Positions 1 to 35,591 of a stretch of DNA of 35,591 nucleotides are shown here, in pieces. The position numbers and the translations under genes were made by a program. Numbering within the stretch: position 1 is the first letter of the stretch; every line of letters begins with the position of its first letter. This DNA comes from Coleofasciculaceae cyanobacterium SM2_1_6. Its GTDB lineage: Bacteria > Cyanobacteriota > Cyanobacteriia > Cyanobacteriales > JAAUUE01. The notes under the pieces were generated by a model. The model ran no database searches, had not been told where the DNA came from, and saw nothing but the letters and a program-made list of their open reading frames with translations. The stretch covers positions 1-35,591 of the forward strand of contig JAAUUE010000005.1 in the NCBI GenBank assembly GCA_012031635.1. Reading direction: 5' to 3'.

Positions 1-114
1 GTTCCAATCCTCGCCCAGCCCGGAGACTCGGGCGCTACCTTTGTTTATCTAGCTCCTCATCAGAGTAGCTGTAAGTTGTTCCAATCCTCGCCCAGCCCGG
101 AGACTGGGCGCTAC
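1..114 (-). CRISPR. Type I-C CRISPR array, leader-proximal end (two repeats, one spacer in window)
   Basis: Two near-identical repeats lie at 1-38 and 78-114, separated by a 39-nt spacer (39-77). On the minus strand the repeat begins GTAGCGCCCAG and ends ATTGGAAC, the usual 3' end form, so the array is transcribed leftward, in the same direction as the cas operon. The copy at 78-114 is 37 nt and holds a perfect stem, CGCCCAG with CTGGGCG. The copy at 1-38 has one extra C inside the right stem arm. The window opens on a repeat, so the array very probably continues to the left. The leader side is at 115 onward, which makes 78-114 the newest repeat. Confidence 0.9.
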
Positions 115-285
115 AGCGATTATATCAAACCCTTTGCCAGTAAGCAATCCAGAGATCGGTTTTGCGAACCTTGTTTTTCGTGGGGAAAACCCGATTTAAA
201 GTTAAGTAGAAATAGCTGAAACCCTTTCTGTGAAGGGAGTGCGAAACCTCTGGGGATTTGAGCATTACTATAGGTTCGCATTTTT
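115..285 (-). promoter_or_regulatory. CRISPR leader between cas2 and the array
   Basis: This 171-bp non-coding stretch lies between the cas2 stop and the first repeat, on the side expected for the leader. It is AT-rich with homopolymer runs. It contains related motifs: TGCGAACC at 163-170, GTGCGAAACC at 239-248, and the inverted copy GGTTCGCA at 273-280. A short hairpin CCCTT/AAGGG spans 222-237. By family knowledge this region should carry the array promoter and the sites that direct Cas1-Cas2 integration; which of these motifs does so is inference. Confidence 0.65.
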
Positions 286-578
286 TTAGATAATTAGAGG
301 GTCTTCAAAATTTATGTAGTTGTCGATCCCGTAGGACTCAAGACAGAGTTCCCTTGAAGCTGATAGCTTGTAGAAACGGATGCTGTCTAGTTTGGGGTCG
401 ATGATTTTAATTATTTGGGCTTTCAGGGCTTCGTATTGCGCTTCATTTACCCGGCACTCAAAGACTGAGTATTGAACTCTCTGCCCGTAATTTTGCAGAC
501 TGTGGCAACTTGCCGTAACCTCCGCCTTCCTTCCTTGGTTTCGGTGTTGACATCGTAGGTAACTAAGATATTTTTCAT
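286..578 (-). pseudogene. cas2: CRISPR-associated Cas2, frameshifted as written
   Basis: Cas2 is the small ferredoxin-fold partner of Cas1 in the spacer-integration complex. It is too short for the ORF track. From the ATG at 576-578 it reads MKNILVTYDVNTETKEG...VATVCK, a classic Cas2 start. At the A-run near 492-495 the frame breaks and reaches a stop at 447-449. Restoring one A (four A to five) gives NYGQRVQYSVFECRVNEAQY and an open frame to the TAA at 286-288, for 97 residues in total, the normal Cas2 length. It begins 16 bp after the cas1 stop, as expected for an operon. Either this is a recent loss of function or a homopolymer sequencing error; two other genes in the window carry the same kind of lesion. 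Programmed frameshifting at four A is unlikely. Confidence 0.88.
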
Positions 579-594
579 GGGTTAAGCCCTAATT

Positions 595-1626
595 TTAACG
601 TTGGATAAAAGGCTGGTAGCTGGGAAGGTCGCCCCGTAGATGCCTTGCTAGTAATCGGGCTTGGATGTGGGGAATTAATCCTAGGGGGGTTTTGGTGGCG
701 GTAATGGGGTGGGTAATTTCTTCTTGTTTGCGCTTTTGATAGGCAGTGAGGACAGTTTTGCGAGCGCTGTCGGTCAGATAGATGGCTCCGCCGGGTCTTT
801 CGATGAAGTCGTCGGGTTTAATTTGTTTGCGGTTGATGAGGGTGAGGACAAAGCGATCGGCTAGGGGGGCACGGAGTTCTTCCATAAGGTCGAGGGCGAG
901 GGCTGGTCTACCGGGGCGGAGGGCGTGGAGGAAGCCTATTTGGGGGTCTAAACCGACTCCTTCACAGGCGGCGACACATTCGTTGACAAGTAAACTGTAG
1001 ATGAAGGAAAGGAGGGCGTTGATGGGGTCACGGGGGGGACGGCGGGAGCGCTCGGTGAAGGCAAATGTGTCTCGTTCTGTGCGAATCATGGAGGTGAAGG
1101 CTCCAAAATAGGCTTTGGCGGCGAAACCTTCGGTACCTCTGAGTTTGTCTAGATCGGGGATTGTTTCGGTGGTTTTGATGGCTTCGGCTTGGATTTTGGC
1201 GGCGGTGGTGAGGGCTTGACGATCGCTTTCGCTATTAGCCTCACGAGCCGATCGGCGGAGAACGGAGCGGCTATTTTGAAGTTTGCCAGCGACAAAGTTG
1301 CGGGCGATGAGGAGGGTGGTTTCTGGGTTGTCGAGGGCGGTGTGTTGCGATCGCCTTAGTAAAACATTACCTGTTGTTGGAGCAAATAATCGGGCTTGAA
1401 ATTGCCCCCGGTGGGAGAGCCAAACTAAATCTCGTCCGTCTTCGGCACAGCGATGGATCAGGAAGGGACTACAGAGGACATTGCCAAAAACAACGATACC
1501 GCCTAGGTGATGGAGGGGAATTTGCAAAACTAGCTGTTTTTCGACCTCAACTTTTAGGGTTTCATGATCCAGATGGATGTAGCTGCCTTGGGTTTGGATG
1601 TAGAGGGTGTTGAGTAATACTTTCAT
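595..1626 (-). CDS. cas1: CRISPR-associated endonuclease/integrase Cas1, subtype I-C
   Basis: Cas1 is the catalytic integrase that inserts spacers at the leader end of the array, working as a complex with Cas2 and, in type I-C, Cas4. I start it at MKVLLNTLYIQTQG, residue 32 of the tracked ORF, because this is the typical I-C Cas1 N-terminus and the upstream 31 codons overlap cas4. That gives 343 residues, a normal length. The C-terminal alpha-helical domain carries the metal-binding series: a Glu in SLLVNECVAACEG, the His in GFLHALRPGRP and acidic residues in LDLMEELRAP. The start lies 2 bp beyond the cas4 stop, so the two are translationally linked; cas2 follows after 16 bp. It looks intact. 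Confidence 0.96.
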   Translation of the reverse strand: MKVLLNTLYIQTQGSYIHLDHETLKVEVEKQLVLQIPLHHLGGIVVFGNVLCSPFLIHRCAEDGRDLVWLSHRGQFQARLFAPTTGNVLLRRSQHTALDNPETTLLIARNFVAGKLQNSRSVLRRSAREANSESDRQALTTAAKIQAEAIKTTETIPDLDKLRGTEGFAAKAYFGAFTSMIRTERDTFAFTERSRRPPRDPINALLSFIYSLLVNECVAACEGVGLDPQIGFLHALRPGRPALALDLMEELRAPLADRFVLTLINRKQIKPDDFIERPGGAIYLTDSARKTVLTAYQKRKQEEITHPITATKTPLGLIPHIQARLLARHLRGDLPSYQPFIQR

Positions 1627-1628
1627 AG

Positions 1629-2246
1629 TTACTCCAGAATTTGAAATAGTTGGTTCGCAGCAGCCGATCGCCGAAAGTCTTTGATAGCATAGGGCAGACA
1701 GGCTTCGATCAGGGAGCAATCTGGGCAGCGGGAGTCGGCAACGGGGGGAGGGATGGTGGCAGTTTGAAGTAATTGGCGGACGTTTTTTGTTGTTTCTGCC
1801 ACTAGCGATCGCAACTCTGGGGTAAAGTGTACCTCCCGCCTTCGCTTGGAGCCGTGGTGAAAAATTGCGCCTTTAGGTACGGGGCGATCGAACATTTCTT
1901 CTAGACAAATAGCTTGGGAGCAAAGCTGGACATCATCGGCGGGGCGGGGCTTTTTCGACCCCGATTTGTACTCCACTGGGTAGGGTGTGCCATCTAGACC
2001 AAATTCCACCACATCGGCAATCCCTCTTAATCCTAATTGGTGTGACCACAGAGGTAAGGCTCGCTCGATCCTGATCCCTTCCATGCTCTCGCCGTCAGGA
2101 ATGTTGACTTTTTCATGGACTTGTTGACCCCGGAGGGTATAGATATTTTCATCCCAAACTTGTTCCACATGAATCAAGGCGCACTGGCGGGGACAGTAGA
2201 CGTAGTGCTGGAGGGCACTGAGCATGACGTAATCATCGGTTTCCAT
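1629..2246 (-). CDS. cas4: CRISPR-associated exonuclease Cas4
   Basis: Cas4 is a RecB-like PD-(D/E)XK nuclease with an iron-sulfur cluster that trims prespacers and helps select the correct PAM and orientation. The 205-residue protein has the N-terminal cysteine in YVYCPRQCALIH and the C-terminal cluster CPDCSLIEAC, the four-cysteine arrangement of the family. The nuclease core is visible as IADVVEFG (motif II Asp) and YPVEYKSG (Glu-x-Lys). Length matches type I-C Cas4. It lies directly upstream of cas1 in the same transcription unit, with a 2-bp gap. It is separated from the effector genes by the uma2 gene and two hairpins. Confidence 0.95.
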   Translation of the reverse strand: METDDYVMLSALQHYVYCPRQCALIHVEQVWDENIYTLRGQQVHEKVNIPDGESMEGIRIERALPLWSHQLGLRGIADVVEFGLDGTPYPVEYKSGSKKPRPADDVQLCSQAICLEEMFDRPVPKGAIFHHGSKRRREVHFTPELRSLVAETTKNVRQLLQTATIPPPVADSRCPDCSLIEACLPYAIKDFRRSAAANQLFQILE

Positions 2247-2260
2247 ACTTATAAATTTAA

Positions 2261-2278
2261 TCCCCAGTCTTGAGGGGA
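2261..2278 (-). other. Short GC-rich hairpin between uma2 and cas4
   Basis: TCCCC at 2261-2265 pairs with GGGGA at 2274-2278 around an 8-nt loop, in the 38-bp gap downstream of uma2 and just before the cas4 start. There is no clear U-run after it in the transcribed direction, so it is more likely an RNA-processing or stability element than a strong terminator. Function is inferred. Confidence 0.4.
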
Positions 2279-2284
2279 AAAATG

Positions 2285-2908
2285 TTAGGCATCTGTGGGG
2301 GGAATAACTTTGTTTTCTGGTAATACTGGCTCTGTTATATCTACTTTGTCGTAGATGTCGGCGAGGGCGATCGTACAGGGAATTGTGTCAAATTTAATCT
2401 CTTCTTCTAAGGTGTCGTATTCCTGAAATTCCCATTTTTTTACACCTGTTTTAACATAATGCTGAACAGAATAATGGTGTTGATCAACTAATAGATATTC
2501 CTGAAAGGTGGGGAGCGATCGATAGAAGGTAAATTTTTCAGTTTGATCATATTTCCCAGTTGATTTGGATAATACTTCAATAATTAATGTGGGATTTGTA
2601 ATAGTATCTTTGCGACCTTCTTGTAAAATAAAATCTCCACTTACTACCATCACATCTGGATAGGTATAGCTTCTCTCTTGTGGTATCCACAGGCGTTGAT
2701 CTACTACAAATACTCGATAGGGTTGGCGCTTGAGTGAAAAGTTTAAAGTTCCAGCTATATTTAAAACAATTTGATTATGATTTGGCATTCCTCTAGCCAT
2801 TGGTATTATCTCTCCATGAATGTATTCATTGCGAGTTTCTGAGATGATTTCTAGGGCTAAATATTCCTCTGGGGAATAGACTTGGGTTGTTTGAACTTGA
2901 GCAATCAT
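2285..2908 (-). CDS. Uma2-family (DUF820) PD-(D/E)XK protein inside the cas operon
   Basis: This 207-residue protein is recognised as Uma2 family, a restriction-endonuclease-like fold greatly expanded in cyanobacteria and of unknown function. Visible family features are the N-terminal YSPEEYLALE segment, YIHGEIIPM, the GMPNHNQIVLNIA helix, YPDVMVVSGD (catalytic-type Asp) and TLIIEVLSKST (Glu followed by the strand-end Lys). It lies between cas7 and cas4 on the same strand, 89 bp after cas7 and 38 bp before cas4. Hairpins sit in both flanking gaps. Uma2 genes are scattered across cyanobacterial genomes, so its position may be hitchhiking, but it does split effector from adaptation genes. It looks intact. 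Confidence 0.85.
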   Translation of the reverse strand: MIAQVQTTQVYSPEEYLALEIISETRNEYIHGEIIPMARGMPNHNQIVLNIAGTLNFSLKRQPYRVFVVDQRLWIPQERSYTYPDVMVVSGDFILQEGRKDTITNPTLIIEVLSKSTGKYDQTEKFTFYRSLPTFQEYLLVDQHHYSVQHYVKTGVKKWEFQEYDTLEEEIKFDTIPCTIALADIYDKVDITEPVLPENKVIPPTDA

Positions 2909-2951
2909 GTTACAACTCTCCTAATAGGTTCTATCTTCGAGATGTCAGTAT

Positions 2952-2991
2952 TGGGGAGGATCCTAAAGCCAAAGTTCTAGAATCTTCCCCA
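2952..2991 (-). other. Hairpin between cas7 and uma2
   Basis: TGGGGAGGAT at 2952-2961 and ATCTTCCCCA at 2982-2991 form a 10-bp stem with one wobble pair and a 20-nt loop, directly after the cas7 stop. No U-tract follows on the minus strand, so partial attenuation or transcript processing fits better than full termination. It could set effector mRNA levels apart from the adaptation genes downstream; that is inference. Confidence 0.5.
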
Positions 2992-2997
2992 TAAATT

Positions 2998-4149
2998 TTA
3001 ACCTTCAATCAATGGTGTCAGGGTGATCCCCGGTGGTAAGCTGTCCCTGTCTACAGTAATTTCATAGTCTGAAAAACGCCTAGGAACTGTATCTGGCTGG
3101 ATTAGTTGGGGTTTGATGCGCTCAAATAGTTTGTGGGCGGGAGCGTTACCTAGTTTTGATTCGTGGGTAAACACATAAAGTCCTCTGGGAGCCATCATGC
3201 CTCGACTGGCGGAGCGATCGAAATCCCACATATTTACCAAAGCCTGCCAAAATAGTTCTAGATCAAACTCTGTCACCCCAGTTGTTTCTGCCAAATAGGG
3301 AGAATAGAAACCATAAGCCATGTACAGCCCGTAGGGAATAAAGGTTTTCCGTCCAATAGTTTGTAGCTTCTCCCGGTCTTTTTCATCGGTGACAGCCATT
3401 CGAGTGATTGCCAAATCCTGCGGTAGTACTGGGTCGATTGATCGAGCAAAGGTAATTTGCATACAGCCCCGCACCTGACCAGCATTCAGCCCTGTACTCA
3501 TCACAGCCCCAAACATCCGGACATCATAAAAATTATCACACATCCATATTTGAGCTTTATCTGCATTGGCTTTGCTTTTGTCAGCCTTGCCTGCTTTTTT
3601 ACTAAGAGCAGTAATAAAGGTCTTGACCGCCTTGCTAAAACCAGCTTCATTCTCTAAAAGATCCAAGGCTTCTTTAAGTTCAGCATCAGATAGCTCACCA
3701 CTATATTCCAAGCTAGCAACTACATCTCCTGATTCATCGCTGCCATCGATAAAGGTAAAAGCATCATTTAAGTAGGGATTGAGTTGTCTTAGCCCTTCAA
3801 TAACTGCGGCATCTTTGATTACATCCTTGGCGGGTTTACTTGTCGGAAGATTCTGTTCAGTATAGGCACGGCGAATTTGGCTATTGAGAACTCCATGATG
3901 TTCGACAAAAATTTTCAAGCGAGATTTCTGGTTTTCAGTGGCTTCGTAGGCTTCGTAGGTGGAAATATAGTTACGAATCTTACGCTTGAGGCAGACATCC
4001 GTAACGATTCCCTGTAGGGTTTCTGGATCGGTACGGGGCATATTGCCGCCATCAGGATCGCCATTGGGGTTGCCATCGATGACATCAAATAGGAGAACGA
4101 AATCGTGGCGGTGTTGAGGATTTGTGTAAACGGTCTTGGTATTATTCAT
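2998..4149 (-). CDS. cas7: Type I-C Cascade backbone subunit Cas7 (Csd2)
   Basis: Cas7 is the RAMP-fold subunit that polymerises along the crRNA to form the Cascade backbone. The 383-residue protein has the Csd2-type N-terminus FVLLFDVIDGNPNGDPDGG, a hallmark of the Cas7 family, and the later segments VRMFGAVMSTG and SRGMMAPRGLYVFTHE. Length is slightly above the usual 280-300 of compact I-C Cas7 proteins because of an inserted helical, lysine-rich region around residues 150-200 (KAGKADKSKANADKAQ). It starts 5 bp after the cas8c stop, so the two are tightly coupled. It looks intact. Confidence 0.95.
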   Translation of the reverse strand: MNNTKTVYTNPQHRHDFVLLFDVIDGNPNGDPDGGNMPRTDPETLQGIVTDVCLKRKIRNYISTYEAYEATENQKSRLKIFVEHHGVLNSQIRRAYTEQNLPTSKPAKDVIKDAAVIEGLRQLNPYLNDAFTFIDGSDESGDVVASLEYSGELSDAELKEALDLLENEAGFSKAVKTFITALSKKAGKADKSKANADKAQIWMCDNFYDVRMFGAVMSTGLNAGQVRGCMQITFARSIDPVLPQDLAITRMAVTDEKDREKLQTIGRKTFIPYGLYMAYGFYSPYLAETTGVTEFDLELFWQALVNMWDFDRSASRGMMAPRGLYVFTHESKLGNAPAHKLFERIKPQLIQPDTVPRRFSDYEITVDRDSLPPGITLTPLIEG

Positions 4150-4154
4150 TGGTA

Positions 4155-4562
4155 TTACTCCTGAGTTTGTTTAGATGCGATCGCAGCTTTAGCAGCAGCC
4201 CGATTTTTGGCTCGTTGATGGTAATAGCCCAGAGCAAATAGACCCTGGTTTTGCATGGTCATAGTTTTTGGGAAGCTATCAAGATGAGAGGTAATTTCTT
4301 CTAGGCTTTCTTCTAGGGCATTGCAAGTCCCTGATTGATTTTTTCTTAGTTTAGATAGGTGCGCTCTTGCGCCCCGCAGTAAAGGTGGAAAAGCACTGGC
4401 GGGGTTACTAGAAGCGGCTCCGTAGTAGCGATCGGTCAAAGAAGCATTGATCTTGCCCAAGGCAGCCCGTTGTGTTGCCTCTAGTTCAGCTAATAGGCGA
4501 CCGCAATGATAGGCAGATCGATCTTCAGGGTTAAGTTCAGGATCAGGATTTAGATTTTCCAT
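4155..4562 (-). CDS. Candidate internal Cas11c, translated from within cas8c
   Basis: In type I-C systems the small subunit Cas11 is made from an internal start within cas8c (established for the family). An in-frame ATG at residue 442 of Cas8c, MENLNPDPEL, would give a 135-residue helical protein that begins just before the conserved SAYHCGRLLAELE segment, about where I-C Cas11 starts. No strong Shine-Dalgarno sequence is visible in front of it (the upstream bases read CATAATCTCC), so the exact start is uncertain. Confidence 0.45.
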   Translation of the reverse strand: MENLNPDPELNPEDRSAYHCGRLLAELEATQRAALGKINASLTDRYYGAASSNPASAFPPLLRGARAHLSKLRKNQSGTCNALEESLEEITSHLDSFPKTMTMQNQGLFALGYYHQRAKNRAAAKAAIASKQTQE

Positions 4563-5885
4563 GGAGATTATGGCAAATTGTTCATTTTGAGTAGTAAAAA
4601 TAAGTTTGATTAGAGCTGCTCGATAATAAGTAACATCTTGCTCTACCCGATTGCGCCGTATCAGACGGGCAAGTAGGTCAAGAGGAAGTTTTCCACCATA
4701 AAGAGCAACTCTAGTTAGAGCTATGGTGACGGTCGGGAGCATTTCTTTGGCTGCATCACGATAGGCACTTGAAGCTAGATGGTAGACACTCAGAGGTATG
4801 CCCTGTTCACCATAGGAATCAACGATTTTTTGGGCGGTAAACCATGTGCGTAAATTGCTCTTAACTTCTGGAACAGTCATCTCTAACCAATCCCGGATCA
4901 CAACCCTAGAGCTATTGGCTGTCAGGGCTAAAACGTAGAACTGATTTGCGTCTGTGCCATAGGTTTGCTGCCCTTTCTCAGCAGAATTCAAGAGATTGAT
5001 CACTGCTTGGGGATCGGGTTTGTCGAGAAATTCCCAAGTTTCTGCCACCTCCTCAGAAGGTTCCCTTGTCCAAGCAACGTAGGTGGTAGTGCCGATGTTG
5101 AGCTTGGAGTCGGGGGCAGCAATCAGATGATTTAGGGCTTTGGCAAATTTTTCTGCCGCATCACGGGAGATGGGGGAAGTTAGAGAATTTTTTAGCCCGT
5201 AGGAGGTGAAAGGAGGGGCATTGGCAGATACCAATACCGTGCCTGATGGTTGACCGCCAATCAGTTTTTTAATAAAGACTGGCATTCGATCGACTACAGG
5301 CTTTAGTTCTCCAGTTACCAAGCAGGTCATGATGGGTAAATCCTTTGTCTCTCCATCTCCGCCCCCGGCGGTGTAGTCTGCCCAAAACTCCTGAATACTA
5401 AGTAGTCCAGCTTTCTCGTCTGCCGGAATGATGCCAAGGGCAGAAAAAGTTAGATTGTCACTGGGGTCAAAATCTGGGGGCAACTTATCCCTTTCTGCTT
5501 CTGGATTCCATGACTCTAGAAACTTGACAATTACCTGCACCGATGGCTCTTTGGTAATTTCGGCACATTTTTGGACTAGGGCTTTGAACTGATTATGGCA
5601 GTCTTTGACTCGATCGGGTTTAGATTCCGATCGTCCAATCCCCAACACGTATTCCCCATTATCAGCAAGGAGTTTGGGCTTCACTCCCATGGCTCTGGTA
5701 ATGTGAGGAACCACCATGATTTCACCCCGTTTGTCAACTTTGGTATTGCCGCCTCTGGGGGTAAAACTTTGCAGTGTGCCATCGGGATTAAGATTAATTA
5801 GCCATCGTATTGATGCCGCCATATACATAGCTGGCGGTAGGGTCATTTGCATATCAGCGTATTCTTTTAGTTTGGTCAGAATCAT
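4155..5885 (-). CDS. cas8c: Type I-C Cascade large subunit Cas8c (Csd1)
   Basis: Cas8c is the large subunit that recognises the PAM and helps open the target for Cas3. The 576-residue protein begins MILTKLKEYADMQM, a typical Csd1 start, and has family segments such as DLPIMTCLVTGELKPV, the GTVLVSANAPPFTSYGL stretch and RYYGAASSNPASAFPPLLR near the C-terminus. Its start overlaps the cas5c stop by 4 bp (an ATGA-type junction), so translation is coupled. The last 130 or so residues correspond to the region that in other type I-C systems is also made separately as Cas11. No break was seen. Confidence 0.95.
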   Translation of the reverse strand: MILTKLKEYADMQMTLPPAMYMAASIRWLINLNPDGTLQSFTPRGGNTKVDKRGEIMVVPHITRAMGVKPKLLADNGEYVLGIGRSESKPDRVKDCHNQFKALVQKCAEITKEPSVQVIVKFLESWNPEAERDKLPPDFDPSDNLTFSALGIIPADEKAGLLSIQEFWADYTAGGGDGETKDLPIMTCLVTGELKPVVDRMPVFIKKLIGGQPSGTVLVSANAPPFTSYGLKNSLTSPISRDAAEKFAKALNHLIAAPDSKLNIGTTTYVAWTREPSEEVAETWEFLDKPDPQAVINLLNSAEKGQQTYGTDANQFYVLALTANSSRVVIRDWLEMTVPEVKSNLRTWFTAQKIVDSYGEQGIPLSVYHLASSAYRDAAKEMLPTVTIALTRVALYGGKLPLDLLARLIRRNRVEQDVTYYRAALIKLIFTTQNEQFAIISMENLNPDPELNPEDRSAYHCGRLLAELEATQRAALGKINASLTDRYYGAASSNPASAFPPLLRGARAHLSKLRKNQSGTCNALEESLEEITSHLDSFPKTMTMQNQGLFALGYYHQRAKNRAAAKAAIASKQTQE

Positions 5886-6571
5886 GATGGGGGAATCCTC
5901 AAAATGCCTTGGTTTAGTCTGGCTCGAAAGAACTTGGGCTGGGCTTTGCCTTTGACAACTTTTGCCCCAGTAGTATCGTGGCTCAAATAGGTAAGAGTTC
6001 CATCTGTGGTTTCAGTGAACTCCATATCTAGGAGCATTAATCCCAGTTCATCGGTGCGATCGATGGGAACGTCCTCTTCTTCAGGCGGTTCAAAAAAAGC
6101 ACTAAATTCCCTTGTTCCTAGATAGGGTTGATGGTGGCATTGCCCCCTAGCCACCCGGCGGCGAAACTGGTCTCGATATTTAGCCGGAGTTGCATCGGCG
6201 TGGGGTTTGAGTTGAATCTGGGCTTTGATAATGTAGGCTACATCTCGTAAACATAGGGTATGGCGTTGGGTGCGGTCGGCATCAGCGTAATAATGAAAGT
6301 CGGGGTCTCTAGCCGAGCGATCGCTTTGCCAACTACTCACTTCATTGCGTAAAATCGAAAATCGCTTAATTGGTTTCAACACATGGATTTCCTGCACCTG
6401 CCAAGTAAACTCTGGCTTCCAAAAAATTGCCTCTAGTACACCTCTAGCTGCACTAGGGGTCATAACTTCATAGCTAACCCGCTCCACCCCAAACTCAGGA
6501 CGAGTAAAATTAGCAAAATCACTCCATACCTTTACACTCAAAGGTACACTTAAGGATAAATCATTAGTCAT
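5882..6571 (-). CDS. cas5: Type I-C Cas5c (Cas5d), pre-crRNA endoribonuclease
   Basis: In type I-C, which lacks Cas6, Cas5c cuts the pre-crRNA and then stays bound to the 5' handle in Cascade. The 229-residue protein shows the RAMP N-terminus LSVKVWSDFANFTRPEF, the YEVMTPSAARGVLEAIFWKP helix that holds the conserved Tyr used in cleavage, and the C-terminal PYLGTREFSAFF motif of Cas5d. Candidate basic catalytic residues lie in the KPHADATPAKYRDQFRRR segment, though I cannot assign them exactly. A good Shine-Dalgarno, AAGGA, sits 7 nt before the ATG. The 81-bp gap upstream contains a perfect TATAAT. Its stop overlaps the cas8c start. Confidence 0.94.
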   Translation of the reverse strand: MTNDLSLSVPLSVKVWSDFANFTRPEFGVERVSYEVMTPSAARGVLEAIFWKPEFTWQVQEIHVLKPIKRFSILRNEVSSWQSDRSARDPDFHYYADADRTQRHTLCLRDVAYIIKAQIQLKPHADATPAKYRDQFRRRVARGQCHHQPYLGTREFSAFFEPPEEEDVPIDRTDELGLMLLDMEFTETTDGTLTYLSHDTTGAKVVKGKAQPKFFRARLNQGILRIPPS

Positions 6572-6652
6572 AATTGTCCTTACAAGAATTACATATTATA
6601 CTGTAGCAGAAATTCTATTCCTAGAACATATGCACTAAAGGATATTGAGGTA
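6572..6652 (-). promoter_or_regulatory. Possible internal promoter for cas5c-cas8c-cas7
   Basis: This is the longest gap in the effector half of the operon apart from the cas7-uma2 junction. On the minus strand it carries a perfect TATAAT (plus strand 6595-6600) about 23 bp before the cas5c start, but no clear TTGACA at the right spacing. It would allow the effector genes to be expressed independently of cas3. Weak evidence. Confidence 0.35.
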
Positions 6653-7264
6653 CTAGGACAGTAAAGCAGCTAAAAGAATCCGCATTACTGCTTCGATGTC
6701 TTCGGTGACTCGATAGAGATTGAGAACTTGGAGAATATGTTTTTGCGATCGCTGTAGAACCCCAAACTGCCAAATATTCCCCGTAGTCACCGCCCCCAAA
6801 AGTTCCGGCTGATCAGAATCTGTCCACTGATCTAGGGCAATCAACTCTACTGCTAGTTGACCAAATCCTCGGCTCAAATCAGCTTGTTTGGCTTCAATAA
6901 TCACCACTCCACTATTTGTTGCTAGATAATAATCCAGAGAGCCTTGCAGTTGATTGCTTAATTTGAGGTTATATTCAATCCGCACATGGGCATGACTGTA
7001 ATAGATTAGGTCAGCCACGATCGGGGCAATCATAAATTCTCGGCGAGTTGTTTCATTTTCTGAGTCAATGTACGGCAAAACTTCTTCAATACGTTGCTGG
7101 AGATTTGCCAAGCGATCGAGTTTTCCGGCATATTCTGGCAGTTTGAGCATTTGTTTACTCAGGGTATAGCCAAATTCTGTAACCAATTCGCTAGGAATAA
7201 TGCCTAGGTCAAAATAATTACTAAAAGTATAGGAACGATTTGGATCTAGGGTTGATTTAGTCAT
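6653..7264 (-). CDS. PD-(D/E)XK nuclease-fold protein between cas3 and cas5c, function unknown
   Basis: The protein is not a Cas family member I recognise. Counting from the ATG at 7264 it has 203 residues; an in-frame ATG at 7285 would overlap the cas3 stop. It shows a full PD-(D/E)XK signature: Glu76 in TRREFMIAP, Asp111 in QGSLDYYL, Glu124 and Lys126 in VVIIEAKQ, and Gln136 in FGQLAVELIAL. The residues needed for metal-dependent nuclease activity are therefore all there. The N-terminal 60 residues are helical. It touches cas3 and precedes cas5c by 81 bp, all on one strand, so it is co-transcribed with cas3. Similar unlinked proteins are common in cyanobacteria, so a CRISPR role is only an inference. 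Confidence 0.8.
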   Translation of the reverse strand: MTKSTLDPNRSYTFSNYFDLGIIPSELVTEFGYTLSKQMLKLPEYAGKLDRLANLQQRIEEVLPYIDSENETTRREFMIAPIVADLIYYSHAHVRIEYNLKLSNQLQGSLDYYLATNSGVVIIEAKQADLSRGFGQLAVELIALDQWTDSDQPELLGAVTTGNIWQFGVLQRSQKHILQVLNLYRVTEDIEAVMRILLAALLS

Positions 7265-7277
7265 AGGTCTCAATTTC

Positions 7278-9533
7278 TCAAACAATTAAATCCGCAGGGT
7301 CAAAAATAATTGCTTTGCCTCCCATCATAATCCCTCGTACTAGATGATCATAATTACCATCTTGCCAAACCCATAAACCGGGGGCAATTTCTCGCCGTAG
7401 GTCTTCGGTTCGTGAAAACTCATAGTTGCGGAGATTGACAAGGTAGGGTTGGAGCGATCGCCAGTCCCCAGAAAGCAAACCCCGTCTTTCAATCAGGCGC
7501 AATAAACCACGCACTCGATCGTCATGCTGAATTACAACTGGGGTGGTGTCATCTTGAATAAACTTAAACTTTTTGGAAACCTCAGGGTAATTTAGTTTTT
7601 TCCGTAACCCTTGGATATCACATTTATCCGTGTTCACATTTTCGTAGAGTTTGTGGAAGTATTCTTCAAAGATTTCTGGACTATCAAGATCAAGGTCTGG
7701 AGATTTCAATAAATCTTTGGTGATAGAAATTGCAGTTTCATACATTCCCTTGGGAGTGCTGCCTTCCGCCGGATCAAAGATCACCACCCGTCCTTTGTTT
7801 TCTCGCTTACCTTCTCGGTTGCAACGTCCGGCGGCTTGGACAATCCGATCGAGGGGAGCGATCGCTCGATATACCACAGGGAAGTCTAGATCAACTCCAG
7901 CTTCCACCACTTGAGTTGAAACTAAGATGCAGGGCTGAGGATTTTTGGGATTGAGGCGATCGTGAATTTTTTGCAAAACTTCCTGTCGATGCTTGCCACA
8001 CAACAGAGTCGAAAGATGAAATACATGTTCCGCACCTCCTAGCCGATCTAAAACTGCTAGGGCATCTTTGCGAGTATTCAAGATTACCAAGGCTTGATCC
8101 TGTTGCTGAATATCTTGGGCTAACCGTTCCCAATTCCATGGGTCTTCAGGAATGAGGTAAGTTACTCTACTTAAGCTTACAAAATACTCCCGTGCTTGCT
8201 GTGGGGGAATAATATCCTGAACTGAACCCGGAGCAAATCCTTCTAGGTAGCGACTTTGCCCTTCTAGGGCTGGTTGGGTAGCAGTACAGAGAACGATCGT
8301 CACCCGATAGCGATCGACCAGTTCTTGCAACACACTCAAGATAGGTTTCAGCAAAAGTAATGGCAGAGTTTGCACTTCATCCAAAATGATCACACTGCCA
8401 ACAATATTATGCAACTTGCGGCAACGGCTGGGACGGTTGGCAAACAAGCTCTCGAATAGCTGTACTGTTGTCGTCACAATCAGGGGCGCATCCCAATTTT
8501 GGGTTGCCAAACGAGCTTGAGCCATCTCCTGCCGGGCATCTTCATCATCAGGCTCTTTTGAGGCACTATGATGTTCTAAAACTGCTTCTTGACCAAAAAT
8601 ATCTCGATAAACTCCAACGGTCTGATCAATAATGCTGGTGTAGGGAACTGCTACGATTACTCGATCGAGGTGATGATCGATCGCATGACGTAGGGAAAAA
8701 GCCAACCCACTCAGGGTTTTGCCCCCACCAGTCGGCACTGCTAACCGAAAAACCCCCGGTGATAGTAGGGCGGCATCTACACAAGCTCGATAAACATCGG
8801 CTCTAATTTGATTTACAGGTGTAGTTTCAGCATTATCAATTACTTCATTTTGTGTCTTTTGCAACAAGTCCCATAGTTGGGCGATCGTGATATTAGCACC
8901 CCGTAATGCAGCCTTTTCTGGACTAAAGTGCGCCTCCGTATCTAGATGATCAGCATCAATCAAACAAGAAAAAAGTATCCGAGTAAAAAACTCATAGCGA
9001 TAAGTATCTTTCTCCACTCCTGACCTTAGTTGTCGCAGATCAATCCCAAATCCTGACATTAGCTGCCGGAGGTTAATTTCAGTTTGTAGCTGACACAAAC
9101 CTTCTGGGGCTTGGCGTAATACCTCCTGATAAGATTCATCAAAGGCTGGTTCTTCTTGCAATTTGACTATTTCACTTTTCATGTGTGAATTCTCAGGCAG
9201 ACCACCATGATGCCCGTATATGATCGGAGCCAAAGGCTGTAACTTTTCCCAAGCCAAACGTGCTCCTTGAACGGCGTGGGGAATTTTAGGATGGGGAGCT
9301 TTTTTACCTACTTTAGAAGCAATGTGACATAATTCTAAATACCTCTGAAACTCTGGATTGTATTTGCCTAAATCGTGCCAGAGTCCGGCATAGTAACCAA
9401 GTTCACCAGCCCCAAATTTGTCAGCATAAAACCTAGCTTTTTGGGCAACACAATCTAAATGTTCTTTTAATCCATGCCATTTATCAGAATCTTTTGCTGG
9501 TGTATGAGCTGCTGGCTGCTTTGATTCAGACAT
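7278..9533 (-). CDS. cas3: CRISPR-associated helicase/nuclease Cas3
   Basis: Cas3 is recruited by Cascade to unwind and degrade target DNA. The 751-residue protein has both parts fused. The N-terminal HD nuclease shows LWHDLGK (His53-Asp54), GHHGG (about 107-111) and CLIDADHLD. The SF2 helicase shows Walker A PTGGGKT (about 267-273), ILDEVQTLP (motif II, about 385), and STQVVEAGVDLDFPVVYR followed by QAAGRCNREG (motif VI). All catalytic motifs are intact. It lies at the head of the cas operon, 30 bp after the LCP gene on the same strand, so the usual intergenic cas promoter is missing or lies within or upstream of the LCP gene. Confidence 0.97.
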   Translation of the reverse strand: MSESKQPAAHTPAKDSDKWHGLKEHLDCVAQKARFYADKFGAGELGYYAGLWHDLGKYNPEFQRYLELCHIASKVGKKAPHPKIPHAVQGARLAWEKLQPLAPIIYGHHGGLPENSHMKSEIVKLQEEPAFDESYQEVLRQAPEGLCQLQTEINLRQLMSGFGIDLRQLRSGVEKDTYRYEFFTRILFSCLIDADHLDTEAHFSPEKAALRGANITIAQLWDLLQKTQNEVIDNAETTPVNQIRADVYRACVDAALLSPGVFRLAVPTGGGKTLSGLAFSLRHAIDHHLDRVIVAVPYTSIIDQTVGVYRDIFGQEAVLEHHSASKEPDDEDARQEMAQARLATQNWDAPLIVTTTVQLFESLFANRPSRCRKLHNIVGSVIILDEVQTLPLLLLKPILSVLQELVDRYRVTIVLCTATQPALEGQSRYLEGFAPGSVQDIIPPQQAREYFVSLSRVTYLIPEDPWNWERLAQDIQQQDQALVILNTRKDALAVLDRLGGAEHVFHLSTLLCGKHRQEVLQKIHDRLNPKNPQPCILVSTQVVEAGVDLDFPVVYRAIAPLDRIVQAAGRCNREGKRENKGRVVIFDPAEGSTPKGMYETAISITKDLLKSPDLDLDSPEIFEEYFHKLYENVNTDKCDIQGLRKKLNYPEVSKKFKFIQDDTTPVVIQHDDRVRGLLRLIERRGLLSGDWRSLQPYLVNLRNYEFSRTEDLRREIAPGLWVWQDGNYDHLVRGIMMGGKAIIFDPADLIV

Positions 9534-9563
9534 GCTTTTTCTCTTGGATGGTTGTCTGGTTAG

Positions 9564-11054
9564 TTATTTCTCTTGCCAGTCACGACCGAGGCGAATGGTA
9601 AAGTCAGAATTAATATCTCCAGTGGAGGAGGCTTCTATCACCCCCAGACCCCAGGCTTGCTGAAGTTTGGTAGCGGTTTGAAGGTCTCCTTTTTGAGCAA
9701 TAATCTGGGTTTGGGACAGTTCTTCAGTCCAGTTACTGATGATATAGGTGCTTTTAAAACCTTGAGTTGCCAGATAATCAGCAAATTCTTCGGCGGCTTT
9801 GGGACGCCCGGTGGCATTTTGGATGGCAATGCGGAGGGTCTGAGGGCGTTGGGGCGGTGTAAATTCGTAGGGGTTAGTAGAGGTGTTGCTGGGAGGAGAA
9901 AGTTGGAAATACTGCTCCATGACTCGATCGCGCGCTGGAAAATCGATTAACCAGTAGCTAGATTGAAACTCTTGGGGTTGACTAAAACGCCCCGGTAGCA
10001 ACACCATCCGCAGGGTTTCTGGTTGGACATCAAGCATAAAACTCCCCAGCGCCATGATCTCCTCTAGGCTGAGGTTCGTATCTATATACTGCTGCATGAC
10101 TCCGAGAATTTGCGGGAGACGAGGTAGGACAGAAGGGTTGAGCAATCTTTGGCGGATGGCTTTGAGGAGAGTTTGCTGGCGTTGGACTCGACCAATATCC
10201 CCATTGCCATCGCTCCGGAATCTGGCAAAATGCTCTACCTGCAACCCGTTTAAGGTCTGCCAGCCCGGTTTGATATCGATAAATAAATTTTGGGTGACAT
10301 CTTGGTACTGCATGGCGTAGGGAACATAAATTTCGACTCCCCCTAGCAGGTCTACCAGTTCTCGGACAGCATTGTTTGTCACTCGGACGTAGCGATCGAC
10401 CGCTACATTATTGAGAGCCCCACTAACTACCCGTGCTGTCAGCGTCGCCCCCCCTTCGACATTGGCTTCATTGATTTTGTCGATCCCGACTCCCGGAATT
10501 TCTACTTGGGTATCTCGCGGAATCGATAACACATTAGCTGTCTTTGTCTGGGGATCAAGACCAACAAGGAGCATCGTATCTGTGCGCCCAGCAAAAATTT
10601 CGGGTGAATTAGCCGGAGCGTTGGGCATCCAATCTACTCCCATCAACAAAATATTTACAGGTCTAGCCAAACTGTAGCGGAATCCCTGCCTCCAGAGTTC
10701 TTCCTTGAGATTGTCAGGAGCTTCTGACTTAATCAAAGGACTGATGGGAGTCAGCAGGGCAACGGTGGCTCCGAGCGCCGCAGAAATTGTTGCCGTCACC
10801 AAAAATGCCCCGCCCCAGAAAACCCATTTGATCACCCGGCGACTCAGGGAAAGAGGCTTCGCAACTTTGCGACTAGGTTGGCTAGACTTACCAGAAGAGT
10901 TGGCTCTTTGGGGGTTATTCAAGTCTGGGGACTGACCGTTGGGTTGACTTTCTGGCTCTAGTCGGGCATCTGGACTAGGACTATCAATGGAATTGGGGGA
11001 CAGACCATCGGGGGACTGCCTTGGAAAATGTTCAACGATTTTTTTCACCCTCAC
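9564..11054 (-). CDS. LytR-CpsA-Psr (LCP) family protein
   Basis: LCP proteins transfer glycopolymers from lipid carriers to the cell wall; in cyanobacteria the acceptor is not settled. The 496-residue protein has a proline- and serine-rich cytoplasmic N-terminus (about 1-70, with SPD repeats), one membrane helix (about 77-101), an LCP catalytic domain (about 130-330) with SIPRDTQVEIPG, DLLGGVEIYVPYAM, LNGLQVEHFARFRSDGNGDIGRVQRQQ, and a C-terminal LytR_C domain (LRIAIQNATGRPKAAEEFADYL). The basic and acidic residues of the active site are present. The start is GTG, with GAGG closely preceding. A decayed IS200/IS605-like end lies less than 20 bp before the start codon, so its promoter may have been altered. 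cas3 follows after 30 bp. Confidence 0.9.
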   Translation of the reverse strand: MRVKKIVEHFPRQSPDGLSPNSIDSPSPDARLEPESQPNGQSPDLNNPQRANSSGKSSQPSRKVAKPLSLSRRVIKWVFWGGAFLVTATISAALGATVALLTPISPLIKSEAPDNLKEELWRQGFRYSLARPVNILLMGVDWMPNAPANSPEIFAGRTDTMLLVGLDPQTKTANVLSIPRDTQVEIPGVGIDKINEANVEGGATLTARVVSGALNNVAVDRYVRVTNNAVRELVDLLGGVEIYVPYAMQYQDVTQNLFIDIKPGWQTLNGLQVEHFARFRSDGNGDIGRVQRQQTLLKAIRQRLLNPSVLPRLPQILGVMQQYIDTNLSLEEIMALGSFMLDVQPETLRMVLLPGRFSQPQEFQSSYWLIDFPARDRVMEQYFQLSPPSNTSTNPYEFTPPQRPQTLRIAIQNATGRPKAAEEFADYLATQGFKSTYIISNWTEELSQTQIIAQKGDLQTATKLQQAWGLGVIEASSTGDINSDFTIRLGRDWQEK

Positions 11055-11072
11055 CTCAACGAAGTAACTCCT

Positions 11073-11525
11073 TTGACACTCTCCGGCGTGAAGGCTCGGA
11101 GATTCTTAATTCAGCGACTGACCTTTAAGCACCGTATCTCTTTCGAGCAATCCTCAAACCTTTCAACCGTGAAAAAACACCAATTGACGAGCCTGATTTA
11201 CAGTAACCCTAGGGGGTCTATCTCCAAAAGCGTACTAGGATACTACAGCACTTCAACTAAGCTTAGTGATGACCTAGAGTTTGGGCGTGCCCCGCCCTAC
11301 TTTAATGGATGGAACCAAATTATGTGTTTTCTGGTAATGAGAACGTATTGATTCTCTAGCTATGTTTGACAAGGTTTTCGCTACCCTTCTTGGTACTCTC
11401 TAGGAGTTTTCAGGTTCGAGGGTGCCGACTAAAAGCCGCTTCACAACCGCCCACCTTGGGGATTTCAACCATGTCTATCTTAATCTAAAGCCGTCTTCAA
11501 AAGACAGGGTTTTAGACCCAATTTT
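11073..11525 (-). mobile_element. Decayed IS200/IS605-like (tnpB-type) element with omega-RNA-like 3' hairpin
   Basis: This fills most of the 645-bp gap before the LCP gene. On the minus strand it runs from a hairpin-bearing end (GGGTCTAAAACCC, then GTCTT/AAGAC within TCTAAA...TTTAGA) through a short frame ending VGGCEAAFSRHPRT at the TGA at 11410-11412, to a final hairpin CTCCGAGCC...GCCGGAG followed by AGTGTCAA (11073-11105). GAATCTCCG...CGGAGAGTGTCAA closely resembles right ends and omega-RNA scaffolds of cyanobacterial IS605-type elements as I know them. No usable transposase or tnpB frame remains, so this is a relic or a non-autonomous derivative. Confidence 0.5.
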
Positions 11526-11699
11526 TTGATAAATCGGATTATAACCTTAGAAACTGCTTACTTAAGACTCTGATTTCCGGGAATTTTTAATTTGATTATA
11601 TTTTGCCTATTTTTAAGTAATTTTTAAGTAAACTAAGCTAATGTTAAATTATGTTAAAACCATTAAGATAAAGATCAAATAATAACTTGTAATAAAATT
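11526..11699 (+). promoter_or_regulatory. Promoter region of the DUF2605 gene with 11-bp direct repeats
   Basis: The stretch is AT-rich. TTTTTAAGTAA occurs twice in tandem at 11610-11620 and 11621-11631, an 11-bp period. It is followed by a looser GTTAAATT / GTTAAAAC / ATTAAGAT series at 11643-11669. A TAATAAAAT box lies just before the ATG at 11700. The spacing suits an OmpR/PhoB-type regulator. No clear Shine-Dalgarno is seen. Confidence 0.4.
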
Positions 11700-12062
11700 A
11701 TGAATCCTTTTCAGCCATCCCAGCCTTCAGAGCAGGATTTACTCAAAGCCTTACTGCCTCCTTTGTTAGAAGATTTTCAGTACTGGTTTACTCGATCGCT
11801 CAAACTATTGGAAAATGAGAATCTAACTTTTTTGAGCGCTGCCCAGCAAGCAGATCTCCTGAACCGGGTCAAGTTTGCCCATCAAGAGGTGATCACAGCC
11901 CAGATGATGTTTACTGCCACCAATGGAGAAGTCGGAGTAGCCACCTCTACGCTGATTCCTTGGCATCGTCTGCTAGGAGAATGTTGGCAGATTTCTCAGA
12001 AATGGCGGCAAGTCCAGTCGATCGGGTCTGAAAGCCAACCCCATCGGCACGGAAATTGCTAA
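11700..12062 (+). CDS. DUF2605 family protein
   Basis: This 120-residue soluble protein is recognised as the cyanobacterial DUF2605 family, of unknown function. The body is helical, with LLKALLPPLLEDFQYWFTRS and LTFLSAAQQADLLNRVKFAHQEV as the most typical segments, and a short hydrophilic tail. No signal peptide or membrane segment is visible. It starts at ATG 11700, directly after an AT-rich promoter region. It is followed on the same strand by a DUF2973 gene and a STAS gene, but the gaps of about 300-380 bp and separate promoter-like repeats argue against one operon. Confidence 0.75.
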   Translation: MNPFQPSQPSEQDLLKALLPPLLEDFQYWFTRSLKLLENENLTFLSAAQQADLLNRVKFAHQEVITAQMMFTATNGEVGVATSTLIPWHRLLGECWQISQKWRQVQSIGSESQPHRHGNC

Positions 12063-12115
12063 CTAACAACAATTGTTAATTAGTTAATTAGTTAATTAAT
12101 TGTTAATTAACAGTG
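12063..12115. repeat. AT-rich TTAATTAG tandem/palindromic tract after DUF2605
   Basis: Directly after the stop codon the sequence is built of TTAATTAG units within an AATTGTTAATTA palindrome (ACAATTGTTAATTAG...AATTAATTGTTAATTAAC). It may fold as a weak hairpin and act in termination. The remaining bases to 12348 hold nothing I can identify beyond one HIP1 site near 12182. Confidence 0.45.
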
Positions 12116-12348
12116 GCAGTAACACCCAGACCATTTACGGCTAAGTAAACTTAACTAGGCTCTGGACTAGGCTCTATGGAAGCGATCGCCACGCTATTAT
12201 CAACACCTGCATAATTTTTGATAGTGGTCTAATAGCCATCTAATCGAAATTTGTGAATTGCTGTTGATCTCAATAGCCTGCTAAATAACTACCCAATAAA
12301 TGCCTTTACTACGTCTAGATTCCATTATTTTTAGTATTGTCAAGTTTT

Positions 12349-12378
12349 ATTAAACTCCCATTAAACTTCCGTTAAATT
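12349..12378 (+). promoter_or_regulatory. PHO-box-like triple direct repeat upstream of the DUF2973 gene
   Basis: Three 8-bp units, ATTAAACT, ATTAAACT and GTTAAATT, are separated by exactly 3 bp (CCC, TCC). This 8+3 layout with a TTAA core is that of cyanobacterial SphR/PhoB-type PHO boxes, although the consensus there is closer to YTTAACCW. A TATAAC (-10-like) lies 26 bp downstream and the start codon 63 bp downstream. The regulator is inferred, not seen. Confidence 0.5.
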
Positions 12379-12441
12379 TTTATTCCACTCTCACCCAATT
12401 CCCCTATAACCATAAAATCAATTGCCTTGGAGGAACCCACT

Positions 12442-12756
12442 ATGCTGCACCTAATCTATCTCGTAGTTTTTACAATCTTGGCACTCCTTGCCATCAGCAA
12501 TCTCCTCCGGAGCCTTGTCACCCTTAGTGTCGATTCTCAACGCCAACCAACCACCGCCCATAATTACCCCTACTCCCAAAACTCTTTCCGAGCAAACCAA
12601 AGTCCCCATCCAGAACTCCTCGACACCTACGGCAACCCCATCAACGAGCCTCTGCTGGTGATGCGCTCCCTGAGCGTAGAAGATGCCCGCCAGCAATTGG
12701 ATGATATTTACCATAAATCCCCCAGTAGTAGCCCTGAAACTTCAGAAGAACTCTAG
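12442..12756 (+). CDS. DUF2973 family small membrane protein
   Basis: This cyanobacterial family of unknown function has one N-terminal membrane helix (MLHLIYLVVFTILALLAISN) and a hydrophilic tail. I start it at the ATG at 12442, not the TTG at 12427 used by the ORF track, because GGAGG lies 8 nt before that ATG and the family begins MLHLxY. That gives 104 residues. The conserved middle segment LLDTYGNPINEPLLVMRSLSVEDARQQLD is present; the tail is serine-rich. It follows DUF2605 on the same strand and has its own repeat-bearing promoter region. Confidence 0.78.
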   Translation: MLHLIYLVVFTILALLAISNLLRSLVTLSVDSQRQPTTAHNYPYSQNSFRANQSPHPELLDTYGNPINEPLLVMRSLSVEDARQQLDDIYHKSPSSSPETSEEL

Positions 12757-13060
12757 ATTATCCCAAAGATTATCCCAAATCTGATCTTGATTAATTCTCT
12801 ACCCACGATGATTAAAACCGCAGATACAAGCATGTAGTCCTCTGCGGCTCGACAGACCCACTTAACCTTCAAGCATCTGAATCATTGCTGAAATTTTATG
12901 GCAAACTCAGAAATAAAGATTAGATTCGGCTTGAGTATCTAACTTTGTTAGAGATTGTTCCCAATATCCTTAATACTTTCGGTTAGCTATTCTGTCCAAA
13001 TTGCCGTAAGTCCTGATAGAGTAGATGGAGTGAAGAAATAATGGTTTTTACCCGCAGCCT
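12757..13060. other. Intergenic region before the STAS gene
   Basis: It starts with a doubled ATTATCCCAAA. A 7-bp inverted repeat, CCGCAGA (12818-12824) and TCTGCGG (12841-12847), surrounds a 16-nt loop. It has no U-tract, so it may be an operator or RNA hairpin. No small ORF with a convincing start was found. The STAS promoter must lie in the right half, but I see no strong -10/-35 pair. Confidence 0.4.
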
Positions 13061-13384
13061 ATGAGTACTCTTGTGAAAGTCGTTCAGCCTACGGGCATTC
13101 TAGACGGAACCAAGGCTGGTCAGTTTCGCCAAGAAATTAGTCAGCTAGTAGAAGATAAAGCAGAAGTCGTGCTAATTGACTTCAGAGATGTCACATTTAT
13201 GGATAGTTCCGGATTGGGAGCCTTAGTGTTGGCACTAAAGACGGTGCGAGCCTCTGGGGGTAAAATGTTTATCTGTTCTGTGAATGAGCAAATTAGGATG
13301 TTATTCGAGTTGACGAGCATGGATCGGGTGTTTCAAATTTTTACCAGCCGGGATGAGTTTGATGCTCATTTAGCTTCTCTGTAG
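13061..13384 (+). CDS. STAS-domain anti-sigma-factor antagonist
   Basis: This is a single STAS domain of 107 residues in the SpoIIAA/RsbV class. Such proteins bind a partner kinase or anti-sigma factor when unphosphorylated and are switched off by phosphorylation of a serine. The phospho-site motif MDSSGLGALVLALK is intact (Ser about residue 48-49), after the strand KAEVVLIDFRDVTF. The C-terminal part, MFICSVNEQIRMLFELTSMDRVFQIF, is typical. No cognate kinase or phosphatase is next to it; the histidine kinase at 22094 is 9 kb away. It ends in a convergent terminator before acnB. Confidence 0.92.
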   Translation: MSTLVKVVQPTGILDGTKAGQFRQEISQLVEDKAEVVLIDFRDVTFMDSSGLGALVLALKTVRASGGKMFICSVNEQIRMLFELTSMDRVFQIFTSRDEFDAHLASL

Positions 13385-13438
13385 AAATGTCATCAAAAAT
13401 ATTGTCCTTCAATATCTTGTAAATTCAGCGAAGGGAGA

Positions 13439-13467
13439 GTGGACAGGAATTATCCACCCCCTTTTTT
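13439..13467 (+). terminator. Rho-independent terminator after the STAS gene
   Basis: GTGGA (13439-13443) and TCCAC (13453-13457) form a stem that can extend with GGG/CCC, followed by CCCCCTTTTTT. It lies in the convergent gap between the STAS gene and acnB. Confidence 0.6.
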
Positions 13468-13484
13468 ATTTTTACTTACTATTT

Positions 13485-16090
13485 TTATTTACTAGAAGTA
13501 GCGAGAGCTTTGAACTCCTCAATACTGGGTTCGTCGCCCTTGGCAATTACTCTTCCTTCATCTTCAAAACCAGCAATCTCGTTAAAGTTGAGATAACGAT
13601 AGAGTTCCGCAGCGAGGGGATTGATTTTATCTTGGACTACTTTTAGATATTCCTCACGGGTTGGCATTTTCCCCAACAAGGCACAGACGGCAGCAAGTTC
13701 GGCAGAACCAAGATAGACCTGAGCACCTTTGCCCATGCGGTTATTGAAATTGCGGGTCGAGGTCGAAAACACTGTGGTATTATCTTCTACCCGGGCTTGG
13801 TTGCCCATACAGAGAGAGCAACCCGGCATTTCTAACCGAGCGCCCGTCTTTTGGAAAATTTCGTAATAACCCTCAGATTTCAGCATTGACTCATCCATGC
13901 GGGTGGGGGGAGCAACCCAGAGCCGAGCTTTGGCAACGCCTTCCCCTTCGATCGCCTTGGCTGCTGCCCGGTAGTGACCAATATTTGTCATGCAGGAACC
14001 GATAAAGACTTCGTGGATGCGATCGCCGACGCACTCAGACAGGGTTTTGATATTGTCAGGATCGTTGGGTGCTGCCACCAGGGGTTCGGTGATCTGGTTG
14101 AGGTCAATCTCGATAATCTCGGCGTACTCCGCATCCGCATCTGCTTCCATTAGCACCGGGTTGGCGAGCCATTCCTCCATTTTGGCAATCCGTCTGGTCA
14201 TGGTGCGGGCCTCGGTGTAACCACGGGCGATCATGTTTTTCAGGAGAGAGATGTTCGATCGCAGATACTCGGCTACAGTTTCGGGACTGAGTTTGATGGT
14301 GCAACCAGAACAGGATCGCTCTGCCGTCGCATCGGTGAGTTCAAAGGCTTGCTCTAGTTTTAGATCGGGCAGTCCTTCAATTTCCATGATTTTCCCAGAG
14401 AAGATATTTTTCTTGTTTTGCTTCTCAATGGTTAACAAACCCTTCTGGATTGCTACGTAGGGAATGGCATTCACCACATCCCGGAGGGTAATCCCCGGCT
14501 GCATTTCCCCCTTAAATCGGACTAACACCGATTCTGGCATATCCAAGGGCATCACCCCCAGCGCCGCCGCAAAGGCTACCAGCCCAGAACCCGCCGGAAA
14601 GGAAATCCCCAAAGGAAAACGGGTATGGGAATCCCCACCAGTCCCCACGGTATCGGGCAGCAGCATCCGGTTTAGCCAAGAATGAATAATCCCATCTGCC
14701 GGACGCAACGCCACGCCCCCACGGGTGGCAAAGAAATCTGGTAGTTCCTTGTGAGTTTGGATATCTGTGGGTTTGGGGTAAGCGGCAGTGTGGCAGAAAC
14801 TTTGCATGACTAGATCCGCAGAGAAGCCGAGGCAGGCTAGTTCCTTCAATTCATCACGGGTCATGGGGCCAGTGGTATCTTGGGAGCCAACGGTGGTCAT
14901 GATGGGTTCGCAGGAAGTGCCGGGACGAACACCGGGTAGTCCACAGGCTTTGCCGACCATTTTCTGGGCGAGGGTGTAGCCTTTGCCCGTATCCACGGGG
15001 GGTGTGGGACGGGTGAAGAGGGGACTGGGAGATAAACCAAGGGCTTGACGGGTTTTATCGGTGAGGCTGCGCCCGATGAGGAGGGGAATTCTGCCCCCCG
15101 CCCGGACTTCATCGAGGATTGTCTCTGGTTTGAGGGTGAAGGTGGAAATCACTGCGCCGCTTTCATTGGTAATTTCGCCCTTGTAGGGATGGATCGTAAT
15201 CACCATGCCAGTTTCTAGCCCGGTGGCATCACACTCGATCGGTAAGGCTCCCGAATCTTCGGCGGTGTTGAAAAAGATGGGGGCGATCGCCCGCCGAGAA
15301 TATAGCCGCCCGATCGCTTATTGGGTACGTAGGGAATATCGTTACCAATGTGCCACAGCACCGAGTTAATGGCAGACTTCCGGGAGGAACCAGTCCCCAC
15401 CACATCCCCCACATAGGCTACGGGATAGCCTTTTTGCTTCAGTTTGGCAATAGTCTGGATGCTGCCGGGTTGCTTGCTCTCCAGCATCACGAGGGCATGG
15501 AGGGGAATATCGGGGCGAGTGGTGGCATGGGGCGCTGGGGAGAGGTCATCGGTGTTGGTTTCGCCGGGAACCTTAAATACAGTGACGGTAACTGCTTCCG
15601 GTAGTTTGGGGCGACTCACGAGCCATTCGGCATTTGCCCAAGAATCCACCACCTGTTTGGCATAGGGGTTCTTTGCGGAGAGGGTCAAAATATCATGGAA
15701 GGCATCAAATACTAACATGGTCTTGCTCAGGGCAGCAGCAGCGGTGGAAGCGATCGCTGGTTCCCGGACTTGCAACAGACTAATTAAAGACTGGACATTA
15801 TATCCGCCCAGCATGGTTCCCAAGAGATGTACCGCCGCTTCGGGAGTAATCAAGGGGCAGTTAGTTTCTCCCTTGGCAACGGCAGTGAGAAATCCTGCTT
15901 TGACGTAGGCTGCCTGATCTACTCCGGGGGGGACTCGATCGCGGAGCATCTCAATTAAAGTTTCGGCTTCGTCCGCAGGCGGATTTTTGAGGAGTTCGCA
16001 TAGCTCGGCTACCTGCTCTGCATTCAAAGGAAGGGGAGGAATTCCCAAGGCTGCCCGTTCTTGGACATGGTGGCGATAGGTTTCTAGCAT
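13485..16090 (-). pseudogene. acnB: Aconitate hydratase B, frameshifted as written
   Basis: AcnB interconverts citrate and isocitrate in the TCA cycle using a 4Fe-4S cluster. The gene is split in the ORF track into 15215-16231 (N-terminal) and 13485-15206 (C-terminal). The first half runs in frame to [10 protein letters not shown], then shifts; in the next frame it continues [19 protein letters not shown] and joins [11 protein letters not shown]. Adding one base to the CCC run at 15290-15292 (inside a HIP1 site) restores 868 residues, the usual AcnB size. The start is MLETYRHHVQE (16090); upstream codons of the tracked ORF do not match the family. Cluster ligands are seen in [10 protein letters not shown] and GCSLCMGNQ. 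Loss of aconitase would be surprising, so a sequencing error is quite likely. Confidence 0.93.
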
Positions 16091-16245
16091 AATTATTTGG
16101 TTTTTCTTCTTCTCAAGATCAGGATGATTATAAACTACCTGAATTATCTGATCTTTATTACTCTTTACTACCATTTTGAGCGATCGTCCTTGACTTTGCC
16201 AGAACCTGCTGAGGATTATTGACCAAATCATTACCCGAACTATCT

Positions 16246-17100
16246 CTATGACAATTGGTTTGTTTGAGCGATCGTCACTTCTACTTCCTCCAGAGCTAAA
16301 TCTACAATTTGTGCAATTTCTACCGCACTCACCCCACGAGCCGCCAAACGCTGGATCAAGATTTTTCTCTCCTCCTGACGACCCTCCTGACGACCTTCCT
16401 GACGACCTTCCTGACGACCTTCCTGACGACCCTCCTGACGACCTTCTGTAAAAACTTCTTGATAGAATTTCGTTTGTTTCAAGTCAACTTGGCTAAACAT
16501 AGCGGCTATTTCCTCTCGTGATTTCTGGGGTAGTTTATAGACAATTATAGTTTCTAGTAAATTGATGAGATTCTCTCTGATAACCTGGTCAGCAATCTCT
16601 TCTCTGGCTTGGTTCGCTAATTCTATGGCTAAATTGGGGGCGGTAATTTCTGGCTCTGTAATTAATTTTAGAAGTTTTACTGGCAGGGTAGTGGTTTCTG
16701 GGGCGGAGAGTTCATTGATGTAAATGCGCGTAATATTTGGTAGTTGCAAGAAACCACCAAAGTGTAGTTCGTTAATCCGTTCGGTTTGTCTGTCGGGATA
16801 AATCACTACTAAATGCCACGGATGATTTGGGTTGTATTGCCTGATATAGATTAATAATTCTGTAAAGAGGCGGCTATACAACTGGGGGTCTGGTTGAAAT
16901 TGCACCTCCACAATATAAAAAGGCAGTTCTGGACTGGGGTTAACTGGCAAAAACAAGCCATCTAAACGCAGAGCTAATTGTTTAACTTCTTGGGATGTGA
17001 AAGTATATTCAGTAGTGATGGCTTCGGGAATATTTAGCAAAGCAAAGAAGATGAAGGGCAGGTCTTGGAAAATTTTATAAAATAGGCTATCAGTTTTCAT
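16246..17100 (-). CDS. DUF2887 / Rpn-like PD-(D/E)XK protein
   Basis: It belongs to the cyanobacterial DUF2887 family, distantly related to recombination-promoting nucleases of the Rpn/PD-(D/E)XK superfamily; its role is unknown. The start is taken at MKTDSLFYKIFQDLP (residue 25 of the tracked ORF), the usual family start, giving 284 residues. Core motifs are LRLDGLFLPV (Asp) and FYIVEVQFQPD (Glu-x-Gln instead of Glu-x-Lys), then LYSRLFTELLIYIRQY. Near the C-terminus there are six perfect EGRQ repeats, followed by a helical tail with GVSAVEIAQIVDLALEEVE. It begins 4 bp after the xth stop, so the two are co-transcribed. Confidence 0.82.
   Translation of the reverse strand: MKTDSLFYKIFQDLPFIFFALLNIPEAITTEYTFTSQEVKQLALRLDGLFLPVNPSPELPFYIVEVQFQPDPQLYSRLFTELLIYIRQYNPNHPWHLVVIYPDRQTERINELHFGGFLQLPNITRIYINELSAPETTTLPVKLLKLITEPEITAPNLAIELANQAREEIADQVIRENLINLLETIIVYKLPQKSREEIAAMFSQVDLKQTKFYQEVFTEGRQEGRQEGRQEGRQEGRQEGRQEERKILIQRLAARGVSAVEIAQIVDLALEEVEVTIAQTNQLS
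16375..16446 (-). repeat. 12-bp in-frame tandem repeat encoding (EGRQ)6
   Basis: Six consecutive 12-bp units (GAR-GGT-CGT-CAG on the coding strand) differ only at the third base of the Glu codon. The number of units can change by slippage without breaking the frame. Confidence 0.9.
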
Positions 17101-17104
17101 GAAA

Positions 17105-17893
17105 TTAGCTAAATTCAGCAATGACAGGAGTATGGTCACTGGGTTTGAGGAGCTTGCGGGGAGCAGCATCAATTAGGCAACTGGTGGCTCGATCGAGCAG
17201 CCCTTGAGTTGTGTAAATATGATCAATGCGCCAGCCCAGATTCCGGCGAAAAGAGGCTTCTCGGTAATCCCACCAGCTATAGTTTTCGGCTTGATCACAA
17301 AATTTTCTAAACACATCAGTCAAGCCCAGATCACAAATTTCGGCTAATAGTTGCCGTTCTATTTCGGTTGTTCCCACCACCGGATCATTTTCCTTGGGAA
17401 TGAAGTGAATATCTCGGTTATCGGGAGCAATATTAAAATCTCCACAAATACAAATAGGCTGCTCTACTAGGAGGAATTTTTCTAGATAACTATAGAGGAG
17501 TTTTAACCAGTGGAGTTTGTAGTGATATTTTTCAATAATTCCCCCACCGTTAGGCACATAGACACAAATTACTCGAATATTATCAAATATCCCAGTAATT
17601 ACTCGCTTTTGAAGATCAAAATCTCCGGCTACTTCTGTACCAAGAATGGGGGCAAAACCTTGGCTGACAGAGCTTAATTCCTGCTTACTGACGATCGCCA
17701 CACCGTTATAAGCCTTTTGCCCAGAAACATAGCAGTGGTAGCCAATATCAGTGAAATTGCTGTAGGGAAAGCCACTCTCAATCACCTTAGTTTCCTGAAG
17801 ACAAAGAATATCTACCTGATTAGTTTCTAGCCAGTCAATCACCTGATCTATCCGAATCCGAATCGAGTTGACATTCCAAGTAGCAATTTTCAT
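17105..17893 (-). CDS. xth: Exodeoxyribonuclease III / AP endonuclease
   Basis: This is a class II AP endonuclease of the ExoIII family, which incises DNA at abasic sites and trims 3' blocking groups in base-excision repair. The 262-residue protein has all catalytic motifs in order: WNVNSIR, LQETKV (metal-binding Glu), VYVPNGG, GDFNIAP (Asp-Asn), RIDHIYTT and the final SDHTPVIAEF (catalytic Asp-His). Length is normal. It lies 46 bp after nadB and 4 bp before the DUF2887 gene on the same strand, so it is probably read through from the nad genes. Confidence 0.95.
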   Translation of the reverse strand: MKIATWNVNSIRIRIDQVIDWLETNQVDILCLQETKVIESGFPYSNFTDIGYHCYVSGQKAYNGVAIVSKQELSSVSQGFAPILGTEVAGDFDLQKRVITGIFDNIRVICVYVPNGGGIIEKYHYKLHWLKLLYSYLEKFLLVEQPICICGDFNIAPDNRDIHFIPKENDPVVGTTEIERQLLAEICDLGLTDVFRKFCDQAENYSWWDYREASFRRNLGWRIDHIYTTQGLLDRATSCLIDAAPRKLLKPSDHTPVIAEFS

Positions 17894-17939
17894 AATTTGT
17901 TAGTGTTATCGTCGATCTATTCCTCCATCTTAATTTACG

Positions 17940-19544
17940 CTATTCTCGGTAATGGCAGCCCATGCTGGTTTTGTTTGCCCAGGCTGCTTGGGTGACAAGG
18001 ATGGCTACTTGGATCGCATTCCGTAAGCCGATTAAGCCGTCAGTAAGCTGGGTGGTGTGATAGAACTCTTCGATTTCTAGTTGCAGGTGGCGTAATTCCC
18101 GGATCGCCCGGCGGAGTCGATCGCTAGTCCGCACCAAGCCTACGTAATTCCACATCAGGTACTTGATCGATCGCATGTCTTGACTAATTAATACTGGGTC
18201 TGCCAATTCTGAACCCGTGTTTTGCCAAGGGGGAATATCGGTGGCAAGGTGTCCACTGAGCAGTTCGACAGGCTCACTGTAAGACTTTGCCGAAGTGCAG
18301 AGTTTTTGCTGAGTTAGTTGAGCCAAAATATCCCGTGCAGCTCGATCGCCCCACACCAAACCCTCTAGCAACGAAGCACTACCCAAGCGATTGGCTCCAT
18401 GCAACCCCGTACACGCCACTTCCCCCGCAGCGTAGAGATGCTCTAGGGTCGTCCTGCCCCACACATCCACCCATACACCTCCACAAAAATAGTGCGCTCC
18501 CGGCACCACAGGGACTGGCTCCTTGGTAATATCTACCCCGTAACTCAGGCATTGGGCATAAATATTCGGGAACTCGTGGCGGATTTTGGCAGCGGGCAGG
18601 GAAGAGGCTAAATCTAGATAGACATGGGAAACATCCAAGGCAATCATTTCCTGATGAATCCCCCTCGCCACCACATCTCTCGGAGCCAAGTCCCCCCATT
18701 CTGGCGCGTATTTTTCCATGAAAGTCTGCCCGTTGCTATTAACTAACCTCGCCCCCGCTCCCCGCACTGCCTCGGAAATCAGGAACGCCGGAGCCGTTTC
18801 ATGGTGAAAAGTGGTGGGGTGAAACTGGACAAATTCACAATTAATCACCCTTGCCCCCGCCCGGTGCGCCATCGCCAATCCATCTCCCCTTGCGCCTACA
18901 GGATTAGTTGTCCGCAGGTAAATCTGCCCTAAGCCGCCCGTGGCTAAAATAGTTTTTTTGGCAATACAGGAGATCACTTCGCCAGTCTTTTGATTAAAAA
19001 GATAAGCCCCAACACAGGAGAGGGGAGCATAGATAGCCGATCGATCCCTTGCATGGTGGGCGGGAGTCAGCAGGTCTACGGCAGTGTGTTCGGTTAAAAG
19101 TTGAATGTGGGGATGGGCTTGGAGGGCAGAGGTTAAAGCATCACTAATGGCTTTGCCGGTGGTGTCGGCTGCGTGGACAATCCGGGGGGTGGCGTGGGCA
19201 GCTTCCCGGATGACTTGGAGTTCTCCTTGGTCGGTGCGATCGAAGGGAACCCCCAATCTTTTCACCAAAAACCGCTCCACCAAATCAGGGCCTTCCTCTG
19301 CCAAAATTTCCACCGCCGCCCGATGGCTATGCCCCGCCCCCGCCCGGATCAAGTCCTCTGCCAACAAAGTAACAGAATCATCATCCCCTTGATAAATAAT
19401 CCCGCCCTGAGCATAGCAAGTATTAGATTCTTCTGGATTTGGCGCACGAGTCACTACGGTGACAGACACCCCCGCATCCGCCAACTGCAAAGCCGCCGTC
19501 CCCCCCGCAATTCCCGAACCCAAAATTAAAACATCGGTTTCCAT
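17940..19544 (-). CDS. nadB: L-aspartate oxidase
   Basis: NadB oxidises L-aspartate to iminoaspartate, the first step of de novo NAD synthesis, with FAD. The 534-residue protein begins with the FAD-binding fingerprint VLILGSGIAGGTAALQLADAG and continues with NTCYAQGG, HAADTTGKAI, TILATGGLGQIY, CEFVQFHPTTF, and HYFCGGVWVDVWGRT, all typical of NadB/SdhA flavoproteins. The C-terminus ends at MGCHYRE, slightly short of the family's usual end. Around residues 415-440 the sequence SAKSYSEPVELLSGHLATD is encoded by a REP-like palindrome and appears to be a linker insertion. It sits downstream of nadC and nadA, separated from nadA by a heptad-repeat spacer. Confidence 0.94.
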   Translation of the reverse strand: METDVLILGSGIAGGTAALQLADAGVSVTVVTRAPNPEESNTCYAQGGIIYQGDDDSVTLLAEDLIRAGAGHSHRAAVEILAEEGPDLVERFLVKRLGVPFDRTDQGELQVIREAAHATPRIVHAADTTGKAISDALTSALQAHPHIQLLTEHTAVDLLTPAHHARDRSAIYAPLSCVGAYLFNQKTGEVISCIAKKTILATGGLGQIYLRTTNPVGARGDGLAMAHRAGARVINCEFVQFHPTTFHHETAPAFLISEAVRGAGARLVNSNGQTFMEKYAPEWGDLAPRDVVARGIHQEMIALDVSHVYLDLASSLPAAKIRHEFPNIYAQCLSYGVDITKEPVPVVPGAHYFCGGVWVDVWGRTTLEHLYAAGEVACTGLHGANRLGSASLLEGLVWGDRAARDILAQLTQQKLCTSAKSYSEPVELLSGHLATDIPPWQNTGSELADPVLISQDMRSIKYLMWNYVGLVRTSDRLRRAIRELRHLQLEIEEFYHTTQLTDGLIGLRNAIQVAILVTQAAWANKTSMGCHYRE

Positions 19545-19678
19545 ATTTCAGTTAACAGTTATCAGTTATCAGTTATCAGAAAAAGTAAAAGGTAAAAAGG
19601 TAAAAAGAAAAAGTGAAGAAGCCCGTTTTTCCTTTCTACTTTCTACTTTTTACTTCTAAGTTCCCTGTTCACTGTTTT
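19545..19678. repeat. Heptad-repeat spacer between nadA and nadB
   Basis: The left end is a CAGTTAT/CAGTTAA tandem (19550-19580). The middle has GTAAAAAG-type runs facing an inverted TTTCTACTTTTTACTTC half, so a long imperfect hairpin can form. The right end is CCTGTTCACTGTTTTT. This is the architecture of cyanobacterial short tandemly repeated elements. No gene is present. Confidence 0.75.
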
Positions 19679-20710
19679 TCATATTTCCAACATCCTCTGC
19701 ACCGATCGAGCCGCTCGGACTCTGATATCTTCGGGAATTTCAATCACGTATTGAGTTAATTGCAGGGATTGTAAGGTATCTTCTAGGGTGATTTCGTTCA
19801 TGTGAGGGCAACGGACACTACAGAGGCGGAGCATTTCCTTCTGGGGATTGGCGGCGGCGATATTGTCTCCCATGGCGCATTCTGTGAGCAGCAAATACCG
19901 AGGTTTATCGGTGGTTTCAATGAACTTGATCATGGCGGAGGTGCTGCCTGCAAAGTCCGAGGCGTTGACTACCTCTGGGCTACATTCGGGGTGAGCCAAA
20001 ATTACTGTGTCGGGGAAGTGGGTACGAATATTCTCGATATCACTAACAGTGAAGCGATCGTGGACTTCACAGCGTCCGTGCCAACCAATCATCTGATAAT
20101 CAAGATCATTACTGAATTTTCCTGTGGGTTGATGACTAGGGAAAATAATATGCTTCCCGGTTTCTTGAGCCACATTGCGAGCGAGATATTCATCGGGTAA
20201 AAAGATAATTGTATCAGTGCCAAAGGATTCCACCACTTGGGCTGCATTCCCGGAAGTACAACAGATATCACACTCAGCTTTGACATCAGCGTAGGTATTA
20301 ATATAAGTCACCACGGGAACGCCGGGAAATTGTTGTTTGAGTTGGCGGACATCGGCAGCAGTGATACTAGCTGCAAGGGAACAACCAGCGACTTTTGCCG
20401 GGAGTAGTACGGTTTTTTTAGGGTTAAGAATCTTCGCAGTTTCTGCCATGAATCGCACCCCACAAAAGACAATAATATCTTTGTCAGTTGCGGCAGCTTT
20501 CCGGCTTAATTCGAGGGAATCTCCGGTGAAATCTGGCACCGAATTAAAGAGGGCTGGTTCCATGTAATTATGCCCAAGAATAATCGCATTGCGTTGGACT
20601 TTTAATTGATTAATCTGCTCGGCTATTTCTGCTTTGTAAGCTAACTCTAACTCCGGGACAATATTGTGCAGTTTCACCTTCATGGATTCGTAAATTGCAG
20701 TGGCGGGCAT
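19679..20710 (-). CDS. nadA: Quinolinate synthase
   Basis: NadA condenses iminoaspartate (from NadB) with dihydroxyacetone phosphate to quinolinate, using an oxygen-sensitive 4Fe-4S cluster with three Cys ligands. In the 343-residue protein the likely ligands are Cys in KVAGCSLAASIT, HPECSPEV and CSVRCPHMNEI; AECDICCTSGNA is also conserved. Other family segments are IILGHNYMEPAL, TGDSLELSR and FCGVRFMAETAKIL. The ATG at 20710 has AAGGAG five bases upstream. An internal Met (MKVKLHNIV) is a less likely start. It lies between nadC and nadB on the same strand. Confidence 0.96.
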   Translation of the reverse strand: MPATAIYESMKVKLHNIVPELELAYKAEIAEQINQLKVQRNAIILGHNYMEPALFNSVPDFTGDSLELSRKAAATDKDIIVFCGVRFMAETAKILNPKKTVLLPAKVAGCSLAASITAADVRQLKQQFPGVPVVTYINTYADVKAECDICCTSGNAAQVVESFGTDTIIFLPDEYLARNVAQETGKHIIFPSHQPTGKFSNDLDYQMIGWHGRCEVHDRFTVSDIENIRTHFPDTVILAHPECSPEVVNASDFAGSTSAMIKFIETTDKPRYLLLTECAMGDNIAAANPQKEMLRLCSVRCPHMNEITLEDTLQSLQLTQYVIEIPEDIRVRAARSVQRMLEI

Positions 20711-20880
20711 GGGTTCTCCTTAATCAGTTATCAGTTATCAGTTATCAGTTATCAGGGAGTAGGAGGTACAGGGAGGTAAGGGGAGGTAAAGGAGGTAAAG
20801 AGAGGTAAAGTATTAGTCGTAATCTCTTGATGTTTACTGTTCACTGTTCACTGTTTACTGTTCACTGTCCTTATTGGTTA
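20711..20880. repeat. Heptad-repeat spacer between nadC and nadA
   Basis: It has the same three-part build as the nadA-nadB spacer: (CAGTTAT)n at about 20726-20755, a purine-rich tract of GGAGGTAAA-like units, then a TTCACTG/TTTACTG tandem to about 20867. The two spacers are probably copies of one repeat family. Confidence 0.75.
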
Positions 20881-21795
20881 TTACAAACAAAAACTAATGT
20901 CTAATGCGGTGACGGAATGGGTAAGATGCCCGATCGAGATGTAGTCCACTCCGGTTTTAGCGATCGCTCCTACGGTATGTAAATTCACATTTCCCGATGC
21001 TTCAAGGGGAACGGCTCCTTGGGTAATTTCCACGGCTTGGCGCATGGCTTCTAGGCTCATATTGTCGAGCATGATGCGATCGACCCCCAGAGTTAGGGCT
21101 TCTTGGAGTTCTGCTAGATTTTTCACCTCTACTTCTATGGGAATTTTCGTGGGAATTTGGGCAGGGATTTTTGAGCTAACCAGAGCCTCTTGATTTTGTG
21201 GATTAACCTGTGGATTAACCTGCTGACTGGCTCGATCGAGGTACGATCGCATTCTGGTGACTGCGGCGGTAATTCCCCCGGCGGCGGTAATGTGGTTATC
21301 TTTGATCAGAGCCATATCATCCAAGCCAAAGCGATGATTTTGACCGCCGCCCAAATGCACCGCCCATTTATCAAATAAGCGCAAACCCGGAGCCGTCTTC
21401 CGAGTGTCGAGGATTACCGCCCTAGTTCCCGCCACTGTGCCCACAAATTTCTGGGTGAGAGTGGCAATGCCCGACATCCTTTGCAAGAAATTTAACGCCA
21501 CCCGTTCGGCTTGCAGGAGGGCTAAACCAGAGCCAGAAGCTAGACCAATTACCTCTCGATTTTTGACCGTTGCCCCATCCAAGACTTGGGGGATAAATTT
21601 AATTTGGGGATCCACTAGCTCAAACACCCACTGCACTACCTCGATCCCCGCTATCACCCCCTCAGCTTTGGCAATAAATTCTCCCTGACAGGACAAATCC
21701 GCCGGAATCGTTGCCATACTGGTAATATCTCCCGTGCCGATATCTTCCTCTAGGGCTTGATGGATAATAGCTTTATACCTTTCTATTTGGTGCAT
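20881..21795 (-). CDS. nadC: Nicotinate-nucleotide pyrophosphorylase (quinolinate phosphoribosyltransferase)
   Basis: NadC converts quinolinate and PRPP to nicotinate mononucleotide, the third step of the pathway. The 304-residue protein shows LEEDIGTGDITS, ERVALNFLQRMSGIAT, ILDTRKTAPGLR, KWAVHLGGGQNHRFGL, IKDNHI and the C-terminal VDRIMLDNM and LEASGNVNL. The active-site basic residues lie in those segments. Between the IKDNHITAAGG and EVEVKNL motifs there is an extra low-complexity stretch (QVNPQVNPQNQ, then KIPAQIPTKIP), absent from typical NadC. It is the first gene of the nadC-nadA-nadB-xth-DUF2887 series and diverges from the histidine kinase gene. Confidence 0.95.
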   Translation of the reverse strand: MHQIERYKAIIHQALEEDIGTGDITSMATIPADLSCQGEFIAKAEGVIAGIEVVQWVFELVDPQIKFIPQVLDGATVKNREVIGLASGSGLALLQAERVALNFLQRMSGIATLTQKFVGTVAGTRAVILDTRKTAPGLRLFDKWAVHLGGGQNHRFGLDDMALIKDNHITAAGGITAAVTRMRSYLDRASQQVNPQVNPQNQEALVSSKIPAQIPTKIPIEVEVKNLAELQEALTLGVDRIMLDNMSLEAMRQAVEITQGAVPLEASGNVNLHTVGAIAKTGVDYISIGHLTHSVTALDISFCL

Positions 21796-22093
21796 AAAAA
21801 TAGTTACCTAGGGAAATATGGTGATATTAACCATTATTCTATCGTTAATCTTTGGCGATCGCCAGATGTTCTTAATATTTTGGGAGTTTTCTTTGTTATC
21901 TTTTGGCAAACTGCTCTTGAGTTGAGGCGGGATGAGATAATTAAGCTGGTAATTCAAGGCGGGGAATCTGCCTTGGTCTAGAGGTAATCTTTTTTTCTAT
22001 GGATAAGATTGAGGTGTAACTGCGATCGTCCAAATCCATGGCTAAACCTAAGCCTATATCCCATCCATCTGATGCCTAGCTCATGCCCATCCC
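21796..22093. other. Divergent intergenic region between nadC and the histidine kinase gene
   Basis: This 298-bp stretch should hold both promoters. It contains one HIP1 site near 21856 and a tracked 74-residue ORF (21757-21981) that overlaps the nadC start and has no convincing ribosome-binding site. No clear promoter boxes or riboswitch-like structure was recognised. Confidence 0.4.
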
Positions 22094-23536
22094 ATGCCTA
22101 AAGCACCTCGATCGCCCCTGCCTTTGCCCTCAGTCACATCCCCCAACAATCAAGATTTAAGTCTTGATGCTACCGTTGCCAACCTGCCCCTCCACAGTTT
22201 TACGGTAGAAACTAACTACCAAGGACAGGAAATTGCCACTATTTTTGAGCAGTATCCTCTCCTTCCGGGGGTAGTTTTGCTAGATAAAGGAAAATTTTTA
22301 GGGATGATCTCCCGGCGACGGTTTTTGGAGTATCTCCTGCGTCCCCAAGGGCTAAAACTCTTTCTCCGCCAACCCCTCCGTGTCCTCTACAGCTATGCCC
22401 AGATCCGAAATTTAATTGTTCCCTACACCACGACAATTTTGACTACAACCCAGTTGGCTTTGCGCCGCCCATCAGAATTACAGGGGGAGCCGATCGTGAT
22501 TCAGGGCCCAAGGGAAGCGGAGCAGCCAGACTCCAGTGATCCAGAGTTCTTGCCAGATTTCTCAGAATCCAAAGACAACTACTATTTATTAGATATTCAA
22601 GAATTGTACTTAGCGGACTGGCAGATTCGGGGTATTGAGGCGCAGGTGCGTTACGAACAAAATCAGGCGCAGATGATCCAAATGGAGAAAATGGCGAATT
22701 TGGGCAGACTAGTTGATGGGGTTGCCCACGAGATTTTGGATCCTGTTAATTTTATTTGGGGCAACTTAAATTATGTGCATTTGTACAGTGAGCAACTTCT
22801 AGAATTAATTAATGCCTACGAAACAGCAACTGTAACTGCTGAGCTAAAAGAAAATATTGAATTTGATTTTCTCCAGAGCGATCTCCCCCGGACAATTTCT
22901 AGCATTAGAACTGGAGCCGAACGGCTGAAGAAATTAGTGACTAGCCTGCAAAACTTTTGCCATCTTGATGATGTTTACCCCAAACCCGCCGATCTACATC
23001 AGTGCCTTGATAGTATTTTAATTCTCCTCAAAAGTCGCCTCCAAAAAGATATTGCGATCGTCACCGACTACGGATATTTACCCCCGGTTCCTTGTTTTGT
23101 GGGACAACTTAGTCAAGTATTTATTAATATCTTGGGAGATGCGGTAGATAATTTATTAAATGACAAACTAAGTGATACCTTCGATCGCTACCCAGAGGAA
23201 AACAAGCCAGTCAAAATTCAAAACCCCACCATTACCATCACTACCAAAATCTATTCCGGCAGTCAAATTCGGGCAGCAACTTCTGATTCGCGCTGGGTTT
23301 CGATCCGCATTGCTAACAATGGCTCTGCCTTTTCTGCGCCCCGCAAACAAAGAATCCTCAGTTCCTTCACTGGGGAGCGCAAACACCGCAAAGAAACCAG
23401 CCTCGCCCTCAGCCACTGGATCGTTACTGCCAAGCACGGCGGAAAGCTAGAGTTGCGATCGCCCATCCCCGAACTTTCCCCCACTCCCGACACTCCCCTC
23501 GGCACAGAATTTGAAATTATTCTACCCTTGGTGTAG
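22094..23536 (+). CDS. Sensor histidine kinase with CBS-like N-terminus and degenerate ATP-binding domain
   Basis: The 480-residue soluble protein has an N-terminal domain that resembles a CBS-type module (about 40-175, including PGVVLLDKGKFLGMISRRRFLEYL), a coiled linker, an H-box MANLGRLVDGVAHEILDPVNF with His212, and an HATPase_c-like domain with the N-box QVFINILGDAVDNLL. The later ATP-lid boxes are poor: the G1 box reads IRIANNGSAF where DNG is expected, and the G2 box GxGLGL is replaced by HRKETSLALSHWIV. The final GTEFEIILPL strand is kept. No response regulator is adjacent. It may be a weak kinase or a docking pseudokinase. It is soluble, so the signal is probably intracellular. Confidence 0.82.
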   Translation: MPKAPRSPLPLPSVTSPNNQDLSLDATVANLPLHSFTVETNYQGQEIATIFEQYPLLPGVVLLDKGKFLGMISRRRFLEYLLRPQGLKLFLRQPLRVLYSYAQIRNLIVPYTTTILTTTQLALRRPSELQGEPIVIQGPREAEQPDSSDPEFLPDFSESKDNYYLLDIQELYLADWQIRGIEAQVRYEQNQAQMIQMEKMANLGRLVDGVAHEILDPVNFIWGNLNYVHLYSEQLLELINAYETATVTAELKENIEFDFLQSDLPRTISSIRTGAERLKKLVTSLQNFCHLDDVYPKPADLHQCLDSILILLKSRLQKDIAIVTDYGYLPPVPCFVGQLSQVFINILGDAVDNLLNDKLSDTFDRYPEENKPVKIQNPTITITTKIYSGSQIRAATSDSRWVSIRIANNGSAFSAPRKQRILSSFTGERKHRKETSLALSHWIVTAKHGGKLELRSPIPELSPTPDTPLGTEFEIILPLV

Positions 23537-23542
23537 TTTTTT

Positions 23543-23579
23543 CAGTGAACAGTTATCAGTTATCAGTTAACAGTTAACA
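23543..23579. repeat. Heptad tandem repeat after the histidine kinase gene
   Basis: CAGTGAACAGTTATCAGTTATCAGTTAACAGTTAAC is the same CAGTTAT/CAGTTAA series found between the nad genes, here only the left part. It lies 7 bp after the kinase stop. Confidence 0.7.
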
Positions 23580-23591
23580 AGTTACTTGTAT

Positions 23592-23992
23592 AGGACTTAG
23601 GCAAAGTGCCCCAAATTAAGGTTAGAGTCAAATAATTATGAAAGACTCTGTGACACGACTTGACTACTTTCAATATTTGCTGGTCAGCCAGATTAATTAT
23701 ACTCTGACTAACTTTGCTGACCATAGCCTACAATTCTCTCACGATCAGATAAATCGTTATCTGTGAGGTGAAAAAATTACCCCTCGACTGGTGTGAGAAA
23801 ATGTGGCTCAACAAGTTGTCCAGACAGAGGACGGCTACTTGGTTTTTGATGACACGGTTCTGGACAAGAACCCTTCCTTTGCCATTGAGTTAGTCAAACG
23901 ACAGTTTATCAACTCAAATATGGGTTGCTCAATGATTACCTTTGTCAACAACTTCAGAATCCTTCTCTAAAAATTGCTCTTGCGTAAGTCCT
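23592..23992 (+). mobile_element. Internally deleted IS element (IS701-like) with imperfect terminal inverted repeats
   Basis: The left end AGGACTTAGGCAAAG and the right end CTCTTGCGTAAGTCCT (inverse AGGACTTACGCAAGA) form imperfect terminal inverted repeats of about 15 bp. Between them lies a 5' fragment of a transposase with stop codons. The element is about 400 bp, far below full size, and occupies the gap between the kinase and cyclase genes. I cannot make out a certain target duplication. Confidence 0.7.
23638..23970 (+). pseudogene. Transposase N-terminal fragment, IS701-like, with in-frame stops
   Basis: The ATG at 23638 reads MKDSVTRLDYFQYLLVSQIN and later FSHDQINRYL, then TGA, GEKITPRLV, another TGA (where Trp is expected), then ENVAQQVVQTEDGYLVFDDT, which is the DDE-transposase region with the first catalytic Asp. 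After LDKNPSFAIELVKRQF the match is lost and the frame ends at 23968-23970. Two in-frame stops and loss of the whole C-terminal part make it non-functional. It was not in the ORF track. Confidence 0.75.
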
Positions 23993-24008
23993 AATCAAAA
24001 GAAATAGT

Positions 24009-26066
24009 TCAACGCCTGCCTACTAACCAATAGGTGATCATCTCTCCCCTTCCTTTTACTTGAACACTGCCCCGTGGCTCCAACACATACAAATCTTTAA
24101 GTTGTTGGTAGGTAGCCTCCGTCACTTGGATATAGCCCGGCTTGCCGTGGGATTCCATTCGAGAAGCCACATTTACCGCATCCCCCCAGAGATCGTAGGT
24201 AAATTTTTTAATGCCAATGACCCCCGCAATTACCGAACCAGTATTAATACCAATGCGGAGTTCCAAAGCCTCGCCAAAAGCTCCATCTAGGGTAGCAATG
24301 TGCGCCAACATATCTAGCGCCATGGCGGCGATCGCTTGAGCATGGTCTGGACGAGCCACAGGTAAACCGCCGACTACCATGTAGGCATCACCAATGGTTT
24401 TAATTTTCTCTAGTCCATACTTCTCAGTTAATTGATCAAAAGCCGAAAAAATTTGATTTAAGCCAGCCACCAACTGCATTGGTTCCATCCTCGAAGAAAG
24501 TCCTGTGAAGCCGACAATATCTGCAAACAAAATCGTTGCCTCGGCAAAGTGTTCCGCCGGAGATTCATTGGTTTGTTTCAAACGCTCGGCAATTTCTGCG
24601 GGCAAGATATTTAGTAATAACTGTTCCGATCGCTCCTTTTCTTGACGTAGTTGCAAAGTTCGTTTTTCTACTCGTTCTTCTAATTTTTCATTGGCAAGGC
24701 GCAGAGATTCCAAAGAAGCCCGGAGTTGCGCCGCCATATAATTAAAAGATTTCCCCAATCGATCTAATTCAAAGATCCGGCTGGATCTTAAGTGTTGGTC
24801 AAGATTCCCCGCCGCCATATCTTCCGAAGCCCTAGTAAACTGCCCCAAGGGACTTGCAATCCACCGAGCCGTCCAAATGCCCAAAATAATTACTCCCGCC
24901 AAGGCAGCACAGGTCAGAAAAATTGTATAGCGGGTATTTTCATAAATAGTTGCCATGAAGTCAGCTTCAGGAATTACTAGGACAATTAACCAATCTAAAT
25001 TCAGATTCTTAAAAGGTACAATTTGCACATACTGTCTTTGTCCACCCAAGGTGAAATCTAACTGTTGAATTGCTTGAATTTGCCTTAAATCCCCCGATTG
25101 AGTTTGTAAAAATCTAGCAGTATCTCGAATCCGGGAATTTTCACTATCTACGGCGAGTAAGCGGGTGGTATTTTCTCCTGTGCCTTTGAGCATAGTTTCC
25201 TGAGCAGAAGTCGCCACTAGGCTGCCCGATCGATCAACAATAAAGGCTGTTCCGGTCTTGCCGATCTGTAAAGTCTGCATGAAATTACTTAATTCTTGGG
25301 GCAGATAAAAATCCGTAGCACAGGCTCCGATAAACCGCCCATCAACTTCATCATAGACAGGCAAACTGGCGGTAACGGTAGGCAGAAGCGTGGAAAAATC
25401 TAGATAGATTTCGCTCCAAACGGCAGCACCAGTATTTTTGGCAGCTTTATACCAAGGGCGCAATCGAGGATCAAAAGGTCTTTTATTCAGGGGGTCAATC
25501 TCTTGAGTCCGGTTACCTTTTTGGTCAAAATCAAAGGCGCGGCGGATAAAATTCGTATTAGAATTACTAAATTGCAAAATAACTCTCGATCGATCCTCTG
25601 GAGATAAGCGACCAGTCCCTAAGAAATCTCCATTTTCATTACCACAATAAACATAACTAATAGCCGGATAAATTTGCATTTGCTGCCACATTTGTAGCTC
25701 CCCTGTCACTGCTGGTAAATTAATATTATTCTCAATTAAATCAGAAGCATTAATTCGATTAATGGCATGGGGAGCCGTTGTGTAGGAAGCTAATTTTTCC
25801 TCAATACGGTTCGTTAATTCCGCTCGTAATTGCAGAGCCACATCTCTCACCGCCTGCTGTCCACTTTGGTAGGAAATCAAGCCAACTAAGGCAAAGGCAG
25901 TACTAATTTGCAAAACAACAGGCACCACAAGGGTAGTCCGCAGATGAAATTTGGGACGGATAGATGAGGATGTTGCGGGATGGATAGGCTGCGGGTCTGA
26001 GGATAGAGGAACTGGGGGTTGCGAATCGGGGGGCGGATCAAGGGGGCGAGGGCGGATAATACCCAT
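24009..26066 (-). CDS. Class III adenylate cyclase with Cache and HAMP domains
   Basis: This membrane receptor makes cAMP. The 685-residue protein has a proline-rich cytoplasmic N-terminus, a membrane helix (about 45-70), an extracytoplasmic Cache sensor (about 85-365), a second helix (about 375-400), HAMP, a coiled coil (LRLANEKLEERVEKRTLQLR), and a cyclase domain (about 505-685). Metal-binding Asp residues are in ILFADIVGFTG and TIGDAYMVVGG. The substrate-selecting positions, Lys in KIKTIGD and Asp in TYDLWGD, are those of adenylate rather than guanylate cyclases. The motif NVASRM supplies the Asn/Arg transition-state residues. It lies 93 bp downstream of the MATE gene on the same strand. 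Confidence 0.93.
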   Translation of the reverse strand: MGIIRPRPLDPPPDSQPPVPLSSDPQPIHPATSSSIRPKFHLRTTLVVPVVLQISTAFALVGLISYQSGQQAVRDVALQLRAELTNRIEEKLASYTTAPHAINRINASDLIENNINLPAVTGELQMWQQMQIYPAISYVYCGNENGDFLGTGRLSPEDRSRVILQFSNSNTNFIRRAFDFDQKGNRTQEIDPLNKRPFDPRLRPWYKAAKNTGAAVWSEIYLDFSTLLPTVTASLPVYDEVDGRFIGACATDFYLPQELSNFMQTLQIGKTGTAFIVDRSGSLVATSAQETMLKGTGENTTRLLAVDSENSRIRDTARFLQTQSGDLRQIQAIQQLDFTLGGQRQYVQIVPFKNLNLDWLIVLVIPEADFMATIYENTRYTIFLTCAALAGVIILGIWTARWIASPLGQFTRASEDMAAGNLDQHLRSSRIFELDRLGKSFNYMAAQLRASLESLRLANEKLEERVEKRTLQLRQEKERSEQLLLNILPAEIAERLKQTNESPAEHFAEATILFADIVGFTGLSSRMEPMQLVAGLNQIFSAFDQLTEKYGLEKIKTIGDAYMVVGGLPVARPDHAQAIAAMALDMLAHIATLDGAFGEALELRIGINTGSVIAGVIGIKKFTYDLWGDAVNVASRMESHGKPGYIQVTEATYQQLKDLYVLEPRGSVQVKGRGEMITYWLVGRR

Positions 26067-26159
26067 AGCTAGTTGAGTACCTTTAATTATTGCTAAATGT
26101 GGCTAATTACTATTAATAATTGCCGTTAATTAATTCTACTCATCTCAATTCCATTCCCC

Positions 26160-27542
26160 TCATAAATCCTTTATAAATATAGTGAAATGTTGATGATGAA
26201 ATCTAAGAATAAAAAATCCGGCTGCCACGGCTACCCCCAATAGTTGCCCCAGCCATAGACCAACGCCTCCTAGGTTCATTGCAAACCCTAAAATATAACC
26301 ACTAGTTAAGCCAATCCCCCAAAAACTTAATAAGCTCAGCAGCACGGGGAGCCGGGTATCTTGCAAGCCTCGTAATACTCCCGCCGCATTGGTCTGGACT
26401 CCATCGAGAATTTGGGAGAGGGCGGCGATCGACAGCATAGGAATAGCAAGGGCAATTACTCTAGCATTGGCGGGGTTGTGGATATCTAAGTAGAGGGAAA
26501 TTACGGAGTAGGGAAACAGCAGCAAGACGATCGCCATGACCAGCATAAAAGCACCACCTAAACCCATACTCAAATAAGCAACCCGTTTCACGCCCACGGG
26601 GTCTTTCTGCCCATACCACTGTCCCACCCGGATCGTTGTCGCCAAGGACATACCTAGGGGAACCATGAAGATCACGACAATGGTTTGAAAGACAATTTGA
26701 TGGGCGGCTAAAACCTCGGTGCCCAAGGCTCCCATCATGTAGGTGGTGCTGGTAAATAGCCCCATTTCGAGGGTGAAGGAAGCGGCGATCGGCACGCCAA
26801 TCCAGAGGAGTTCCTTAATTACCTTGGCAGAGAATCTGTAGAGATTAGCAAACAGGTGGTAGGTTTTGAGTTGGGGATGTTGGTAAATATAAATAACCAA
26901 ACAGATAGCCATGAACCAGTGGGCTAGGGCGCTAGCGATCGCCAACCCTTCCAGTCCCAGAGAGGGAAAGCCCAATTTCCCAAAGCCGAGGACATAGTTG
27001 CCGATCGCATTAAATACCGTCCCTAGAATCACGATCGCCATGATCGATCGAGGCTGAGACAGGGAAGAAACCACACTTTTGAGCAGGGCAAACAACAACG
27101 CCGGAAAGAAACCCCAGAGAATCATATTTAAGTAGCTCTGGGCAATGGCGACTATTTCTGCACTCTGCCCCAAATGGCTCATGATCAAGTCAAAATGGCG
27201 GAGGAGCAACATTATCGGCAGGCTACTTAACAAAACTAGCCACAGCCCTTGACGGGTTAAATCTTGAATCTTGGCTCGGTCTCCGGCTCCGTAGGCAACC
27301 GCAATCAAAGGACTGGCTCCCAGCATCACCCCAGTCATCATGATCGACAATCCCGTAAAAGTCGTCGCCGCTAATCCTCCTGCCGCCAGCACTTCCTGTC
27401 CTAACCATCCCATCATCACAATGTCCACAAAGCCAGTGGCAGCTTGGGCAATCTGGGCGCTAGCTAGGGGAACCGTGAGGCGCATGAGTTCCTGAGTTTC
27501 TGTAAATAATGGGGATTTGGGAGATAATCTTAAAAATTTCAT
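26160..27542 (-). CDS. MATE family multidrug/toxin exporter
   Basis: This is a cation-coupled efflux pump of the MATE (NorM/DinF) family with 12 membrane helices predicted from hydrophobicity over 460 residues. Family segments are LMRLTVPLASAQIAQAATGFVD, MMGWLGQEVLAAGGLA in the first repeat, and the second-half equivalents IGVPIAASFTLEMGLF and GTEVLAAHQIV. The two-fold repeat of the family is apparent. The substrate cannot be read from sequence. It is upstream of the adenylate cyclase on the same strand, which need not mean a shared function. It looks intact. Confidence 0.93.
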   Translation of the reverse strand: MKFLRLSPKSPLFTETQELMRLTVPLASAQIAQAATGFVDIVMMGWLGQEVLAAGGLAATTFTGLSIMMTGVMLGASPLIAVAYGAGDRAKIQDLTRQGLWLVLLSSLPIMLLLRHFDLIMSHLGQSAEIVAIAQSYLNMILWGFFPALLFALLKSVVSSLSQPRSIMAIVILGTVFNAIGNYVLGFGKLGFPSLGLEGLAIASALAHWFMAICLVIYIYQHPQLKTYHLFANLYRFSAKVIKELLWIGVPIAASFTLEMGLFTSTTYMMGALGTEVLAAHQIVFQTIVVIFMVPLGMSLATTIRVGQWYGQKDPVGVKRVAYLSMGLGGAFMLVMAIVLLLFPYSVISLYLDIHNPANARVIALAIPMLSIAALSQILDGVQTNAAGVLRGLQDTRLPVLLSLLSFWGIGLTSGYILGFAMNLGGVGLWLGQLLGVAVAAGFFILRFHHQHFTIFIKDL

Positions 27543-27580
27543 GGGTAGCGATCGGTATCTAGAGATAGTTTAGGATATTA

Positions 27581-29973
<2,393 letters not shown>

Positions 29974-30102
29974 CGGTTTTGGTAGAACACTAACTACAAA
30001 TTATCAAGCCTTGGGAACCAAATTGAGATTAATTAGCTGGATTTAAATTAATTAGCTTAATTGAAGTTTGTAAACCTCAATTTTCTTCTATAAATTGGGG
30101 AA

Positions 30103-30196
30103 CTATAGGGATCCTAAATTATTTGTTAGATTAGATTGTGTCTGGTAAATGATTTCACCCGCCTTTGGCGGGTGAAATCATTTAGGACTGCTATAG
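30103..30196. mobile_element. 94-bp palindromic MITE-like element, copy A
   Basis: It starts and ends in CTATAG with near-matching inverted ends (CTATAGGGATCCTAAAT and ATTTAGGACTGCTATAG). The right half is an 18-bp perfect stem, TAAATGATTTCACCCGCC, closed by TTT. A second copy of exactly the same length lies at 34235-34328; they align without gaps with 80 of 94 positions identical by my count. It carries no ORF. It lies in the divergent gap between the GGDEF gene and the gene at 30424. Confidence 0.8.
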
Positions 30197-30210
30197 TCGT
30201 TGCCATAAAA

Positions 30211-30267
30211 GTTAGGACGAATTCGGCTGCGACTTCACTCAGCCAACGTATCTGGTCTTGTCCTAAT
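30211..30267. repeat. Short nested inverted repeat
   Basis: TTAGGAC (30212-30218) pairs with GTCCTAA (30260-30266), and inside it GGCTG (30225-30229) pairs with CAGCC (30240-30244). It looks like the trimmed end of a small mobile element. It lies between copy A of the 94-bp element and the next gene. Confidence 0.45.
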
Positions 30268-30423
30268 TAATCTGCCTAGTACTATATATAAATTTTTCTT
30301 GTTATAAAATCTTGGATCCATATAACTTGTTGTCTGTATAATTAGAATTAATTGCAGGCATACAATCAGGCATGTAATGTAAATAAATCGAGGGTTTTCC
30401 CTCGACTATGGTTATCCTTAGCT

Positions 30424-31731
30424 ATGGCTATCTTTAAGTTTGGCTCTAAACGCAAAACCGTACCTCACTCTCCTCAACAATCCGCCCCTCCTGTCACGCC
30501 GATCGCCCCCACGCCCACTAGTGGAGCAATCCAAAAACCTCAAGGCAAAAGTCTATCGCAATTGGAGGCAGAAATTGAGGCTCAGTACCTCCCTACGACT
30601 CCCCATCGATCCCAGAAAGGGCAGAAACAAAATCGGGGCTTCCTCCCTAAATTAGTTACCTTAGCTCTAGTTGTTGGCGTACCTGTGGGCGTTGTGGCGT
30701 TGGCAAATTTACCTGTACCGGGCTGGCGGCATCAAGTTGCCAGAACTGCGCCGATCCTGTTGTTTCCTACCTATTCCAGTTGGGATAGGGCCTACAAGAG
30801 CTTAATCGATAACCTCAACCAAGCCGAGCAGTTAATCGATCGCCCCACCAGTGCTACAGATCTAGATTTGGGGGGACAAAAGTTAACCATGGCTAGGGAG
30901 GCGGTAAATAAGTTACCTAGTGGATTTATTGAAGACGATTTTACTCGATCGCTCTACTGGTATAACTGGCACTATTCTCGATCGGGCTTCGCTACCGCCC
31001 GGAGCCAATTAGGAACCCTAGAAAGTAAACTTTTTCAAGAACAAAATGCCCAAACGTTGCTGAGAACCACGGAAGAGAATGTCAATCAAGCTAAATTGGC
31101 ATATCAACAGGCAACAACCTCCACCGATAAACAGTTAGCGGCAACCCGTTGGCACGAGGGCTTAGGGAAAATGGCGCAAGTATCGACAGCAACCCTCGCC
31201 GGAAAAAATGCTCAACAAAAGTTAGTTCTCTACAGGCAAGATTTTGCCGAAACTGTAGGTTTATTTGCCGGGAATGCTGAAACTCGCAACCTAATTACTG
31301 CTGCCCGCCAATTTGCTTGGCAAGCTGCTAAAGATGGTCAAAACCCACCCCATGAAGCGATTAAGTGGGAACAGATTATGATTATGTGGCAAGAGGCGAT
31401 CGATCGTCTGGAAAAAATTCAACCCGCAGATCTAGAAGGCTACAAAGAAGCCCAAAAACTCATCGTCGATTACCGAGCCAGCCAATCAGAAGTTCAAGTC
31501 AGATTAGCAGCAGAACGCAGCTCTGTCAGAAGTTTTGCCGCAGCCCAAAGAGATATAACTACTCTGGTTGCATCTGCCGGCTACGGGAATAAGAGCTATA
31601 CCCTCTCTCAACTCCAAGGTATTATCAATCAACTAGAAAGTGTCAAGCCGGGGACTACTTCCTACCTAAAATCCCAAGAATTATTGATTTTTGCCAAGAA
31701 CAAATGGCAGGAGCTAAGGCTAGCGAATTAA
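30424..31731 (+). CDS. Uncharacterised membrane-anchored helical protein
   Basis: I do not recognise this family with certainty; it resembles unnamed cyanobacterial proteins. The start is placed at MAIFKFGSKRK (residue 25 of the tracked ORF), because the upstream codons look like untranslated leader, giving 435 residues. It has a basic, proline-rich cytoplasmic N-terminus with SLSQLEAEIEAQYLP, one membrane helix (about residues 73-95), then a long, probably extracytoplasmic, helical region rich in Gln, Ala and Leu with coiled-coil character (QAEQLIDRP, ENVNQAKLAYQQATT, LESVKPGTTSYLKSQELL). Repeated short YxxAQ-type helices recall TPR-like packing, without a clear TPR consensus. Its 3' end overlaps the end of the broken vapC gene in convergent orientation. 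Confidence 0.7.
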   Translation: MAIFKFGSKRKTVPHSPQQSAPPVTPIAPTPTSGAIQKPQGKSLSQLEAEIEAQYLPTTPHRSQKGQKQNRGFLPKLVTLALVVGVPVGVVALANLPVPGWRHQVARTAPILLFPTYSSWDRAYKSLIDNLNQAEQLIDRPTSATDLDLGGQKLTMAREAVNKLPSGFIEDDFTRSLYWYNWHYSRSGFATARSQLGTLESKLFQEQNAQTLLRTTEENVNQAKLAYQQATTSTDKQLAATRWHEGLGKMAQVSTATLAGKNAQQKLVLYRQDFAETVGLFAGNAETRNLITAARQFAWQAAKDGQNPPHEAIKWEQIMIMWQEAIDRLEKIQPADLEGYKEAQKLIVDYRASQSEVQVRLAAERSSVRSFAAAQRDITTLVASAGYGNKSYTLSQLQGIINQLESVKPGTTSYLKSQELLIFAKNKWQELRLAN

Positions 31732-32113
31732 TCTGATTTCAACTCCAAGATTTAGGTTAGTCCAAATTCGATCGGTAGTTAAAACTGGCAAATTGAGAGA
31801 AATACCTAGTCCAAGACAAGCTCGATCAAGCTCGATCGCCAAGGGAAAGTCCTAGAGATTTAGTTAAGGGACAAAGTATTCCAGCCCTTAAAGCCTGTTC
31901 TTGGTTGAAAGGGATAACCTCAAGACCCAAGTTTGCTAAAATCTGTTCAATATCTTTTTCAGCAACTCCTCCCTCCGCTAATTTTGCTACAACTTCAGAA
32001 AGGTTTACAGAACTAATTACTGCATTGTTAATTCCTTGGAAAATTTCTTCGCTACCTTTTTCTTGATTGAGTAAAGCCAAAATAGCAGAAGCATCAACAA
32101 CAATTTTACTCAC
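31720..32113 (-). pseudogene. VapC-like PIN-domain toxin, disrupted by a 10-bp tandem duplication
   Basis: PIN-domain toxins are RNases held in check by a cognate antitoxin. The ORF begins IVVDASAILALLNQEKG (first catalytic Asp), with VNLSEVVAKL (Glu), and reaches SLGDRA, where a stop follows at 31826-31828. AAGCTCGATC is duplicated head to tail at 31818-31837 (plus strand). Removing one copy restores DRACLGLGISLNLPVLTTDRIW and a frame to TAG at 31720-31722, for 127 residues, the normal VapC length. The C-terminal acidic motif TTD is lost as written, so the toxin is probably dead or altered. The lesion is not in a homopolymer. It overlaps the antitoxin gene by 8 bp. Confidence 0.85.
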
Positions 32114-32345
32114 GCAAAGCCTCCTCTCTGCGCTCTTGAATCAATTCTTCAGCAAGATTGCAATCAACCGGAATATATTTTCTAAAAATAGCTTGAGCCT
32201 TCTCTATAGAAGTTTGCTGATGCTGAATTGGTTGATCTTCTAGGATAAGGACAGCATTGTATTCTCCTACAGGCATATCTATAGGAAAATTGACTAACAA
32301 CCTCCCATTGCTTTCTATAGTGACTTTTACTTCTATGGTTCTCAT
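32106..32345 (-). CDS. VapB-like antitoxin
   Basis: This 79-residue protein has an N-terminal strand pattern MRTIEVKVTIESNGRLLVNFP and a charged helical C-terminus (FRKYIPVDCNLAEELIQERREEAL). This is a common cyanobacterial antitoxin type found before PIN-domain genes. The first half probably dimerises and the helical tail binds the toxin; that assignment is by analogy. Its stop overlaps the toxin start by 8 bp, the normal translational coupling of TA pairs. Such antitoxins usually repress their own promoter, which would lie in 32346-32469. Confidence 0.75.
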   Translation of the reverse strand: MRTIEVKVTIESNGRLLVNFPIDMPVGEYNAVLILEDQPIQHQQTSIEKAQAIFRKYIPVDCNLAEELIQERREEALRE

Positions 32346-32469
32346 TGTTAGCTCAACCAGGTATGTTAATTACTAACTATAAATATAGAGCAACGCACAA
32401 TCCTTCCTTATTTGTCTCTAATTTTAACAGGACTTACACAAACGAGATGACTATAGTATTAATCAATAA
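32346..32469. other. Intergenic region between vapB-like and CocE genes
   Basis: It holds an AGGACTTACACAAACG at 32430-32445 that resembles the terminal repeat of the IS relic at 23592, but no partner end is seen nearby. The antitoxin promoter is expected here. No gene. Confidence 0.35.
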
Positions 32470-34155
32470 CTACAGTCTTGGTAACAATATTCGTGAAGGA
32501 GAATTGCCGCCACTGGATAGGGTGATGGTGATGATTTGTTGGTCGATGAGGTGGGAATTGGCGATGGGCTTGCCAGTACCATCATTGACTGGATAGGCGG
32601 GAAAGCAAGCGCCACTGATACTCAAGCGGAGGGAATGCCCGGCTGGTAATTGCACACAACTAGGCTGGAGAGTAATTGTTAGGGGTAAATCCTCTGGATC
32701 ATCAATGCGGAGGTAGCTTTGGGTAAAATTGTATACTCTGCCTTGGCGATCGACTTCTGAGAGAGTGGCGCTGAGGTCAAAACTGGGGGTAGAAGCAGTG
32801 GCAAAGAGTTCTACAGTGATCACCCCTAGCAAAGATAGATCGGCGGTCAGGGGAGCCGTGGTATAGGTCAAGACATCGGTACGGCAATCAAGGGAGGAGC
32901 GATCGCACTGCCCCGCATTCCCTGCATGACCCCCCAAACTCGGCACAGGTCGCCAAGGATCGTGGACAAAAATATCTTGATTTGTCTCTGGCTCTGGCTT
33001 GAGGACTAGCTTCCCAGCATTTTCCTGGATCGCCGCTAATCCATTGGTTGCCAGAAAATAGACTTGGGTTTCTAGAGTTTCGGCACTGGCTACCTTGGAC
33101 AGGTCGACGGGCTGATGGGAAAACTTTGGAGGCGTGGGTAACTTGGAGAGATTTTTCCAAGTATTGCTACCCAACTCAAAGAGGGTGACGGGATTTTCTG
33201 GGAGAGCGTAGGGAGTTCCCTTTGGTTCATCCTTGAGGAAGTGGTTAAACCATTGGATTTGCAGAGAGTCGATCGAGCTATTTGCCGCCGCCCCGTAATC
33301 TTTTTCACCCACCTTCCTGCCCCAAGGCAAATGTCCCCAGGGGGCAATGTAGAGATGTTGAGGATGCTGGCTCCGGGCAGCCATCTCTTGATAAAGTCGC
33401 CAATTCCCCCGCAGGAAAGGATCAAACCAGCCGCCGATGTGAAGCATGGGTAAATCCACATCCCGCAGATCAGGGGATAGCCGTTCCCAATAGCTGCCGG
33501 GAGTATCGTACTGGAGCCAGTCATGGTAAAAAGAATCTTCAGCATACTGATTCATCACCTCTGGCAGAGCCGGGATCGGGTCATGGAGGGGCAGATTTCT
33601 GGAGGCAGCGTAGAGAGCATTGTAGGCACTGGTATTACTCCGGAGTCGGGCTGTTTCCGCTCCCAACTGGATCGCCCAACCGAGGTTATTTTGTAAACAA
33701 AAGGCTCCCCCTTCGTAGGCCCAATCAGCATAGAGATCAACGCCCATCATCGCCGGAATTATGGTTTTCAGGGCGGGGGGTTGGGTCATGGCGGCATAAA
33801 GTTGGGTCATGGCTTGATAGGAAAACCCGTACATGCCCACTTTGCCATTGCTCCTTGGTAAATTAGCCGCCCAATCCACAGTTTCGGCTCCGTCGCTAGT
33901 TTCATGGCGAAAAACCTGAAAATCTCCCTCGGAAGTTCCCCTGCCCCGCACATCTTGGATCACGACAATGTAGCCCTGACTGGCATACCAACTAGGATGG
34001 GCATAGACCACCGTGGAAGCGATCGCCCGCCCGTAGGGTTGGCGCATTAACAACACCGGAAATTTCCCCTTTGCCTTGGGGTAATACACATCAGCATCAA
34101 GGCGGACACCATCACTGGTGGTCAAGGAATGGATTTCGGGGGGATGCACTGCCAT
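32470..34155 (-). CDS. CocE/NonD family hydrolase (X-Pro dipeptidyl-peptidase S15-like)
   Basis: This is a serine hydrolase of 561 residues in the CocE/NonD family, which cleaves acyl esters or X-Pro peptides. The N-terminal alpha/beta-hydrolase domain has the nucleophile elbow MYGFSYQAMTQ (Ser112), the oxyanion-hole region MRQPYGR, the acid in IGGWFDPFLRG and the His in APWGHLPWGR. The C-terminal jelly-roll domain (about 380-555) is recognisable from VELFATASTPSFDLSATLSEVD and the final RLSISGACFPAYP. No signal peptide is evident, so it is cytoplasmic. The substrate is not predictable. It is bounded upstream by the 94-bp element copy B. Confidence 0.9.
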   Translation of the reverse strand: MAVHPPEIHSLTTSDGVRLDADVYYPKAKGKFPVLLMRQPYGRAIASTVVYAHPSWYASQGYIVVIQDVRGRGTSEGDFQVFRHETSDGAETVDWAANLPRSNGKVGMYGFSYQAMTQLYAAMTQPPALKTIIPAMMGVDLYADWAYEGGAFCLQNNLGWAIQLGAETARLRSNTSAYNALYAASRNLPLHDPIPALPEVMNQYAEDSFYHDWLQYDTPGSYWERLSPDLRDVDLPMLHIGGWFDPFLRGNWRLYQEMAARSQHPQHLYIAPWGHLPWGRKVGEKDYGAAANSSIDSLQIQWFNHFLKDEPKGTPYALPENPVTLFELGSNTWKNLSKLPTPPKFSHQPVDLSKVASAETLETQVYFLATNGLAAIQENAGKLVLKPEPETNQDIFVHDPWRPVPSLGGHAGNAGQCDRSSLDCRTDVLTYTTAPLTADLSLLGVITVELFATASTPSFDLSATLSEVDRQGRVYNFTQSYLRIDDPEDLPLTITLQPSCVQLPAGHSLRLSISGACFPAYPVNDGTGKPIANSHLIDQQIITITLSSGGNSPSRILLPRL

Positions 34156-34234
34156 GATTTTGCTAATTTTGCCGGGAGTCTAGGAAGAGATTCAAAAATT
34201 AAAGATCAATTAAAAATCAAGGGTTATTGGGGTG

Positions 34235-34328
34235 CTATAGCGATCCTAAATCATTTTCTAAATTAGATTGCTTCTGGGAGGTGATTTTACCCGCCGCCGG
34301 CGGGTGAAATCATTTAGGACTGCTATAG
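34235..34328. mobile_element. 94-bp palindromic MITE-like element, copy B
   Basis: Same length and ends as copy A (CTATAGCGATCCTAAAT...ATTTAGGACTGCTATAG); the last 31 bases are identical. The central stem GATTTTACCCGCC/GGCGGGTGAAATC keeps pairing through a wobble, with loop GCC instead of TTT. It ends one base before the stop codon of the gene at 34330, so its hairpin forms in the 3' UTR of that gene and could act in transcript termination or stability. Confidence 0.8.
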
Positions 34329-34329
34329 T

Positions 34330-35397
34330 TCAGTTGGTAAGTTTAATTTCTAGATGGTTTAGGAGGCGATCGAAGTCAAAATGCTCCACCATTAATTGCT
34401 GAATACAATTAATCTTGATGGGTTCATAGAGACGCACATGCCCAAAGGCGTGATCGATAATCTCTACCGTGGACAGGGTGTCCAAATCTACAGATAAAAT
34501 CGGGATTTCTAAATCTTCAGCCCGGCTGAGAATAAAGGGTTGGGGGGCAATTTGTCCCGTGAGGATTAGGCAATTTGTGGAAGTTTCTAGGGCTGCGAGT
34601 TGGATATCCGATCGATCGCCCCCCGTCACCACCGCCATATTTGTGCCTTTACGGAAATACTTCAGCGCCGAGTTCACATTCATCGCCCCGATCGTCAGAC
34701 TCTGAACCATCAAATCTAAGCGATCGCCCCGACACAAAACTTCCGCCTTTAACTGCTGCGCCAACTGCTGCACGCTCACGCTGCGGAGAATTTCACTGCG
34801 GGGCATCACTCCCAAAACCGGGATCCCTTGGTTTTCAAGGTAGGGGCGCATCTTAGTGGTGGCAAAATCTAAATCTGCGAGGGGGACATCATTGATCAAT
34901 ACCCCAGCAAGGCGATCGCCCAACTCCCGCTTCCCTACCAATAAACTATCTACTAATTCTTGGGAATGAAAGCGAGCAACGATCAATACTGACCCATCCA
35001 AGGTTTCTGCCATCTGCCGCAAACAGAGATCAAACAAAATCCCCTCCCCAAGGGATGCGGTCGCTTCTAAGATGCCTAGATTTCCCTTCGCTGTATACTG
35101 GCGGAGAACCCCTTGATAATCAGTCTGGTCTTCCCCGGTTAAGCGCTTACTCAGAGCCTGCTGGTCTAAAAACAAAAGCGTAGGGTGGAGTCGATCGAGC
35201 GCCAAATCTAAAACCTTGGTAATCAGACTTACATCCGCTTCTTTCCCATCTTCGTTAGCCATTGTCCCTAGGGGCTTGCCGTAGGCGATATCCAGACCCC
35301 AGTTTTTGAGCTGGTGAGCAATCCCCAAGATGGTTGCTGATTTGCCACTATAGGCAGCAGTCGAGCCGATCAGCAGATATTTAGCAGGGTTAGACAC
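34330..35397 (-). CDS. BioD-like P-loop / DRTGG-domain protein (phosphotransacetylase N-terminal-like)
   Basis: The 355-residue protein has a P-loop NTPase domain (about 1-210) with GSTAAYSGKSATILG as Walker A, related to dethiobiotin synthetase and to the N-terminal half of long phosphate acetyltransferases. A DRTGG domain follows (about 215-330), with the VVTGGDRSDIQLAAL segment. The catalytic acetyltransferase domain is absent, so it is a stand-alone regulator or ligand sensor, not a Pta enzyme. Many cyanobacteria carry such a gene. The reaction or ligand is unknown. It is the last complete gene of the window. Confidence 0.85.
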   Translation of the reverse strand: MSNPAKYLLIGSTAAYSGKSATILGIAHQLKNWGLDIAYGKPLGTMANEDGKEADVSLITKVLDLALDRLHPTLLFLDQQALSKRLTGEDQTDYQGVLRQYTAKGNLGILEATASLGEGILFDLCLRQMAETLDGSVLIVARFHSQELVDSLLVGKRELGDRLAGVLINDVPLADLDFATTKMRPYLENQGIPVLGVMPRSEILRSVSVQQLAQQLKAEVLCRGDRLDLMVQSLTIGAMNVNSALKYFRKGTNMAVVTGGDRSDIQLAALETSTNCLILTGQIAPQPFILSRAEDLEIPILSVDLDTLSTVEIIDHAFGHVRLYEPIKINCIQQLMVEHFDFDRLLNHLEIKLTN

Positions 35398-35591
35398 AAT
35401 TAAATTTACTCCAGAAATTAAGGAAAACCAGTAGATTGCGATCAGAACAACTATCTTAAAACTACCTTAAAAAAATAACTACTCAAAATAACTACATGGG
35501 CATCTAGTTTTTAATTGATTAGCTCTTATTCATCTAGCTTCAGTAGTTTGCGAATGAAAAAGGCTGGGGGAAATCCGTAAGGCGCGATCGC
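35398..35591. other. Right-edge non-coding sequence
   Basis: Probable promoter region of the DRTGG gene. It has a doubled AAAATAACTACTCAAAATAACTAC near 35474-35497 and ends in a perfect HIP1 site, GCGATCGC (35584-35591). No gene was recognised. Confidence 0.4.

Follow-up and report, generated by a model that had tools for sequence, protein, structure and literature searches.

Why should a type I-C CRISPR-Cas operon carry, between cas3 and cas5c, the gene for a small stand-alone nuclease, and does that gene contribute to immunity or has it simply come to rest there? For type III CRISPR systems, accessory nucleases have been studied extensively; for type I they have, to our knowledge, received little attention. 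Those of type III are touched on in PMC12669027, and Uma2 proteins are listed as accessory in the type III-B operons of Microcystis (PMC11855584); a search of the literature on the role of the family considered here found no paper describing its function. The operon lies in a window of 35,591 nucleotides (the whole stretch of DNA that was analysed) from Coleofasciculaceae cyanobacterium SM2_1_6.

The operon and its predicted nuclease

Working along the operon from cas3, the gene order is cas3–nuclease–cas5c–cas8c–cas7c–(Uma2)–cas4–cas1, all co-directional, followed by a broken cas2 and a truncated CRISPR array (Table 1). The system is a genuine I-C, with cas3, cas5c, cas8c, cas7c, cas4 and cas1 each matching their respective models. 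A first-pass annotation of this DNA had described a complete PD-(D/E)XK protein lying between cas3 and cas5c on the operon strand, which is what the open reading frame provides; its further statement that the gene ‘touches’ the cas3 stop holds for adjacency but slightly overstates the contact, as 13 bp separate the cas3 stop (position 7278) from the nuclease ATG (7264). At the other end, 81 bp lie between the nuclease stop (6653) and the start of cas5c (6571); a search for terminator-like sites on the minus strand turned up none separating the nuclease from cas3 or from cas5.

Table 1. Features of the type I-C operon in the window, from cas3 to the contig end
Feature	Position	Strand	Basis and remarks
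cas3 (I-C), 751 aa	7278..9533	minus	directly upstream of nuclease; profile match
stand-alone PD-(D/E)XK nuclease (P0001), 203 aa	6653..7264	minus	ORF, profile, alignment, AlphaFold2 model
cas5c	5882..6571	minus	directly downstream of nuclease; profile match
cas8c/csd1	4155..5885	minus	profile match
cas7c/csd2, insert of ~100 aa	2998..4149	minus	profile match
Uma2 nuclease, the other non-Cas gene inserted in the operon (cas7–cas4 junction)	2285..2908	minus
cas4	1629..2246	minus	profile match
cas1 (I-C type)	595..1626	minus	ORF opens at 1719, likely ATG at 1626
cas2, gene broken by frame shift near 465–480	310..578	minus
CRISPR array end, two repeat copies 77 nt apart, array cut by contig end	1..115	minus

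Two features of the surrounding sequence deserve mention. The frame break in cas2 represents either real decay or a contig error; acnB, elsewhere in the window (13485–16231, minus strand), is interrupted at about 15206–15215, giving two ORFs, which suggests frame errors in the contig. Separately, the 383 aa Cas7c is matched by its profile in two stretches, and its length is nearly equal in the cyanobacterial I-C relatives L071, L072 and L074.

In an alignment of 15 homologues, residues E76, D111, E124, K126 and Q136 are invariant—the same set (Glu76, Asp111, Glu124-x-Lys126 and Gln136) that had been picked out from the window sequence alone—and lie within a conserved surrounding motif, L-x-G-x-x-D-Y ... 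I-E-A-K-x-A-D ... G-F-x-Q-L. An AlphaFold2 model of the window protein is confident (mean pLDDT 92.7, pTM 0.90) and comprises a single domain, in which an alpha/beta restriction-endonuclease-like core presents the motif on three strands (amino acids 93–101, 107–115 and 120–125) and a helix (130–147). Both the catalytic residue set and the core fold are those of the PD-(D/E)XK superfamily. The protein is thus probably a small DNA-cutting enzyme, putatively active and with DNA as its likely substrate, and its predicted activity is metal-dependent phosphodiester cleavage.

Placing the protein alongside known nucleases is less straightforward. Neither Pfam nor NCBIfam profiles match it, no sequence-based link to a solved structure was found, and a Foldseek search of the PDB with the model returned no match at an E-value of 0.001 or better; the best relevant hit was the type IIG enzyme DrdV (E 0.0046), with weaker similarity to Cas4, BpuSI and lambda exonuclease. 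The family shows a weak match to the HSDR_N_2 profile of type I restriction enzymes (0.0028), and one relative is annotated as ‘HsdR N-terminal domain-containing’; unlike type I or type IIG (DrdV, BpuSI) enzymes, the nuclease has no helicase, methyltransferase or specificity domain. Like Cas4 it is a PD-(D/E)XK nuclease of the same operons, but it has no conserved Fe-S cysteines in the 15-sequence alignment and occurs alongside a normal Cas4; the Cas4 profile fails to match the window protein and is marginal for one of 15 members (6.5e-4).

One existing resource does recognise the family. The PADLOC-DB model PDLC01472 (‘PD_DExK’; CAS-I to CAS-VI, associated) hits the window protein at 3.5e-26, as well as each of the 15 family members checked, so that earlier curators had already marked such proteins as CRISPR-associated. 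This model names no subtype, position or function and also matches family members outside CRISPR loci; what we add to it is the clade structure, the distribution across I-B, I-D and I-C, and the link to cas3/cas10d.

The homologues are under purifying selection, with dN/dS values of about 0.05–0.29, which argues that the window gene is not a chance ORF. As copies outside CRISPR loci are constrained (0.05–0.29) similarly to those within them (0.06–0.13), selection is no proof of a CRISPR role, and we discarded dN/dS as an argument for one.

An isolated I-C copy and a CRISPR-linked clade

The window represents an isolated I-C capture. Csd1 occurs in only 13 of the 386 genomes of our phylum sample, and the nuclease is absent from the vicinity of the cas genes in all 12 other Csd1 (I-C) loci; standard I-C operons, as the first-pass annotation had said, carry no such gene. 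Its presence in related I-C operons, which would have spoken for a conserved association, was not borne out: the two closest I-C loci (G070 and G060, with Cas proteins 54–74% identical) have cas3–cas5 junctions of 148 bp and 15 bp, respectively, and no nuclease. A search of the one available same-genus genome found no I-C cas8c. We therefore rejected the idea of a conserved I-C association; the nuclease is not a core I-C Cas gene, the window being its sole I-C case. Unlike the PD-(D/E)XK nuclease, the Uma2 insertion between cas7 and cas4 does recur in I-C, at L072 (11727–12335) and L079 (9301–9894), with 65–66% identity to the window gene.

The family as a whole is mainly cyanobacterial and multi-copy. 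At a cut-off of E 1e-15 it is present in 66 of the 386 genomes, four copies being found in the window's own genome, and most of its more than 150 copies are solitary in unrelated, mostly housekeeping neighbourhoods; the earlier description of a family common in cyanobacteria is upheld. No viral homologues were found in IMG/VR contigs (searched with the window protein) or in INPHARED phages, and a phage origin was rejected on these grounds.

Such scatter is what would be expected of a proliferating cyanobacterial single-gene nuclease, akin to Uma2/COG4636, that had inserted between cas3 and cas5c by chance and plays no immune role; we regard this as a serious possibility, though on balance an unlikely one. 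The cyanobacterial COG4636 (Uma2/DUF820) nucleases have been described as selfish genes with near-random insertion (PMC551604), and resemble the window family in their PD-(D/E)XK fold, their size of ~200 aa and their multiplication as single genes scattered through freshwater cyanobacteria. The window operon already holds one gene of this kind, in Uma2, and the other I-C loci do without the nuclease. The resemblance has its limits: the Uma2 profile PF05685 matches neither the window protein nor 14 relatives, and the window family differs in having the classical D...E-x-K plus Q and in having one clade concentrated in CRISPR operons.

This concentration speaks against chance. Cas1, Csc3 (I-D), Cas3 HD and Csd1 (I-C) were mapped as cas markers in the same 386 genomes; 12 of the 150 family copies listed lie within 5.1 kb of a marker, with no others within 20 kb, whereas the share of the genome lying that close to a marker would predict 0.80 (nominal Poisson P of roughly 1e-8 to 1e-10). 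Proximity to CRISPR loci is therefore 12–15 times over chance for the whole family, and the check on copy number proposed in the first-pass annotation comes out in favour of enrichment. A second sample, of 245 genomes of the order, yielded 60 loci in new genomes, picked by similarity rank rather than context, of which 15 lie inside cas operons; as choice by similarity rank favours relatives of the query, this confirms the CRISPR link at the level of the clade, not of the family at large. Adding two plasmid loci brings the CRISPR loci besides the window to 27: 20 I-D, 5 I-B and 2 remnants. Even in these subtypes the nuclease is optional: in the phylum sample, 6 of the 60 Csc3-bearing genomes carry it, as do 2 of the 5 that have a Cas8b of this I-B kind.

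A family tree of 154 rows resolves into two sister clades, of 73 and 81 rows. All CRISPR-associated copies fall in the former (34/73, SH-aLRT 99, versus 0/81; Fisher 5e-14, a descriptive value since the rows are related and P-values overstate their independence). Random insertion predicts equal rates in the two clades; the contrast indicates that the family is not simply landing in CRISPR loci at random, and rejects chance insertion in its simple, family-wide form. About half of the CRISPR-bearing clade nonetheless sits outside CRISPR loci, and the CRISPR/non-CRISPR labels need about 13 changes on the tree, only 6 of which are forced by well-supported branches.

The window copy itself belongs to a subclade of 12 rows, the remaining 11 of which lie outside CRISPR loci, and may be a lone passenger. 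Its closest relatives (59–66% identity) occupy housekeeping neighbourhoods and, once, a position beside a DISARM gene: the 66%-identical relative at L027 (14983–15597) abuts drmD on the conjugative A. variabilis plasmid C. A quick tree sets the window copy apart from the CRISPR-rich subclade, but an AU test does not reject joining the two (p 0.43). The I-C case is a singleton, yet one from a clade that is linked to CRISPR, mainly through I-D and I-B.

Position and retention in I-D and I-B operons

Three arrangements recur: cas10d–nuclease–cas7d, seen in I-D; cas3 (or cas3′)–nuclease–cas6, seen in I-B and in I-D loci ending in cas3′; and cas5d–nuclease–cas6, confined to a few I-D loci. The slot directly 3′ of cas3, cas3′ or cas10d holds a copy in 22 of 25 non-remnant loci, with tight coupling to the preceding gene in several (overlaps of 1–4 bp or gaps of 3–9 bp); the window copy, 13 bp after cas3, occupies the same slot. 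Recurrence of this kind again sits poorly with chance insertion. In I-D loci that have no nuclease, the spacing between cas10d and cas7d is mostly <200 bp. One same-genus pair captures the difference at a single junction: with cas10d 97% identical, the nuclease is present in G002, where its start codon and the stop of cas10d share bases, and absent from G207. Optional presence, together with close strains that differ at one junction, makes the role of the gene directly testable, be it in cyanobacteria or after transfer to a heterologous host. We also consider the slot after cas3/cas10d a recruitment hot spot, which could be mined for more accessory genes.

Other genes gather in neighbouring positions. 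In nuclease-less I-D loci (L142–L157, L065, L066) two kinds of gene recur between cas3′ and cas10d: YhcG/DUF1016 nuclease genes, in 12 of 40 loci, and HepT-like genes, in 14 of 40, the latter often with an 8-bp overlap with the cas10d start.

Copies of the nuclease are retained across subtypes. Those of the I-B operon of G153 and of two kinds of I-D operon (G022; G087 and G103) are 91–94% identical, with cas6 84–95% and cas1 79–93% identical between the same loci; similarly, in genus g41 a tandem pair of nuclease genes followed by cas6–cas4–cas1–cas2 is common to the I-B locus of G213 (L068) and the I-D loci of G436 and G447 (L249, L256). Near-identical copies beside I-B and I-D machinery, a case of subtype INDEPENDENCE, indicate that the nuclease stays while the interference genes change. 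The CRISPR copies keep their active site and persist where interference modules differ, a further point against an insertion of no consequence. As the same nuclease is found beside I-B, I-D and, in the window, I-C machinery, dependence on a subtype-specific Cascade surface is unlikely; a common partner (the Cas3 helicase or the Cas4–Cas1–Cas2 module), plain co-expression, or action on DNA alone are more likely.

Alternation of I-B and I-D interference modules beside a conserved cas6–cas4–cas1–cas2 is itself seen elsewhere in our data (L068 versus L249/L256; L061 versus L062/L065/L066), and occurs inside one genus or family.

The retention of the nuclease with cas6–cas4–cas1–cas2 when interference genes differ would also suit a factor that makes or trims prespacers with Cas4–Cas1–Cas2 and takes no part in target destruction. 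The adaptation module is the common part of the I-B, I-D and I-C loci, and nuclease identity tracks cas1 identity (Spearman 0.75 over 36 pairs, which are related and non-independent). Nevertheless, Cas4, itself a PD-(D/E)XK nuclease, is already encoded in nearly all of these operons, the window included; the gene most often sits within the interference module, following cas10d or cas3; and one nuclease-bearing locus, L070, has no adaptation genes in the 20 kb examined. We consequently think a purely adaptive function rather doubtful. The near-universal presence of cas4, in the window as elsewhere, also led us to reject the nuclease as a replacement for Cas4.

A proposed accessory role in interference

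Taking position, clade enrichment and retention together, we favour, with moderate confidence, a clade that provides an optional accessory DNA nuclease, repeatedly recruited by cyanobacterial type I CRISPR-Cas operons and acting with the interference machinery. The gene product would be a single-domain, metal-dependent PD-(D/E)XK DNA nuclease, probably co-expressed with the interference nuclease/helicase given its usual place directly after cas3, cas3′ or cas10d. It would cut DNA unwound or nicked by Cas3 or Cas10d, so aiding destruction of the invader, and the resulting fragments might be captured as spacers by Cas4–Cas1–Cas2. The step at which it acts is something we infer, as is the supposition that the I-C copy in the window would work like its I-D and I-B cousins. 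A further, more tentative proposal is of a type I accessory nuclease that is independent of subtype, holds the slot after cas3/cas10d, survives exchange of the interference module and performs a DNA-processing step linking interference to spacer capture. Either way, a single clade of nucleases is linked with several subtypes of type I and is nonetheless optional.

Of the three functions raised in the first-pass annotation—a second DNA-degrading activity next to Cas3, processing of prespacers, or processing of crRNA—the last now appears the least likely, because cas6 is present in nearly all of the I-D and I-B loci and Cas5c is present in I-C.

A separate defence or toxin-like nuclease, restrained by the CRISPR operon and punishing loss or inhibition of the system, seems improbable: whilst the same operons gather conflict genes (YhcG/DUF1016, HepT-like and Uma2) and one relative abuts a DISARM gene, no recurrent antitoxin-like partner adjoins the nuclease, which also persists alone in housekeeping loci with no apparent partner.

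Finally, a second and distant PD_DExK family, 26–30% identical to the window protein, is found in tandem with the nuclease at L064 (9049–9669), L068 (10684–11310), L256 and L206; in three of these four loci, the tandem lies inside a cas operon.
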